Shown: positions 1 through 64,000 of the stretch, piece by piece | Position numbering within the stretch: the first letter of the stretch is position 1 | Layout: each line of letters starts with the position of its first letter | Source: an uncultured Flavobacteriales bacterium | GTDB lineage: Bacteria; Bacteroidota; Bacteroidia; Flavobacteriales_D; Crocinitomicaceae | NCBI GenBank assembly: GCA_943789205.1 | Contig: CALSTG010000001.1 | Coordinates: 982,435 to 1,046,434, forward strand | DNA: 64,000 nucleotides | Direction of reading: 5' to 3' | The notes under the pieces: model-generated | Database searches by the model: none | Seen by the model: only the letters and a program-made list of their open reading frames with translations | Told to the model about the DNA's origin: nothing | Made by a program: the position numbers and the translations under genes

Positions 1-336
1 AAAAAGATTAGAATGATTTCCTTCTTAATTGATGCTGAAGGTAATCCCGTTAAAGATCTTTCAGTTATTAATGATGCGGTAAAAGATTTAGCTGAAAATT
101 ATGACCCTTCAATTTGGATTTTGGCTAGTGGCGATGTGCGGTCAATCTATAACCTAAATAACAATGGTGTTTCTCTAATCGATGAAGGAGCTAATTTCGA
201 AGAATTGATGCTTCTCATAGATAAAAAAAGTCATCTAAGAATGGTTCTTTCAGGAAAAGTAGAGGGGCAAATCAGAAGAATGAAGCAAAGTATGGCACTG
301 CTTCAGAAACAATATGACAAACAATCTTCAAAGTAA
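1..336 (+). CDS. C-terminal part of a SCO1/SenC-like protein (5' end probably outside the window)
   Basis: Frame is open to base 1 with no stop upstream of the ATG at 13. The pattern SFLIDAEGNPV...YDPSIWILASGDVRSIYNL...LLIDKKSHLRMVLSG resembles the second half of SCO proteins; lies directly upstream of another SCO gene. Confidence 0.55.
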   Translation, partial: KKIRMISFLIDAEGNPVKDLSVINDAVKDLAENYDPSIWILASGDVRSIYNLNNNGVSLIDEGANFEELMLLIDKKSHLRMVLSGKVEGQIRRMKQSMALLQKQYDKQSSK

Positions 337-338
337 AC

Positions 339-1016
339 ATGAATCGTTTAACTGTATGTTTGGCACTTCTTTTAATTACAGGATGTGATGCAGTACCTGA
401 AAAGGCTACCTCACTTAAAAAACTTCCATATATCGGTCATTACGACCTTGACTATTCAGAGAAGAACGGTATAAAAACTGTTGACACTATTTACCAACCT
501 ATTCGTCCTTTCACCTATTTAAATCAGGATTCCGTGGAAGTATCGAATAAAAGCTTTGCCAACAAAATATGGATTGCGGAATTCTTCTTTGCAACTTGTC
601 CTACGATTTGTCCAGTTATGAATAGTGAAATGCAACATCTTCAAAAAGAATTTGATGAAATGGGGCTCAGTAATGATATTCAGTTTCTTTCATTTTCAAT
701 AGACCCCAAAAAGGATACACCATCAGCATTAAAGGCTTACAAAAATAATTATTGTGACTCTTGTGATAATTGGGACTTTTTGACTGGCAATGAAAAATTT
801 ACGCATAGCCTTGGAATTGAAAGCTTTAAGATTTTTTCAGGAAGAGAGGAAGAGGCTGAAGGAGGATATGCACACTCAGGGGCCTTTTCTATGGTTGATC
901 CAAATGGATATTTAAGAGGTGTATATAATATTACAGGTTTCGATGGAACCGTAAACAAAAAAGAATATCATCGGTTAAAAGAGGAACTAATTGTGCTTAT
1001 TGAAAGTTTAAAATAA
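339..1016 (+). CDS. SCO family protein (SCO1/SenC/PrrC), cytochrome oxidase copper chaperone-like lipoprotein
   Basis: TCPTICPVM (CxxxC) motif, FLSFSIDPKKDTP, lipobox LLITGC, conserved downstream His (GGYAHSGAF). Confidence 0.9.
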   Translation: MNRLTVCLALLLITGCDAVPEKATSLKKLPYIGHYDLDYSEKNGIKTVDTIYQPIRPFTYLNQDSVEVSNKSFANKIWIAEFFFATCPTICPVMNSEMQHLQKEFDEMGLSNDIQFLSFSIDPKKDTPSALKAYKNNYCDSCDNWDFLTGNEKFTHSLGIESFKIFSGREEEAEGGYAHSGAFSMVDPNGYLRGVYNITGFDGTVNKKEYHRLKEELIVLIESLK

Positions 1017-1019
1017 TAG

Positions 1020-2363
1020 GTGAAAGATCTCAACCAAATAGAAAAAGAACTCTTCCCGTTGAGGAAACAACTTCGGGAACATAGCTTGTATAATCAGATG
1101 CATAGCCTTGAGGACATTAAGACCTTTATGTCACTGCATGTTTTTGCCGTATGGGATTTTATGTCCTTACTGAAATCACTTCAGGTTCAGCTGACCAATA
1201 CTTCTGTACCTTGGACGCCTCGTCCTAATGCAAATCTGTCGCGATTTATAAATGAGATTGTTCACGCAGAGGAAAGTGATGTTAACGAAAAAGGAGAAGC
1301 GAAGAGTCATTTTGAAATGTACCTTGACGCGATGCATCAAATAGGCGCTGACACGAGTGAAATTAAGCATTTAATTAAGGGTGTTGAGAATGGAGAAAAG
1401 ATTCAAACGGTTCTTGATGGTTTATATATTGATAATGCTGTCAAAGAGTTCGTAGCTTTCACTTTTGAAGTGATTGCCTCTGGAAAAGCTCATTGTATTG
1501 CAGCTGCCTTTACTTTTGGTCGAGAGGACGTGATCCCTGATATGTTCATCGAAATACTCAAGCAATCGGATGCCAAAAATAAAAACTATAATAAGCTTCG
1601 CTACTATTTGGACAGACATGTGGAATTAGATGGTGATGAACATGGACCTTTATCCCTTAAGATGGTTGAAGAGCTTTGTAAAGGAGATAGTAAGAAATGC
1701 CAAGAAGCAGTAGATATATCAAAACAAGCATTGGCACACCGCATAAAGTTATGGGATAGTATTGAGCAAAAAATCGTCCAAACAGAGGGTCGAATTGCCA
1801 GAAAACCAAGAAAAAAGAAAACCCTAGATAAGGTCATATTCGCCGTGTCAATTGCTATCCCTCTAGCGGTTGCAGTTTTGTTTTCAGTAAAAATAGAAGG
1901 GATTGACCTTTCGTTCTTACCTCCTATCTATGCCAGTCTGAACGGTCTAACCGCTGCAGGTCTTGTTCTCGCTCTAATTGCTATTAAGCTAAAAAAGATG
2001 AAGCTTCACCAGCGTATTATTCAAGGGTGTCTTTCTTTTTCTATACTATTTCTATTGCTTTATGTCTTGTACCATATGACCTCTGACTCGACTAAATACG
2101 GTGATTTGAATGGGAATGGCCTTTTAGAAAGTACTGAAAGATTGGCCGTAGCTGACACACAAAACCTGTACTTCTTTATATTAATTTCTCACATATTCTT
2201 GAGTCTTGTAGTTATCCCTTTGGTATTGTATGCTTACAAATTTGCTTGGGAAGGAGATTTCGAAAAACATAAAAAATGGACGCGCTTCGCATTTCCAATT
2301 TGGTTATATGTGGCCGTTACAGGAGTGGTCGTTTACTATATGATTTCCCCTTTTTACGGCTAA
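1020..2363 (+). CDS. DUF3050 (heme-oxygenase-like) domain fused to DUF420 membrane domain
   Basis: GTG start. N-terminal ~250 aa match the DUF3050 pattern ([53 protein letters not shown]). C-terminal ~180 aa are a 5-TM DUF420-like region ([36 protein letters not shown]). Confidence 0.8.
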
Positions 2364-2364
2364 G

Positions 2365-3513
2365 CTATTTTATCAAAATTTCTACACGTCGATTCGCTTC
2401 TTTCTCCATCTCAGAGTTGGGGAATTCATAAACTGGACTTGTAAAACCATAGCCCTTTGCACTTAGCCTTTTCGGTGAAATCCCTGCTGCGATTAAATAT
2501 TTTACAATCTCTTTTGCGCGCTTTTTTGAAAGTCGCTTTGAGCTAAAAGCTTGAGTGCCATCTCCATTTACGTGACCTTGAATTTCTATATTCACCGATG
2601 CGTTGACTAACAGAAAATCACGAAGCCTATTTAGTTTTGGCCCCGACTCTTCAAGAATAGAAGCCAATCCTGCAGTAAAATAAATTTCATCTATTTTAGC
2701 CACTGCACCTCGGACCAGAGGCTTTAAAAAAATCGTGTCTTTTAAGCCGTTTTTAACAAGTATGGAATGGTCTTTTTTATCAAAAGAGAAATAACCCTCT
2801 GCATCAATCTTTAACTCGCATTTCTTGATGTTTTTTCGAATGTTTAAGATCAAGTCACTAGCAACGTATGCGCCATTGATTTCGTTTGCTCCAGTGAGGG
2901 ATATTTTACTTTTAACCGGGCGTTTTGTAATGGCATCTCGGACATGAATGGCATATTCATTTGCATTGGTGTGTGTTGTTAAGTCAAAAAGTAAAGAATC
3001 AACTATTTCATTACCAAATTCATCTTGAGGGGAAAAATCAAATGAGAAATCTAAAGAGTCCTTAATTCCTTCTTTAGCAACTAAAGCTACACCATAGCGC
3101 AGTGATTCTTCAACAAATATGAATTCAGAATTCAGCTCTTCAGTGCTCTGTTCTGAAAAAATGAACTTTGCATTACCTGAAGCTAATTCATCACAAAGCA
3201 TTCCGTTTTTCTCCTGAAAAATATAGATCTGAAAAGATGCTTTTATTTTTTGAATATTAAGCTTCATTAGACCAGAAGATGGCGTATCAAAAAAGAGCCA
3301 AATTTGGTTTTTACTTACCTCTTTTGTCTTTTCATAGCCATAAAGTGACTTTTTATCAATCCCTCTTTTACCTTGAAAAGCTAATGAGTAAAAATTATTA
3401 GGTGACAAAGATATCCCCCCGTAACATTTATAATAACCCACATCTTGCGCCTGAGACGTCATCGTAAATAACGAGGTAAAAAGAATAAATAAAAATACGA
3501 TTCCTTTTTTCAT
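2365..3513 (-). CDS. OmpA family protein (C-terminal peptidoglycan-binding domain)
   Basis: Signal peptide; C-terminal IEIQGHVNGDGTQAFSSKRLSKKRAKEIVKYLIAAGISPKRLSAKGYG...NRRVEILIK. Confidence 0.9.
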   Translation of the reverse strand: MKKGIVFLFILFTSLFTMTSQAQDVGYYKCYGGISLSPNNFYSLAFQGKRGIDKKSLYGYEKTKEVSKNQIWLFFDTPSSGLMKLNIQKIKASFQIYIFQEKNGMLCDELASGNAKFIFSEQSTEELNSEFIFVEESLRYGVALVAKEGIKDSLDFSFDFSPQDEFGNEIVDSLLFDLTTHTNANEYAIHVRDAITKRPVKSKISLTGANEINGAYVASDLILNIRKNIKKCELKIDAEGYFSFDKKDHSILVKNGLKDTIFLKPLVRGAVAKIDEIYFTAGLASILEESGPKLNRLRDFLLVNASVNIEIQGHVNGDGTQAFSSKRLSKKRAKEIVKYLIAAGISPKRLSAKGYGFTSPVYEFPNSEMEKEANRRVEILIK

Positions 3514-4911
3514 TTAATTGATATCGACATTTACATTACCTGTAATATTGGTTCTTACATAGAGTCGTTTAGGACCTAAAAAAATATTATTTATACGCAA
3601 CAAATCCAGTCTAGTATTAACATATACTCCGGGGTAAACCTCTCCATTTAATTTACTTTCTAAAGTCGATAATAACCTATTTAAATTTGATGACATGTCA
3701 ATTTTTGACTTTTCCATAATTGTACTTTTAATCCTATTCCCTAACAACCATCCTGCAGACTTTAATAATAATGCCTTTGTTTTTAACTCAAAGTCAACGT
3801 CTTCTAGACTCAATACTTGTGTCTCTAAATCCATTATAGGCCTGCATATTAGATATATCTTTCCTTGTCGAAAGCCCTCAAATTCCATGCGTAAAACCAG
3901 CTTCCCTGACTGCGTTCCTACAACACGCAAATTTCGCACCACAATATCTTTACCTTTAATAGAAATTATTTGGTCTTTAAATGCGCTTGTTAGTATAGAC
4001 GATAATGAATCGTAACTGGCTGCAGCATCCGCTAAAATATCAAAGCCTTTTACCTGTTTTTCGGACTTCATAGGCTTTAAAGAGGTGTACCTATAGCCTT
4101 GATTTTCTGTACTTATTAAAGGTGAGAAGAATAAACTTAATGAAAATTTAGCCGTATTGCCTTCATAGCTTAGTGCTGACATTGAAAACGACTTAGGGTT
4201 TAAATATAATTGCCCATACATATCAATAGGCAAAGGCTCTTGAAGCTTTTTCCAAGCATCCTCAATTTTAGATTTCACATCTATTGCGCCCAACTCCTTG
4301 TCAAGTTTTGATTGCATGTCCTTAAGTTCTTTTGTGATCTCTTTTTGTACTTTATCTGTAACGTTATATTTTAGAAACGTCACCTCGCAAGGATCCTTTA
4401 TTACAAAAGACTTTAAGGTTGTTTTTGCCTGAAACTTATAGTCTTTACTCAGCCCAACCTTAGTTAAATAAGACATGGAATAACGTCTTTTGGGCTCACC
4501 TATACCACAAGAGGCGTAAATTCTTGGAACGGTGCATGATTCCTTTCCGTTCCAGAGCGTTATGCATAATGGGCAATAATTCAAGTCTAAAGAAAACCCT
4601 CCTGAAATAGTAGTCTCAAGCCGACTTGCTTTTGTGGCAAAAGCGATGGGTTTTCGCGTAAAAACATATGCATAACTCATTCCCTCACAATTAGTACTTT
4701 TCCCCTTAAAAGTTTTAGGTGTCGTCTTTTCAGCCTCCTTAAATAATTTATTCATATCGACTTCGACATCTACATTCATTCTTGAAATCACAGGTTCAAT
4801 CTTTTTTGGAGATGTCATTGTAAAGTCAGGAATTGCGGGCTCAATGGTTTTACATGAAACCAAAATGAGGACAATAATTATAAAATAGAGCGACTTCTGT
4901 CTTCTAAACAT
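3514..4911 (-). CDS. DUF4403 family lipoprotein
   Basis: Lipobox LILVSCK; long hydrophilic/beta-rich protein with the DUF4403-like layout; abuts the OmpA gene. Confidence 0.65.
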   Translation of the reverse strand: MFRRQKSLYFIIIVLILVSCKTIEPAIPDFTMTSPKKIEPVISRMNVDVEVDMNKLFKEAEKTTPKTFKGKSTNCEGMSYAYVFTRKPIAFATKASRLETTISGGFSLDLNYCPLCITLWNGKESCTVPRIYASCGIGEPKRRYSMSYLTKVGLSKDYKFQAKTTLKSFVIKDPCEVTFLKYNVTDKVQKEITKELKDMQSKLDKELGAIDVKSKIEDAWKKLQEPLPIDMYGQLYLNPKSFSMSALSYEGNTAKFSLSLFFSPLISTENQGYRYTSLKPMKSEKQVKGFDILADAAASYDSLSSILTSAFKDQIISIKGKDIVVRNLRVVGTQSGKLVLRMEFEGFRQGKIYLICRPIMDLETQVLSLEDVDFELKTKALLLKSAGWLLGNRIKSTIMEKSKIDMSSNLNRLLSTLESKLNGEVYPGVYVNTRLDLLRINNIFLGPKRLYVRTNITGNVNVDIN

Positions 4912-5019
4912 TTGAGTTTTTGAAATAGGGTTGGCCTAATTTAATTCATTTTTTTAATCCATAAACGATAACGCTCCTTTAAATCGAGGGTTTCTAGGGG
5001 AAAAATTAATAAGATTGGT

Positions 5020-5027
5020 TAAATTTG
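5020..5027 (+). promoter_or_regulatory. Bacteroidota -7 box (TAAATTTG) upstream of icd
   Basis: Matches TAnnTTTG, ~30 bp upstream of the ATG at 5058. Confidence 0.5.
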
Positions 5028-5051
5028 CAAACACTTTAAATCTAAGTATAA

Positions 5052-8191
<3,140 letters not shown>

Positions 8192-8309
8192 TTCATCCTT
8201 TTAAGCGCTACTAAGTTACGCAATGCACGATTAAATAAACACATTATACATTGAATGGTGTCTGCTTTGAGCTTTATCTTAACTTTGTTCCTCGTTCAAG
8301 GCTGTAATC

Positions 8310-9272
8310 ATGAAATTTATTTTTAAAATTTCTCTTCTGATTCTTGCTGCAATTGTATTTGTAGTCATTCTGCTTTTTGGTTATCGTGATATTACTCTAG
8401 AAACTTTAATGAGCAAGTATGGGCGATCACCATCGTCATTTATTGCTATTGACGGTATGAATGTTCATTATAGAGATGAAGGCTCCTCGGTTCTAGATTC
8501 TATTCCAATTGTATTGATTCATGGAACTGGATCAAGCCTGCATACTTTTAATGGATGGGTGGCTGAACTAAAAGACAATTATAGAGTCCTAAGAATGGAT
8601 TTGCCAGCATATGGACTCACAGGCCCTTTTAGAAAAGGAGATTACTCAATGCAAAGCTATGTGAATTTTATTCATGCATTTTTAAGTGCCAAAGGCATTG
8701 ATAGATGTATACTTGGCGGAAATTCATTGGGCGGTGGAATTGCATGGAACTTCGCCCTTGATTATCCCGATATGGTGCATAAGTTAATACTCATAGATGC
8801 CTCAGGTTATGCAATAAAAGCCCAAAGTACTCCTCTTGCTTTTACAATTGCCCAAACACCCATAATCAATAAACTTTTTACATTTATAACACCGAGGTTC
8901 ATCGCTAGAAAAAGTGTAGAAAATGTATACGCCGATAAATCAAAAGTGACTGAGGTATTGGTTGACCGTTATTTTGAGCTCACCTTAAGAAAAGGAAATA
9001 GACAAGCCTTTATAGATAAATTGACTGCTCCTAAAGGACAAAGTCGCTCTAAAGAAATAAAGCGAATCACTCAAAAAACACTAGTTCTTTGGGGCGAGGA
9101 AGACGCATTAATCCCTATGGAGGCTGCCTATAAATTCAATGCTCAATTACCTAACAACAAGCTTGTTATACTAAAAGGGTTAGGCCATGTACCTATGGAA
9201 GAAAATCCTAAAAAAAGCATACTACCTCTGCTTTCGTTTTTACAAGAGAATGATTCTTTATATCAACAATAA
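8310..9272 (+). CDS. Alpha/beta hydrolase
   Basis: HGTGSSLHTF oxyanion region, GGNSLGGGIAWNFA nucleophile elbow, LVLWGEEDALIP, GLGHVPMEENP. Confidence 0.93.
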   Translation: MKFIFKISLLILAAIVFVVILLFGYRDITLETLMSKYGRSPSSFIAIDGMNVHYRDEGSSVLDSIPIVLIHGTGSSLHTFNGWVAELKDNYRVLRMDLPAYGLTGPFRKGDYSMQSYVNFIHAFLSAKGIDRCILGGNSLGGGIAWNFALDYPDMVHKLILIDASGYAIKAQSTPLAFTIAQTPIINKLFTFITPRFIARKSVENVYADKSKVTEVLVDRYFELTLRKGNRQAFIDKLTAPKGQSRSKEIKRITQKTLVLWGEEDALIPMEAAYKFNAQLPNNKLVILKGLGHVPMEENPKKSILPLLSFLQENDSLYQQ

Positions 9273-9303
9273 TGAAATGATTCAATCGTTAATGATACAT
9301 ATT

Positions 9304-9558
9304 ATGAAAAGATATATACTCCCATGTTGCATTGGCTTTTTATTCATTATGCCCTCTTGTTCGAAAAACGAAAATTGTTTATTTGAAAATTCTAGCAGCT
9401 CACAAAACTGTATTGACTCGACGCTGATTGATCCCAATATGATGTGTACTGAAGAATATGACCCCGTGTGTGGGTGTGATGGGGTGACTTACTCAAATGA
9501 ATGTGATGCCTCAAGAAACGGCGTGACGATTGTATTACAGGGTGAATGCTGTGAATAA
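9304..9558 (+). CDS. Small lipoprotein with Kazal-type domain
   Basis: In-frame ATG at 9304 (the 9187 start overlaps the hydrolase); MKRYILPCCIGFLFIMPSCS lipobox; CTEEYDPVCGCDGVTYSNECDASRNGVTIVLQGEC. Confidence 0.8.
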   Translation: MKRYILPCCIGFLFIMPSCSKNENCLFENSSSSQNCIDSTLIDPNMMCTEEYDPVCGCDGVTYSNECDASRNGVTIVLQGECCE

Positions 9559-9608
9559 TAAAATAATAATCAGATTAGTTAAATAAAAAATACTATCCAA
9601 TAAGACTT

Positions 9609-12013
9609 ATGAAAAAAATCAGCCTGCTTCTTTTATTACTGTCTTGTATGCAGCTTTCTTTTGCGCAAAAATTCACGATTAGTGGAACTGTAAAAGAAGC
9701 CAAAACGGGAGAACCAATAATTGGCGCCAAAATCTATGATTTAAAATCAAAAAAAGGAACCATCTCAAATGAATATGGCTTTTATAGTCTCACCTTGCCC
9801 CAGGATAGTGTATCCATTAGGGTCTCATACATTGGTTACACAGCTATGGAATATCAATTTGATGGTAAAAAAAATATTGCATTGCCTGTTGAACTTATTG
9901 ACCATTCAAGAACTCGAAGAAGTCACGGTTACCGCTGAAAAAAATATTGAGGAACGCACCCAAATGAGCTCCTTTGATGTCTCCATTGAAAAAATTAAAG
10001 CCCTCCCTGTTTTCTTAGGGAGAGAAAGACATCATTAAAACCATACAGCTCTTTCCAGGTGTTCAGTCGGGTAGTGAAGGCTCAAGTGGAATTTACGTTC
10101 GTGGTGGAGGCCAAGACCAAAACCTCATGCTTTTAGATGGTGTTCCCATTTACAATGCAACCCACTTATTTGGCTTCTTTTCCATATTCAATGCAGATGC
10201 GATCAATAAGGTAACGATGATTAAAGGAGGGTTCCCGGCGCGCTATGGAGGCCGTTTGTCTTCTGTCCTCGATATCAGAATGAAAGAAGGAAATATGAAG
10301 GAGTTTCATGGAGAAGGTAGTATTGGATTGATCTCATCGAAGCTATCTCTAGAGGGCCCAATTAAAAAAGACAAAACTTCGTTTATCGTTTCGGGAAGAC
10401 GTACATACATAGATGTTCTTGCGAGACCTTTTATTAATATGCGTAATAGAAACCAAAGCAGTGGAAAAGGTGAAGAAGGCTCAAGTGAAACACAAACAGG
10501 GGGCTATTACTTTTGGGATTTAAATGCGAAAATCAACCATAAGTTTTCCGAGACCAGCAGGCTCTACTTGAGTGGCTACTTTGGAAGAGATCGTTTCTAT
10601 AACGATGCTACCAATACCTATACCACGGATGAAGACACCTCAAGTACGGACGAAACCTCGAGCAACGGATTAAGATGGGGAAATGCCATTGCGGCGCTGC
10701 GATGGAACAAAATTATTACTCCTAAACTTTTCATGAATCTAACGGGGACTTTCAGTCAATATGAATTTACTGTAGGTGGCCAAAATCAATCAACTACCAC
10801 TTACCAAAACGCTCCTTCAACAAGCCAAAATGTTCTCTTTAACTATAATTCTGGTATTCAAGATTGGACCGTAAAGGCTGATTTTGACTTCAGACCAAAT
10901 CCAAACCATACGATTAAGTTTGGATTTGGAGACACCTACCACACCTTTGTACCGGGGGTGAATCAAATAGCGCTTTCAAATAATACTTCAAGCGGTATTG
11001 ATACCACATTTGGATCGTCAAGACAATATGGTCATGAGCACTGGGCTTATTTTGAGGATGATTGGGAAATTTCAGCACGTCTGAAATTAAACATCGGGAT
11101 TCATTTTTCAGGATTCAAAGCAAATCAGGAGTGGTACCCAAGTATCCAGCCTAGATTCGCAGCAAGATACATGCTCAATGAAAATTCATCATTGAAGATG
11201 TCCTACTCGAGTATGACACAATTTTTACATTTATTGACCAACCCTACAATAGGCTTGCCAACAGACCTGTGGGTTCCTGTAACGGATAGAGTTGCGCCAG
11301 AGTACTCAAATCAGCTTGCCCTGGGTTATGCCCAAACTTTAACTAAGGGATTCCAATTTTCAGTGGAGGGCTATTACAAAGACATGCAGAACCTCATCGC
11401 CTATAAAGAAGGGGTTAGTTTTTTTGGGTCTTCACAAGACTGGCAGGATAAAATCACAGTCGGAAATGGAAATAGCTATGGCCTAGAGGTTCTCGTTGAG
11501 AAGAAATTAGGAAAAACTTCAGGTTGGATTGGTTATACTTTGAGCTGGTCAAATCGACAATTTGACTCTTTGAATTTTGGAAATCCATATCCCTATATCT
11601 ATGACAGAAGACATGATATTGGGCTTGCTGTCACGCATAAGTTTAACGACCGTGTCGATATTGGTGTCGTTTGGGTCTTTGGATCGGGATATGCCACAAC
11701 ACTCGCACAACAAACCTATTTAGGGGTAGATGGTCTTGGTATTGGGGCAAACACACCCTACGCACCCATTGAGCATATTGAGGAACGTAACGATTACAGG
11801 ATGCCCGCCTACCACAGACTCGATATTGGTGTAAACCTTCATAAGAAAAAGAACAACTGGGAGAGTACCTGGAGCTTTGGACTATACAATGCCTACTCCC
11901 GGCAAAATGCATTCTTTCTCTTCTTTGAGGAAGGAAATAATGGAACGCGGACGCTAAATCAGCTTAGCTTATTCCCCATACTCCCTAGTGTTTCATATAG
12001 CTTTAAATTTTAA
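9609..12013 (+). pseudogene. TonB-dependent receptor with CarboxypepD_reg-like N-terminus, interrupted by two apparent +1 insertions (~9902 and ~10021)
   Basis: ORFs 9609-9938, 9769-10038 and 10127-12013 lie in successive frames. Removing one C at 9902/9903 gives ELIDIQELEEVTVTAEKN; removing one A at 10021 gives PVFLGEKDIIKTIQLFPGVQSGSEGSSGIYVRGGGQDQNLMLLDGVPIYN. Confidence 0.88.
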
Positions 12014-12017
12014 AAAC

Positions 12018-12938
12018 ATGAAAAAACTTATTTTATTTTTATCTGCAATACCGCTTCTTTTATTCACGAATTGCACAAAAGAAATTGAGTTCGATGCACA
12101 AGATATTGCGTCAAGAATTGTAGTCAATAGTCTTTTTACAAATGACTCTGTATGGACAGCCAATATTAGCCGAAGTGTTGGTGTATTAGAAAGCACAAGC
12201 TATACCAGCATTAATGATGCCTATGTCTCTATTTTCGATGGAAACGGAGTACAGGTTACCACACTTACCAACCAAGGAGATGGGCTGTACATCTCACCAA
12301 CAGGAGCAACTCCACAGGCCGACGAGCTATATACGATTGAAGTGAGTGCTCCTGGATATACGCCCGTAAACGCAACAAATAGGATTCCGGTCGCCGTTCA
12401 AATCAATAGTATTGACACGGTTAGCAGCACCAATAGCGATGGACAAACCATCCTGGAAACAACGATAAACTTTCAAGACCCGCCTGCAAATGAAAACTTC
12501 TATATGGTGGAAGTTTTGGTCAAAGGCACGTGGATTGACGAATGGGGTGAATTCGAAGAGGATACCATCGAGTTTCGGGAACCACTAGAAATTTCTTGCA
12601 ATGATATCAATGTAGAAACCGTAAATAGATTCAATTTCGGAGGCTTTGAAAACACCTATCTATACCTAATGCTCAAGGATGAAAATTTTGATGGGGAAGA
12701 TTACGCACTCACCTTTAGTGTGATCAATTATGCTGAGCTAAAAGATTTAGAGCTCTTTGGTGAAATTAGATTGGTCAACACCAGCGAGGCTTACTTCAAC
12801 TATCTGAAATCCTTTAATCTATATCAAAGAGCAAGTGGAAATCCATTTGCCACGCCTGTGCAAGTCTACTCTAACGTAGAAAATGGCATGGGAATATTCG
12901 CGGGTGGAACACTCACTTATTGGGATGTTGGATTTTGA
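12018..12938 (+). CDS. DUF4249 domain-containing lipoprotein
   Basis: ATG at 12018; lipobox LLLFTNC; TKEIEFDAQDIASRIVVNSLFTNDSVWTANISRS; follows a TonB receptor. Confidence 0.85.
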   Translation: MKKLILFLSAIPLLLFTNCTKEIEFDAQDIASRIVVNSLFTNDSVWTANISRSVGVLESTSYTSINDAYVSIFDGNGVQVTTLTNQGDGLYISPTGATPQADELYTIEVSAPGYTPVNATNRIPVAVQINSIDTVSSTNSDGQTILETTINFQDPPANENFYMVEVLVKGTWIDEWGEFEEDTIEFREPLEISCNDINVETVNRFNFGGFENTYLYLMLKDENFDGEDYALTFSVINYAELKDLELFGEIRLVNTSEAYFNYLKSFNLYQRASGNPFATPVQVYSNVENGMGIFAGGTLTYWDVGF

Positions 12939-13530
12939 TTGTAAGAAATAAACATACAGCATTTATCCTCTTTTTCTTGGGCACATTGCTCCATAGTAGC
13001 GGAAGCTGCAAAAAAGGCTATAAGGCAGGATTTGGCCCATTCTAGATGATACGACCGTAGTTGTCAATGGAGACATGGGAAGCAGAATAGACAATCAGCT
13101 AGAAAGATTGCTCAATAAATACCCAAACATTAGCTACGCTATTATGGAAAAGTGCCCGGGCTCTAGGGATGATGAAGAGCTTTTTAAAGCCGCCATCATG
13201 ATGTATAATCAAGATGTTCATATCCACCTTCCACCGAATGCTAAAATAGAATCCGGCGCCGTAGATTTGTTTTTGGCAGGAACCACACGCACGATGGACG
13301 AAGGAGCCAAAATAGGGGTTCATGCTTGGAGTGATGGAAATACATCTGCCACAGAATATCCTGTTGGACATGAGGAGCACGAGATCTATATTGACTACTA
13401 TGCCAGTATCGGTTATTCACAACAAGAGGCAGAAAATCTGTATTATTTTATCATCAATGCTGCTGGGCCGAACAACATTCACTATATGACAGCAGAAGAA
13501 ATTTTAGCTTTCGGTATTCTTAATCCTTGA
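12935..13530 (+). pseudogene. COG3904-like periplasmic ClpP/crotonase-fold lipoprotein with a 1-nt deletion near 13036-13038
   Basis: Frame from TTG 12935 encodes (M)IVRNKHTAFILFFLGTLLHSSGSCKKGYKAGFGP then a stop. Adding one C in the CCC run continues as ILDDTTVVVNGDMGSRIDNQL... of ORF 13075-13530 (SGAVDLFLAG, GVHAWSDG, YYFIINAAGPNNIHYMTAEEIL). Confidence 0.65.
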
Positions 13531-13603
13531 TTCTAATCAAACTATTGTATTGGATATTATTAAAGACCAAAAAATAAGTTTTACCGAAGGTATTCGAAAG
13601 GGT

Positions 13604-15307
13604 TTAAGCTTCACCTGTTATAGATTGCGTCACGCTGATTGCATGGTCACCAATCTTCTCTAATGAGTTAAACAAATCGCTATATATTGCGGCATTATCA
13701 TACCGATATTCCCCTTTTTCTACATTTGTAAAGTGCTCCTTTCGAATTTCTTTGCGCAGCTTGTTGAGACTTTTTTCAAGCTTTTTTGCCTCGGTAAGTT
13801 CCACCTCAGAATAGCGCATCTCTAAATTCTTGCACATGTTTTCAAGTACCTGATTCATCAACGAATACATTTCAAGCAATCGTTCTCTTTGCTCTGGAGT
13901 AAACCAAATTTTATTTTTACGCTTACGTTCTGTCGTTTTCGAGATCTGATAATAAATATCTGCAATTCGCTCCATGTCTCCGACCATACTAAGCATCGCA
14001 CGAATCTTTTCAGAAGTTCGCTCACTAAGCTCATTTTGAGAGACCTTAGTTAAATAGCTTGCAACCTCCTCTTCGATTTTATCTGTAATATCCTCGTACT
14101 TGGCAATTCTATCGATGTAATTTCTAAACTCGGATTCCTTTTTTTCCAACAAAATCGTCTGACAAAATGTATTCATTCTCGAAACAATTTTACCAAGCTT
14201 TACAACTTCTCTTTGTGCCTCCAATAAAGAAAGCTCTCCGACAGGAATCGTTGAGGAGAAGAACTTAAGCTGAAACATTTCATCATCGTCAGTTTTGGAG
14301 GGCAATATTCGGACGACCAATCGCTCAATATGCGGAATAAACCACAATAAGAGAAGTGTATTGACAATATTAAATGAAAGGTGGTATACCGCTAAAGACC
14401 ATCGCGTTGTTGACTCAGAATCACCATCAATAATAAGGGCGTTGAAAAAAGTTTCACTTACCAAATAGTCCACAAACTTGAGAAAAGGATAGAAGATCGC
14501 GAGCATCCACAATACGCCAATCACATTGAAGAACAAATGCGCCCTTGCCGCTCTTTTCGCATGAACATTTCCAATCATTGCCGCCATATTGGCCGTAATC
14601 GTTGTTCCGATGTTTTCACCCAAAATAATTGCTGCGGCCAATTCTAAGGGAAGTCCATTAAGCCCCCCACAAAGTGAAAGTGTAATTGCCATTGCAGCGC
14701 TACTCGACTGAACCACAACTGTCAATAGCGTTCCTATTCCAACAAAAATAATGACAGAGCCAAAGCCAAATTGATCAAGTGGTTCAATAATGGTTTTTAT
14801 GAAGGTAGGATCCTCTTTTATAAAACTCATCAAGTCTTTGAGGGCATCAAGACCTCTAAATAATAGAGCAAAGCCAATTAGAAACTCACCAAAAGATTTG
14901 AGTTTTGAATTGGACATAAAAAATAGCGGAAGGCCAATAGCAATAATCGGAAGTGAATAATCTGAAATACTGAATTTTCCGAAACCAAACGCCAACAAAA
15001 GAAATGCCGTAACTGTAGTTCCTATATTGGCGCCCATGATAACTCCTATAGCCTGTCGCAAGGACAATAAGCCAGCATTAACAAAGCTTACAATCATTAC
15101 TGTTGTGGCACTAGAAGACTGAATGATCGCCGTTGTACCAAAACCTGTAAATATTCCAGCAATTCGATTTTGAGTAATCTTTCGAAGGATTGAGCGCATT
15201 TGGTCCCCAGCGAATTTCTGAATTCCATCACTCATTATTTTCATTCCGAAAATAAAAAGACCGAGGGCTCCGATTAAAGAGAGGAACTCATAAAGACCAA
15301 AACTCAT
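13604..15307 (-). CDS. Na/Pi cotransporter family protein with C-terminal PhoU-like domain
   Basis: LGLFIFGMKIMSDGIQKFAGDQMRSIL, duplicated QSSSAT/QSSSAA motifs, cytoplasmic helical PhoU-like tail. Confidence 0.93.
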   Translation of the reverse strand: MSFGLYEFLSLIGALGLFIFGMKIMSDGIQKFAGDQMRSILRKITQNRIAGIFTGFGTTAIIQSSSATTVMIVSFVNAGLLSLRQAIGVIMGANIGTTVTAFLLLAFGFGKFSISDYSLPIIAIGLPLFFMSNSKLKSFGEFLIGFALLFRGLDALKDLMSFIKEDPTFIKTIIEPLDQFGFGSVIIFVGIGTLLTVVVQSSSAAMAITLSLCGGLNGLPLELAAAIILGENIGTTITANMAAMIGNVHAKRAARAHLFFNVIGVLWMLAIFYPFLKFVDYLVSETFFNALIIDGDSESTTRWSLAVYHLSFNIVNTLLLLWFIPHIERLVVRILPSKTDDDEMFQLKFFSSTIPVGELSLLEAQREVVKLGKIVSRMNTFCQTILLEKKESEFRNYIDRIAKYEDITDKIEEEVASYLTKVSQNELSERTSEKIRAMLSMVGDMERIADIYYQISKTTERKRKNKIWFTPEQRERLLEMYSLMNQVLENMCKNLEMRYSEVELTEAKKLEKSLNKLRKEIRKEHFTNVEKGEYRYDNAAIYSDLFNSLEKIGDHAISVTQSITGEA

Positions 15308-15480
15308 ACGTAATTTTTAACAAATCTATAATTAGTATTCCAATTATGCCTATCCAGATGTTAAATTATTATTAACATTTACTAATTATGGCTGCGGGTC
15401 ATACTCGAATTAGAAAAACTTTATTGATGTTTAAAACAGCATCAACATTTTAAATGGGATGGTCAAAGCTCGAGAAAGGT

Positions 15481-15825
15481 CTATTCGCCTTTTAGGTTTT
15501 CCTTAAAATGCGGATCTTCATTGATTTCAATCTTCGATTTCGGATGCTTGGTATGGATATACTTCATTAGCATCTTCATTTCATCATAATTTGAATATTG
15601 ATAATCGATGAGCGTTACTGAAATTTCTTGATACAACTTCTCCTCAAAAAACTCCCATTCCATAGATTCAATCTTCGCAATGGGTTTTCCATCTTTTAAA
15701 ATACTCCAGCCTTGTTCTGAAAATCCTGAGTTCTTCATTTCTTCCTCTGTAAAAGTGAAAGATTCTGTTGTTGCGCATGAAGAAAATAGCACAGAAAATA
15801 AAACGAGAATCAATAGTGGTTTCAT
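15481..15825 (-). CDS. Hypothetical lipoprotein
   Basis: Internal ATG gives MKPLLILVLFSVLFSSCATTES lipobox; no recognised domain. Confidence 0.6.
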   Translation of the reverse strand: MKPLLILVLFSVLFSSCATTESFTFTEEEMKNSGFSEQGWSILKDGKPIAKIESMEWEFFEEKLYQEISVTLIDYQYSNYDEMKMLMKYIHTKHPKSKIEINEDPHFKENLKGE

Positions 15826-15863
15826 ATAATTAAATTTTGATGACAAATTTAAGTGTTTCAAGA

Positions 15864-15890
15864 TTAAGTCTAAGTTAATTTAATTTTAAA
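15864..15890. promoter_or_regulatory. 11-bp-periodic TTAA(G/T/A) triplet
   Basis: TTAAG 15864, TTAAT 15875, TTAAA 15886; exact 11-bp spacing, but AT-rich context. Confidence 0.3.
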
Positions 15891-16166
15891 TAATTCATAT
15901 CTTTTCTAAAGAAATTAGGATTTAATTTTTTTTGTCCCGCAATCGGTCATCTTCATGCCTTTTTCTCTTTGAATCGTCATTATTTATATACTCGCTCATT
16001 TGTTTTCGGTTTTGTAACTCGTGGTAGACACCAACGCTTTTATTTTCAATCCGCAAAATCAGTGCTTTTTATCCTTACTTTTTTATCAAATCCAGTTCGA
16101 TATGGTCAATTATTTTAATGGTGTGAATGATAATTGTGACATTCACTTTAAAGTTTAAAGCTTGTT

Positions 16167-16193
16167 TTAACATTACCTTAACTTTCTGTTAAT
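16167..16193 (+). promoter_or_regulatory. Tandem 11-bp-periodic TTAAC/T repeats (Pho-box-like) upstream of the response regulator
   Basis: TTAAC 16167-16171, TTAAC 16178-16182, TTAAT 16189-16193. Confidence 0.5.
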
Positions 16194-16240
16194 TAATTCC
16201 AATTGTATTCTTATTTACTTTAACCCAAAAATAAACAGGT

Positions 16241-16921
16241 GTGAAAAAAACAGCAAAGTCAATAGTTCTTGTAGACGATGACCATGATATTTTAGAGTTT
16301 TTAACTTATAATTTACGTCAAGCTGATTATAAAGTCTATACGGCAACAAACGGTGAGGATGCGATTGCCTTGGTTAATAAGATTGAACCCTCTTTGGTTT
16401 TAATGGATATTATGATGCCGGGTATCGATGGTATAGAGGCCCTAAGATTAATCAGAGCCTCAAGAATAAATGAACAGCCATTGATTGTACTACTTACTGC
16501 GAGGTCAGAGGAGTATTCTCAAATAGCTGGATTCGATGCAGGCGCTGATGATTTCATAACTAAACCGATTCGGCCTAGATTGTTACTTGCAAAAATTGAG
16601 GCTTTACTGAGAAGAAAAGCTGTCAGAAATAACAACGAAATTCAAACTGAGTTTAATGATGTTAAAATTAATCGAGAAAAGTTTACGGTGACCTTTAATG
16701 GCAATGAAATTCAAATTCCTAAAAAGGAATTTGAATTGCTTGAGCTTTTTTTTAGTAGGCCAGGAAAGGTCTTTAAAAGACAACAGATTTTATCTCTTTT
16801 GTGGGGAGACGATACTATTGTAGGAGAGCGAACAGTCGATGTGCACATTAGAAAACTACGTGAAAGGTTTGGTGATAAAATGATTCACACAGTAAAGGGA
16901 GTAGGGTATTCCATTACTTAA
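16241..16921 (+). CDS. OmpR/PhoB-type response regulator (no histidine kinase adjacent)
   Basis: GTG start; receiver VLVDDDHDILEFL...LMDIMMPGIDG...FITKPI; winged-helix C-terminus GERTVDVHIRKLRERFGDKMIHTVKGVGYSI. Confidence 0.95.
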   Translation: MKKTAKSIVLVDDDHDILEFLTYNLRQADYKVYTATNGEDAIALVNKIEPSLVLMDIMMPGIDGIEALRLIRASRINEQPLIVLLTARSEEYSQIAGFDAGADDFITKPIRPRLLLAKIEALLRRKAVRNNNEIQTEFNDVKINREKFTVTFNGNEIQIPKKEFELLELFFSRPGKVFKRQQILSLLWGDDTIVGERTVDVHIRKLRERFGDKMIHTVKGVGYSIT

Positions 16922-16931
16922 AAAGCAAATG

Positions 16932-16989
16932 TTAACCCTGTGTTAACAAAATCCTGTAATTCATAATCTCAAAATAACATTCGATTAAC
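16932..16989 (+). promoter_or_regulatory. Two pairs of 11-bp-periodic TTAAC/ATAAC repeats
   Basis: TTAAC 16932 and 16943; ATAAC 16974 and TTAAC 16985; both pairs have 11-bp period. Confidence 0.45.
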
Positions 16990-17043
16990 GAAAACAACAC
17001 AAGTGTCATAGATATTTGCACCAAACAATTGAAAAAAATCAAA

Positions 17044-18264
17044 ATGAAAAAAACAATTCTATTTTTTGCCGTTGCATCGTTAGTGGCGGTAACAAGCTGT
17101 AAAAAGAAAGGATGTACAGATCCTACTGCTATTAACTACAATTCTGAAGCAGAGAAAGATGACGGTACGTGCGAATACGAACAAGATCAAACCACCGTAA
17201 CTGTTGCGAGCAACATCACAACGAATACAACATGGACTGCAGATAACGTTTATCTTTTAACGAGTCGAGTGGCTGTTGAAGCAGGAGCTGAGCTAACCAT
17301 TGAGGCAGGAACTATCATTAAAGGACAAGCTGGAACAGGTGCAAACGCCACTGCTCTTTTGATCGCAAGAGGTGGTAAGCTTTTTGCCAATGGAACCGCA
17401 GGTGCTCCTATTATATTTACATCTGTAGCTGATGAAATTATGCCCGGAGAAAACGTAAGTCCAAACTTAGACCCTACACTTAATGGTCTATGGGGTGGAT
17501 TAATTGTGTTAGGTAATGCGCCAATTTCTGCAGCCTCTGATGCTGTTCAGATAGAAGGTGTTCCGCCATCGGATGCAAATGGCCTTTACGGAGGTTCTGA
17601 CGCAGCTGATAATTCAGGTTCTATTACCTATGTTTCTATTCGTCACGGTGGAGCAAACATCGGTGAAGGGAACGAAATCAATGGACTTACTCTTGGTGGA
17701 GTCGGATCAGGAACAACCGTTTCAAACATTGAGGTTGTAGGGAATCAAGATGATGGAATAGAATTTTTTGGAGGAACCGTTAATGTTTCAAACGCTTTAG
17801 TATGGAATGCAGGTGATGACGCCATTGACACAGATCAAGGTTGGTCGGGAACACTTGACAACTTTATTATAGTGAATCCAGGAGATGAGTGCTTTGAGCT
17901 TGACGGACCAGAAGGTTCAGCTTCAGGAACGCATACCATTACCAACGGAACGACTTACGCTGGTGTAGCACAAGGATTAGTCGATTTAGATGACAATTCA
18001 AACTTGGTATTTACTAATCAGTATTTCTTTGGTGTTGCTGATGGTCAAGATTTTGATCAAGTGCCGACGGCTGATGGATTTTTAGATGCCTCAAATTTGG
18101 AAGTGACACTTCCTGCGGGAGGCGTCTTAACTGATTTCTTTAAAGATGGATCAGATGCCTTTACAACTGAAGTCGCTGAAGGAGCAAATTCGGTTGGTGC
18201 TGATGCTTCAGTGTTGATCGGGTGGACATGGGCTGGTTTATCAGGAAACCTCTCAGGATTCTAA
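17044..18264 (+). CDS. Surface lipoprotein, parallel beta-helix-like
   Basis: ATG at 17044, MKKTILFFAVASLVAVTSCKKK lipobox; GCTDPTAINYNSEAEKDDGTCEY motif; repetitive VAVEAGAELTIEAGTIIKG...beta-helix pattern. Confidence 0.75.
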   Translation: MKKTILFFAVASLVAVTSCKKKGCTDPTAINYNSEAEKDDGTCEYEQDQTTVTVASNITTNTTWTADNVYLLTSRVAVEAGAELTIEAGTIIKGQAGTGANATALLIARGGKLFANGTAGAPIIFTSVADEIMPGENVSPNLDPTLNGLWGGLIVLGNAPISAASDAVQIEGVPPSDANGLYGGSDAADNSGSITYVSIRHGGANIGEGNEINGLTLGGVGSGTTVSNIEVVGNQDDGIEFFGGTVNVSNALVWNAGDDAIDTDQGWSGTLDNFIIVNPGDECFELDGPEGSASGTHTITNGTTYAGVAQGLVDLDDNSNLVFTNQYFFGVADGQDFDQVPTADGFLDASNLEVTLPAGGVLTDFFKDGSDAFTTEVAEGANSVGADASVLIGWTWAGLSGNLSGF

Positions 18265-18284
18265 AAGTAGAATAGATAATTAAC

Positions 18285-18292
18285 TACATTTG
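18285..18292 (+). promoter_or_regulatory. -7 box TACATTTG upstream of TonB receptor
   Basis: Exact TAnnTTTG match between lipoprotein and receptor genes. Confidence 0.4.
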
Positions 18293-18294
18293 CG

Positions 18295-18321
18295 GCACCC
18301 GTACCACCTTGGCACGGGTGC
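18295..18321 (+). promoter_or_regulatory. Leader hairpin GCACCCGT-n11-ACGGGTGC
   Basis: 8-bp perfect stem, possible inner CC/GG pairing; 2 nt after the -7 box and 22 nt before ATG 18344. Confidence 0.55.
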
Positions 18322-18343
18322 TTCGATGTAAAAAAAAAATAAA

Positions 18344-21235
18344 ATGAGAAACCTTTATTCATTATTGTTCTTAATCATGTCTAGTTCTTATGCCGTATTT
18401 GGACAGAACGGAATCATAAGAGGATCCGTTATTGATGGATCTACAGGAGAATCCTTACCCATGGTAAAAATTCAAGTGGAAGGATTAAATAAAGGAGCCT
18501 TCTCAGATCTTGATGGAAAGTTTGAGATTACTATGCCAGTTGGTTCATACAATCTTATTTTCTCCATGTATTCCTATAACAATACAGCAATAAATGGTGT
18601 AGAAGTGACAGCAGAAAAAGTGACCCTTGTTGAAAATACGGAATTGCAGGCGCAAGTCACAGAGTTTGGAGAAGTCACTGTACAAGCAGAGTACAAAAAA
18701 AATACAGAAAATGCGATTCTTCGCATGAAACTGAAATCGGCAAATATGATTGATGGAATTTCTGCTTCAAGTTTTAGAAAAACAGGTGACTCAGATGCTG
18801 CCTCTGCCATGCGGAGAGTACCAGGCATCTCGGTGGCCAATGGAAAATATATTTTTATTCGAGGCATTGGAGACAGATACAATAAAACCATTTTAAATGG
18901 TTTAGATATTCCGGGGCTGGATCCTGACCGGAATACGCTACAAATGGATATTTTCCCTACCTCGCTAATTGACAACATGGTTGTTAATAAAACGTTCAGT
19001 GCTGAGCTTCCGGCAGATTTTACAGGAGGGCTTGTAAATATTGAGCTCGCCAGCTTTCCAAATCAAAAAACACAAAGTATTACTGTTCGAACAGGGTATA
19101 ATCCAAATTTCCATTTGCGAAGTGATTATCTCGACTATGAAGGAGGCAAGCTTGATTTTCTAGGGTTCGATGATGGAACAAGAGAAATTCCAGCAGAAAC
19201 AAATATCCCGTCTTTTGTGCAAACACTTGGCAGCAATACAGCAGCAGCAGATCGTTATGCAGATATTTTAAATTCCTTTAATAAGACGCTTGCAGCAAAA
19301 GAATCACAAAGTTTTTTAGATGGTGGTTTAGCAATGAATTTTGGGAATCAAATCAAAAAAGAAAAAAGAACCATCGCCTACAATTTTATGGTCAATTACA
19401 GAAACAATACTGAATTCTATAGAGATGCATTATTTGCGAGGTATGGACTCCCTGGGGATCCAGACAAAACAGAAATGGATACGCTTGAATATCAAAAAGG
19501 TGATTATGGTGTTAATACAGTGATGCTTAGCTCGCTTGCCGGGTTTGCAGTAAAAACACTAAAGGCAAAATACAGCATTACGGCGATGCACCTTCAAAAT
19601 GGCGAATCAAGTGCGGGTGTTTTTGATTTCATCAATAATGATGAGGGCTCCTACTTTACGGGATACCAACATAATCTATCCTACAGCCAAAAATCGTTAT
19701 CTAACCTTCATCTCGCTGCCAAATATAAATTCGAAGAAAAAAATTGGGACCTAGAATGGAAACTATCACCTACATTCTCTAGAATTAAGGATCCAGATAT
19801 TCGTTTTACTAGATACGAAAATGTAAACGATGGTGGCGTAAGAATTAGCTCTGAATCAGGTTTTCCAGAGCGTATATGGAGAGATCTTTCAGAAATCAAC
19901 GGTGTTGCAATTATCGCTGGAAAGAAAACCTACACCGCATTCGGAACTAAGGCATATTTAAAATTAGGTTCGCGATATACCTATAAGCAAAGAGATTTCT
20001 CGATTAAGAACTTTCAAGTCAATGTAAGAGGAGATATTCCACTTACAGGGGATCCAGACGAATTGTTTCAAGATGAAAATCTATGGCCTTATCTCGGTAA
20101 TCCTCAAGAAGGAACCACAATTGATACGCCATTTTTACCCAACAACCCCAATACCTTTAATTCTAGTATAAGTAATGCTTCAGGATACGTGTCGAATGAA
20201 ATGACAATCGGCAAAAAATTTAAGTCCATTATCGGTATAAGAGCTGAGTATTACACACACAGATATACAGGTCAGGATCAATTGGGGACAAATGTTTTGA
20301 ATAATGAAAAAGTTCTTGAAAACCTCGGGATATTTCCAGCTTTGAACTTGGTCTATTCAGTGACGGAAAATCAAAATTTAAGACTTTCCTACGGAAAAAC
20401 CATCGCTAGACCGTCATTCAAGGAGCTTTCATATGCTGAGATTTTCGACCCAATCACAGGTAGAACCTTTGTTGGTGGATTATTTCGGGATGCAGATAAC
20501 GCGACAGGAATTGTTTATTGGGATGGAGAATTGACAAGTACAGATATACATAACCTAGATTTCAGATGGGAGGTATTCCCTAGTAAAGGACGTACCGTTT
20601 CTATCAGTGCCTTTTACAAAAAGTTTATTAACCCTATTGAAATCATTCAGTACGCCACACAACCAGGTGCTTTTCAGCCAAGAAATGTAGGCGACGGACA
20701 AGTCCTTGGAGGAGAATTCGAGATTCGTGAAAACCTAAGCTGGATTAGTGAGAAGACAGAGGCATTTGATTTTGTGTTAAATGTTACGGTTGTGGATTCT
20801 CGAATTGACTTAAGCCAAACAGAATATGACAGCCGCGTGGCTAACGCAAGAACAGGGCAGGTAATCGAAACCTTCAGAAAAATGGCCGGCCAAGCGCCCT
20901 ACATCATAAATGGTGGTTTTTCTTTTAATGGTGCGGAGAATGGGTTTTTTAGCAACTTTCAAGCAGGTCTGTTTTACAACGTTCAAGGGAAAACATTGCA
21001 GTTCGCAGGTATTGTTGATCGTCCCGATATTTACAGTGTGCCATTTCATAGCTTAAATTTTAATTTCAATAAGGCCTTTGGTAAAGACGAAATGTACAGC
21101 TTAGGTGTTAAAGTCACAAACTGTTTGAATGATAAACGGGAAAGTGTATTTGAATCTTACAATGCACAAAATCAATTCTTTTCACAGCTATCACCAGGGG
21201 TTTCAGGTTCGATAAGGTTTAGAATCAATTTATAA
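18344..21235 (+). CDS. TonB-dependent receptor with carboxypeptidase-regulatory-like N-terminal domain
   Basis: GIIRGSVIDGSTGESLPMVKIQVEG, plug FIRGIGDRYNKTILNGLDIPG, C-terminal beta barrel ending GSIRFRINL. Confidence 0.95.
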   Translation: MRNLYSLLFLIMSSSYAVFGQNGIIRGSVIDGSTGESLPMVKIQVEGLNKGAFSDLDGKFEITMPVGSYNLIFSMYSYNNTAINGVEVTAEKVTLVENTELQAQVTEFGEVTVQAEYKKNTENAILRMKLKSANMIDGISASSFRKTGDSDAASAMRRVPGISVANGKYIFIRGIGDRYNKTILNGLDIPGLDPDRNTLQMDIFPTSLIDNMVVNKTFSAELPADFTGGLVNIELASFPNQKTQSITVRTGYNPNFHLRSDYLDYEGGKLDFLGFDDGTREIPAETNIPSFVQTLGSNTAAADRYADILNSFNKTLAAKESQSFLDGGLAMNFGNQIKKEKRTIAYNFMVNYRNNTEFYRDALFARYGLPGDPDKTEMDTLEYQKGDYGVNTVMLSSLAGFAVKTLKAKYSITAMHLQNGESSAGVFDFINNDEGSYFTGYQHNLSYSQKSLSNLHLAAKYKFEEKNWDLEWKLSPTFSRIKDPDIRFTRYENVNDGGVRISSESGFPERIWRDLSEINGVAIIAGKKTYTAFGTKAYLKLGSRYTYKQRDFSIKNFQVNVRGDIPLTGDPDELFQDENLWPYLGNPQEGTTIDTPFLPNNPNTFNSSISNASGYVSNEMTIGKKFKSIIGIRAEYYTHRYTGQDQLGTNVLNNEKVLENLGIFPALNLVYSVTENQNLRLSYGKTIARPSFKELSYAEIFDPITGRTFVGGLFRDADNATGIVYWDGELTSTDIHNLDFRWEVFPSKGRTVSISAFYKKFINPIEIIQYATQPGAFQPRNVGDGQVLGGEFEIRENLSWISEKTEAFDFVLNVTVVDSRIDLSQTEYDSRVANARTGQVIETFRKMAGQAPYIINGGFSFNGAENGFFSNFQAGLFYNVQGKTLQFAGIVDRPDIYSVPFHSLNFNFNKAFGKDEMYSLGVKVTNCLNDKRESVFESYNAQNQFFSQLSPGVSGSIRFRINL

Positions 21236-21254
21236 ATAAAAGAATTTTACTTTT

Positions 21255-21288
21255 AAAAAAAGGCAAGGAGTGTTCCTTGCCTTTTTTT
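21255..21288 (+). terminator. Rho-independent terminator
   Basis: AGGCAAGGA-gtgt-TCCTTGCCT followed by T run, just after the TonB receptor. Confidence 0.9.
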
Positions 21289-21363
21289 ATGGAACTTATT
21301 TTTGGTTTTATTTTAGGATGCTGAACCTTTCAATTCGAAGGTTGTACACGAATAAAAAAAGAG

Positions 21364-22005
21364 ATGAGCGAGCGCCTAAAAATCGAAACACCATGCCATG
21401 AGGACTGGACCAAAATGTCCCCAAATAAGGAAGGTCGTCATTGTGGACTTTGTGATAAAACCGTAGTGGATTTTACGGTAATGTCGCAGGAAGAAATCAC
21501 AAACTACCTCTCTCATAATAGTAAAACTCATATTTGTGGCCGCATATTGGCCCCCAGAAAAAAAGAACCTGCGATTCAAATAAAACTAAACCAGCTCTAT
21601 AAAAATATAGAGCGTCAAATTCGCTTCAAGCCACTGCGTATATCGCTACTTGGATCCTTGAGCTTAATCATGCTCATTTCAGGGTGTACCGAAAATCACA
21701 ATTCAGATGGGGTAAAAAAGCGACAGGTCCGACGCATTATTCATACGGATACATTGATTGGGGATACCATAGCGCCAGAGATTCAAAAAGAAACGAATCC
21801 AATTAGAGAAACAACACTTGGAAATATAGCGCAACCAGACTTTCACAAATCCTCCAACGAAACCATACAAAATACAACACCCCCAGAAGCTGTCCCTATT
21901 GTTGGAAAGGTCATTTACCAACAAGAATTAATGGGCGAAGTTAAACCACTTGACTCAAATAAGGAGGATACTAATACGCAATTTAAAAAAGACGCCATAA
22001 ACTAA
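21364..22005 (+). CDS. Hypothetical protein with N-terminal Cys/His-rich domain and one TM segment
   Basis: CHEDWTKMSPNKEGRHCGLCDKTVVDFTVMSQEEI...HICGRI, then hydrophobic ISLLGSLSLIMLISGC. Confidence 0.6.
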   Translation: MSERLKIETPCHEDWTKMSPNKEGRHCGLCDKTVVDFTVMSQEEITNYLSHNSKTHICGRILAPRKKEPAIQIKLNQLYKNIERQIRFKPLRISLLGSLSLIMLISGCTENHNSDGVKKRQVRRIIHTDTLIGDTIAPEIQKETNPIRETTLGNIAQPDFHKSSNETIQNTTPPEAVPIVGKVIYQQELMGEVKPLDSNKEDTNTQFKKDAIN

Positions 22006-22027
22006 AACTAAGCCTATCTAAAAACCC

Positions 22028-22035
22028 TACCTTTG
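22028..22035 (+). promoter_or_regulatory. -7 box TACCTTTG upstream of proC
   Basis: TAnnTTTG match 18 bp before ATG 22053. Confidence 0.5.
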
Positions 22036-22052
22036 CCGCCAAATTCATTCCT

Positions 22053-22838
22053 ATGGAAGGCAAAAACATCACCATTATTGGCTGTGGAAATTTAGGGCAA
22101 GCCATCTTAAAAGGCCTCATCAAAAGTAAGAACCAGGTTAATCTTGTGGCCACAAAAAGAGATCCAGACCCTATAAAGCATTTCGAGAAAGAGGGCGTTC
22201 GTATTCTTGGCGACAATATCAAAGCAATTGAAAATGCAGACCTCATTTTATTGGCCCTAAAACCGTACAATGTCTTAGAGGTAATAAAAGATTTAGCGCC
22301 ACATATAGATGCAACAAAACAGGTTGTTGTCTCACTCGCAACGGGTGTGACGCTTTTGACCTTAAGGGAGACCGTTCAAAGTGACATCCCCATCTATAGG
22401 GCGATGCCAAATACAGCTGCAGATGTTTGTGCATCAATGACCTGCATTGCTTCAAATCATTCAAGCCATGACAAGCTCGTAGAAGCATGCTTTAATACCA
22501 TTGGAAGTACGATTCGAATTGATGAAAAACTAATGGATGCCGCTACTGTTTTGGGTGCTTGTGGTGTTGCATTTGTTCTTCGTTTTATGCGTGGTATGGT
22601 ACAAGGAGGTGTTCAAATTGGCTTTGACTCAAAAACCGCAAGTACCATTGTCAACCAGACCGTTAAAGGTGCAGCAGAGCTGCTCATTTCTGGCGGTCAG
22701 CACCCTGAATTTGAGATTGATAAGGTAACTACGCCAAAAGGATGTACCATATCGGGGCTCAATGAAATGGAGCACAATGGATTTAGCTCGGCACTCATTA
22801 AAGGAATTGTAAGCTCGTTTGATGCCATTGATTCATAA
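22053..22838 (+). CDS. proC: Pyrroline-5-carboxylate reductase
   Basis: ITIIGCGNLGQAILKGL, ADLILLALKPYNV, YRAMPNTAADV, GQHPEFEIDKVTTPKGCTISGLNEME. Confidence 0.95.
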   Translation: MEGKNITIIGCGNLGQAILKGLIKSKNQVNLVATKRDPDPIKHFEKEGVRILGDNIKAIENADLILLALKPYNVLEVIKDLAPHIDATKQVVVSLATGVTLLTLRETVQSDIPIYRAMPNTAADVCASMTCIASNHSSHDKLVEACFNTIGSTIRIDEKLMDAATVLGACGVAFVLRFMRGMVQGGVQIGFDSKTASTIVNQTVKGAAELLISGGQHPEFEIDKVTTPKGCTISGLNEMEHNGFSSALIKGIVSSFDAIDS

Positions 22839-22880
22839 GAAATCCTTATTTTCAGTACGCAAAAAACAAAACTGTGGAAC

Positions 22881-23546
22881 ATGCTACACCCTTCTATCTT
22901 TCCATTTCTAGATGAGCTTCGAGAAAACAACAACCGTGATTGGTTCAAAGCCAATAAACACAAACATGATGAAGCAAGAGCACATGTAGTTCAATTCACA
23001 CAAGCACTATTTGAGTGTTTGAGTGACGAAAACCAGCTGGATCGTCAAAAAGTATTTCGGGTCTATCGAGACGTGCGTTTTTCAAAAAACAAAACCCCGT
23101 ATAAATCTCATTTCGGCATCGGATTTCACCGTATTAAGCCACAGTTTCGTGGAGGATATTACCTACACCTTGAACCAGGGGCCGCATTCATTGGCGCTGG
23201 GTTTTGGGGGCCAAATAAAGACGATCTCTTTCGAGTCCGAAAAGAAATAGAAATGGACCCTGAATACTTTGAGAAGATGTCAACGGCGAAAACCCTAACA
23301 GGAATTTGGGGAGCCATGAAAGGGGACCAATTAAAAACTGCACCCAAAGGTTTTGACAAGGAAGATCCAGGGATTAAAAACCTGCGTTTTAAGCAATATA
23401 TCTTTACCAAAGAAATACCTGATGAACTACTTTATGATAAAAATTTCGAGCAATGGATGGTGGATCATTTTAATGCCATACGCCCCTTCTTGGATTATAT
23501 GGGCGAGGTGCTTACCTCAGACCTCAACGGAGAGTCTCTCCTCTAA
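22881..23546 (+). CDS. DUF2461 family protein
   Basis: FPFLDELRENNNRDWFKANKHKHDEAR, YRDVRFSKNKTPYKSHFGIGF, YYLHLEPGAAFIGAGFW. Confidence 0.92.
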   Translation: MLHPSIFPFLDELRENNNRDWFKANKHKHDEARAHVVQFTQALFECLSDENQLDRQKVFRVYRDVRFSKNKTPYKSHFGIGFHRIKPQFRGGYYLHLEPGAAFIGAGFWGPNKDDLFRVRKEIEMDPEYFEKMSTAKTLTGIWGAMKGDQLKTAPKGFDKEDPGIKNLRFKQYIFTKEIPDELLYDKNFEQWMVDHFNAIRPFLDYMGEVLTSDLNGESLL

Positions 23547-23612
23547 AAGCCAATAAGGAAAGGGCTTCACAATGGAAAAATAAAGATGTATCTTGTGCCT
23601 TACGTTTTCAAA

Positions 23613-23813
23613 CTACATCATGGTAATTATCAGCCCTGAAATATAATCGACCTTTTCTTTGTTCTCTTGTTCTCGAGCAACTTCCAAGCCCTTGAAGTAC
23701 CATTTAAAAGACTCGTCTTCATCTCCATTCTTACTGGCTAAATCGCCCATTTTGATGTAGTCAATGATATTACTGGAAGGCATAATCTTGATCGTTTTTT
23801 CTACTATATCCAT
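23613..23813 (-). CDS. Hypothetical 66-aa protein (helical, TPR-like)
   Basis: Isolated ORF in a gap; MGDLASKNGDEDESFKWYFKGLEVAREQENKEKVDYISG is helix-like. Confidence 0.4.
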   Translation of the reverse strand: MDIVEKTIKIMPSSNIIDYIKMGDLASKNGDEDESFKWYFKGLEVAREQENKEKVDYISGLIITMM

Positions 23814-23982
23814 GTCTCAAATTGTACACAAAGAAAGTTATACATCTTCTAATGGGTGTTAACTCAATGATAATAAATCATGAAGTGTTTATGTCTAGCC
23901 GTTCGTCCTTCTTTTTAAGCGGAAGTTCAATAGCATCAAACGAATAATTTGTACATTTAGATTAAATCACTAAAACATTAAA

Positions 23983-24321
23983 ATGGAGAATTTATCAATG
24001 TTGGCCCAAATCGCCGTTGCCCTATCAGTAGCTTTTGTATGGACTTTTCGCTACCACAACGTCATCGCAGAATTTAAAACCTTTGGCTTAAGTGATTTGA
24101 CGAGAAATTTAGTGGGTGTCTCTAAAATTGCATTGGCGACTTTGTTAGTCACAGGGATTTGGTTTCCAGCAGTCTTATTGCCGGCATCGCTGCTCATGGC
24201 ATTCTTTATGGTTTCTGCTCAGGGATTTCACTTTAAAATTAAGAATACCTTCATTAAGCACCTTCCCTCTCTTATTTTACTGGTTCTTTGTGCCTTCATT
24301 GCTTTTGAAGCCATGAACTAA
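23983..24321 (+). CDS. DoxX-like small membrane protein
   Basis: 4 TM; ARNL/VGVSKIALATLLVTGIWFPAVLLPASLLMAFFMV-like DoxX layout. Confidence 0.65.
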   Translation: MENLSMLAQIAVALSVAFVWTFRYHNVIAEFKTFGLSDLTRNLVGVSKIALATLLVTGIWFPAVLLPASLLMAFFMVSAQGFHFKIKNTFIKHLPSLILLVLCAFIAFEAMN

Positions 24322-24327
24322 GCTAGA

Positions 24328-24660
24328 ATGGACATATTTAGAATCTGCATTCTATTCTCGAGCATTTCTTTCTTTTTTTACTCAATATACTACTTCATCT
24401 CCGCCAGGATGAAAGATGAATTGAAGCGATTGGGCATGCAAAATTTAGGAAGGGTAATCGTCATCTGTCAATTTCTTGGCGCTACCGGACTACTACTTGG
24501 TTTTATTTACAAGCCTTTATGGAGCGTTTCTTCTTTGGGGCTTGCATTACTTATGTTTTGTGGTTTAGCCGTTCGATTTCGATCAAAGGACAGCCTTTGG
24601 GTTTCTCTACCGGCACTGTTCTATTTGATCTTAAATTCCTATATCTTTTTTTATGCATAA
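24328..24660 (+). CDS. DoxX-like small membrane protein (second copy)
   Basis: 4 TM, R.GMQNLGRVIVICQFLGATGLLLGFIYKPLWSVSSLGLALLM; immediately downstream of a similar protein. Confidence 0.6.
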   Translation: MDIFRICILFSSISFFFYSIYYFISARMKDELKRLGMQNLGRVIVICQFLGATGLLLGFIYKPLWSVSSLGLALLMFCGLAVRFRSKDSLWVSLPALFYLILNSYIFFYA

Positions 24661-24768
24661 ATAAAACAGCCACACATAATGCATTGGCGGTTTTAATAAA
24701 GCAACTACTATTTATAAGAACATCGAATTATTTAGAAACATTAATCTAAATTAAGAACGACAATAGCA

Positions 24769-24799
24769 AAAAAAAGCCTCGCGATATGGCGAGGCTTTT
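24769..24799. terminator. Rho-independent terminator (possibly bidirectional)
   Basis: AAAAAGCCTCGC-gatatg-GCGAGGCTTTT between convergent genes. Confidence 0.85.
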
Positions 24800-24817
24800 A
24801 AATATAAATGGAATAAA

Positions 24818-25486
24818 TTATTCACCAAAAGCAAATATTTTTTTTGTAGTACCGTCAGCATAAACATAAATAAGCGGCGTGTTCGCTTTGAATTCAGTTT
24901 CGCGGCCCATATGGTCTAAAATTTTAACCACTACTTTTTCTGATCCTATCATGTCCATAACATTAGCTGATTGGAGCCATTGATCGCTAAGAATGTGGTT
25001 CAAAGTATTCATGTCATGACCACTATAAGCGAGTGTGCTTGCGCCCGGGTTTTCTGCATTAGGAATGAACAATAAAAACCAAGGTAGTGTAGTTGCCCCA
25101 CTCTGCGTGTATTTATTAATGTATGCTTGAAGCTCACTTTCAATATTAATAAAGGAAGGATAACTTGTTCCATGTTCTACGCTCCAAAGGTCTGCATCAT
25201 CACAGTTAGCAGTATTAAAATCGTAATCTTCGTGAATGAATCCAAACACCTTGACGTTTTCACTCATTGTGTTTTGCCAAAGACTCTCAGTCGCTTGAAC
25301 ACCTGCAATGCTCCCTGCACACCATAAACTTGAAAAGTTCATGACAACTGCTTTTCCCTTAGAAAGCTCTGTATACATGCTGTATTCATTTCCTTCACAC
25401 GTCGTAAGCGTCCAGTTTGGAACTTGTGCGGTTAAGGCTAATGTAAGCCCCATAAATAATGTAATTAAAGACATTTTCATACTCAA
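24818..25486 (-). CDS. Secreted thioredoxin-fold protein with T9SS-like C-terminus
   Basis: Signal peptide; VVMNFSSLWCAGS active-site region; C-terminal ILDHMGRETEFKANTPLIYVYADGTTKKIFAFGE resembles Bacteroidota secreted C-termini. Confidence 0.65.
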   Translation of the reverse strand: MSMKMSLITLFMGLTLALTAQVPNWTLTTCEGNEYSMYTELSKGKAVVMNFSSLWCAGSIAGVQATESLWQNTMSENVKVFGFIHEDYDFNTANCDDADLWSVEHGTSYPSFINIESELQAYINKYTQSGATTLPWFLLFIPNAENPGASTLAYSGHDMNTLNHILSDQWLQSANVMDMIGSEKVVVKILDHMGRETEFKANTPLIYVYADGTTKKIFAFGE

Positions 25487-25599
25487 TATTTTTATATTTC
25501 AGGGCGCAAAAGTACACATTCTTTCATAGTAACAAACAATTTATAAGTGATTTTTATTTTTTATATCTTATTTATTCAGAGGGTGTTACACAATTTATT

Positions 25600-25770
25600 A
25601 AGTGTGTATTTGACACAAAGTGCGTTAGGCCTAGCTTTTTTTGAGCATGCTTCATGAATACCATTAACTTAGTCGTATGAAAAGACTTGCCATAGGGTGG
25701 CAAAAATAAAATATTCATTTTATCGTTTTGTAGTTAAAGAGGTTTGGGTATAACCCCAAACTTTTTTTAA
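25600..25770 (+). ncRNA. Candidate small RNA with hairpin and intrinsic terminator
   Basis: Hairpin TTGCCA-tag gg-TGGCAA (25687-25703) then GTTTGGG-tataac-CCCAAAC-TTTTTTT (25742-25768), with no upstream + strand CDS to terminate. Confidence 0.35.
25742..25770 (+). terminator. Rho-independent terminator
   Basis: GTTTGGG-n6-CCCAAAC followed by seven Ts. Confidence 0.75.
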
Positions 25771-25806
25771 TTTATAACCATATCTTTAGCACACCTTAAT
25801 GCATTC

Positions 25807-28800
25807 ATGAAAATAACTTTCCTTAAAAAAAGAAAATTTTGGATCCGTTTTACAGGTATTGTACTCGCAGTTCCCGTTGTTGTTTTGAGTATCGCAATAG
25901 CTGTTCTTTACCTTAAACAAGATGGTTTAATTCAATCTGAAATAAACGCGCTCAACAAAAACTACAAGGGCGAAATCAAAGTTGGTGATACGCATTTAGA
26001 ACCCTTTGCAAATTTTCCCTACATCTCAATTAAAGTTGATAACGTGCACATCCACGAGTCGAAAGCGCCTGGAGCAGACGAACTTCTTCATGTTGCCGAT
26101 ATTTACGCTGGATTTAACATTTGGGATATTCTCAAGGGGAACTATGATGTTAAAAACTTACGCATTGAAGACGGGTTTTTAAACCTCATTTACCACAAAG
26201 ATGGTACACTGAATATTCAGAATGCTTTGGCAACAAATTCAGATACTGAGGAAAGCGCTCCTCTTGACATTCATTTAAAAAATATTGAATTGCGCAATAT
26301 TGACATTCATAAACTTGATGAAACCTCTAATGTTGATATAGAAGCTTTTGTGTACAACGCTAAAGGTGGGTTTCAGACTGCAGGGGAACTAATTAATGCA
26401 CATATCGATACGGAATTTGAATTAAACGTCGTAGAAAATGGCGATACCACATACATCAAGCACAAGCACTTTGAATTTCATACAGATCTCTCTCTCAATG
26501 ACCAAACAGGTCTTTTGGTTTTAAAACCTTCAGGTATTCGCATGGAACATGGTGATTTTGACATCGAAGGCTCTATTGACCTTAAAAATGAAGCGACATT
26601 AGACCTTGCTGTAAAGGGTACAAAGCCGAATTTTGATATGCTTATTGCCTTTGCGCCAGAAGAGCTAATTCCTGTTCTTGAGCGTTATAAAAATGCTGGA
26701 AATATCTATTTGAATGCTATTATCAAAGGGCCAACACTTCATGGGGTAATGCCTTTTATCGATGTGAATTTTGGAGCAAGTGAAGCCTATCTCGAAAATA
26801 CAAGTGTACGGAAGAGAATTGACGACCTAGGCTTCGAAGGTCATTTTACAAATGGTGCTAGACGCAATCTAAAAACAATGGAATTTTCACTAAAAGGAAT
26901 GCGCGCCAAACTTGAAACGGGAACTTTTTTAGGTTCTCTTTTGGTAAAAAACTTTGAAAATCCAGAGGTTGATATGCAGCTGAATGCAGACTTCAATGTT
27001 GATTTCCTTACAAAGTTCTTGAACTTAGAGGGCCTTAAAGCCGATGGAAGTGCTCAGCTAGATATAAGATTTCATGATATTATAGATTTAGACAACCCTT
27101 CATCTGCTTTAAACGAACTGAATCAGGCTTATTTCAGTGAATTAATTGTAAAAGATCTAAGCCTAGAATCTTCAGACCTACCAGCGCCACTAAAGAAACT
27201 CGATATGCATCTTGTTATGAATGGCAAAAAAGCGGACCTTGAGCTATTTGACATGGTTTTTGGGGCTTCTGACCTATCCATTAAAGGTTACCTCTCGGAC
27301 TTGCCGGCTATTGTGCACCATGCTGATGTTCCCGTTAGCGCTCATCTCGAAATGACTTCTAATAAACTTGATCTATCAGAAATCACAAACTATTCAAAAA
27401 AGGACAGCGCTGGGATTGATGAAATGATTAAAGAATTAAAGCTTGGGCTCTCGTTCAATACTTCTGCACGAGAATTTACAGAGTCTAAAAACCTTCCTGA
27501 AGGAGAATTCTTTGTAGATAACCTGCATGCAACACTTAAAAATTATCCGCATGAATTACATGATTTTCATATCGATATACTCGTTGGAGAAAGAGATTTA
27601 AGCATCAAAGACTTTAAAGGTTTTATTGATGATTCTGACTTCCGTTTCAATGGTCTTGCTCATGACTATGGCTTTTGGATGAAGGAAAAGCTTGACGGAG
27701 ATGTTGATTTAGACTTAACATTACATGCTGATTTGTTACGTTTAGAGGACGTGTTTTCGTACGGAGGAGAGAATTATGTGCCTGAAGATTATAGACATGA
27801 AGAATTAAAGGGACTCGAATTACACATTAAATCCAATATGCACTATAAAGAATCTACGCTTCATTCTATCGACCTTGAGCTAGACCGTCTAAACGCTAAG
27901 ATGCACGTCCACCCTATGCGTTTTGAGAACTTTAATGGTCATTTTTATTATGAAGACGAACACATAATGGTTAAAGCATTCCAAGGAAAGATTGGACGAA
28001 CGGACTTTGACCTTGATATGAATTATTATCTAGGAAAAAATCAAAGTATCAGAAAAAGGGACAATCATCTTGGAATTAAATCGAATTATATTGACTTTGA
28101 CCAACTTTTTAATTTTGAGCTGCAGAGCCCTGAAAAAAAAGAAGAAAAAAGTACCAAACAAAATATTACAACACATGAAGAGGCCTTTAATCTGTATGAG
28201 CTTCCTTTTACCGATATGACAATTGACGTGGATGTAGCTCAATTTCTTTATCATCGTATAGATTTACAAAAAATACACGCGCGTCTTCGTACTATGCCCA
28301 ACCATTATTTATATGTCGACACGCTCGACTTAAAAGCAGCGGGAGGAAATGTTCGTATGTCAGGTTATTTTAACGGAAGCGATCCAAAGCATATTTATTT
28401 AAAACCGAACCTAAAATTCAAAAACGTAGAATTAGATAAGTTGCTTTTTAAATTTGAAAATTTTGGGCAGGATGCCATCGTTTCTGAAAACCTTCATGGA
28501 AAACTCACCGCTTCAATTACAGGTAAAATAAGGATGTCCCCTGACATGGTGCCTGATATTAATCAATCCGATATTCATATTGATATGAGTGTCTTAGATG
28601 GGCGCCTAGAAAATTATGACTATATGCTTATGTTGTCAGATTATATGGGAGATAAAGACCTTACCTCCGTGCGGTTTGACACACTCGAAAATCATATGGA
28701 TATTACCAATGGAGAACTTAATATCCCTGCAATGACCATTGAGTCGACGTTGGGACATTTTGAGCTTTCAGGTAAACAAGACTTAGCGTTTAATATGGAA

Positions 28801-29004
28801 TATTTTATCCGTATCCCATGGTCACTTATCAAGCAAGGTGCACGATATAAGCTATTTGGAGACAAAAAAACTGCCGATGGACAAACAGGAGACGATAAAA
28901 TTATCGAAGTTGATCCCAATAAAAAAACACGCTACTTAAATTTGAAAATTAAAGGCAATGCCGACGATTATAAAATTACCATTGGAAAGGATCGAAAAAA
29001 TTAA
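25807..29004 (+). CDS. AsmA family / AsmA-like C-terminal domain protein
   Basis: Single N-terminal TM then 1000+ aa repetitive beta structure; VDNVHIHESKAPGADELLHVADIYAGFNIWDILKGNYDVKNLRIEDG; C-terminal TIESTLGHFELSGKQDL. Confidence 0.88.
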   Translation: MKITFLKKRKFWIRFTGIVLAVPVVVLSIAIAVLYLKQDGLIQSEINALNKNYKGEIKVGDTHLEPFANFPYISIKVDNVHIHESKAPGADELLHVADIYAGFNIWDILKGNYDVKNLRIEDGFLNLIYHKDGTLNIQNALATNSDTEESAPLDIHLKNIELRNIDIHKLDETSNVDIEAFVYNAKGGFQTAGELINAHIDTEFELNVVENGDTTYIKHKHFEFHTDLSLNDQTGLLVLKPSGIRMEHGDFDIEGSIDLKNEATLDLAVKGTKPNFDMLIAFAPEELIPVLERYKNAGNIYLNAIIKGPTLHGVMPFIDVNFGASEAYLENTSVRKRIDDLGFEGHFTNGARRNLKTMEFSLKGMRAKLETGTFLGSLLVKNFENPEVDMQLNADFNVDFLTKFLNLEGLKADGSAQLDIRFHDIIDLDNPSSALNELNQAYFSELIVKDLSLESSDLPAPLKKLDMHLVMNGKKADLELFDMVFGASDLSIKGYLSDLPAIVHHADVPVSAHLEMTSNKLDLSEITNYSKKDSAGIDEMIKELKLGLSFNTSAREFTESKNLPEGEFFVDNLHATLKNYPHELHDFHIDILVGERDLSIKDFKGFIDDSDFRFNGLAHDYGFWMKEKLDGDVDLDLTLHADLLRLEDVFSYGGENYVPEDYRHEELKGLELHIKSNMHYKESTLHSIDLELDRLNAKMHVHPMRFENFNGHFYYEDEHIMVKAFQGKIGRTDFDLDMNYYLGKNQSIRKRDNHLGIKSNYIDFDQLFNFELQSPEKKEEKSTKQNITTHEEAFNLYELPFTDMTIDVDVAQFLYHRIDLQKIHARLRTMPNHYLYVDTLDLKAAGGNVRMSGYFNGSDPKHIYLKPNLKFKNVELDKLLFKFENFGQDAIVSENLHGKLTASITGKIRMSPDMVPDINQSDIHIDMSVLDGRLENYDYMLMLSDYMGDKDLTSVRFDTLENHMDITNGELNIPAMTIESTLGHFELSGKQDLAFNMEYFIRIPWSLIKQGARYKLFGDKKTADGQTGDDKIIEVDPNKKTRYLNLKIKGNADDYKITIGKDRKN

Positions 29005-29071
29005 CTTTTTCAATCCTTTATCGCAAACAAATTATAGCGCTTAGGTTTTATTTAAATACAACTTATCAACT

Positions 29072-29944
29072 ATGGCAAACCGTACTATTTATAAAATAAT
29101 TCCTGCACAGCGGGTAAATATGGGAGGACACCTATTGGACCAACCGTTGCCCAGTCGCGAGGTTGAAAGTATTGACCCTTTTTTACTCATACACCATTGG
29201 GACGAACCGCTCGTTCCAGGTGGTAAGCAAAGTGAGCTTGGCGTTGGACCTCATCCACATAGAGGCTTTTCACCTGTTACCTTTATTTTTAAAGGGAGTG
29301 TGCGTCACCAGGATTCTATAGGGAATACCGCTGTTATATCAGCAGGGGGTACACAATGGATGCATGCAGGGAGTGGCATCATTCATAGTGAGCGACCAGG
29401 CATCGATTTGGTTGAAAATGGCGGCCAACAAGAATTTATTCAGTTTTGGGTGAATACGCCTGCAAAATATAAAATGGAGGCACCTTATTATCTCCCATTA
29501 ACCGCAGAAGATACACCAAAAATCACAAAAGAAGGTGCAGAAATATCAGTAGTCGCCGGGACATTTGAGGGTATTAATGGTCCAGCTAAAACGTATAGCC
29601 CACAGACTTTACTTCGCATAAACGCTAAAGAAGATACGGTATTGCAGCTTCCGCTACCCAAAACTTATAATGCCCTTATTTATATACTGAATGGAACACT
29701 GGATGTCAACGGTTCATCTGTCACCACAAAAGATATGGTCTGGTTTAAAAACGATGGCGATTTCATAGATTTAAAAGTCAAAGTTTCATCGCGTTTTATT
29801 ATACTTTCTGGCGCTCCATTAGCAGAGCCAGTAACTTCTTATGGTCCATTCGTCATGAATACACAAGAAGAAATACAAGCCGCTCTTTTTGATTTTCAAA
29901 ATGGTAAAATGGGCGCTTTAAAGGAATCCTTTGAAGAGCACTAA
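29072..29944 (+). CDS. Pirin family protein
   Basis: FLLIHHWDEP...GVGPHPHRGFSPVTFIFKGSVRHQDSIGNTAVISAGGTQWMHAGSGIIHSE. Confidence 0.96.
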   Translation: MANRTIYKIIPAQRVNMGGHLLDQPLPSREVESIDPFLLIHHWDEPLVPGGKQSELGVGPHPHRGFSPVTFIFKGSVRHQDSIGNTAVISAGGTQWMHAGSGIIHSERPGIDLVENGGQQEFIQFWVNTPAKYKMEAPYYLPLTAEDTPKITKEGAEISVVAGTFEGINGPAKTYSPQTLLRINAKEDTVLQLPLPKTYNALIYILNGTLDVNGSSVTTKDMVWFKNDGDFIDLKVKVSSRFIILSGAPLAEPVTSYGPFVMNTQEEIQAALFDFQNGKMGALKESFEEH

Positions 29945-30060
29945 ACTAAAATAGCTTCCAGGCATGTTTTAAGCAATGTTATTAATTACATAATCCTACT
30001 TATCTTTGAGCACTTATTCGCAAGAATAATTTAACGCATAACTAACTAGAAAAGAAGAAA

Positions 30061-31119
30061 ATGGAATTTTTAGACTATCAATTTTTAGGAAATTCAATAG
30101 AGGTATGGGCTGTTGCGCTTGCGATCATTGTCGGAACACTTGTAGCGACGAAAATTGTTTATTGGGTCCTTTCAAATATTTTAAGAAAGCTTACAGCAAA
30201 AACAAAGACCAATCTAGATGACGTTCTAATAGACAAACTTGAAAAACCCATCCGTTATTCAATTTTAATCCTAGGTTATTGGATTGCTATTCACTACATA
30301 TATATTGAAAATGAGAGCGTAATGAACTTTTTGGAAGCTGTTGCTTCTTTCTCTGCCGTAGTTACACTAACTTCAATTGCCTCACGTGTTTTTGATGCAC
30401 TTGTTACAGAAGTGGTGCAGCCTATGGTTGAAAAAACTGAAGGTGGCGCTGACAACTATATATTACCAATCATTTCTAAGGCGGTCAAAGGGATTATTTG
30501 GACTTTCGGTATTATCATCGGACTCGATAATATTGGTTTTGACATTACAGCCATGATTGCAGGTCTAGGAATAGGAGGATTGGCGCTCGCTTTGGCGGCC
30601 CAAGACTCAGTAAAAAATATTTTTGCTGGTATTATGATTTTCTTGGACAAACCCTTCAAAATTAAAGATCGAATTCAAATTGAAGGCTTCGATGGAGTCG
30701 TTGAAGAGGTTGGATTAAGAAGTACGCGAATCAGAACACTGGATGGTAGAATTGTTACAATTCCCAACAGCACATTTACTGATAATAGCGTAGTCAATGT
30801 AACATCGCAACCCGCACTGAAAATTATACTTAATCTAGGTCTTACCTATGATACAGATGAGGCAGGAATGCAAAAGGGTGTTGACATTCTAAGACAGATT
30901 GTTGCGGACAATTCAGAAATATTAGAGGAAGACTGTTCCGCTGGGTTTAAAGACTTTGGTGACTTCTCTTTAGGTATTTTATTCATCTATTATGTAAAGC
31001 CGGAAGCACATTGGCTTGACTCGCAAAACACGATTAGCAAAGAGGTCTTAGCAAGATTTACAGCTGCTGGTTTAGACTTTGCATTCCCAACACAAACACT
31101 GTTGAACAAAAGCATCTAA
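30061..31119 (+). CDS. Mechanosensitive ion channel (MscS) family protein
   Basis: GLGIGGLALALAAQDSVKNIFAGIMIFLDKPFKIKDRIQIEGFDGVVEEVGLRSTRIRTLDGRIVTIPNS. Confidence 0.96.
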   Translation: MEFLDYQFLGNSIEVWAVALAIIVGTLVATKIVYWVLSNILRKLTAKTKTNLDDVLIDKLEKPIRYSILILGYWIAIHYIYIENESVMNFLEAVASFSAVVTLTSIASRVFDALVTEVVQPMVEKTEGGADNYILPIISKAVKGIIWTFGIIIGLDNIGFDITAMIAGLGIGGLALALAAQDSVKNIFAGIMIFLDKPFKIKDRIQIEGFDGVVEEVGLRSTRIRTLDGRIVTIPNSTFTDNSVVNVTSQPALKIILNLGLTYDTDEAGMQKGVDILRQIVADNSEILEEDCSAGFKDFGDFSLGILFIYYVKPEAHWLDSQNTISKEVLARFTAAGLDFAFPTQTLLNKSI

Positions 31120-31233
31120 TAATGAAAGCCTTAATTACCAGGCCTTATTTTAAACATTCTCTTGTTGAAAGACTTGTACTGTCAGTAGTATCTCTCATGT
31201 TGTAAAAGCTAATTTGGACGTAAAATTAGACAA

Positions 31234-31662
31234 ATGCAAAAAAGAGCGGGTTCATTGGTTGTCAATCGCAATAAAGAATTATTACTGATTTACAGAAAGG
31301 GAAAATGGGATCTCCCAAAAGGAAAGGTGGAAAAATGCGAGAAAAAAAAACATGGTGCCCTTAGAGAGACAGCGGAAGAAACTGGCCTTGAACTAAAGAA
31401 TTTATCCCTACAGCAACCTTTGAAAAAGACTGCGCATTTGCTAAAGCAGAAAAAGATTAAAACCAAATGGTATCTAGTAAACTATCTGGGGTACAAAAAA
31501 ACAATGAAGCCGCAAAAGGAAGAGGGTATAGAACAATGCATTTGGGTTAAACAAGAATCCCTCGTATTTTATCTCCCTTACCTTAGGTCTTATGCCAAGG
31601 AGGTCCTAAAATACTACATAGAATATACACAAAACCCTTTAGGAATAAAGTTCGTTGCCTAA
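31234..31662 (+). CDS. NUDIX hydrolase
   Basis: Nudix box [25 protein letters not shown]. Confidence 0.93.
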
Positions 31663-33050
31663 TGCCCGATCATCTTTGAGGGATCAACAATAGCGTCATA
31701 TTCTGTCTCAGAAACATGACCAAGCCCCACGGCTGCCTCTTTAAGCGTTGTTCCGTTTTTATGAGCATATTTTGCTATTTCCGCTGCCTTATAATAACCT
31801 ATTTTAGTATTTAAGGCGGTAACCAGCATCAATGAATTTTCAAGGTGCTTTTTCACCATAGGTGCATTTGCTTTAATACCTGCGGCACAATTAACGGTAA
31901 AAGAATTGCACGCATCTCCAATAAGCCTTGCAGACTCTAATACATTAGCGGCGATAACGGGCTTGAATACATTTAATTCAAAATGTCCATTAGACCCAGC
32001 GACGGAAACCGTTACGTCATTCCCCATTACCTGAGCGCATACCATTGTTAAAGCCTCTGGCTGCGTAGGATTTACTTTACCTGGCATAATTGAAGACCCT
32101 GGCTCATTTTCAGGTAGTATTAGTTCTCCGATCCCACATCTTGGTCCTGACGATAACATTCTAATATCATTCCCTATTTTCATCAAAGAAACTGCCGCTC
32201 TTTTAAGTGCAGAGGAAAGTTCAACCATAGCGTCATGAGCTGCTAAAGCTTCAAATTTATTTGCAGCTGTTTTGAATGGCAACCCTGTAAAAGCTGCTAT
32301 TTTTTTAGCTACGAGAACATCGTATCCTTTCGGAGTGTTAAGGCCTGTGCCTACGGCAGTACCACCAAGTGCGAGCTCTTTAACAGGCTCCAAAGCATTA
32401 TGAATGGCCCTTAAGGATTGATCCAATTGCGCAACATACCCGCTGAACTCTTGTCCTAAGGTTAGCGGCGTTGCATCCATGAAATGCGTACGACCTGTTT
32501 TGACGATATCTTTGAATTCTAAAACTTTTGCAGCTAATGTATTCCTAAGGTTCTCAATTCCTGGAATTGTTATTTCGACAACCTGTTTATAGGAAGCAAT
32601 ATGCATAGCGGTTGGAAAAGTATCGTTGGAAGACTGAGATTTATTGACATCGTCATTTGGATTCAATGTTTTACTGGTATCTGTCAGGCTTCCTCCGTTT
32701 AACACATGCGCTCTATTTGCAATGACTTCGTTGCAATTCATATTGGATTGTGTCCCAGAACCTGTTTGCCAAATCACAAGGGGAAACTCCTCATTGTGCA
32801 TACCAGAAATGATCTCGTCACAAACAGAGGATATTAAATCTTTTTTAGCGGTTTCAAGTACACCAAGCTCTTCATTAGTGTGCGCTGCGGCCTTTTTTAA
32901 ATAAGCAAATGCATGAACAATCTCTATAGGCATTGATGCGGCTGGTCCAATCTTAAAATTATTTCGTGATCGCTCGGTTTGAGCACCCCAATATCTTGTA
33001 GATGGGACCTTTACATCCCCCATTGTATCTTTTTCTATTCTATATTCCAT
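31659..33050 (-). CDS. fumC: Class II fumarate hydratase
   Basis: [60 protein letters not shown]. Confidence 0.97.
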
Positions 33051-33079
33051 TTTATAATGAATTATTTATTTAAATTTTT

Positions 33080-33087
33080 TAATTTTG
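33080..33087 (+). promoter_or_regulatory. -7 box TAATTTTG for the 51-aa ORF
   Basis: TAnnTTTG match 28 bp before ATG 33116. Confidence 0.45.
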
Positions 33088-33100
33088 CCTAAGCGTACAG

Positions 33101-33108
33101 CAAAAATA
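33101..33108 (-). promoter_or_regulatory. -7 box TATTTTTG (minus strand) for fumC
   Basis: Plus strand caaaaata; ~50 bp upstream of the fumC ATG. Confidence 0.45.
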
Positions 33109-33115
33109 GTAGAAC

Positions 33116-33271
33116 ATGAGCACTTTTGGTATAGTTTTATTTCTTTTAATTGGAGGCATGGCCTTTTGGATGTTATTATTCTTAATGGGCTTCGTACTTC
33201 CTTACTGGATTACCTTAGGTATTTTTGAGCAATTACGTCCAAAAAGAGTTCTAGACGAGGAGGAGAAATAA
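33116..33271 (+). CDS. 51-aa membrane microprotein (absent from supplied ORF track)
   Basis: MSTFGIVLFLLIGGMAFWMLLFLMGFVLPYWITLGIFEQLRPKRVLDEEEK*; TM segment(s) with a charged tail; own -7 box. Confidence 0.6.
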   Translation: MSTFGIVLFLLIGGMAFWMLLFLMGFVLPYWITLGIFEQLRPKRVLDEEEK

Positions 33272-33326
33272 CACCCCTCAAATTTTAACTTCCCTATATT
33301 TATTGACTACTAACCCGTTTTGAACG

Positions 33327-33338
33327 TACCTATAGGTA
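33327..33338. repeat. 12-bp perfect palindrome TACCTATAGGTA
   Basis: Direct reading; ~95 bp upstream of the tryptophan dioxygenase start. Confidence 0.6.
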
Positions 33339-33433
33339 ATGTAAAGTTATTCTCTAGTATGAAAAAGTAGTCATCCAACTATCCAAACAAAAATAACTAA
33401 CTTCGACTTGTCAATAATTTGAATGCAAAGACT

Positions 33434-34462
33434 ATGGAAATCACACCGGAAATTAAAGCTCGATTAGAGCAGCTTAACAAGAAATATGCGGCAATTGGGC
33501 AAGATCTTGTTTCGTACTTAGACGGCTTGATTTTCGCAAATCCGCTAACATATTGGGATTATATTGAGGTGGATGCGCTTTTGAGTCTTCAAAAACCTAA
33601 AACAGACTATCCTGACGAAAAAATATTTATTGTTTATCATCAAATTACGGAGCTGTACTTCAGCTTGATTCTTCATGAATTGGAACAAGTATGTTACAAT
33701 GGAAAAATCATCTCTGACTCAGGACAAGATCAAGGTTGGAACGAATCCTTAGATGCCTCATTCTTTATCTCTAGGTTGAAGCGCATTAATATGTACTTTG
33801 AAACATTAACGCAATCTTTTGAGGTCATGCGTTATGGCATGGAAAAAGACCAATTCACAAAGTTTCGTATGGCGCTGTTATCCTCAAGTGGATTTCAAAC
33901 CGCTGCATACAGACGAATTGAAATCGCTTGTACTGATCTCAAAAACCTTGTCATCGAAGAGCGTAGAGAAGGGCTTGCAAATGCTGACCACCACGAACAG
34001 TTGGATAATATTTATTGGAGAAGGGGTGCAATCGTTGAGGAAACAGGAGAAAAAGCGCTGACCTTGCGTGATTTTGAAAAAAAGTACCTTCAAGAGTTTC
34101 ATGATTTTGCCGATGAATACCAACCCATTAATATTTGGAATAAATTTATCAGCCTTTCTGAAAGCGATCAAAAAAACGAAACCCTAATATCTGAACTCAG
34201 AACATTGGACGTAAATGTCAATGTAAACTGGCCCCTTGTGCACTATAGAACCGCAGTGCATTATTTATCCAAGGGAACAGGCGACGAAAAAGGAACGGGC
34301 GGTACAAACTGGCAGAAATATCTTCCTCCTCGATTTCAAAAAAGAATGTTTTACCCTAAACTTTGGAGTGAACAAGAAAAGAAGGATTGGGGTAAAAAAT
34401 GGGTTGAAGAAGTTCTAGCCGATAGTATTTCTACGGGCCACCCTTTTAAAGGTAAAAAGTAA
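33434..34462 (+). CDS. kynA: Tryptophan 2,3-dioxygenase family protein
   Basis: LTYWDYIEVDALLSLQKPKTDYPDEKIFIVYHQITELYFSLILHELEQV, FISRLKRINMYFETLTQSFEVM; ATG at 33434 preferred over TTG 33419. Confidence 0.9.
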   Translation: MEITPEIKARLEQLNKKYAAIGQDLVSYLDGLIFANPLTYWDYIEVDALLSLQKPKTDYPDEKIFIVYHQITELYFSLILHELEQVCYNGKIISDSGQDQGWNESLDASFFISRLKRINMYFETLTQSFEVMRYGMEKDQFTKFRMALLSSSGFQTAAYRRIEIACTDLKNLVIEERREGLANADHHEQLDNIYWRRGAIVEETGEKALTLRDFEKKYLQEFHDFADEYQPINIWNKFISLSESDQKNETLISELRTLDVNVNVNWPLVHYRTAVHYLSKGTGDEKGTGGTNWQKYLPPRFQKRMFYPKLWSEQEKKDWGKKWVEEVLADSISTGHPFKGKK

Positions 34463-36151
34463 TTATTCGATTGGCTTAAGATAAGCTGCGGATAAGTCAA
34501 TAATCCCAAAGGAATTTACTTGTGCGCCTCGCAATCGCAAATTAAAGACGACAACTAAATCTTCAAAATATAAGGGTACAATGGGAGCCTCTTCATTTAA
34601 TATTTGGACACAGCCATTGAAATGTTCATTTCGAATGGCGGGTCTTATTTCTGCCCTTGCCCTATCCATCTTAACATCAAACTCCCGACTTGAGTAATGA
34701 ACATTCTTTCCCGTCTTGATTTTGGGATTAGAGTAATAGGGCATTAAGAAGGATTCTGCATCAGGATAATCGGAGATAAAAGCAGATTTCCAAACCAAAG
34801 CGCGACCACTATTAATTGCATCCTGCTTAGCTTTAAAGGATAGACGCACCAATCTAAATTCTAATTTTAGATTTTCTCTAAGCTCTTCAACAAGGCTCTT
34901 GCACCAAGTGTATCCTTGAGAGCCCATTTGTTCACTTAAAAATAAGGTAAGCGTGTCCCCTCTTTTATATTGACTTTTTCTTAAATAGCTTTTTGCCAAT
35001 TTCAAATTATATGGTGTTTTAGTACTCCCAATATATTTAAAGAAGGGGACTGATGGTAAAACGCCTTTGTTTGCAGGCGATCCCTCACCGAATAGATAAT
35101 CCCGACAAATTTTGTCTCGGTCGACAGCGTGGAAAATTGCCTTTCGTAAATAAATGTCGTCAAAAGGCGGGCGGCTACAGTCAAATTCCAAAAGATTAAC
35201 CTTTAGCCCTTTTTTATGCTTCACCTTATGTAAAATGTTCTTCCCTTCTTGGGCATCTATCAAACTTCCAAACAAGGAATTGATTTCATTAATTGGAATG
35301 TTCGAAAGCAGGTCTGTCCGCTGAGAAGTAAACATATCAAATACCTCTTGATCATTGGTCTTAAATTTTAAATCCAAAGAATCAATAAATGGAAGACGGT
35401 TTCCATATTGATCAATTTTCCAATAGTTTGGGTTTCGAGTATAAAGAATACCATTTTTATTGATTCGGTCAAACACAAATGGTCCTGTACCAATTGGGTG
35501 ATTGATGATTTGATCGCTGTAAAAATCATAAGCCGTTTTTGAAATGACAGATAGGCTTTGGTGGGTTAATATCTTTAAAATTGTTTGAGTAGAGTCAATA
35601 AGCTGTATGCGTAATGTTGAATCAGACAGCACTTCTATCCCTTCGACTCCTTTTTTAAAATCTTTATCTTTTGAAGATAGAAACTCGAATGCGCCTATTA
35701 TTTTCGGTGTTAATAATTGTCCTTGCTTATTCAGGGTATTAGAAGAACATGCAAAATCTAAGGTGAACTTAACATCACTAGAGGTCAGTCTACGGCTCTT
35801 ATTTTTGAAACAAGAATCCTCATGGAAATAAATCCCGTTTCTTATATTTAGATCAACGTAAGAATTGTCCGCTGAGAAACGATAGGATGATATTATATTG
35901 GAAATAAGGCTTTGATCTTCCTCATTAAAAGCGAGTAAGGTTTCAAATATTGGGGCTGCTGCACGCTGATCATACATTGAAACGGCAGCCATAGGAAATA
36001 TATTATCAGTTCTTTCACGAGCAAAATAAGAAACATTCCCTCCATAAATTCGGCCTCCTTTAGCTATAAGCTTCTCAGCCGTTTCGGAAGAAGTGCAAGC
36101 CGAGATGAATAAAATAACAAAGGCCGCTAAATGGAAATAATGTTTAAACAT
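34463..36151 (-). CDS. ABC transporter substrate-binding lipoprotein, peptide/SBP_bac_5 family
   Basis: Lipobox LFISACTS; LNIRNGIYFHEDSCF, IGTGPFVFDRIN, PPFDDIYLRKAIFHAVDRDKI. Confidence 0.9.
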   Translation of the reverse strand: MFKHYFHLAAFVILFISACTSSETAEKLIAKGGRIYGGNVSYFARERTDNIFPMAAVSMYDQRAAAPIFETLLAFNEEDQSLISNIISSYRFSADNSYVDLNIRNGIYFHEDSCFKNKSRRLTSSDVKFTLDFACSSNTLNKQGQLLTPKIIGAFEFLSSKDKDFKKGVEGIEVLSDSTLRIQLIDSTQTILKILTHQSLSVISKTAYDFYSDQIINHPIGTGPFVFDRINKNGILYTRNPNYWKIDQYGNRLPFIDSLDLKFKTNDQEVFDMFTSQRTDLLSNIPINEINSLFGSLIDAQEGKNILHKVKHKKGLKVNLLEFDCSRPPFDDIYLRKAIFHAVDRDKICRDYLFGEGSPANKGVLPSVPFFKYIGSTKTPYNLKLAKSYLRKSQYKRGDTLTLFLSEQMGSQGYTWCKSLVEELRENLKLEFRLVRLSFKAKQDAINSGRALVWKSAFISDYPDAESFLMPYYSNPKIKTGKNVHYSSREFDVKMDRARAEIRPAIRNEHFNGCVQILNEEAPIVPLYFEDLVVVFNLRLRGAQVNSFGIIDLSAAYLKPIE

Positions 36152-38977
36152 CTAATTTGAAATTCTGATGATTCGCTTCCGCATACTTTCACCGTCTTTT
36201 GTCAAACTTAAATAATAAATACCATTTGCAAGAAATGATAAATCTATAAAATCACTATCCAATTTAGCAGTGATCCATTTACCATCGTGACTAGAAAGAG
36301 CTATTTCATCACAAATATCACTTAATTGAACCAAGCCGACTGTTGGATTCGGATAAACCATGACATTCGAAACATCGTACTCAGTAATATGAGCAATTCC
36401 TATATAAAGTGAATCTGTGAATATGCAATCATTTTGATCGGTTACAAGCACGGTGTACCAGCCAGGATTCAAATAAACGGCAATGGAGTCCGATTGAGAG
36501 GTGCTCCAAGCATAGCTGTATGGAGGCGACCCGCCTTGAGGTGTTACAATTGCAACTCCATCTAAACTGCCTTCACCACTTGCATTTATAACTTCAAATG
36601 AGGCTGTTAGCTCCTCTAGCTGAACGATTTCTATCACTTGTTCTTCGATACACAGATTAGAATCAGAGACTGAGACCGTATATTGACCTGGTATGAGTCC
36701 ATCAAATGAGTTTCCATTAATTTGATTCATTGAGTAACTATAAGGCGTTGTTCCTCCATTAGCTTCAATCAATAAAGAGGAATATACTAATGGGTAACAC
36801 AAAAGTGAATCATATGTCAATTCTAGTAGCAGTGGTTCTGGTTGTTGAACTTCCAAAATAATAGAATCAGTGCATCCTCTAGAGTCCTCAACCGAAAGAC
36901 CATATAGACCTGCTGGTAATGAATCGATATAGGTAGATGATGAGCCATTCGTCCATAAAATATTATAAGGGGTATACAGGGAATCCATGATTAACGTGAG
37001 GCCTCCATTTTCCTCTTGAAAACAACTTACATTTTCAATAAATATAGAATCGATAATAGGATTGGATTCCGGCACAAATACTGAATCCTGCACAATACAA
37101 CCATCAGTATGCGAAATAACGACGGTATTCCAGCCCGAAACTAGAGAATCATTCGGCTTTGTTGTAACTCCATTTTCCCAAAGGAAGGTGCACATACTAA
37201 ACATACATGGGCATCCGGAAGATGATAATGTAGCATTTCCATCTGAGCCACCAGGACATGTTGGCGAGGAAATTGCACCGTATGTGATTTCATATGGATC
37301 AGACAATACGTAGTCCAAAACTTCCATACACCCCAGATTGTCTGTAATGTGAACGGTATATGTTCCTTCTGAAAGTGAAGAGATGCTCGGGCTTATTATT
37401 CCATTAGACCAATGATACGTATAGCTTGGATTTGTTCCTGTCACATTTGGCGTAATGGTTCCATCAGAAAAACCGTTACATGACACATCTGATATGGTAG
37501 TATTCGTTACAACACTATTGTCACCACAAAAAATAGACGCATTATTATAACTAGCATTGAATAGACTTCCAAGATAAGAACCCCAGGCGATTCCAGCATT
37601 AGGCATCGAGGTTTGAAGATTCATTCGGCGAATCGTTATACCATTCCATGCCACAGGGTTTAAGCTGTCATTTCTATTTGCAAAAACAAAGTCCATTGAG
37701 CCATCATTGTCTAGATCCGTTATGAGAGGAGAAGATCCCAAATTAACACCTGCATTTGTTGGTGTCAGGTTCGAAACAGTATTTGTTTCAAAGTCAATGC
37801 TTTCAATGCGGTGTTGAAAAAAACCATCCTGAAAATACGTAATAGATGCCAATGCCTCATCACGTCCATCGTTATTCAAATCTACTGCATTCCCTGAGGA
37901 GTAATTAATTTGTCCTAAACTGTCTATAAACTTTAGCGAACCATCTGCACCATCTAACATAACTTGATAAAAGTCTGAATATGAAGGTGCTATACCTTTG
38001 AAAAGGGTTAAAAAGACATCTGGTTCAAACCCCCCTGTGAAATTACCGATAACAGGAGCAGCGCTAGATTCTGTATTTGGATATTTAAAAGACCATTGCT
38101 CCGAAAAATCTAATCCTGAGAATTTCTGAAGCTTACCATCATAGGAAAGGATATAAATATCAAACCTATTTTCTGATTCATTAAAAACAACTGATGGTGG
38201 GGCAATAAAACCTTTAAGCGAATCTGATGCAAGCACAACAGCATCATCCATAGTATTGTTTAGGATGCTCGCTAAAGGACAAGCATAAAAATTACCGCCT
38301 AAATTTTCACCTCCTGTCCCAAACAAAACCCATTGATTGCCATCATTATTTAGATCACAGAGTACCGGGGAGCAATATGTTTCAGCACTATCAGGAACAA
38401 CTGCTTTGGCGAGTATAGCCCCATCTATGGCTGATAAAACCACAACGTGACCTGGAGGACGATTGGTTTCCCATTCAGGAGCAGTATGATCGCCACCGTT
38501 AGTAACCAAAAAGTCTGGATAAGAGTCTCCATTTACATCATTAATTTTTTGAGGATTATAAAAATTATACCAACCACTGTCTGCAGGATTCGATCCGTAA
38601 GGGAAAAAATCCCATATAACATTTCCATTTACTCCGTTCAAAGCAAGAAATTGCGCCTCTCGTCCTGTTATAAATATATCATCTATACCATCTCCTGAAA
38701 TGTCTTGAAATATTGGTGATCCAAAAAGCTCGTTTCTAGAAGGTGATTGCCAAAGTAATGCACCAGAGGCTCCATTAAAAGCCATAACTCCAGCTGAACT
38801 ATATTCTCCGTCTGTTCCACCACCAATAACAATATCAAGTACACCATCTCCGGTTAAATCTATAGGTCTTGGTGAACTTAGGGTGGGAATAGAATCAATT
38901 TGGCTTTCCCATATCAGTGCTTGACCGAATAGATTTTGAATGGTTACCAAAACTATGAAGGCAACTAAAAATCTCAT
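36152..38977 (-). CDS. Secreted FG-GAP/VCBS-repeat protein with SprB-like repeats and T9SS type A sorting domain
   Basis: DLTGDGVLDIVIGGG, DLNNDGRDEAL, repeated VSCNG.SDGTI/YTVHITDNLGC units, C-terminal VYPNPTVGLVQL...GIYYLSLTKDGESMRKRIIRI. Confidence 0.92.
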   Translation of the reverse strand: MRFLVAFIVLVTIQNLFGQALIWESQIDSIPTLSSPRPIDLTGDGVLDIVIGGGTDGEYSSAGVMAFNGASGALLWQSPSRNELFGSPIFQDISGDGIDDIFITGREAQFLALNGVNGNVIWDFFPYGSNPADSGWYNFYNPQKINDVNGDSYPDFLVTNGGDHTAPEWETNRPPGHVVVLSAIDGAILAKAVVPDSAETYCSPVLCDLNNDGNQWVLFGTGGENLGGNFYACPLASILNNTMDDAVVLASDSLKGFIAPPSVVFNESENRFDIYILSYDGKLQKFSGLDFSEQWSFKYPNTESSAAPVIGNFTGGFEPDVFLTLFKGIAPSYSDFYQVMLDGADGSLKFIDSLGQINYSSGNAVDLNNDGRDEALASITYFQDGFFQHRIESIDFETNTVSNLTPTNAGVNLGSSPLITDLDNDGSMDFVFANRNDSLNPVAWNGITIRRMNLQTSMPNAGIAWGSYLGSLFNASYNNASIFCGDNSVVTNTTISDVSCNGFSDGTITPNVTGTNPSYTYHWSNGIISPSISSLSEGTYTVHITDNLGCMEVLDYVLSDPYEITYGAISSPTCPGGSDGNATLSSSGCPCMFSMCTFLWENGVTTKPNDSLVSGWNTVVISHTDGCIVQDSVFVPESNPIIDSIFIENVSCFQEENGGLTLIMDSLYTPYNILWTNGSSSTYIDSLPAGLYGLSVEDSRGCTDSIILEVQQPEPLLLELTYDSLLCYPLVYSSLLIEANGGTTPYSYSMNQINGNSFDGLIPGQYTVSVSDSNLCIEEQVIEIVQLEELTASFEVINASGEGSLDGVAIVTPQGGSPPYSYAWSTSQSDSIAVYLNPGWYTVLVTDQNDCIFTDSLYIGIAHITEYDVSNVMVYPNPTVGLVQLSDICDEIALSSHDGKWITAKLDSDFIDLSFLANGIYYLSLTKDGESMRKRIIRISN

Positions 38978-38988
38978 AAAAGTTTTCC

Positions 38989-41286
38989 TTATTGGTTACG
39001 AACAAGTGTCAAAAAGCCATGGCCTTCGACACGCGCTGGAGGCGTATCACTGAAATCATCTTCAAGCCCAAAGGCAATATACTTATAAAAGTAAACCCCT
39101 TCTTCTGCCTCTTTTCCAGAATTAGACATCAAACCATTCCAAGCTGGGTTTTGGTTGTCCGGGTCTGTACTCGTTTCGTCGAAAACAATATTCCCCCAAC
39201 GGTTGAAAATAATAAGTTGAAGCTCTCCTAAATTCTCTGTTGTTAATTCAAATACTTCATTTGAATTGTCTGAATCGTTATTTGGCGTAAACACGTTCGG
39301 GGCGGACACAATGGGCTCCGGCGGGACAGGGTATTGGCAAGAACCATCATCAATGGTTGCTGCTGGATCATAATTTAATGCATTCGCATCTGTGCAGCCA
39401 CAAATCCCTATTTGTATAACTACTTCCATTGAATCGGCACAATTTGCACCTTGAGTTACAATAAGCTCTGCAACGTATGTTGCGGCATTAGGGTTGTCAT
39501 AGGTAAAAGTCATTTGCTCAACTGTAGAACTCGTCTGAGACGAGCCATCGCCGAAGAACAATTCATATCCTTCGGCATTTTGACTTTCGCTGTAATCAAA
39601 GGTTACCAAAAGAGGAGCACAACCTTCTACAGGAGAAGCGGTAAGCGCAGCAATTGGAGGGTCCAATAGCTCCACAAATGCACTATCCTCGACTGTACAA
39701 ACAGCATCCTCTACGGATATATAATACCATCCTGCGGGTAAATCTGTCCAAACTGAAGCTGTAGGGCCATCTTGACCTGCGCCATTCAACCAAGAATAAT
39801 AAACACCATGTTCTGGAGTTACTGAATCTCCAACAACAATAGCTGAAACGAAACCATCAGGTTCACACGTTGCGGGTCCAACATAAATTGTATCAATACC
39901 TAGGGTTTGGTTTAATGTAAGCGTTACTGTATCTGTACCTGAAAACAAACAAAAATCTGTTGCTGTTACGATAACATCAATAGATCCATTTTCGGATATA
40001 CCTTGGGTAATTGTATCTCCCGAACCTATTGAATTCCCATCTAAATCTGTCCACTCGTAGGTGTAGGGGGCATATCCTCCTGAGGCAGATGCGAAAATGG
40101 ATACACTATCATTGGCACAAACAATCGTTGTATCCGATTCTGTAATATTTAATATCGGCCCGTCACCAATATAAATGATTCCTGAAGAAACAATCGTGTC
40201 ACCACAAATATTTATAAGCTCAACCGATATTGTCACTGACTCAAACGGCTCATTAATACCATCTTGGACCGGTGATAAGGTAACGGTCACCGAATCTTGC
40301 CCTGGAAGAAAAACAATGGAATCAGGAAGGAAATTGTAATCTGTCCCTTCAATAGCTACGCCACCGATCTCATAGTTGATAATTAACGTGTCTGCTGTAT
40401 CATTTTCAGGTCTTGTAAAATAAAAGTTGGCATCAGTACAACCTTCCACTATAGTTGTATCACCTGAGACTGTAGCAACTGTAACGTCTACAGCATCCGA
40501 CACAAAACTCCCTGCCTCAATAAAAACAGCTGTATTTAAAAAGTCATCGGAACAATCTGCAATTGCATATTTGAAATGATACGTTTCACCACACTGCACA
40601 GAGAGTTCTACAGGAATTGGCACTGTAAATCCGTTGTGTGAAAAAGAAGTCCCATTGTTATTTATGTAGTATTGACCGTTAAGACCAGGATGAATTGTAC
40701 TAATAGTAATAGGTGTATTTGTACCAGGAACAACCGCTACGTTTTGGGCGCCACCTGGAAAGGCTGCCGGGGCATTGTAAGGTCCCGTTATTCCGGGTCC
40801 ACTAACAAAAAAGGCAAAAACGTCGTTGAAAGTGGAGTTTACCCATTGTAAATATTCATCTGAAGAAAAAACAAAATTAAAGGCGGCAACATTGGAAGAA
40901 GGTACAAAGTCGAATTCTAAAATGGCAGCATCGCTGGTAGAAAAAATACCTGGATTAACAGATTGAGCGACAGAAAGAAGATCATTGTCTGCAATACCAC
41001 TTCCGGGTTGGCCATTATCTGCGACACCAGGCCCTCCTATAAGACCATTGATTGGGCCCGCTGCCAAAACTACACCTGCATCGAATCCTACATTAGCATT
41101 TGTTCCATTAAACGTCCCTATTTGCGTTGGGTTTCCGGTAAAGGTCACATTTGAAATTACAATTCCACCGCCAACAAGACTTTGAACGTACTGTGTCGGC
41201 GTCATTCCTGAGGCGACGGTGAGTTGACCATGTGATGAATAAACAAAACACAGCAATGAAATGAATATGTAAAGTATGTTTTTCAA
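38989..41286 (-). CDS. Choice-of-anchor L / PKD protein with T9SS type B (gliding motility-associated) C-terminus
   Basis: TPTQYVQSLVGGGIVISNVTFTG..., VFTPNNDSDNSNEVFEL...LIIFNRWGNIVFDE...W.G...GVYFYKYIAFG. Confidence 0.92.
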   Translation of the reverse strand: MKNILYIFISLLCFVYSSHGQLTVASGMTPTQYVQSLVGGGIVISNVTFTGNPTQIGTFNGTNANVGFDAGVVLAAGPINGLIGGPGVADNGQPGSGIADNDLLSVAQSVNPGIFSTSDAAILEFDFVPSSNVAAFNFVFSSDEYLQWVNSTFNDVFAFFVSGPGITGPYNAPAAFPGGAQNVAVVPGTNTPITISTIHPGLNGQYYINNNGTSFSHNGFTVPIPVELSVQCGETYHFKYAIADCSDDFLNTAVFIEAGSFVSDAVDVTVATVSGDTTIVEGCTDANFYFTRPENDTADTLIINYEIGGVAIEGTDYNFLPDSIVFLPGQDSVTVTLSPVQDGINEPFESVTISVELINICGDTIVSSGIIYIGDGPILNITESDTTIVCANDSVSIFASASGGYAPYTYEWTDLDGNSIGSGDTITQGISENGSIDVIVTATDFCLFSGTDTVTLTLNQTLGIDTIYVGPATCEPDGFVSAIVVGDSVTPEHGVYYSWLNGAGQDGPTASVWTDLPAGWYYISVEDAVCTVEDSAFVELLDPPIAALTASPVEGCAPLLVTFDYSESQNAEGYELFFGDGSSQTSSTVEQMTFTYDNPNAATYVAELIVTQGANCADSMEVVIQIGICGCTDANALNYDPAATIDDGSCQYPVPPEPIVSAPNVFTPNNDSDNSNEVFELTTENLGELQLIIFNRWGNIVFDETSTDPDNQNPAWNGLMSNSGKEAEEGVYFYKYIAFGLEDDFSDTPPARVEGHGFLTLVRNQ

Positions 41287-41507
41287 TCTTCTAGTTATTG
41301 ATAAGTTTACCTGTTAGACGCATTTCTACAACGCGTAGTTGCTCGCAAAAATAAGGAATAATTCAAGACTAAAAAAAAGTTTAAGGACCCGGCTCAAATG
41401 AAATTTAATTTTCGACCTGTTTTTATAGACAATATGCGTATTTTTACAATTCTCAAAGCGTCAGTTTTTCTATTAAGTTTCATCGCTTTAAAGCTTAAAA
41501 TTATACT

Positions 41508-42897
41508 ATGATAAACACACAAGATTACATTACGTCAAATAAAGATCGGTTTTTAAATGAGCTATTAAACCTACTCAGGATTCCTTCTGTTTCGGCGGAT
41601 TCAAAATACAATGATGACGTTGTAAAATGTGCCAATACGCTAGCAGAGGACCTCAAAAAAATAGGCTTAGACAATGTTGAAATTTGCCAAACTAAAGGGC
41701 ATCCGATTGTTTATGGAGAAAAAATTTTAGATGAAGCACTACCTACGGTTCTCGTATATGGCCATTACGATGTACAACCAGCCGACCCTATAGATTTATG
41801 GACAAATCCACCTTTTGACCCTGTTATAAAAAAAACAGAATTGCATCCTGAAGGTGCTATTTTCGCAAGGGGTGCATGTGACGACAAAGGCCAAATGTAC
41901 ATGCATGTCAAAGCTGTTGAGTCGATGCTTGCAAAAAATGAACTTCCCTGCAATGTGAAATTCATGATTGAAGGCGAAGAAGAGGTCGGCAGCGAAAACC
42001 TTGGGGTTTTTGTTAAGAATGAAAAAGAAAGATTATCGGCAGATATCATATTGGTTTCTGATACCGGGATGCTCGCCAATGACGTTCCTTCGATAACTAC
42101 AGGCTTGAGAGGCCTGAGCTATGTTGAGGTTGAAGTAACAGGTCCCGAACAGAGACCTTCATTCTGGTCTTTATGGAGGTTGTGTAGCAAACCCTATCAA
42201 TATACTATGTGAAATGATTGATGCCTTACAAGATGAAAACAAAGCAATTAATATCCCTGGGTTTTACGACGATGTTGAAGTTCTTTCAAAAAAAGAACGA
42301 GCAGAAATGGCAAAGGCTCCTTTTTCTCATGAAGCATACTGTAAGGCCTTAGATATTAAAAATACCATGGGCGAAGAGGGCTACTCTACTCCTGAACGTG
42401 GATCAATTCGACCTTCTTTAGATGTAAATGGGATTTGGGGAGGATACACAGGGGAAGGAGCAAAAACAGTTATTGCTTCGAAAGCTTATGCTAAAATTTC
42501 CATGAGGCTGGTTCCAAATCAAGACCCACATAAAATTACAACGCTTTTTACTAAACACTTTAATTCGCTAGCACCAAAAGGAACAACAGTTAAGGTAACA
42601 CCACATCATGGTGGTGAACCCGCTGTAACACCTGTGGATTCAATAGGTTATCTTGCAGCAAGCGATGCTTACGAAAAGTCATTTGGCGTAAAACCAATAC
42701 CTGTTCGAAGCGGTGGTAGTATTCCAATTGTGGCAATGTTTGAAAAAGAGCTTGGCTTAAAAACCGTACTTATGGGCTTTGGGCTGGATAGTGATGCCAT
42801 TCACTCACCAGACGAACATTACGGTCTTTTCAATTATTACAAAGGAATTGAAACGATCCCTTACTTTTTTGAAGCGTTTGCAAAAAGAATGAAATGA
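41508..42897 (+). pseudogene. M20 family dipeptidase split by an apparent 1-nt insertion at 42147
   Basis: ORFs 41508-42212 and 42214-42897 together form one M20 peptidase. Removing G42147 restores [31 protein letters not shown]. Confidence 0.93.
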
Positions 42898-43349
42898 GGA
42901 TCGTCAGTTTTTGCTTAGCGTTCTTGTTTTTGTGCTCTTGTTCTCCTTTATTGATGCCTGAAATTGAAAGTTTTGACGGTGTATCCGGCCTTAAAATGAA
43001 TGACAAAAAGGTCTCAATTTCAGTAAATGCCCGTGTTGATAATCCCAATAAAAAAAGGGTGTCTATAGAAAAACTAATAACGAAGGTCATCGTTAATGAT
43101 AAGATGCTTGCCACTGTTTATGCAAATGAAAAAGTGGTTCTTGAAAAAACAAGCGTTACTGATGTTTCCATCCCAGTAGAGATAGCATTAGAACCTGGTG
43201 CTTTCTTTCGAATGGGAATGCTTGCGCTCAAAGATTCTGCTGACTTTATTTTTAAAGGTTCTGCTCGAGGTGGATTGGGTATTGTGAGAAAGCGAATTCG
43301 CTTTAAAATTGACCAAAGACTGCCTACAAATCAATTAAAATTACCTTAA
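42894..43349 (+). CDS. Hypothetical lipoprotein (LEA type 2-like)
   Basis: Lipobox FLFLCSCSP; SISVNARVDNPNKKRVSIEKLITKVIVND resembles LEA-2/WHy domains. Confidence 0.6.
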   Translation: MRIVSFCLAFLFLCSCSPLLMPEIESFDGVSGLKMNDKKVSISVNARVDNPNKKRVSIEKLITKVIVNDKMLATVYANEKVVLEKTSVTDVSIPVEIALEPGAFFRMGMLALKDSADFIFKGSARGGLGIVRKRIRFKIDQRLPTNQLKLP

Positions 43350-46184
43350 ATGCTATCGGCCGAACATCCTAAAAAACTATTCTTACTAGATGCATATGCG
43401 CTCATTTACAGAGCTTATTTTGCATTTTCAAAAAATCCAAGAGTAAACTCTAAAGGAGAAAACACTTCAGCCGCTTTTGGATTCACTAATGTCTTAATTG
43501 ACATCTTAAAAAATGAACGACCAACACATATTGCTGTGGTTTTTGATCCGCCCGGTGGTTCAACCGTGCGACAAGAAGATTTTAAAGAATATAAAGCCCA
43601 TAGAGAAGCAATGCCTGAAGACATAAGATCTATGATTGGGCCAATAAAAGACTTGATTCGTTCTTTCAATATTGAGGTTATAGAGGTAGCCGGTTATGAG
43701 GCTGATGATGTTATAGGAACACTATGTAAGGAAGCAGAAAATCATGGTTTTTTTACCTATATGATGACGCCTGATAAAGATTATGCCCAACTCGTTTCTT
43801 CAAATTCCTTTATGTATAAACCCGGTCGAGGTGGGGCTCCTGCACAAATTTGGGGTGTCCACGAAGTTCAAGAAAAATTCGGTGTTGACGACCCCTTACA
43901 AGTTATTGACATCCTTGGTTTATGGGGAGATGCTGCTGACAATATTCCTGGCATTCCTGGTATAGGAGAAAAAACCTCTAAAATATTGGTCTCAAAATAT
44001 GGTTCTATCGAAGGACTTCTTAAAAATGTGACGGACCTCAAAGGAAAGCAGAAAGAAAATGTCATCAATTTCGCGGACCAGGGGCTCTTATCTAAAAAAC
44101 TTGCCACCATCATTACAGATGTTGATGTTGCATTTGATGAAGAGAAACTAAAAATCAAACCTGTCGATAAAGAAAAATTAAAAGCCGCTTTTACTGAGCT
44201 TGAATTCAGAACACTAGGTAAACGAGTGCTGGGAGAAGAAATTGAAACTCAGGAGACCCCAAGATCAGATGGGCCAAACTTTAAAAGCCCTACAAAAGAT
44301 GCTTCTCAATTGGATCTTTTCGGTGCACAAAGCTTAGTTGAAGAAAAAGAACCTGAGCCGACCTCATCGCTCAAAACTATTGCAACTGAAGCTGCAAAAT
44401 ATCATTTAGTCGACACAGAGGAAGAGGTCGAAAAGTTAATCACTTTACTTTCCAAACAAAAAGAGTTTTGCTTTGACACAGAAACAGACAATATTGAGCC
44501 GAGACATGCAAATCTAATCGGTGTTTCATTCTCCTATCAGAAAAAAGAAGCCTTTTATGTGCCTATTCAAGAAACACTATCGTTTTCTGACAGTCTTATT
44601 CATAGATTCAAAGATCTTTTCTTGAATCCGCTAATCTTAAAAATTGGTCATAACCTCAAATATGATTTAAAAGTATTGGGACGCTATGGTATCGATATAT
44701 CTTCGGCATGTTTTGATACAATGATTGCGCATTATTTAATGAATCCAGAATCAAAACAGGGCATGGATTTTCTTGCGGAAAAACATCTCAATTATCAGTG
44801 TGTGTCAATTGAGTCGCTGATTGGTAAAAAGGGGAAAAATCAAAAAAACATGAAGGATCTTACTCCTGCCCAGGTTTGTGATTATGCATGTGAGGATGCG
44901 GATATTACCTTTCAATTGAAAAAGCTTTTTGAACAAGAAATTGAACAACCACATCTTAAGTCCTTATTTGAAAATGTTGAAATGCCACTCATGTATGTAC
45001 TTAAAAACATGGAGGTTGAAGGAATAAATATCGATGTGGCCGCTTTGAAAACTTTTGGCGCGGAACTCAATGACGACCTTGTTCGCTTAAAATCAGCCAT
45101 TATTGAAGCAGCGGGTGAAGAATTTAATCTAGATTCCCCGAGACAACTTGGTACGATTTTATTTGAAAAGATGCAGATTTCAAGTAAAGCAAAAAAAACA
45201 AAAACGGGGCAATACGCCACTTCTGAAGACGTGCTTCAAAAACATGAAAAAGACCATCCGATTGTCGGAAATATTTTAACGTATCGACAACTTAAAAAAT
45301 TGAAAAGCACATACGTGGACCCATTGCCTGAATTGTGCGATACAAAAGATGGAAGAATTCACACGAGCTTTATGCAAACCGTTACGGCTACAGGACGCTT
45401 AAGCTCCAACAATCCTAATCTACAAAACATCCCTATTCGGACAGCAAAAGGGCGCGAGATTAGAAAAGCTTTTGTACCTCGGGACGATATGCATGAATTA
45501 TTGGCTGTTGACTATTCGCAGATTGAACTTAGAATTATAGCAGCTTTAAGTGACGACAAATCAATGATCGAAGCTTTTAAAGATGGCATTGATATTCATA
45601 CCGCTACTGCATCAAAAGTTTTTCACACCCCAGTGGATCAAATTACTCGCGAACAAAGGTCCCAAGCAAAAGCCGTAAACTTTGGGATTATTTACGGCCA
45701 ATCTGCTTTTGGATTAGCACAAAACTTAAATATTAGTAGAAAAGAGGCTAAAGGCATTATTGATAGCTACTTTGAAGAGTATCCTACAATCAAAAAATAT
45801 ATGGAAACAGTCGTGGCTGAGGCACGGGAGCAGGGCTATGTTAAAACGGTTCTTGACCGCAGACGATACTTACCAGACATTAATAGCACCAACGCTATTG
45901 TTCGCGGATATGCTGAAAGAAATGCCATTAATGCGCCAATTCAAGGTTCTGCTGCTGACGTAATTAAAGTTGCTATGGTGGCGGTTCAAAAAGACATTCG
46001 TGAAAGAAATTTAAAATCCAAAATGATCTTACAGGTTCATGATGAGCTCGTCTTTGATGTTCATTCTGATGAAAGGGAAACTCTTGAAAAACTTGTTAAA
46101 GAAAGTATGGAAGGTGCATTAAAACTAAGTGTCCCTCTGGAGGTGGAATACAAAATTGCAAGCAATTGGCTCGATGCCCATTGA
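43350..46184 (+). CDS. polA: DNA polymerase I
   Basis: 5' nuclease (LFLLDAYALIYRAYFAF), 3'-5' exo (FCFDTETDNIEP), polymerase (AVDYSQIELRIIAALS, VNFGIIYGQSAFGLA, MILQVHDELVFDV). Confidence 0.98.
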   Translation: MLSAEHPKKLFLLDAYALIYRAYFAFSKNPRVNSKGENTSAAFGFTNVLIDILKNERPTHIAVVFDPPGGSTVRQEDFKEYKAHREAMPEDIRSMIGPIKDLIRSFNIEVIEVAGYEADDVIGTLCKEAENHGFFTYMMTPDKDYAQLVSSNSFMYKPGRGGAPAQIWGVHEVQEKFGVDDPLQVIDILGLWGDAADNIPGIPGIGEKTSKILVSKYGSIEGLLKNVTDLKGKQKENVINFADQGLLSKKLATIITDVDVAFDEEKLKIKPVDKEKLKAAFTELEFRTLGKRVLGEEIETQETPRSDGPNFKSPTKDASQLDLFGAQSLVEEKEPEPTSSLKTIATEAAKYHLVDTEEEVEKLITLLSKQKEFCFDTETDNIEPRHANLIGVSFSYQKKEAFYVPIQETLSFSDSLIHRFKDLFLNPLILKIGHNLKYDLKVLGRYGIDISSACFDTMIAHYLMNPESKQGMDFLAEKHLNYQCVSIESLIGKKGKNQKNMKDLTPAQVCDYACEDADITFQLKKLFEQEIEQPHLKSLFENVEMPLMYVLKNMEVEGINIDVAALKTFGAELNDDLVRLKSAIIEAAGEEFNLDSPRQLGTILFEKMQISSKAKKTKTGQYATSEDVLQKHEKDHPIVGNILTYRQLKKLKSTYVDPLPELCDTKDGRIHTSFMQTVTATGRLSSNNPNLQNIPIRTAKGREIRKAFVPRDDMHELLAVDYSQIELRIIAALSDDKSMIEAFKDGIDIHTATASKVFHTPVDQITREQRSQAKAVNFGIIYGQSAFGLAQNLNISRKEAKGIIDSYFEEYPTIKKYMETVVAEAREQGYVKTVLDRRRYLPDINSTNAIVRGYAERNAINAPIQGSAADVIKVAMVAVQKDIRERNLKSKMILQVHDELVFDVHSDERETLEKLVKESMEGALKLSVPLEVEYKIASNWLDAH

Positions 46185-46234
46185 TAATATTTGTTAATCC
46201 CTTCGTGCATTAGAAAATGACACTTGAATAGTTG

Positions 46235-46242
46235 TATCTTTG
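46235..46242 (+). promoter_or_regulatory. -7 box TATCTTTG upstream of rseP
   Basis: TAnnTTTG match 18 bp before ATG 46260; argues against the 46224 start. Confidence 0.5.
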
Positions 46243-46259
46243 TGTCTCAAATTTTGGAA

Positions 46260-47681
46260 ATGGATATTTGGATCAAAGCTGCTCAATTATTTTTATCACT
46301 CGCCATACTTGTCTCCCTTCATGAATTGGGACACTTTATACCCGCGAAACTCTTTAAAACACGAATAGAAAAATTTTATTTATTCTTCAATCCTTGGTTT
46401 TCACTGTTTAGATATAAAAAAATTAACGGAAAGAAAAAGTACTCTTGGTTTACAAAAGAGTCGCCTAAAGATTGGGAAGAAGATGAAACTACAACAGAGT
46501 GGGGCCTTGGTTGGCTTCCTTTGGGAGGATATGTCAAGATTTCTGGAATGATTGACGAATCCATGGACAAAGAACAGCTAGAAAAACCAGCTGAGCCATG
46601 GGAGTTTCGTTCTAAGCCAGCTTGGCAAAGATTAATTATTATGATTGGGGGTGTCACTGTCAATCTTCTTCTTGGATTTTTTATCTACACCATGGTTATT
46701 TTCGCATGGGGGCGCGTTCAAATCAACCCTCAAAAAATGACACATGGGGTTAGTGTCCATCCATATATTACTGAGAAGTATGGCATTTCTTCTGGTGATA
46801 AAATTCTGAAAGTTGATGATGATACACTGTATAACTTGGATGAACTAAATAAAATTATAATGCTTCGGGACATTTCAAGCTTAACTGTTGAGCATGCAAA
46901 TGGTGTACAAGAGACGGTAGCATTACCTGAAGATATAGGTCTTGAATTGTTTCAAAATAATGCATTTCCTGCATTCGGTATGCGCTCTACATCATCATAT
47001 GTAGAGGTTGTTGATCAAGCATCAAACGCCGAAAAAGCGGGGCTTCAAGCGAAAGACCACCTACTGCAAATTAATGGAGAAGAAGTAACATACTTTGATG
47101 AAATTCAAAACGCCCTTTATGCAAATAAAAATAAAACAGTAGCATTAACTGTACTTCGCCAAACAGAAGAAAATAATAACGATACAATTACATTAAATGC
47201 TAAAGTGAACGAGGGTGGAACGATTGGTTTTGCTGTTGGGGTTTCAGCGGTCGAAGATTCAACGGCTGTAGAAACGCTTTCTTACTCTTTTTTAAAGAGT
47301 ATTTCTGCTGGAACCCAATATGGGTTAAATACCCTTGGAGATTATGTAAGTCAATTCAAATTTATTTTCACCAAAAAAGGAGCGGGTTCTGTAGGTGGTT
47401 TTGCCACTATCGGGAATTTATTTCCGGCCGTTTGGGATTGGCAAGCCTTCTGGATGCAAACGGCATTGCTTTCAATTATCCTTGCTTTTATGAATATTCT
47501 TCCTATACCAGCTCTCGATGGTGGACATGTCATATTCTTAATTTATGAGATGATCACGGGTAAAGAGGCGCCACAAAGAGTACTAGAGATTGCGCAATAC
47601 GTTGGTATTTTCCTTTTATTAGGGCTGATGATTTACGCGAATGGAAATGATTTAATTCGTTGGATTAATGGTGGGTTTTAA
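46260..47681 (+). CDS. rseP: RIP metalloprotease RseP (site-2 protease)
   Basis: LHELGHFIPAKLF (HExxH), PDZ domains, PIPALDGGHVIFLIYEMITG. Confidence 0.95.
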   Translation: MDIWIKAAQLFLSLAILVSLHELGHFIPAKLFKTRIEKFYLFFNPWFSLFRYKKINGKKKYSWFTKESPKDWEEDETTTEWGLGWLPLGGYVKISGMIDESMDKEQLEKPAEPWEFRSKPAWQRLIIMIGGVTVNLLLGFFIYTMVIFAWGRVQINPQKMTHGVSVHPYITEKYGISSGDKILKVDDDTLYNLDELNKIIMLRDISSLTVEHANGVQETVALPEDIGLELFQNNAFPAFGMRSTSSYVEVVDQASNAEKAGLQAKDHLLQINGEEVTYFDEIQNALYANKNKTVALTVLRQTEENNNDTITLNAKVNEGGTIGFAVGVSAVEDSTAVETLSYSFLKSISAGTQYGLNTLGDYVSQFKFIFTKKGAGSVGGFATIGNLFPAVWDWQAFWMQTALLSIILAFMNILPIPALDGGHVIFLIYEMITGKEAPQRVLEIAQYVGIFLLLGLMIYANGNDLIRWINGGF

Positions 47682-47746
47682 GTGAATTGAAAAAATCAAT
47701 TCTCTTGAATTCAAATGATTTTCGTTTCTTTATAAAAAAAAATAAA

Positions 47747-47965
47747 ATGAACTTTAAACGTCCAACAATTACTTTCTTTTCTGTAATAACCGTAGGCCTT
47801 TTTCTCAACTCTTGTAGTGGAACCTCTGCATGTGAATGCAAAGCAAATGACCTTAAAGGTGCCGCATTAGATACAGAAATAGAAGAAAAATGTAAGGCTG
47901 CTGAGAATGAGATGTCAGTAGAAGAAAAAGAAGCATACATTTCCGAATACAAAGACTGTAAATAA
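47747..47965 (+). CDS. Small Cys-rich lipoprotein
   Basis: ATG 47747; MNFKRPTITFFSVITVGLFLNSCSG lipobox; short charged tail. Confidence 0.6.
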   Translation: MNFKRPTITFFSVITVGLFLNSCSGTSACECKANDLKGAALDTEIEEKCKAAENEMSVEEKEAYISEYKDCK

Positions 47966-48035
47966 ACCACAGCTCATAATTTTTTCGGCTCCTAGAGCTG
48001 CAGGGGCCTTTTAGTGAACCTTTTAATAAAATCCT

Positions 48036-50087
48036 ATGCAAGATTTTCAAAACTATATTCTTGGCTCTTGGGGCAAGGGTGAAGGAATAGAAACGAACCT
48101 CTATAATGCCATTAATGGAGACGCTCTGGGAGGTGTTTCGAGCGCCGGAATTGACTATAAAGCGGTTTTAGACTATGGCCGTAAAGTCGGCGGGCCGGCT
48201 TTAAGAAAAATGACCTTTCAAGAAAGGGGCAGAATGCTTAAAGCATTGGCTTTTTACCTCCTCGAAAGAAAATCGAGCTATTATAAAATCAGTTCTTGGA
48301 CGGGCGCAACCAAAATTGATTCATGGATCGATATTGAAGGGGGTATTGGGAATTTGTTTGCAAATGCCTCATTAAGAAAGCAATTTCCTGACTTACCTTA
48401 TTATGTGGATGGTGTCGCTGCGCCTCTTTCAAAAGAAGGAACATTTATCGGCCACCATATCATGGTTCCAAAAGAAGGTGTTGCAATTCACATTAATGCC
48501 TTTAACTTTCCAATTTGGGGTATGCTAGAAAAAATTGCTGTTAACTTAATGGCTGGTGTACCCGCTATTGTTAAGCCTTCTGAATATACTTGTTACTTAA
48601 CAGAAGTTATGGTTAAAGATATTATTGCCTCTAAAATTTTACCAGAAGGTTCACTTCAGTTGGTTTGTGGTTTGGGTAGAGGTATTATTGATCACGTAGA
48701 CGAAAGAGATACTGTAACTTTTACGGGTAGTGCCGCAACAGGAAAAGTCCTCAAAGGATTGCCACATATTACAGAAAAAAGTGTTTCTTTTAATCTTGAG
48801 GCTGACTCTTTAAATGCGTCTATTCTTGGAATGCATGCAACTCCTGATACTGAAGAGTTCAATTTATTTGTGAAAGAGTGTGTAAAAGAAATCACTATCA
48901 AAGCAGGTCAAAAATGCACTGCAGTTCGGAGAATCATTGTGCCTGAAAATCTTATTGATGAAGTACAAAGTGCCATATCAGCTAAACTTGAAAAAATAAA
49001 AATTGGTGACCCTTCTATTGAAGGGGTCCGCATGGGGGCTTTAGCCTCAAGACTTCAGGTAGAGCGCGTCAAGGAAAGTGTATTAACACTGGAACAAACT
49101 CAAAAAATTGTCTCTGGTGATATAGAAAACTTCGATGTGGAGGGTGCTGATAAAAAACTAGGTGCTTTTTTCTCTCCTATTCTTTTTAGAAATGACGACC
49201 CCTTTAATAAGGTGGCTTGTCACGATATAGAAGCTTTTGGGCCCGTTTCAACGATAATGCCCTATAAAGACATCGGTGACGCCATTGAGCTTGCTAAAAT
49301 GGGGAAAGGCTCCTTGGTGTCGTCAATCGTCACGCCAAACAACCAGGAAGCAAGAGATTACGTGGTAGGTGCTGCCAGTATGCACGGTAGAATCCTTGTG
49401 CTGAATAAAGATTGTGCAAAAGAAAGTACAGGACACGGTTCACCCATGCCATTACTTACCCATGGCGGTCCCGGACGTGCTGGAGGTGGAGAAGAAATGG
49501 GAGGAAAGCGAGGCGTACTTCATTACTTGCAACGGACTGCTATTCAAGGTCATCCATCAACCATAACAGCAATTACAGAACAATTTCAAATCGGTGCAGC
49601 TATGCCTGAAGCCAATCCACATGTTTTTCGAAAGCACTTTGAAGAGTTGGTTGTAGGTGAAACTGTATTTACGCACAAGCACACCGTAACGGATGCTGAT
49701 ATTGTTAATTTCGCAAATGTTTCGGGGGACAACTTTTACGCACACATGGATGCAACATCCTTAGATGGAACCATTTTCGAGCAACGCGTAGCACATGGTT
49801 ATTTCATTCTTTCTAAAGCTGCTGGCTTATTTGTGGACCCAAAGAAAGGGCCTGTTCTTTTAAATTATGGTCTCGATGATGCGCGGTTTATCAAGCCTGT
49901 CTACCCTGGGGCTACAATTGGTGTTCGTTTTACTGTAAAGGAAAAAATGGACCAAGAAAAACGTAGTGATGAGGACATCGCTAAAGGAATTGTTCGTTTT
50001 TTAGTTGATGTTTATGATGAAACTGGAGAAACTGTTGCGCTTGCTACCATCTTAACTATGGTTAAAAAGCTAGATCAAACAAAATGA
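48036..50087 (+). CDS. paaZ: PaaZ-like bifunctional aldehyde dehydrogenase / MaoC enoyl-CoA hydratase
   Basis: ALDH region ([54 protein letters not shown]) followed by MaoC domain ([20 protein letters not shown]). Confidence 0.93.
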
Positions 50088-50413
50088 ACCATAGCCGATT
50101 TCCCGGAGCAAAATATGCAAACATCTTCAGTTATAAGCGCACAAACACCTCCGATGGTTATGAAGATCTAGATGAACAAACCCTGCTCCTTGTGAAAGAA
50201 ATCCCTGGATATTTAGGTTACGAAAATATCACAGATAGTTCTGGTCGTAGTATATTCATTAGTTATTGGGACTCAAAAAAAGCGATAGATTTATGGCGAA
50301 AAAACGCCGTTCATAAAATGGCAAAAGACAAAAGCAAAACATGGTATGCTGCCTACCACACCATGCTTGTTCACATCGAATATAGCAATGAGTACAATTC
50401 ACAACAGCTTTAA
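50084..50413 (+). CDS. Antibiotic biosynthesis monooxygenase-like (ABM fold) protein
   Basis: YANIFSYKRTNTSDGY...LVKEIPGYLGYENITDSSGRSIFISYWDSKKAIDLWRKNAVHKMAK; overlaps paaZ stop. Confidence 0.75.
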   Translation: MNHSRFPGAKYANIFSYKRTNTSDGYEDLDEQTLLLVKEIPGYLGYENITDSSGRSIFISYWDSKKAIDLWRKNAVHKMAKDKSKTWYAAYHTMLVHIEYSNEYNSQQL

Positions 50414-50469
50414 AAAGTACTGCTAATCAGCATTTTGTGTGGTTTTTTAATAAAAAAAGTCGTTCTTTC

Positions 50470-50500
50470 TTGTCTAAGTGTCATTTATACACTAAGTTTG
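50470..50500 (+). promoter_or_regulatory. Promoter TTG-N20-TAAGTTTG upstream of 70-aa ORF/amtB
   Basis: TTG 50470-50472, TAAGTTTG 50493-50500; spacer 20 nt. Confidence 0.65.
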
Positions 50501-50523
50501 AGTTGTATAATTAAATCAATGAT

Positions 50524-50736
50524 ATGATCACGACTAAAAAAAGAAGCTTAAATGAAATAAGACAAACAAAAGATTGTTTTTATGAAGTCCCTAACCTTGA
50601 TAAAAAGAGCATCGCTGAAGAAGTGCTTGGTGCTTATTTTTCACACCCAAGTGCACCTAATCAGATTTCCAAAGAAAATATCAACGATTTCATTAAGTTT
50701 TTAAACATCAACCGTTACAAAATAACACAAGAATAA
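50524..50736 (+). CDS. Conserved-looking 70-aa hypothetical protein, directly upstream of amtB
   Basis: ORF between a good promoter and amtB; stop is immediately followed by amtB ATG. Confidence 0.7.
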   Translation: MITTKKRSLNEIRQTKDCFYEVPNLDKKSIAEEVLGAYFSHPSAPNQISKENINDFIKFLNINRYKITQE

Positions 50737-52032
50737 ATGAATTCAAGAATCGGCAGCAAGCTCAACTTTATCTTTCTTGCTGTAGTTGTCTTATTAATTC
50801 TCATCGGTAATAAAGCTTATAACTACGAAATAAGCAGTTATAATATTGACAGTGGTGACACATCCTGGATGCTTGTATCAAGTGCATTCGTACTTCTCAT
50901 GACTCCTGGTCTTGCTTTTTTTTACGGAGGTATGGTCAATGTAAAAAATATAATTTCAACCATGCTTCAAAGCTTTGTCGCGTTAGGAGTTATTACTATT
51001 GTTTGGATATTTGTTGGTTTTAGCTTATCCTTTGGTGATAGCTTTTATGGAATAATTGGAAACCCGACTACCTTTTTATTTTTTGATAATGTGACCTTAG
51101 CGCCAAATCCAAATTACGGACCTACTATTCCCTTTCTATTATTCGCCTTTTTTCAACTAAAATTTGCCATCATAACTCCTGCTTTAATCTCAGGAAGTTT
51201 TGCTGAACGTATTCGTTTTAGGAGCTATATTCTTTTTATGCTCCTATTTACACTTCTAATCTATACCCCACTTGCACATATGACTTGGCATCCAGATGGC
51301 TTATTTCGAAAATGGGGTGTCATCGATTTTGCTGGAGGAACTGTAGTTCATATGTCAGCTGGATTGGCTGCACTTGCAGGTGCTTTATTCCTTGGGAAAA
51401 GGAAAAAAATAATCGAGAAGCCCGCAAATATTCCATTCGTAATTCTGGGAACAGGATTACTCTGGTTTGGATGGTTTGGCTTCAATGCTGGTTCCGCCTT
51501 AGGAGCTAATTTCGATGCTGTTGTTGCGTTTGCCAATACAAATGTAGCCTCAGCAACAAGTATGATTACCTGGATATTTTTTGATCGATTTACAAATCGA
51601 AAAATGTCAGCAATCGGAGCGTGCATTGGAGCTATTGTGGGTCTCGTTGCTATTACACCTGCCGCGGGAGTCGTCACACTGGGGCAAAGTGTTTTTATTG
51701 GTTTTGTGGCGGCATTGATTAGTAATTTGGCGATTCGGTTCTTTAGAAAGCTCAATGTTGATGATACACTTGATGTTTTTCCAAGTCATGGAATAGGGGG
51801 AATAACCGGAATGATATTAACTGCTTTGTTCGCTTCGGAGGTTGGCCTAATTTATGGTGAGACTGAGACCTTTATAATGCACCTGATCGCTATTTTACTA
51901 GTTGTTTTATACACCTTAACCATGAGTTACCTTTTATTTAAACTCGTAAATGTAATCACCCCTCTTCGTGTGCGTGAGGACCAAGAGGAAAGAGGGCTAG
52001 ACGCCTCTCAACACGGCGAACACTTCGTCTAG
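50737..52032 (+). CDS. amtB: Ammonium transporter
   Basis: MLVSSAFVLLMTPGLAFFYGGMVNVKN, FQLKFAIITPALISGSFAERIRF, DFAGGTVVHMSAGLAALAGALFLG, WFGWFGFNAGSAL. Confidence 0.97.
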   Translation: MNSRIGSKLNFIFLAVVVLLILIGNKAYNYEISSYNIDSGDTSWMLVSSAFVLLMTPGLAFFYGGMVNVKNIISTMLQSFVALGVITIVWIFVGFSLSFGDSFYGIIGNPTTFLFFDNVTLAPNPNYGPTIPFLLFAFFQLKFAIITPALISGSFAERIRFRSYILFMLLFTLLIYTPLAHMTWHPDGLFRKWGVIDFAGGTVVHMSAGLAALAGALFLGKRKKIIEKPANIPFVILGTGLLWFGWFGFNAGSALGANFDAVVAFANTNVASATSMITWIFFDRFTNRKMSAIGACIGAIVGLVAITPAAGVVTLGQSVFIGFVAALISNLAIRFFRKLNVDDTLDVFPSHGIGGITGMILTALFASEVGLIYGETETFIMHLIAILLVVLYTLTMSYLLFKLVNVITPLRVREDQEERGLDASQHGEHFV

Positions 52033-52034
52033 TT

Positions 52035-53222
52035 TTAGTATAAAAAGTTATTGTACGGATAACGTACCTTAAATATCTCTTTTACCTGCTTGTACAATAT
52101 ATCACGAAGCTCGTCCATGTTCTCCTTTTTTTGAGCAGAGATAAATATTACTTTTTCTGAACCTAGCTTGGACATCCAAGATTTTTTCAAAGCATCTATG
52201 GAGGAAAGACCATCGGGATCTTCAAGCTCATCTTCCGGAGGTAAATAAGCGTCTATTTTATTAAAAACCACAATGGTTGGCTTTTCTGATTTGTCAATCT
52301 CTGCTAAGGTTTCATTGACAACACGATAATGGTCTTCGAAATTTAGATGAGCTATATCCAAAACGTGAATTAGAAGGTCTGCCTCACGAACCTCATCTAA
52401 GGTTGACTTAAAAGATTCCATTAGCTGCTGCGGGAGCTTGCGGATAAACCCAACTGTGTCAGTTAACAGTAAGGGTAAATTACCTAAAACTACTTTTCTT
52501 ACGGTCGTATCGAGTGTGGCAAATAATTTGTTCTCTGCAAAAACCTTTGATTTTGACAGTACGTTCATCAAAGTGCTTTTCCCGACATTAGTATAACCTA
52601 CGAGTGCCACGCGAACTAGCTGTCCTCTGTTTCCTCTTTGAACGCGCTTTTGTTTATCAATAGATTTTAGACGTTCTTTCATTAAGGAAATTCTTTGCCC
52701 AATAATCCGTCTATCTGTTTCTATTTGAGATTCTCCTGGTCCGCGCATCCCAATTCCACCTTTCTGACGTTCAAGGTGGGTCCATAAACCTGTTAATCTC
52801 GGTAACATATATTGGAGTTGGGCAAGCTCTACTTGTGTCTTTGCGTGATAGGTCATCGCTCTGCTGGCAAAAATATCTAGAATTAAAATTGTCCTATCCA
52901 ATATTTTACAAGCTAAAATCTTCTCAATATTGCGGAGCTGAGAGGGTGCTAATTCATCATCAAAAATCACTAATGTGATTCCCTTCATTTTAATATACTC
53001 ACGAATTTCTTCAATTTTACCACTTCCGACATAGGTTTTAGGATTTGGTACAGGCAAATTTTGGAGGAACATGTGTTCAGTATGTGCGCCTGCTGTTTCA
53101 GCTAAAAAACGCAATTCCTCTAAATGCTCTCTTGCTTCTTCATCAGAAATCCTAGAATGTGCGACACCAACTAACGCACACAATTCTTGTTCTAATTCAT
53201 TTTTTTTTGTCGGTTTTCCCAT
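52035..53222 (-). CDS. hflX: GTPase HflX
   Basis: GRGGIGMRGPGESQIETDRR-like motif, VALVGYTNVGKSTLMNVL, LTDTVGFIRKLP, VVFNKID. Confidence 0.96.
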   Translation of the reverse strand: MGKPTKKNELEQELCALVGVAHSRISDEEAREHLEELRFLAETAGAHTEHMFLQNLPVPNPKTYVGSGKIEEIREYIKMKGITLVIFDDELAPSQLRNIEKILACKILDRTILILDIFASRAMTYHAKTQVELAQLQYMLPRLTGLWTHLERQKGGIGMRGPGESQIETDRRIIGQRISLMKERLKSIDKQKRVQRGNRGQLVRVALVGYTNVGKSTLMNVLSKSKVFAENKLFATLDTTVRKVVLGNLPLLLTDTVGFIRKLPQQLMESFKSTLDEVREADLLIHVLDIAHLNFEDHYRVVNETLAEIDKSEKPTIVVFNKIDAYLPPEDELEDPDGLSSIDALKKSWMSKLGSEKVIFISAQKKENMDELRDILYKQVKEIFKVRYPYNNFLY

Positions 53223-53542
53223 TAATTCCTTAAACTAATGACATATTCAGACAGCCAGTTAAATTTTTCTTTTGAATCCAATGTGTTGGCATAAGCGGGC
53301 ATCGCTCCTTTACCTTCACTTATTATTTTTGTGATTTCAGGAGGCTTCAATGTACTAATTTTCAAGTTTTTTGAACCACTTGCCCCGAGATCCCCTGAGG
53401 GCCCGTGACATCTTAAGCAATGGATCATATAAAGCTTCTCTCCGTTTTCTAAGGAAGAGGCACTCCATTGCTCTTCTGTTTCTTCAGTCCCACAAGAGAG
53501 CAACAAGAATCCAAAAGAAAGAAAAAGAACTCTTAGAACCAT
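53222..53542 (-). CDS. Cytochrome c lipoprotein
   Basis: Lipobox LLLSCG; heme motif CLRCH; distal Met in GAMPAYANTL. Confidence 0.9.
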   Translation of the reverse strand: MVLRVLFLSFGFLLLSCGTEETEEQWSASSLENGEKLYMIHCLRCHGPSGDLGASGSKNLKISTLKPPEITKIISEGKGAMPAYANTLDSKEKFNWLSEYVISLRN

Positions 53543-53958
53543 TGTCCTCCTAAACCTCTAAATGGCCATGGAATAGATGCAATAATCAACACAAGCCCCA
53601 AAGTATACCAAATAGCAATTTTTTTGTTTTTTTGAGCAGGTAATTCTTGCTTCTCCGCTATTTTTCGTCCAATTGTAACAATTACAATTGCTATCAACAT
53701 TCCTATGAGATGCTCCATCCCGTAAAAACGCAAAGCTGCATCTTTCATCCAACCCGAGGCGAATGAAACTTTAGGTGATGTAAAATATAATATCAGTCCT
53801 AATAGCAATTGAACATGAAGAGAAATCATCGCGAATAAATTCACCATTTTATCTTTCTTTTCATAGCTTGATTTATTCTTGCCAATCGCATTGAATATTG
53901 CATATAATAACAACCCTAATACGAGCCATCTTAATCCTGAATGAGCGTGTACCAACAT
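53533..53958 (-). CDS. Small cytochrome b-like membrane protein
   Basis: 4 TM with conserved His (HAHSGLRWLVLGLLLYAIF, ISLHVQLLLGLILYFTSP, MEHLIGMLIAIVIVTIG); overlaps the cytochrome c gene. Confidence 0.7.
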   Translation of the reverse strand: MLVHAHSGLRWLVLGLLLYAIFNAIGKNKSSYEKKDKMVNLFAMISLHVQLLLGLILYFTSPKVSFASGWMKDAALRFYGMEHLIGMLIAIVIVTIGRKIAEKQELPAQKNKKIAIWYTLGLVLIIASIPWPFRGLGGQWF

Positions 53959-53967
53959 ATTTTTTAT

Positions 53968-55764
53968 TTAATCGTTCAATTTTAAAACTGCAAGAAATGC
54001 TTCTTGAGGCACCTCTACTTTACCAACTTGACGCATTCGTTTTTTACCTGCCTTTTGTTTTTCTAATAATTTTCTTTTCCGAGTAATATCGCCACCATAA
54101 CATTTAGCTGTTACATCTTTTCTAAGGGCCTTTATTGTTTCTCTGGCAATCACTTTTGCACCAATTGCTGCTTGAACCGGAATCTCAAATTGTTGTCTAG
54201 GGATTAGCTCTTTAAGCTTTAAACAAATTCTTTTCCCTAAATCAAAAGCATTACTTCTATGAACCAAAGCAGATAAAGCGTCAACCTGCTCACCATTTAA
54301 CAGTAAATCCATTTTTATTAAATCCGAGGCTTTATATCCCGTAGGATGGTAATCAAAAGAAGCGTAACCTCTTGAAACAGATTTAAGCCTATCATAAAAA
54401 TCAAATACGATTTCTGCAAGCGGCATTTCAAAAGTGATCTCAACTCTATCTTGAGTGAGATAAACTTGGTTTTGAAGCTCTCCACGCTTTTCAATACATA
54501 GTGTCATTATAGCCCCTACGTATTCTGTTTTAGTTATGACTTGAGCGCGAATGTATGGCTCTTCTATTTTATCCATACCTGAGGGGTCAGGAAGCTCAGA
54601 AGGGTTGTTCACGATCAACATCTCATCTGGCGTCTTTTTCATGTATGACTTGTATGAAACGTTTGGAACCGTTGTAATGACGGTCATGTTAAACTCACGC
54701 TCCAGTCGTTCTTGAATGATTTCCATGTGAAGCATTCCAAGAAACCCGCATCTGAAACCAAATCCTAAAGCCGCTGAAGATTCAGGTTCAAAAACCAAGG
54801 AAGAATCGTTGAGTTGAAGTTTTTCCATGGAGTACCTGAGCTCTTCATAATCCTCAGAGTCTACAGGATAAATACCTGCAAACACCATTGGCTTTACATC
54901 CTCAAATCCCTTTAGGGCTGATTCGCACTGGTTTTCTGTTGCTGTGATTGTATCTCCTACTTTAACCTCATTGGCTTGTTTAATACCAGATATAATATAT
55001 CCCACGTCTCCAGCTCTAACTTCTTTTTTAGGATCCAGTCCCATTTTTAAGACACCAATTTCATCGGCATTATAATCTCGCTTAGTATTGAAAAATCTTA
55101 TTCTTTGACCCTTTCGAATCACGCCATTTTTCACTCGATAATATGCTATAATTCCTCTAAAAGGATTGAAAACAGAATCAAATATCATGGCCTGCAACGG
55201 TGCCTCTTCATCTCCTTTTGGGGAGGGTACTGTTTTAACAACAGCTGCTAAAATTTCTTCAACGCCCAAGCCTGTCTTTCCCGAAGCCGGAATAATCTCT
55301 TCATACTCACAACCAATAAGTTCGACAATTTGATCTGAAACCTCTTCTGGCATTGCGCCAGGCAAATCCATTTTATTTAGAATAGGGATAATTTGTAAAT
55401 CGTGCTCCAAAGCCAAGTATAGATTTGAAATGGTTTGTGCCTCAATACCCTGAGAAGCATCTACGATAAGTAAAGCCCCTTCACAAGCTGCTATAGATCT
55501 GGAAACTTCATAAGAAAAATCAACATGCCCGGGAGTATCAATAAGATTCAAAATATAATCTTCACCTTCGTACTCATAATTCATTTGAATTGCATGACTT
55601 TTTATAGTTATGCCTCTTTCGCGCTCTAGCTCCATATCATCAAGAGCTTGATTTTGCATTTCTCTTTCAGAGATTGTTCCAGTAGTTTGTAAAAGCCGAT
55701 CTGCTAGGGTGCTTTTTCCATGGTCAATGTGGGCAATTATACAGAAATTTCGAATGTGCTTCAT
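53968..55764 (-). CDS. lepA: Elongation factor 4
   Basis: [38 protein letters not shown]-terminal LepA domain ([38 protein letters not shown]). Confidence 0.98.
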
Positions 55765-55831
55765 GAGTTATCAAAATTACACTTTTAAATCCGATTCTAT
55801 TGCTTGTTGGAACACCTATTTCTAAAATGAA

Positions 55832-56869
55832 TTACTTGATAAACCTAGTGTATTCTACCTCTGGGTGAAGCGGCTTACCATTCACCATATACTCCGCCAT
55901 CTCAAAAGAAAGTAAGGGGGCCAACATGTAGCCCTTAGTACCTAGTCCATTAAAAATAAAAAGTCCCTTATGTTCTGGGTGCATTCCTAGTACAGGCCTT
56001 CGATCTGAAACAGTAGGCCGCATACCAACCTTTTGACCTAAAACAGAATATGACAGGTCTGTAATGCTATTTATTACAAGCTCTAGCTTATCTCTTGCTT
56101 CCTTTGTGGTATTCAGTTCCGGCTCATTCCATTCATAGGTAGCGCCTAGCTTAAACTTGTTTGATCCGATCGGTAATATAAATCCCTTTCGATTCCAAGA
56201 TTCTTTTTCTGGCAGCTCCTCGCTATGAATATCAAGAATTTGTCCTCGATTGTATTGAATTTTCGCTGCCTTAAAAAACGGAATTTTATCATTGTTAGAG
56301 CCGCAGCAGAAAGCAACAGCGTCATACTTGATGTCTTCATACTCCAATTTCTTTTGGTTAAATAAATGCCCCTTAAAAGTTTCAATTTTTAAAACATCCT
56401 TTAGACGCAAATAATCATGAAGACTTGTCATAAATTTTTCAGATCTAATCCAAAAAGCACTTTTAACTACACCTGAACCAAATTCACTTTTTGCATTGGG
56501 AATTGGAATGTTAAAGTCTTCATGTACCGTCAAAAAATCTTTGTATAAATCCTCATGTTGCTTCGTTTGCCAATAACCACGCTCTTGTTCTGAAGAAAAA
56601 AATCTTCTGATTTTAAGATCAGCTAAAAAGCTGGCTTCAAACTTTTTTTCAAGCCCCGAATAAAAACGTCTTGCGTATGGGATAAATTCTTGCGCCCGCC
56701 AAGACAGGTTCATTCGCCTAAAGACCATAGGATTTACCATCCCTGTTGCAATTACAGAAGAATGGTTTTCCCCTCGATCCAAAATAGTGACGTCAATTCC
56801 CTTATCCATGAGCTGGAGCGCTAAAGAACCTCCCGCAATACCCCCTCCAACTATTAAAACTTTTTTCAT
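55832..56869 (-). CDS. FAD-dependent oxidoreductase (DAO family)
   Basis: VLIVGGGIAGGSLALQLMDKGIDVTILDRG, MRPTVSDRRPVLGMHPEHKGLFIFNGLGTKGYMLAPLLS. Confidence 0.93.
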   Translation of the reverse strand: MKKVLIVGGGIAGGSLALQLMDKGIDVTILDRGENHSSVIATGMVNPMVFRRMNLSWRAQEFIPYARRFYSGLEKKFEASFLADLKIRRFFSSEQERGYWQTKQHEDLYKDFLTVHEDFNIPIPNAKSEFGSGVVKSAFWIRSEKFMTSLHDYLRLKDVLKIETFKGHLFNQKKLEYEDIKYDAVAFCCGSNNDKIPFFKAAKIQYNRGQILDIHSEELPEKESWNRKGFILPIGSNKFKLGATYEWNEPELNTTKEARDKLELVINSITDLSYSVLGQKVGMRPTVSDRRPVLGMHPEHKGLFIFNGLGTKGYMLAPLLSFEMAEYMVNGKPLHPEVEYTRFIK

Positions 56870-57591
56870 TCTTTTTGTGCTAATGCAAGGCTAAAAATAG
56901 TGATTTGTAGATTGATATTCTTCTCCATCAACACCTCACATATAGCATTAATGGTCGCCCCTGTTGTGACAACGTCGTCTACGATCGCAATCGCTTTATA
57001 TTTCATAATATCTTCAGAAACACGAAAGCTCCCTTTTGTGTTTAATAAGCGTTCCTTTTTATTCAGTTGTGTTTGTGTTTTTGTGTTTTTAATTTTTTTC
57101 AAAACTTTAGTGGATATTGGTATGCCTGTAACCGTTGAAATTCCTTTGGCTAACAATTCACTTTGATTGTAACCTCTATCAAATTTTTTACGTGCATGAA
57201 TTGGAACAGGAACTAAAATCTCTATTGGATCATTACTTTTTTCTAAAGCATATTGAGACCCCAGCTCCTTGCCATAATACAAGCCTAAGTTTCGGTTAAA
57301 CCTATACTTTAGCTCATGTAAAAGGGTTTGAATTGGTGCCGATTCTTCAAACTTATATAAGGCACAAATATAGATTATTTGATTTGAGTCTATGGATTGA
57401 TATACGATATTATAAGCTGCTTTTTCTTGCCATTTAATGAGTTTTAAGCGCATTGTGCATGTATAACACAGATAGGGGTGCTTAGGTGTCAATTCCCTTT
57501 TACAATGAACACATAAATCAGGATATAATAAATGAAATAATGCCTTTAATAAAATATTTATTTGACCAAAAAGTGCATAGAACCAAGACAT
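56866..57591 (-). CDS. ComF family protein
   Basis: CVHCKRELTPKHPYLCYTC zinc motif and PRTase motif AIVDDVVTTGATI. Confidence 0.95.
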   Translation of the reverse strand: MSWFYALFGQINILLKALFHLLYPDLCVHCKRELTPKHPYLCYTCTMRLKLIKWQEKAAYNIVYQSIDSNQIIYICALYKFEESAPIQTLLHELKYRFNRNLGLYYGKELGSQYALEKSNDPIEILVPVPIHARKKFDRGYNQSELLAKGISTVTGIPISTKVLKKIKNTKTQTQLNKKERLLNTKGSFRVSEDIMKYKAIAIVDDVVTTGATINAICEVLMEKNINLQITIFSLALAQKE

Positions 57592-57741
57592 AAAAGGGTT
57601 TTAATCTATATGAACAATTCAGTGTGAAAAACACCTTCAACTTTCATGTATTATTAATTTGAATGTCCTCTATATTTATACTTATAAAAGATTGTAAAAA
57701 AATCAATACCATTTCTAAAAAACATCAATAAAAGTTTTAAA

Positions 57742-57783
57742 GAACACCAAAAAAAGTTGTGGATATCTTTACTCTTGGTGTTC
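57742..57783. promoter_or_regulatory. 9-bp inverted repeat GAACACCAA-n24-TTGGTGTTC with central DnaA-box-like TGTGGATAT
   Basis: Arms 57742-57750 and 57775-57783; TGTGGATAT 57758-57766, centred on the dyad; upstream of nrdBA. Confidence 0.55.
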
Positions 57784-58053
57784 ATAATCGCTGAAAGGAT
57801 TGTCTATGAATGGTTTGCGATAATCAGTGTTGAAAACATTAAAGAATTGTTAATTTCTTTAATTTGATTTGGAAAGATTTTTAACAATTTTTGTATGCCT
57901 TAGTTGTCTGAAGCTCTTCACCAAAAAAGAGTCCAAACAGAAGCCTGAGGAAGCAAGTTTTTTTTAGGGAAACGCGATAATTATAACGAGAATTAAAACC
58001 CTCGCAAGCCATTGCCTCCCCTTAAGTATTAGAAACCAAGTAACTAAATAAAT

Positions 58054-59031
58054 ATGGCAGACGCAACAGAACCGATTCTACAGGAGAACAATAACCGATT
58101 TGTTCTTTTTCCAATTCAACATGATGACATTTGGTCATTCTACAAGAGGAGTGAAGCAAGCTTTTGGACAGCTGAAGAAATTGACCTGTCCCCAGATCTT
58201 ATCGACTGGGAAAATAAGTTAAATGATGATGAAAAACATTTCATTAAACACGTTCTTGCCTTTTTTGCAGCTTCTGATGGAATTGTAAACGAGAATTTAG
58301 CAGAAAACTTTCTTGCCGAAGTTCAATACACTGAGGCAAAGTTTTTCTATGGTTTTCAAATAGCTATGGAGAATGTTCATTCAGAAACATACTCATTACT
58401 TATAGACACTTACATCAAAGATTCAGCAGAGAAGAAGCACCTCTTTAACGCTATTGACACTTTAGATTGTGTGAAGAAAAAAGCAGACTGGGCGCTAAGA
58501 TGGATTGATAAAGGGTCCTACGCAGAACGCTTAATTGCATTTGCGGCTGTTGAGGGCATATTCTTTTCAGGTTCTTTCTGTTCTATTTTCTGGCTGAAAA
58601 AAAGAGGCCTAATGCCAGGGCTTACTTTTTCAAATGAATTGATTTCTAGAGATGAGGGTTTGCACTGTGATTTTGCTTGTTTGTTATACACCAAACACCT
58701 CAAAAACATGCTTCCAAAAGAGCAGGTTACTGAAATAATCAAGGATGCTGTTGAAATTGAAAAAGAGTTTGTTACCGATGCGCTTCCTGTAAGACTAATT
58801 GGAATGAACAGTGACTTAATGACACAATATATAGAGTTTGTAGCTGACAGACTTCTCGTTGAGCTAGGTAATGAAAAGATTTACAATGCCACAAATCCAT
58901 TTGGGTTTATGGAAATGATTTCTATTCAAGGAAAAACCAACTTTTTCGAGAAAAGAGTTGGTGAGTACCAAAAAGCGGGAGTCTTATCAGGAGACAACAG
59001 TCAGACCTTCAGCACGGATGAAGATTTTTAA
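58054..59031 (+). CDS. nrdB: Class I ribonucleotide reductase beta subunit
   Basis: [56 protein letters not shown]. Confidence 0.97.
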
Positions 59032-59054
59032 TAACCGAGAAAAGAGATTAGTAG

Positions 59055-61403
59055 ATGTACGTAGTTAAAAGAGATAGTAGAAAAGAGCCTGTAAAGTTTG
59101 ATAAAATTACAGCAAGAATCATTAAGATGTGTTATGGCCTTGACCCTTTAGTTTCGCCTGAGGCTGTTGCGATGAAGGTTATTGAGGGTATTTATGACGG
59201 TGTTACCACAACCGACTTAGATGAACTCGCTGCAGAAGTCGCGGCTGCAAAAACCATAGATCATCCTGATTATGCATTGTTGGCATCCCGTATTGCAGTT
59301 TCGAATTTGCATAAGGACACTAAAAAAACCTTTTCGGATGTCATGAGTGACCTTTACAATTATATCGATCCAAAAACAGGCGAAAATGCTGCTCTGCTTT
59401 CTGAGGAAGTATTCGATATTATAATGGAAAATAAAGACCGATTTGATTCCAACATTATCTATGATAGAGATTTTAGATATGACTACTTTGGCTTCAAAAC
59501 GCTAACGCGTTCTTATCTCATGAAGTTAAACGGTAAAATTGTAGAACGCCCTCAACAAATGTTGATGAGAGTCTCTATTGGTATTCACAAGAATGATATT
59601 GACTCGGCCCTAAAAACATACAACTTAATGTCTGAAGGTTGGTTTACGCATGCAACCCCGACACTATTCAACTCAGGAACACCGAAGCCACAAATGTCGT
59701 CTTGTTTCCTTTTAACCACAAAAGAAGACAGCATCAATGGCATCTATGATACCCTGAAGTCCTGCGCGCAAATCTCGCAATCAGCTGGAGGAATCGGACT
59801 ATCAATCCATGATATTCGTGCAACAGGTTCATATATAAAAGGCACCAACGGTGAGTCCAACGGTATCGTTCCTATGCTTAGAGTTTTTAATGATACTGCT
59901 CGTTACGTAGATCAAGGCGGTGGTAAAAGAAAAGGTTCTTTCGCTATCTATTTAGAACCGTGGCATGCGGATGTTTTTGATTTCCTAGATTTAAAGAAAA
60001 ACCATGGTAAGGAAGAACAAAGAGCCCGTGACCTATTCTATGCACTTTGGATACCGGACTTATTTATGAAGCGTGTCAAAGAAAACGGTGACTGGACCTT
60101 AATGTGTCCTCATGAATGCCCAGGCTTGTCTGATACGCACAGTAAAGAATTCGAAAAGTTATATACGAAATATGAAAAAGCTGGTAAGGGAAGAAAAACA
60201 ATCAAAGCTCAAGACCTTTGGTTCAAAATCCTAGAGTCCCAAATTGAAACCGGAACGCCTTACATGCTATATAAAGATGCGGCTAATGCTAAATCTAACC
60301 AGCAAAACCTTGGCGTCATAAAGTCTTCTAACTTGTGTACTGAAATTATAGAATATACTGCTCCAGATGAAGTGGCAGTATGTAATTTAGCATCTCTTGC
60401 ACTTCCAAAGTACATCAATGAAGATAAGACCTTCGATTTTGAAAAGCTCTTTAATGTAACCTATCAAGCGACATTAAACCTGAATAAAATCATTGACGGA
60501 AACTACTATCCTGTTGAGGAAGCTAAAAATTCTAACTTAAGGCACCGCCCTATCGGACTTGGTGTTCAAGGATTAGCTGATGCCTTTATACTTATGGGTT
60601 ACCCATTCGAATCTAAGGAAGCTAAAGCATTAAACCAAGAAATTTTTGAAACTATCTATTTTGCCTCAATGACGGCGTCAAAAGATCTTGCTAAAGAATT
60701 AGGTCATTACGAAACCTATCCTGGATCACCAGTTTCAAAAGGTGTTTTCCAATACGATATGTGGAATGTTAAACCAACAGACCGCTGGGAATGGAAATTG
60801 TTAAAAGATGAAGTTAAGAAATACGGCGTACGAAACTCCCTTCTACTCGCTCCAATGCCAACAGCATCAACGGCACAAATTCTCGGTAACAACGAGTGCT
60901 TTGAACCTTACACTTCAAATATCTACACAAGACGTGTTCTTTCAGGAGAGTTTATTATAGTAAACAAACACCTTTTAAAAGACCTCGTAAAAGAGAATTT
61001 GTGGAATTCAGATATGCGTCAAAAAATAATGGCTGCAAATGGTTCTGTTCAAAATATTGAAGAAGTACCTCAGCACATCAAAGATCTTTATAAAACAGCT
61101 TGGGAAATTTCGCAAAAATCGATTATCGAACAGGCCGCTGACCGAGGTGCTTATATTTGCCAAAGTCAATCTCTTAATATCTTTATGGAAAATGCCAATT
61201 TTGGAAAACTGACCTCCATGCATTTTTACGGATGGGAGAAAGGGCTTAAAACAGGAATGTACTACTTAAGAACTAAAGCTGCGACTGATGCTATTAAATT
61301 TACAGTTGATAAATCTGTTGTTGCGAATACGAGCCCAAAGTCAGAGGAAGAAATTGCATGCTCTATTGACAATGGAGATGACTGCGAAATGTGTTCTGGC
61401 TGA
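59055..61403 (+). CDS. nrdA: Class I ribonucleotide reductase alpha subunit
   Basis: N-terminal ATP cone ([21 protein letters not shown]), [44 protein letters not shown]-terminal CEMC. Confidence 0.98.
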
Positions 61404-61430
61404 TTCAAAAGAAATTTTCAATATTATTAT

Positions 61431-61468
61431 GAAAGGGGGATGCATTACGCTCCCCCCTTTTCTTTTTA
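61431..61468 (+). terminator. Rho-independent terminator
   Basis: AAAGGGGGA-tgcattacgc-TCCCCCCTTTT followed by T-rich tract, between nrdA and purH. Confidence 0.85.
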
Positions 61469-61493
61469 AACCATGTAAAGAACTTGCTTCAAA

Positions 61494-63014
61494 ATGAAAA
61501 AAATAAAATCGGCTTTAATTTCAGTTTTCTATAAAAATGGACTTGACGAAATTGTTAAAGAACTTCATGAAAATGGAGTTCATCTGTACTCTACAGGAGG
61601 AACACAGGCATTTATCGAATCATTAGATATTCCAGTCACACCTGTTGAAGACTTAACAGAATACCCTTCAATTCTCGGTGGTCGGGTTAAAACCTTACAT
61701 CCCAAAATCTTCGGTGGTATATTAAATAGACGAAGTCTAGCCGAAGATCAACAAACCATTGAAGACTACAATATTCCTGCTTTAGACTTGGTGATTGTTG
61801 ACCTATATCCTTTTGAAGAGGTTGTGGCTTCTGGAGCTTCACATAAGGACATTATTGAAAAAGTCGATATCGGTGGTATTTCATTAATCAGGGCTGCTGC
61901 AAAAAACTACGCAGATGTTCTCGTTATTTCATCTACAAACCAGTACAATAAATTTTTAAATGATCTACAAACAGGAGGTTGCAAGTTTGACGAAGATCAA
62001 AGAAAAGAATATGCAAAAGAATCTTTTCAGATTTCTTCTCATTATGATACCTCTATTTATAACTATTTCTCAGGCGGATATGATGATGCCCTTAAAATAA
62101 GCTCTACGCAGCAGCGTTCACTTAGATATGGAGAAAACCCACATCAAAAAGGTTCTTTTTATGGAGACTTTGATGCTGTCTTCAATCAATTACACGGAAA
62201 AGAATTGTCCTACAATAACCTTCTAGATGTAGATGCGGCGACAAATCTAATGCAAGAGTTTATAGATGACGGGCCAACATTCGCAATTACTAAACATAAT
62301 AATGCTTGTGGGCTCGCAACGAGAGATACAGTAATAGAAGCCTATGATGCCGCCTTAGCTGGGGATCCTGTTAGTGCCTTTGGGGGTGTTTTAATCTCTA
62401 ATACGATTATAGATAAGGCAACGGCAACGCAGATTCATGAATTGTTTTGTGAAGTTTTAATTGCGCCCGCCTTTGATGAAGAAGGCCTCAAAATTTTAAT
62501 GCAAAAGAAAAACAGAATACTACTAGAATCAAAACCATTAAAAGCGCCCTTGAAAACAGTGAGGTCTGTATTAAATGGGTACCTCGTGCAAGATAAAGAT
62601 AGTGCTATTGAAACTGAAAAAGATCTTAAGAATGCAACGAAACTAAACCCTTCAGCTTCGGAAATTAAGGACTTATTATTTGCTAATAAAATCTCTAAAC
62701 ATACGAAGTCAAATACGATTGTGCTGGCTAAAGACCTACAATTACTCGCAAGCGGAACAGGCCAAACTTCAAGGGTTGATGCTCTAAGACAAGCCATTCA
62801 CAAAGCAAAATCATTTAATTTTGAACTGAAAGGGGCTGTAATGGCGAGTGATGCTTTTTTCCCTTTTCCAGATTGCGTAGAAATCGCTCATGATGAAGGA
62901 ATTGATACGGTAATTCAGCCAGGTGGCTCGATAAAAGATAAGTTGTCCATTGATTATTGTGACGGAAATAATATGAAGATGGTTTTTACAGGAATTCGTC
63001 ATTTCAAACATTAA
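61494..63014 (+). CDS. purH: Bifunctional AICAR transformylase / IMP cyclohydrolase
   Basis: KIKSALISVFYKNGLDEIVKELHENGVHLYSTGGTQAFIES, GGRVKTLHPKIFGGIL, SLRYGENPHQKG, KHNNACGLA, ASDAFFPFPD, QPGGSIKD. Confidence 0.98.
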   Translation: MKKIKSALISVFYKNGLDEIVKELHENGVHLYSTGGTQAFIESLDIPVTPVEDLTEYPSILGGRVKTLHPKIFGGILNRRSLAEDQQTIEDYNIPALDLVIVDLYPFEEVVASGASHKDIIEKVDIGGISLIRAAAKNYADVLVISSTNQYNKFLNDLQTGGCKFDEDQRKEYAKESFQISSHYDTSIYNYFSGGYDDALKISSTQQRSLRYGENPHQKGSFYGDFDAVFNQLHGKELSYNNLLDVDAATNLMQEFIDDGPTFAITKHNNACGLATRDTVIEAYDAALAGDPVSAFGGVLISNTIIDKATATQIHELFCEVLIAPAFDEEGLKILMQKKNRILLESKPLKAPLKTVRSVLNGYLVQDKDSAIETEKDLKNATKLNPSASEIKDLLFANKISKHTKSNTIVLAKDLQLLASGTGQTSRVDALRQAIHKAKSFNFELKGAVMASDAFFPFPDCVEIAHDEGIDTVIQPGGSIKDKLSIDYCDGNNMKMVFTGIRHFKH

Positions 63015-63089
63015 CTTTAGTATATTTGAAGAAGGTCCTCTTTAGTTAGAGAAATAGAATTAAAACAAGAGCAAAGTAGCATCTGAAAT

Positions 63090-64000
63090 ATGGGTATTTT
63101 TAGTTTTTTAACACAGGAAATTGCAATTGATTTAGGTACGGCAAATACCCTTATCATTTGGAATGACAAAGTTGTTGTTGATGAACCTTCGATTGTAGCT
63201 AAAGATATTCAATCCGGTAAAATTGTTGCCATTGGTAAAAAGGCGCAGCAAATGCATGGTAAAACACATAAACTTATAGAGACCGTTAGGCCTCTCAAAG
63301 ATGGTGTAATCGCAGACTTCCAAAGTGCAGAACAGATGATTCGTGGAATGATCAAAATGATCAACTCTGGAAGAAGTCTTTTCAACCCGACACTGAGAAT
63401 GGTTATTTGTATCCCCTCTGGAATTACAGAGGTAGAAAAAAGAGCTGTTCGAGATTCAGCTGAACATGCCGGGGCCAAAGAAGTTTATCTTATTCATGAG
63501 CCAATGGCTGCCGCTATTGGAATTGGAATTGATGTAGAAGAACCAATGGGCAATATGATTATAGATATAGGTGGAGGGACTTCAGAGATTGCTGTAATCG
63601 CTCTTGGAGGAATCGTGTGTGATAAATCAATAAGGGTTGCAGGTGATGACTTCACTAATGATATTGAAGAATACATGCGTCGTCAGCATAATATTTTAGT
63701 AGGTGAACGAACAGCTGAGCAGATAAAAATAGAGGTAGGAGCCGCACTTCCTGAGCTATCAGACCCGCCGCCTGAGTATGCAGTTCGTGGACGCGACCTT
63801 ATGACAGGTATTCCTAAAGAAATAAAAGTGACTTACACAGAAGTAGCACATGCTTTAGATAAAACTATTTCAAAAATTGAAGAAGCTATTCTAAGTGCTC
63901 TCGAAATGACACCTCCAGAGTTATCTGCGGACATATACAAAACGGGGATTTACCTTGCTGGCGGAGGGTCAATGTTGAGAGGTCTCGATGATCGCATATC
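63090..64000 (+). CDS. mreB: Rod shape-determining protein MreB (runs off the window; absent from ORF track)
   Basis: MGIFSFLTQEIAIDLGTANTLIIWNDKVVVDEPSIVA...IHEPMAAAIGIGIDVEEPMGNMIIDIGGGTSEIAVIALGGIV; no stop before 64000. Confidence 0.98.
   Translation, partial: MGIFSFLTQEIAIDLGTANTLIIWNDKVVVDEPSIVAKDIQSGKIVAIGKKAQQMHGKTHKLIETVRPLKDGVIADFQSAEQMIRGMIKMINSGRSLFNPTLRMVICIPSGITEVEKRAVRDSAEHAGAKEVYLIHEPMAAAIGIGIDVEEPMGNMIIDIGGGTSEIAVIALGGIVCDKSIRVAGDDFTNDIEEYMRRQHNILVGERTAEQIKIEVGAALPELSDPPPEYAVRGRDLMTGIPKEIKVTYTEVAHALDKTISKIEEAILSALEMTPPELSADIYKTGIYLAGGGSMLRGLDDRI

Follow-up and report, generated by a model that had tools for sequence, protein, structure and literature searches.

Within 8 kb of the 64-kb stretch of DNA analyzed here (the window) lie genes for a Na/Pi cotransporter (NaPi), a small lipoprotein, a PhoB-type response regulator (RR), a 411-amino-acid lipoprotein (LP), and a TonB-dependent receptor (TBDT). 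An earlier note had described the NaPi, RR, LP, and TBDT genes of this cluster, and Pfam and NCBIfam searches bore out its gene content. The NaPi gene (positions 13604 to 15307, minus strand) encodes a Na/Pi cotransporter with a C-terminal PhoU domain (PF02690, 6.5e-60; PF01895, 3.5e-12; TIGR00704 above its cutoff). The small lipoprotein (15481 to 15828, minus strand) has the lipobox LFSSC in its translation and is 97% conserved in the close relative G026; it matched no model in Pfam and NCBIfam searches. RR (16241 to 16921, plus strand) has no histidine kinase gene adjacent to it in the window, as the same note had observed. The LP open reading frame (17029 to 18264, plus strand) likely starts at the ATG at 17044, with the lipobox cysteine codon at 17098. 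TBDT (18344 to 21235, plus strand) carries a CarboxypepD_reg domain in addition to its receptor domains (PF00593, PF07715, PF13715).

Regulator phylogeny and the unlinked PhoR

RR consists of an intact receiver and a Trans_reg_C domain (PF00072, PF00486), with D56, T86, and K108 conserved. Its best NCBIfam model is TIGR02154 PhoB (211 bits), although it falls short of the strict equivalog cutoffs for PhoB (211 versus 296 and 195 versus 270 bits). This threshold is not discriminating here, because the PhoR-adjacent PhoB proteins of the Bacteroidota relatives tested also fall below it (201 to 220 and 198 to 215 bits). We assign RR by sequence as a PhoB paralogue and do not claim it as an equivalog. 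In a tree with the genome's other OmpR-type regulators as the outgroup, RR groups with the PhoR-adjacent PhoB of its own genome (RR2; support 95/89), inside the PhoB clade of the family (100/99). This placement upholds the original annotation of a PhoB-type regulator and identifies RR as a lineage-specific PhoB paralogue; clustering with non-Pho families, named beforehand as an outcome that would refute the proposal, was not observed.

The search for a cognate kinase elsewhere in the genome located a PhoR-like histidine kinase at C1:1438188-1439222, unlinked to the window locus. In eight related genomes, mostly fragmented assemblies, RR and RR2 show reciprocal loss. Four relatives (G025, G060, G062, and G076) have RR beside LP and have lost the phoB next to PhoR, whereas four others (G026, G061, G032, and G063) have RR2 only, with phoBR intact and no RR. 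The window genome keeps both regulators, and the PhoR-like kinase is retained in it and in all eight relatives, including those where RR replaces RR2. On this comparative evidence, RR is most likely driven in trans by the PhoR-like kinase.

Two other accounts of these genomes were weighed. One was mis-binning of the two small contigs; without RR, however, the genomes concerned would be left with a PhoR lacking its cognate PhoB. The other was horizontal transfer of the RR-LP-TBDT block between G025 and G060, prompted by its 95.6% DNA identity, against 64% for the HK2 protein; transfer is not needed, because the HK2-adjacent gene is 93% identical at the protein level and HK2 evolves fast. Separately, RR-LP-TBDT was seen in related genomes on one contig closing on itself and with head-to-tail junctions. 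Tentatively, and with less than even confidence, we propose that a PhoB duplicate moved beside its LP-TBDT operon and then took over from the original PhoB in several species, with PhoR remaining at the old locus, and that the RR-LP-TBDT block may be amplifiable or mobile, giving dose-linked control of phosphate-scavenging receptors.

A tandem box with an 11-bp period

TTAAC repeats with an 11-bp period precede both RR (TTAAC at 16167 and 16178, TTAAT at 16189; predicted Pho box at 16167 to 16199, plus strand) and LP (TTAAC at 16932 and 16943; predicted Pho box at 16932 to 16964, plus strand). The earlier note had reported these repeats, and their location and conservation now back that report. 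The bare pair TTAAC-N6-TTAAC was not enriched genome-wide (11 matches versus 32 for a reversed control pattern); the pair is not rare in the genome and therefore proves nothing alone, and simple motif counting was dropped for phylogenetic footprinting. A search with the triple-repeat pattern gave 13 matches: 3 precede RR, LP, and RR2, and most of the remainder fall within genes or ahead of unrelated ones. In the regions preceding 92 LP homologues, 51 TAAC pairs were spaced at exactly 11 bp, compared with 0.97 in shuffles, with harmonics at 22, 33, and 44 bp.

A box matrix trained without the window clade was then used to scan both strands of the 64 kb, with 20 Markov windows as background (maximum score, 17.5). 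The box before RR scored highest on either strand (21.0). The seven best sites all lie within 15343 to 16964, before NaPi, the small lipoprotein, RR, and LP, and three intergenic regions at this locus rank 1 to 3 among the 24 in the window. The LP box is weaker than the RR box (12.6 versus 21.0); homologous upstream regions also carry 11-bp TAAC repeats. RR2 is preceded by the same box (22.5). Candidate boxes overlooked at first reading precede NaPi (15343 to 15375, minus strand, 35 bp from the start codon; a weak site, 13.7) and the small lipoprotein (15857 to 15889, minus strand; 16.9, second best in the whole window); both are weaker and below the Markov maximum of 17.5.

The box was found upstream of 42 of 76 LP genes versus 58 of 804 other genes (P = 9e-24) and was equally frequent before LP genes without phoB nearby (35/64). 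Elsewhere in relatives, it precedes 6 of 7 Pit/PHO4 genes and 7 of 10 NaPi genes (P = 3e-12), the latter as TAAC-11-TAAC. Because this box also stands before Pit and NaPi genes elsewhere, we interpret it as a Pho box, with the consensus KTAACATTNNG repeated every 11 bp. The window locus thus shares with Pi transporters and phoB the upstream 11-bp tandem box taken as the mark of a Pho regulon, and footprinting, the matrix scan, and the boxes at Pi transporters agree with the initial description of the repeats as Pho-box-like. No Bacteroidota Pho box was found in the literature searched.

The lipoprotein-receptor pair

LP had no match in Pfam. Its AlphaFold2 model (pLDDT 90.3, pTM 0.88) gave parallel beta-helices as top Foldseek matches, with E values no better than 2.7e-3 and TM scores mostly 0.2 to 0.35 (maximum, 0.35), and homologues are present in Alteromonas and Sphingomonas. 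This model and the distant homologues are consistent with an ElpS-type lipoprotein (17044 to 18264) and with the earlier suggestion of a beta-helix lipoprotein in the place of SusD. We infer that LP sits on the cell surface. TIGR01782 is the sole NCBIfam match of TBDT, and a Foldseek search returned general TonB-dependent receptors with no pointer to a substrate; both agree with the proposed non-SusC receptor. By Pfam and NCBIfam, the pair has neither a SusD domain in LP nor a SusC/RagA signature in TBDT.

In 77 of 80 named loci, the gene directly after LP encodes a TBDT; the remaining 3 stop at a contig edge. Of 15 order-level relatives, 10 have phoB, often accompanied by phoR, beside the pair. 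This neighborhood recurs in Maribacter, Acidiluteibacter, and others, as well as on a plasmid of Alteromonas. The close relative G026 keeps LP-TBDT with the regulator absent from the locus. In a Pfam survey of neighbors, the common families included neither phosphatases nor nucleases; they were only MoxR/MORN/HD genes of the lineage context, so the neighbors give no hint of the substrate. A PF12849 search found no PstS in the window genome. PF12849 matches in genus relatives were not counted as evidence of a Pst system. A T9SS tail is present in genus relatives.

Proposed mechanism and alternatives

Taken together, the gene families, a regulator in the PhoB clade, and boxes common to Pi transporters support the proposed phosphate-regulon uptake locus, and we consider the following model probable. 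When Pi is scarce, the unlinked PhoR-like kinase would phosphorylate both PhoB-type regulators, the adjacent RR2 and RR, the latter a lineage-specific duplicate positioned next to its targets. Phosphorylated RR would bind the 11-bp TTAAC tandem boxes and activate its own gene and the LP-TBDT operon, and probably also the divergent NaPi and small lipoprotein genes, so that the locus would be induced by Pi limitation in this organism. Surface LP would capture or help process phosphate-containing molecules and hand them to TBDT for import with TonB energy, and Pi freed in the periplasm would enter the cytoplasm via NaPi. The ligand is probably organic phosphate; at the least, Pi is not the likelier of the two. 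The locus is not the self-contained system first proposed: the PhoR-like kinase is unlinked, G026 has LP-TBDT without a local regulator, and similar boxes occur at other loci.

RR could instead be dedicated to another kinase or a non-phosphate signal and control uptake of some other substrate, such as a metal complex or siderophore. The PDB fold neighbors of TBDT are mainly iron/heme receptors, the genome has 16 HATPase_c matches, OmpR/PhoB regulators generally bind tandem repeats, and RR diverges faster (62 to 67%) than LP and TBDT. Against this stand the sister relationship of RR to a PhoR-adjacent PhoB, the genomes that have RR and lack the PhoR-adjacent PhoB yet keep PhoR, the same box before Pit and NaPi genes, and the recognition-helix sequence GERTVDVHIRKLRE, which RR has in common with PhoR-adjacent PhoB proteins; we regard such a signal as very unlikely. 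It appears quite improbable that RR is a duplicate in decay, or a redundant one, with no role of its own, and that RR2-PhoR alone controls the locus: both boxes could serve RR2, and G026 and G061 have LP-TBDT without RR, but the receiver and DNA-binding residues of RR are intact, RR has its own strong box, and in G025 it is the only PhoB besides a pafA-type paralogue (E ≤ 1e-45).

A further alternative concerns LP, which may be an enzyme, a pectate-lyase-like polysaccharide or phospho-glycan lyase, in a carbohydrate-type utilization locus where Pi control is secondary. The beta-helix fold is common to PL3, PL6, and PME, an invariant acidic ladder, with D218, D219, D240, and D241 (mature numbering) among its residues, has rung-like spacing as in Ca-dependent lyases, and Lidbury et al. 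suggest polygalacturonase-like modeling (PMC8115612). However, LP matches no lyase family in Pfam, no PDB match was better than E = 0.6, the Foldseek scores given above are low, and preparations of ElpS showed no intrinsic phosphatase activity. We consider an enzymatic LP somewhat unlikely; it would be compatible with the regulatory part of the Pho-regulon model.

Through a conserved DNA signature, these findings would place within the Pho regulon, across Bacteroidota, a lipoprotein/TBDT pair that is widespread and for the most part unannotated; they would also connect this pair with ElpS of Proteobacteria. With the box, phosphate regulons could be predicted in Bacteroidota, and the PhoB/PhoR split with reciprocal loss offers a natural experiment in which two-component partners are unlinked yet apparently still paired.

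Comparison with known systems

The window holds a system of a known kind, with relatives in Flavobacterium and Caulobacter. In Flavobacterium johnsoniae, PUSIV and PUSIII (Fjoh_0543-0546; Fjoh_3856/3857) likewise group together PhoB, a TBDT, and a lipoprotein of pectin-lyase fold, and the PUSIV TBDT and FII lipoprotein are strongly induced by Pi depletion only (PMC8115612). LP-TBDT resembles this PUSIV pair, homology resting on synteny and published statements. In PUSIV, however, phoR lies beside phoB and the TBDT precedes the lipoprotein, whereas for the window locus phoR lies elsewhere in the genome, a second PhoB serves as the regulator, the lipoprotein comes first, and a Na/Pi cotransporter gene lies alongside.

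Caulobacter crescentus ElpS is an extracellular, Pi-starvation-specific lipoprotein encoded beside the TBDT CC0171; its release is aided by the type II secretion system (T2SS), and it raises supernatant phosphatase activity (PMC2996285). From synteny and published statements, LP-TBDT is the putative Bacteroidota counterpart of ElpS-CC0171. The window pair has the lipoprotein signal and the LP-then-TBDT order, and both partners are homologous to T2SS-linked proteobacterial pairs: homologues lie in the same order beside gspC/gspD-type genes in Sphingomonas and Indioceanicola, and identity to the Sphingomonas pair beside gspD is 39% over 210 amino acids for LP (E = 2e-27) and 23% over 708 for TBDT (E = 9e-43). 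The Bacteroidota pair, in contrast, has no T2SS genes beside it. SusCD/PusCD systems are also pairs of a surface lipoprotein and a TonB receptor, but the window pair lacks a SusD domain and its TBDT matches no SusC/RagA model. The XusA-XusB siderophore receptor (PDB 9gbc), among the Foldseek matches of TBDT, likewise joins a TBDT to a non-SusD surface lipoprotein; it takes iron, not phosphate, and shares 13% identity with TBDT.

The window box shares tandem direct repeats with an 11-bp period with the Synechocystis SphR box (CTTAACCT, three times; PMC1906773) and the E. coli PhoB box (CTGTCAT; PMC1906773, PMC4415409), and its TTAAC core with the former. The proposed Pi-starvation lipoprotein/TBDT system stands as a reading of this locus but not as a new concept, such Pi-induced pairs having been published (PMC8115612, PMC2996285). 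The literature searched held no description of the split regulator or its tandem DNA signature; what is new here is the wiring, with RR as a relocated PhoB paralogue unlinked to phoR.

Results

The Na/Pi cotransporter (NaPi; 13604-15307, minus strand), PhoB-type regulator (RR; 16241-16921, plus strand), predicted beta-helix lipoprotein (LP; 17044-18264, plus strand) and TonB-dependent receptor (TBDT; 18344-21235, plus strand) that the earlier note had grouped as a candidate phosphate-responsive locus were all recovered in place by gene calls and Pfam/NCBIfam assignments, and no kinase adjoins RR. LP most likely starts at the ATG at 17044, with a VTSC lipobox whose Cys codon lies at 17098. The 11-bp-spaced repeats are likewise present, at 16167 (TTAAC), 16178 (TTAAC), and 16189 (TTAAT) before RR and at 16932 and 16943 (both TTAAC) before LP. 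The observation was real, and the regulation of the locus had been read correctly.

Genome-wide counting gave no enrichment of the TTAAC repeat pair, but comparison across homologues did, and on this basis the repeats are more than chance. Upstream of 92 LP homologues from outside the window clade's closest members, TAAC-TAAC occurred at exactly 11 bp in 51 cases versus 0.97 expected from shuffles; spacings of 22, 33, and 44 bp gave 22, 24, and 11 cases, and most other distances a few each. A matrix (TTAACAtT.aGGTAACAtTG...TAAC) from 88 training sites, with the window and nearest relatives left out, was used to scan both strands of the 64-kb window. The site before RR scored highest (21.0; maximum of 17.5 across 20 Markov control windows), and the seven highest sites all fell within 15343-16964, before NaPi, a small lipoprotein gene (15481-15828, minus strand), RR, and LP. 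The three intergenic regions of this locus ranked 1 to 3 among 24. A second pair, TBDT then DUF4249 lipoprotein, lies directly beside the locus (10127-12938); no box there was among the top matrix sites.

Across fetched loci, exact TAAC-11-TAAC preceded 42 of 76 LP genes (Fisher P = 9e-24), 6 of 7 Pit (PHO4) transporters, and 7 of 10 NaPi cotransporters (transporters, Fisher P = 3e-12), compared with 58/804 other genes, a set that includes Pit genes and LP-divergent genes sharing its intergenic stretch. The box was equally common without phoB nearby (35/64) and with it (6/11). It also stands ahead of RR2, the genome's second PhoB (matrix score, 22.5). In Flavobacteriaceae loci L165, L166, L173 to L175, and L179 (about 16.1-18.5 kb), LP-TBDT is followed after ~2 kb by a Pit-type (PHO4) phosphate transporter that has a Pho box of its own.

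The window genome encodes three PhoB-type regulators: RR; RR2, 58% identical to RR and adjoining the PhoR/PnpS-like kinase HK2 (C1:1438188-1439222); and RR3, near a pafA-like phosphatase. RR groups with the same-place regulators of G025, G060 (L101), and G062 (L103) in one clade (support, 100/99); RR2 is the sister of this clade (95/89), and all of them fall within the family PhoB clade. The receiver switch residues and recognition helix of RR are as in PhoR-adjacent PhoBs. A clade of window RR and RR2 alone was rejected (AU p = 0.014). RR3 lies shortly upstream of the phosphatase gene (L212:9337-12413; G000:C1:577336-580412), and no exact TAAC-11-TAAC box was found near pafA in L212, in line with the reportedly constitutive expression of pafA in F. 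johnsoniae.

RR and RR2 were reciprocally distributed among relatives, the state of each genome being taken from contiguous sequence. RR2 sits beside HK2 and RR is absent in G026 and G061, which keep LP-TBDT without a regulator at that locus, and in G032, which is without LP; G063 has RR2-HK2 and no LP. G025, G060, G062, and G076 carry RR at LP and HK2 at its old place, with the phoB beside HK2 gone. The window genome has both. Such exact complementarity in eight genomes split 4/4 has a chance of 1 in 70 by simple counting and, because the genomes are related, is support rather than proof. Across these relatives one regulator stands in for the other, and the PhoR-like kinase is retained throughout; HK2 is therefore the probable partner of RR, acting in trans. 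The PhoR-like kinase gene of G062 (L275:682-1713) contains an in-frame TGA, either real decay or an assembly error.

In G060, the RR-LP-TBDT unit occupies a 5,676-bp contig that closes on itself through an exact 141-nt terminal overlap (L101:1-141 and L101:5536-5676). Contigs of G025 (95.6% DNA identity) and G076 join post-TBDT to pre-RR sequence (L069:5665-5877; L296:1-189). The unit may be either a tandem array or a 5.5-kb circle.

TBDT lies directly 3′ of LP in 77/80 named Bacteroidota loci, the remaining three reaching a contig end, and directly follows LP in 19/20 relatives. The LP locus includes phoB, often with phoR, in 10/15 order-level relatives and in eleven further named loci, including Maribacter and Acidiluteibacter. 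Many genus relatives instead have a single run of TBDT, an ~850-aa LP, phoB, and phoR, often with a box ahead. This run (L213:4126-11494; also L214, L215, L217, L218, and L226; LP, 850 to 1,070 aa) stands at the position that in the window genome holds phoB-phoR alone; the one LP scanned (L213) carries a T9SS sorting tail and PKD and Ig domains. Beyond the Bacteroidota, LP and TBDT homologues follow phoB-phoR-PstS on the Alteromonas macleodii plasmid pBGP9 (L276, 15166-26226), in a complete phoB-phoR-PstS-2OG oxygenase-LP-TBDT block whose LP repeats the beta-helix domain three times.

AlphaFold modeled LP with confidence (pLDDT, 90.3), and the nearest PDB neighbours of the model are distant parallel beta-helices (Foldseek; best E = 2.7e-3, TM to query ≤0.35). 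An invariant acidic ladder (mature numbering: N192 E193 N195; N216 D218 D219 E222; D240 D241 D244 D246; E267 D269 E272) is spaced like consecutive rungs of the helix, which suggests a face that could bind metal or a ligand. TBDT was modeled (pLDDT, 80.7) as a general receptor of its type, closest to siderophore and haem receptors.

Discussion

Gene families, conservation of the LP-TBDT pair, the box at phosphate transporters, phylogeny, and reciprocal loss can all be read from sequence. We infer that RR, phosphorylated by PhoR, would drive this locus, and that LP would lie at the surface and feed TBDT with a cargo that may be organic phosphate. With no PstS-type protein (PF12849) found in the window genome (~95% complete), the Na/Pi cotransporter would account for at least part of the uptake of released Pi.

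The box shares its TTAAC core and 11-bp period with that of the cyanobacterial PhoB SphR, three copies of CTTAACCT (PMC1906773), and its period agrees with the rule that PhoB boxes are built from 11-nt units (PMC4415409). Our search of open-licence papers found no published Bacteroidota Pho box, and a phylum-level box goes beyond the descriptions found.

The concept itself is already known from F. johnsoniae and Caulobacter. On Pi depletion, F. johnsoniae strongly induces TBDT Fjoh_0545 and lipoprotein FII Fjoh_0546, and phoB moderately (PMC8115612). In Caulobacter, ElpS is produced exclusively during Pi starvation; it increases phosphatase activity in the supernatant but is no phosphatase itself. 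Its gene, elpS (cc0170), precedes cc0171 and then T2SS genes (PMC2996285). Homologues in Sphingomonas and Indioceanicola match this order, LP and TBDT being followed by T2SS genes (pairwise to the Sphingomonas partners: LP, 39% over 210 aa, E = 2e-27; TBDT, 23% over 708 aa, E = 9e-43). The split and relocated PhoB goes beyond the descriptions found.
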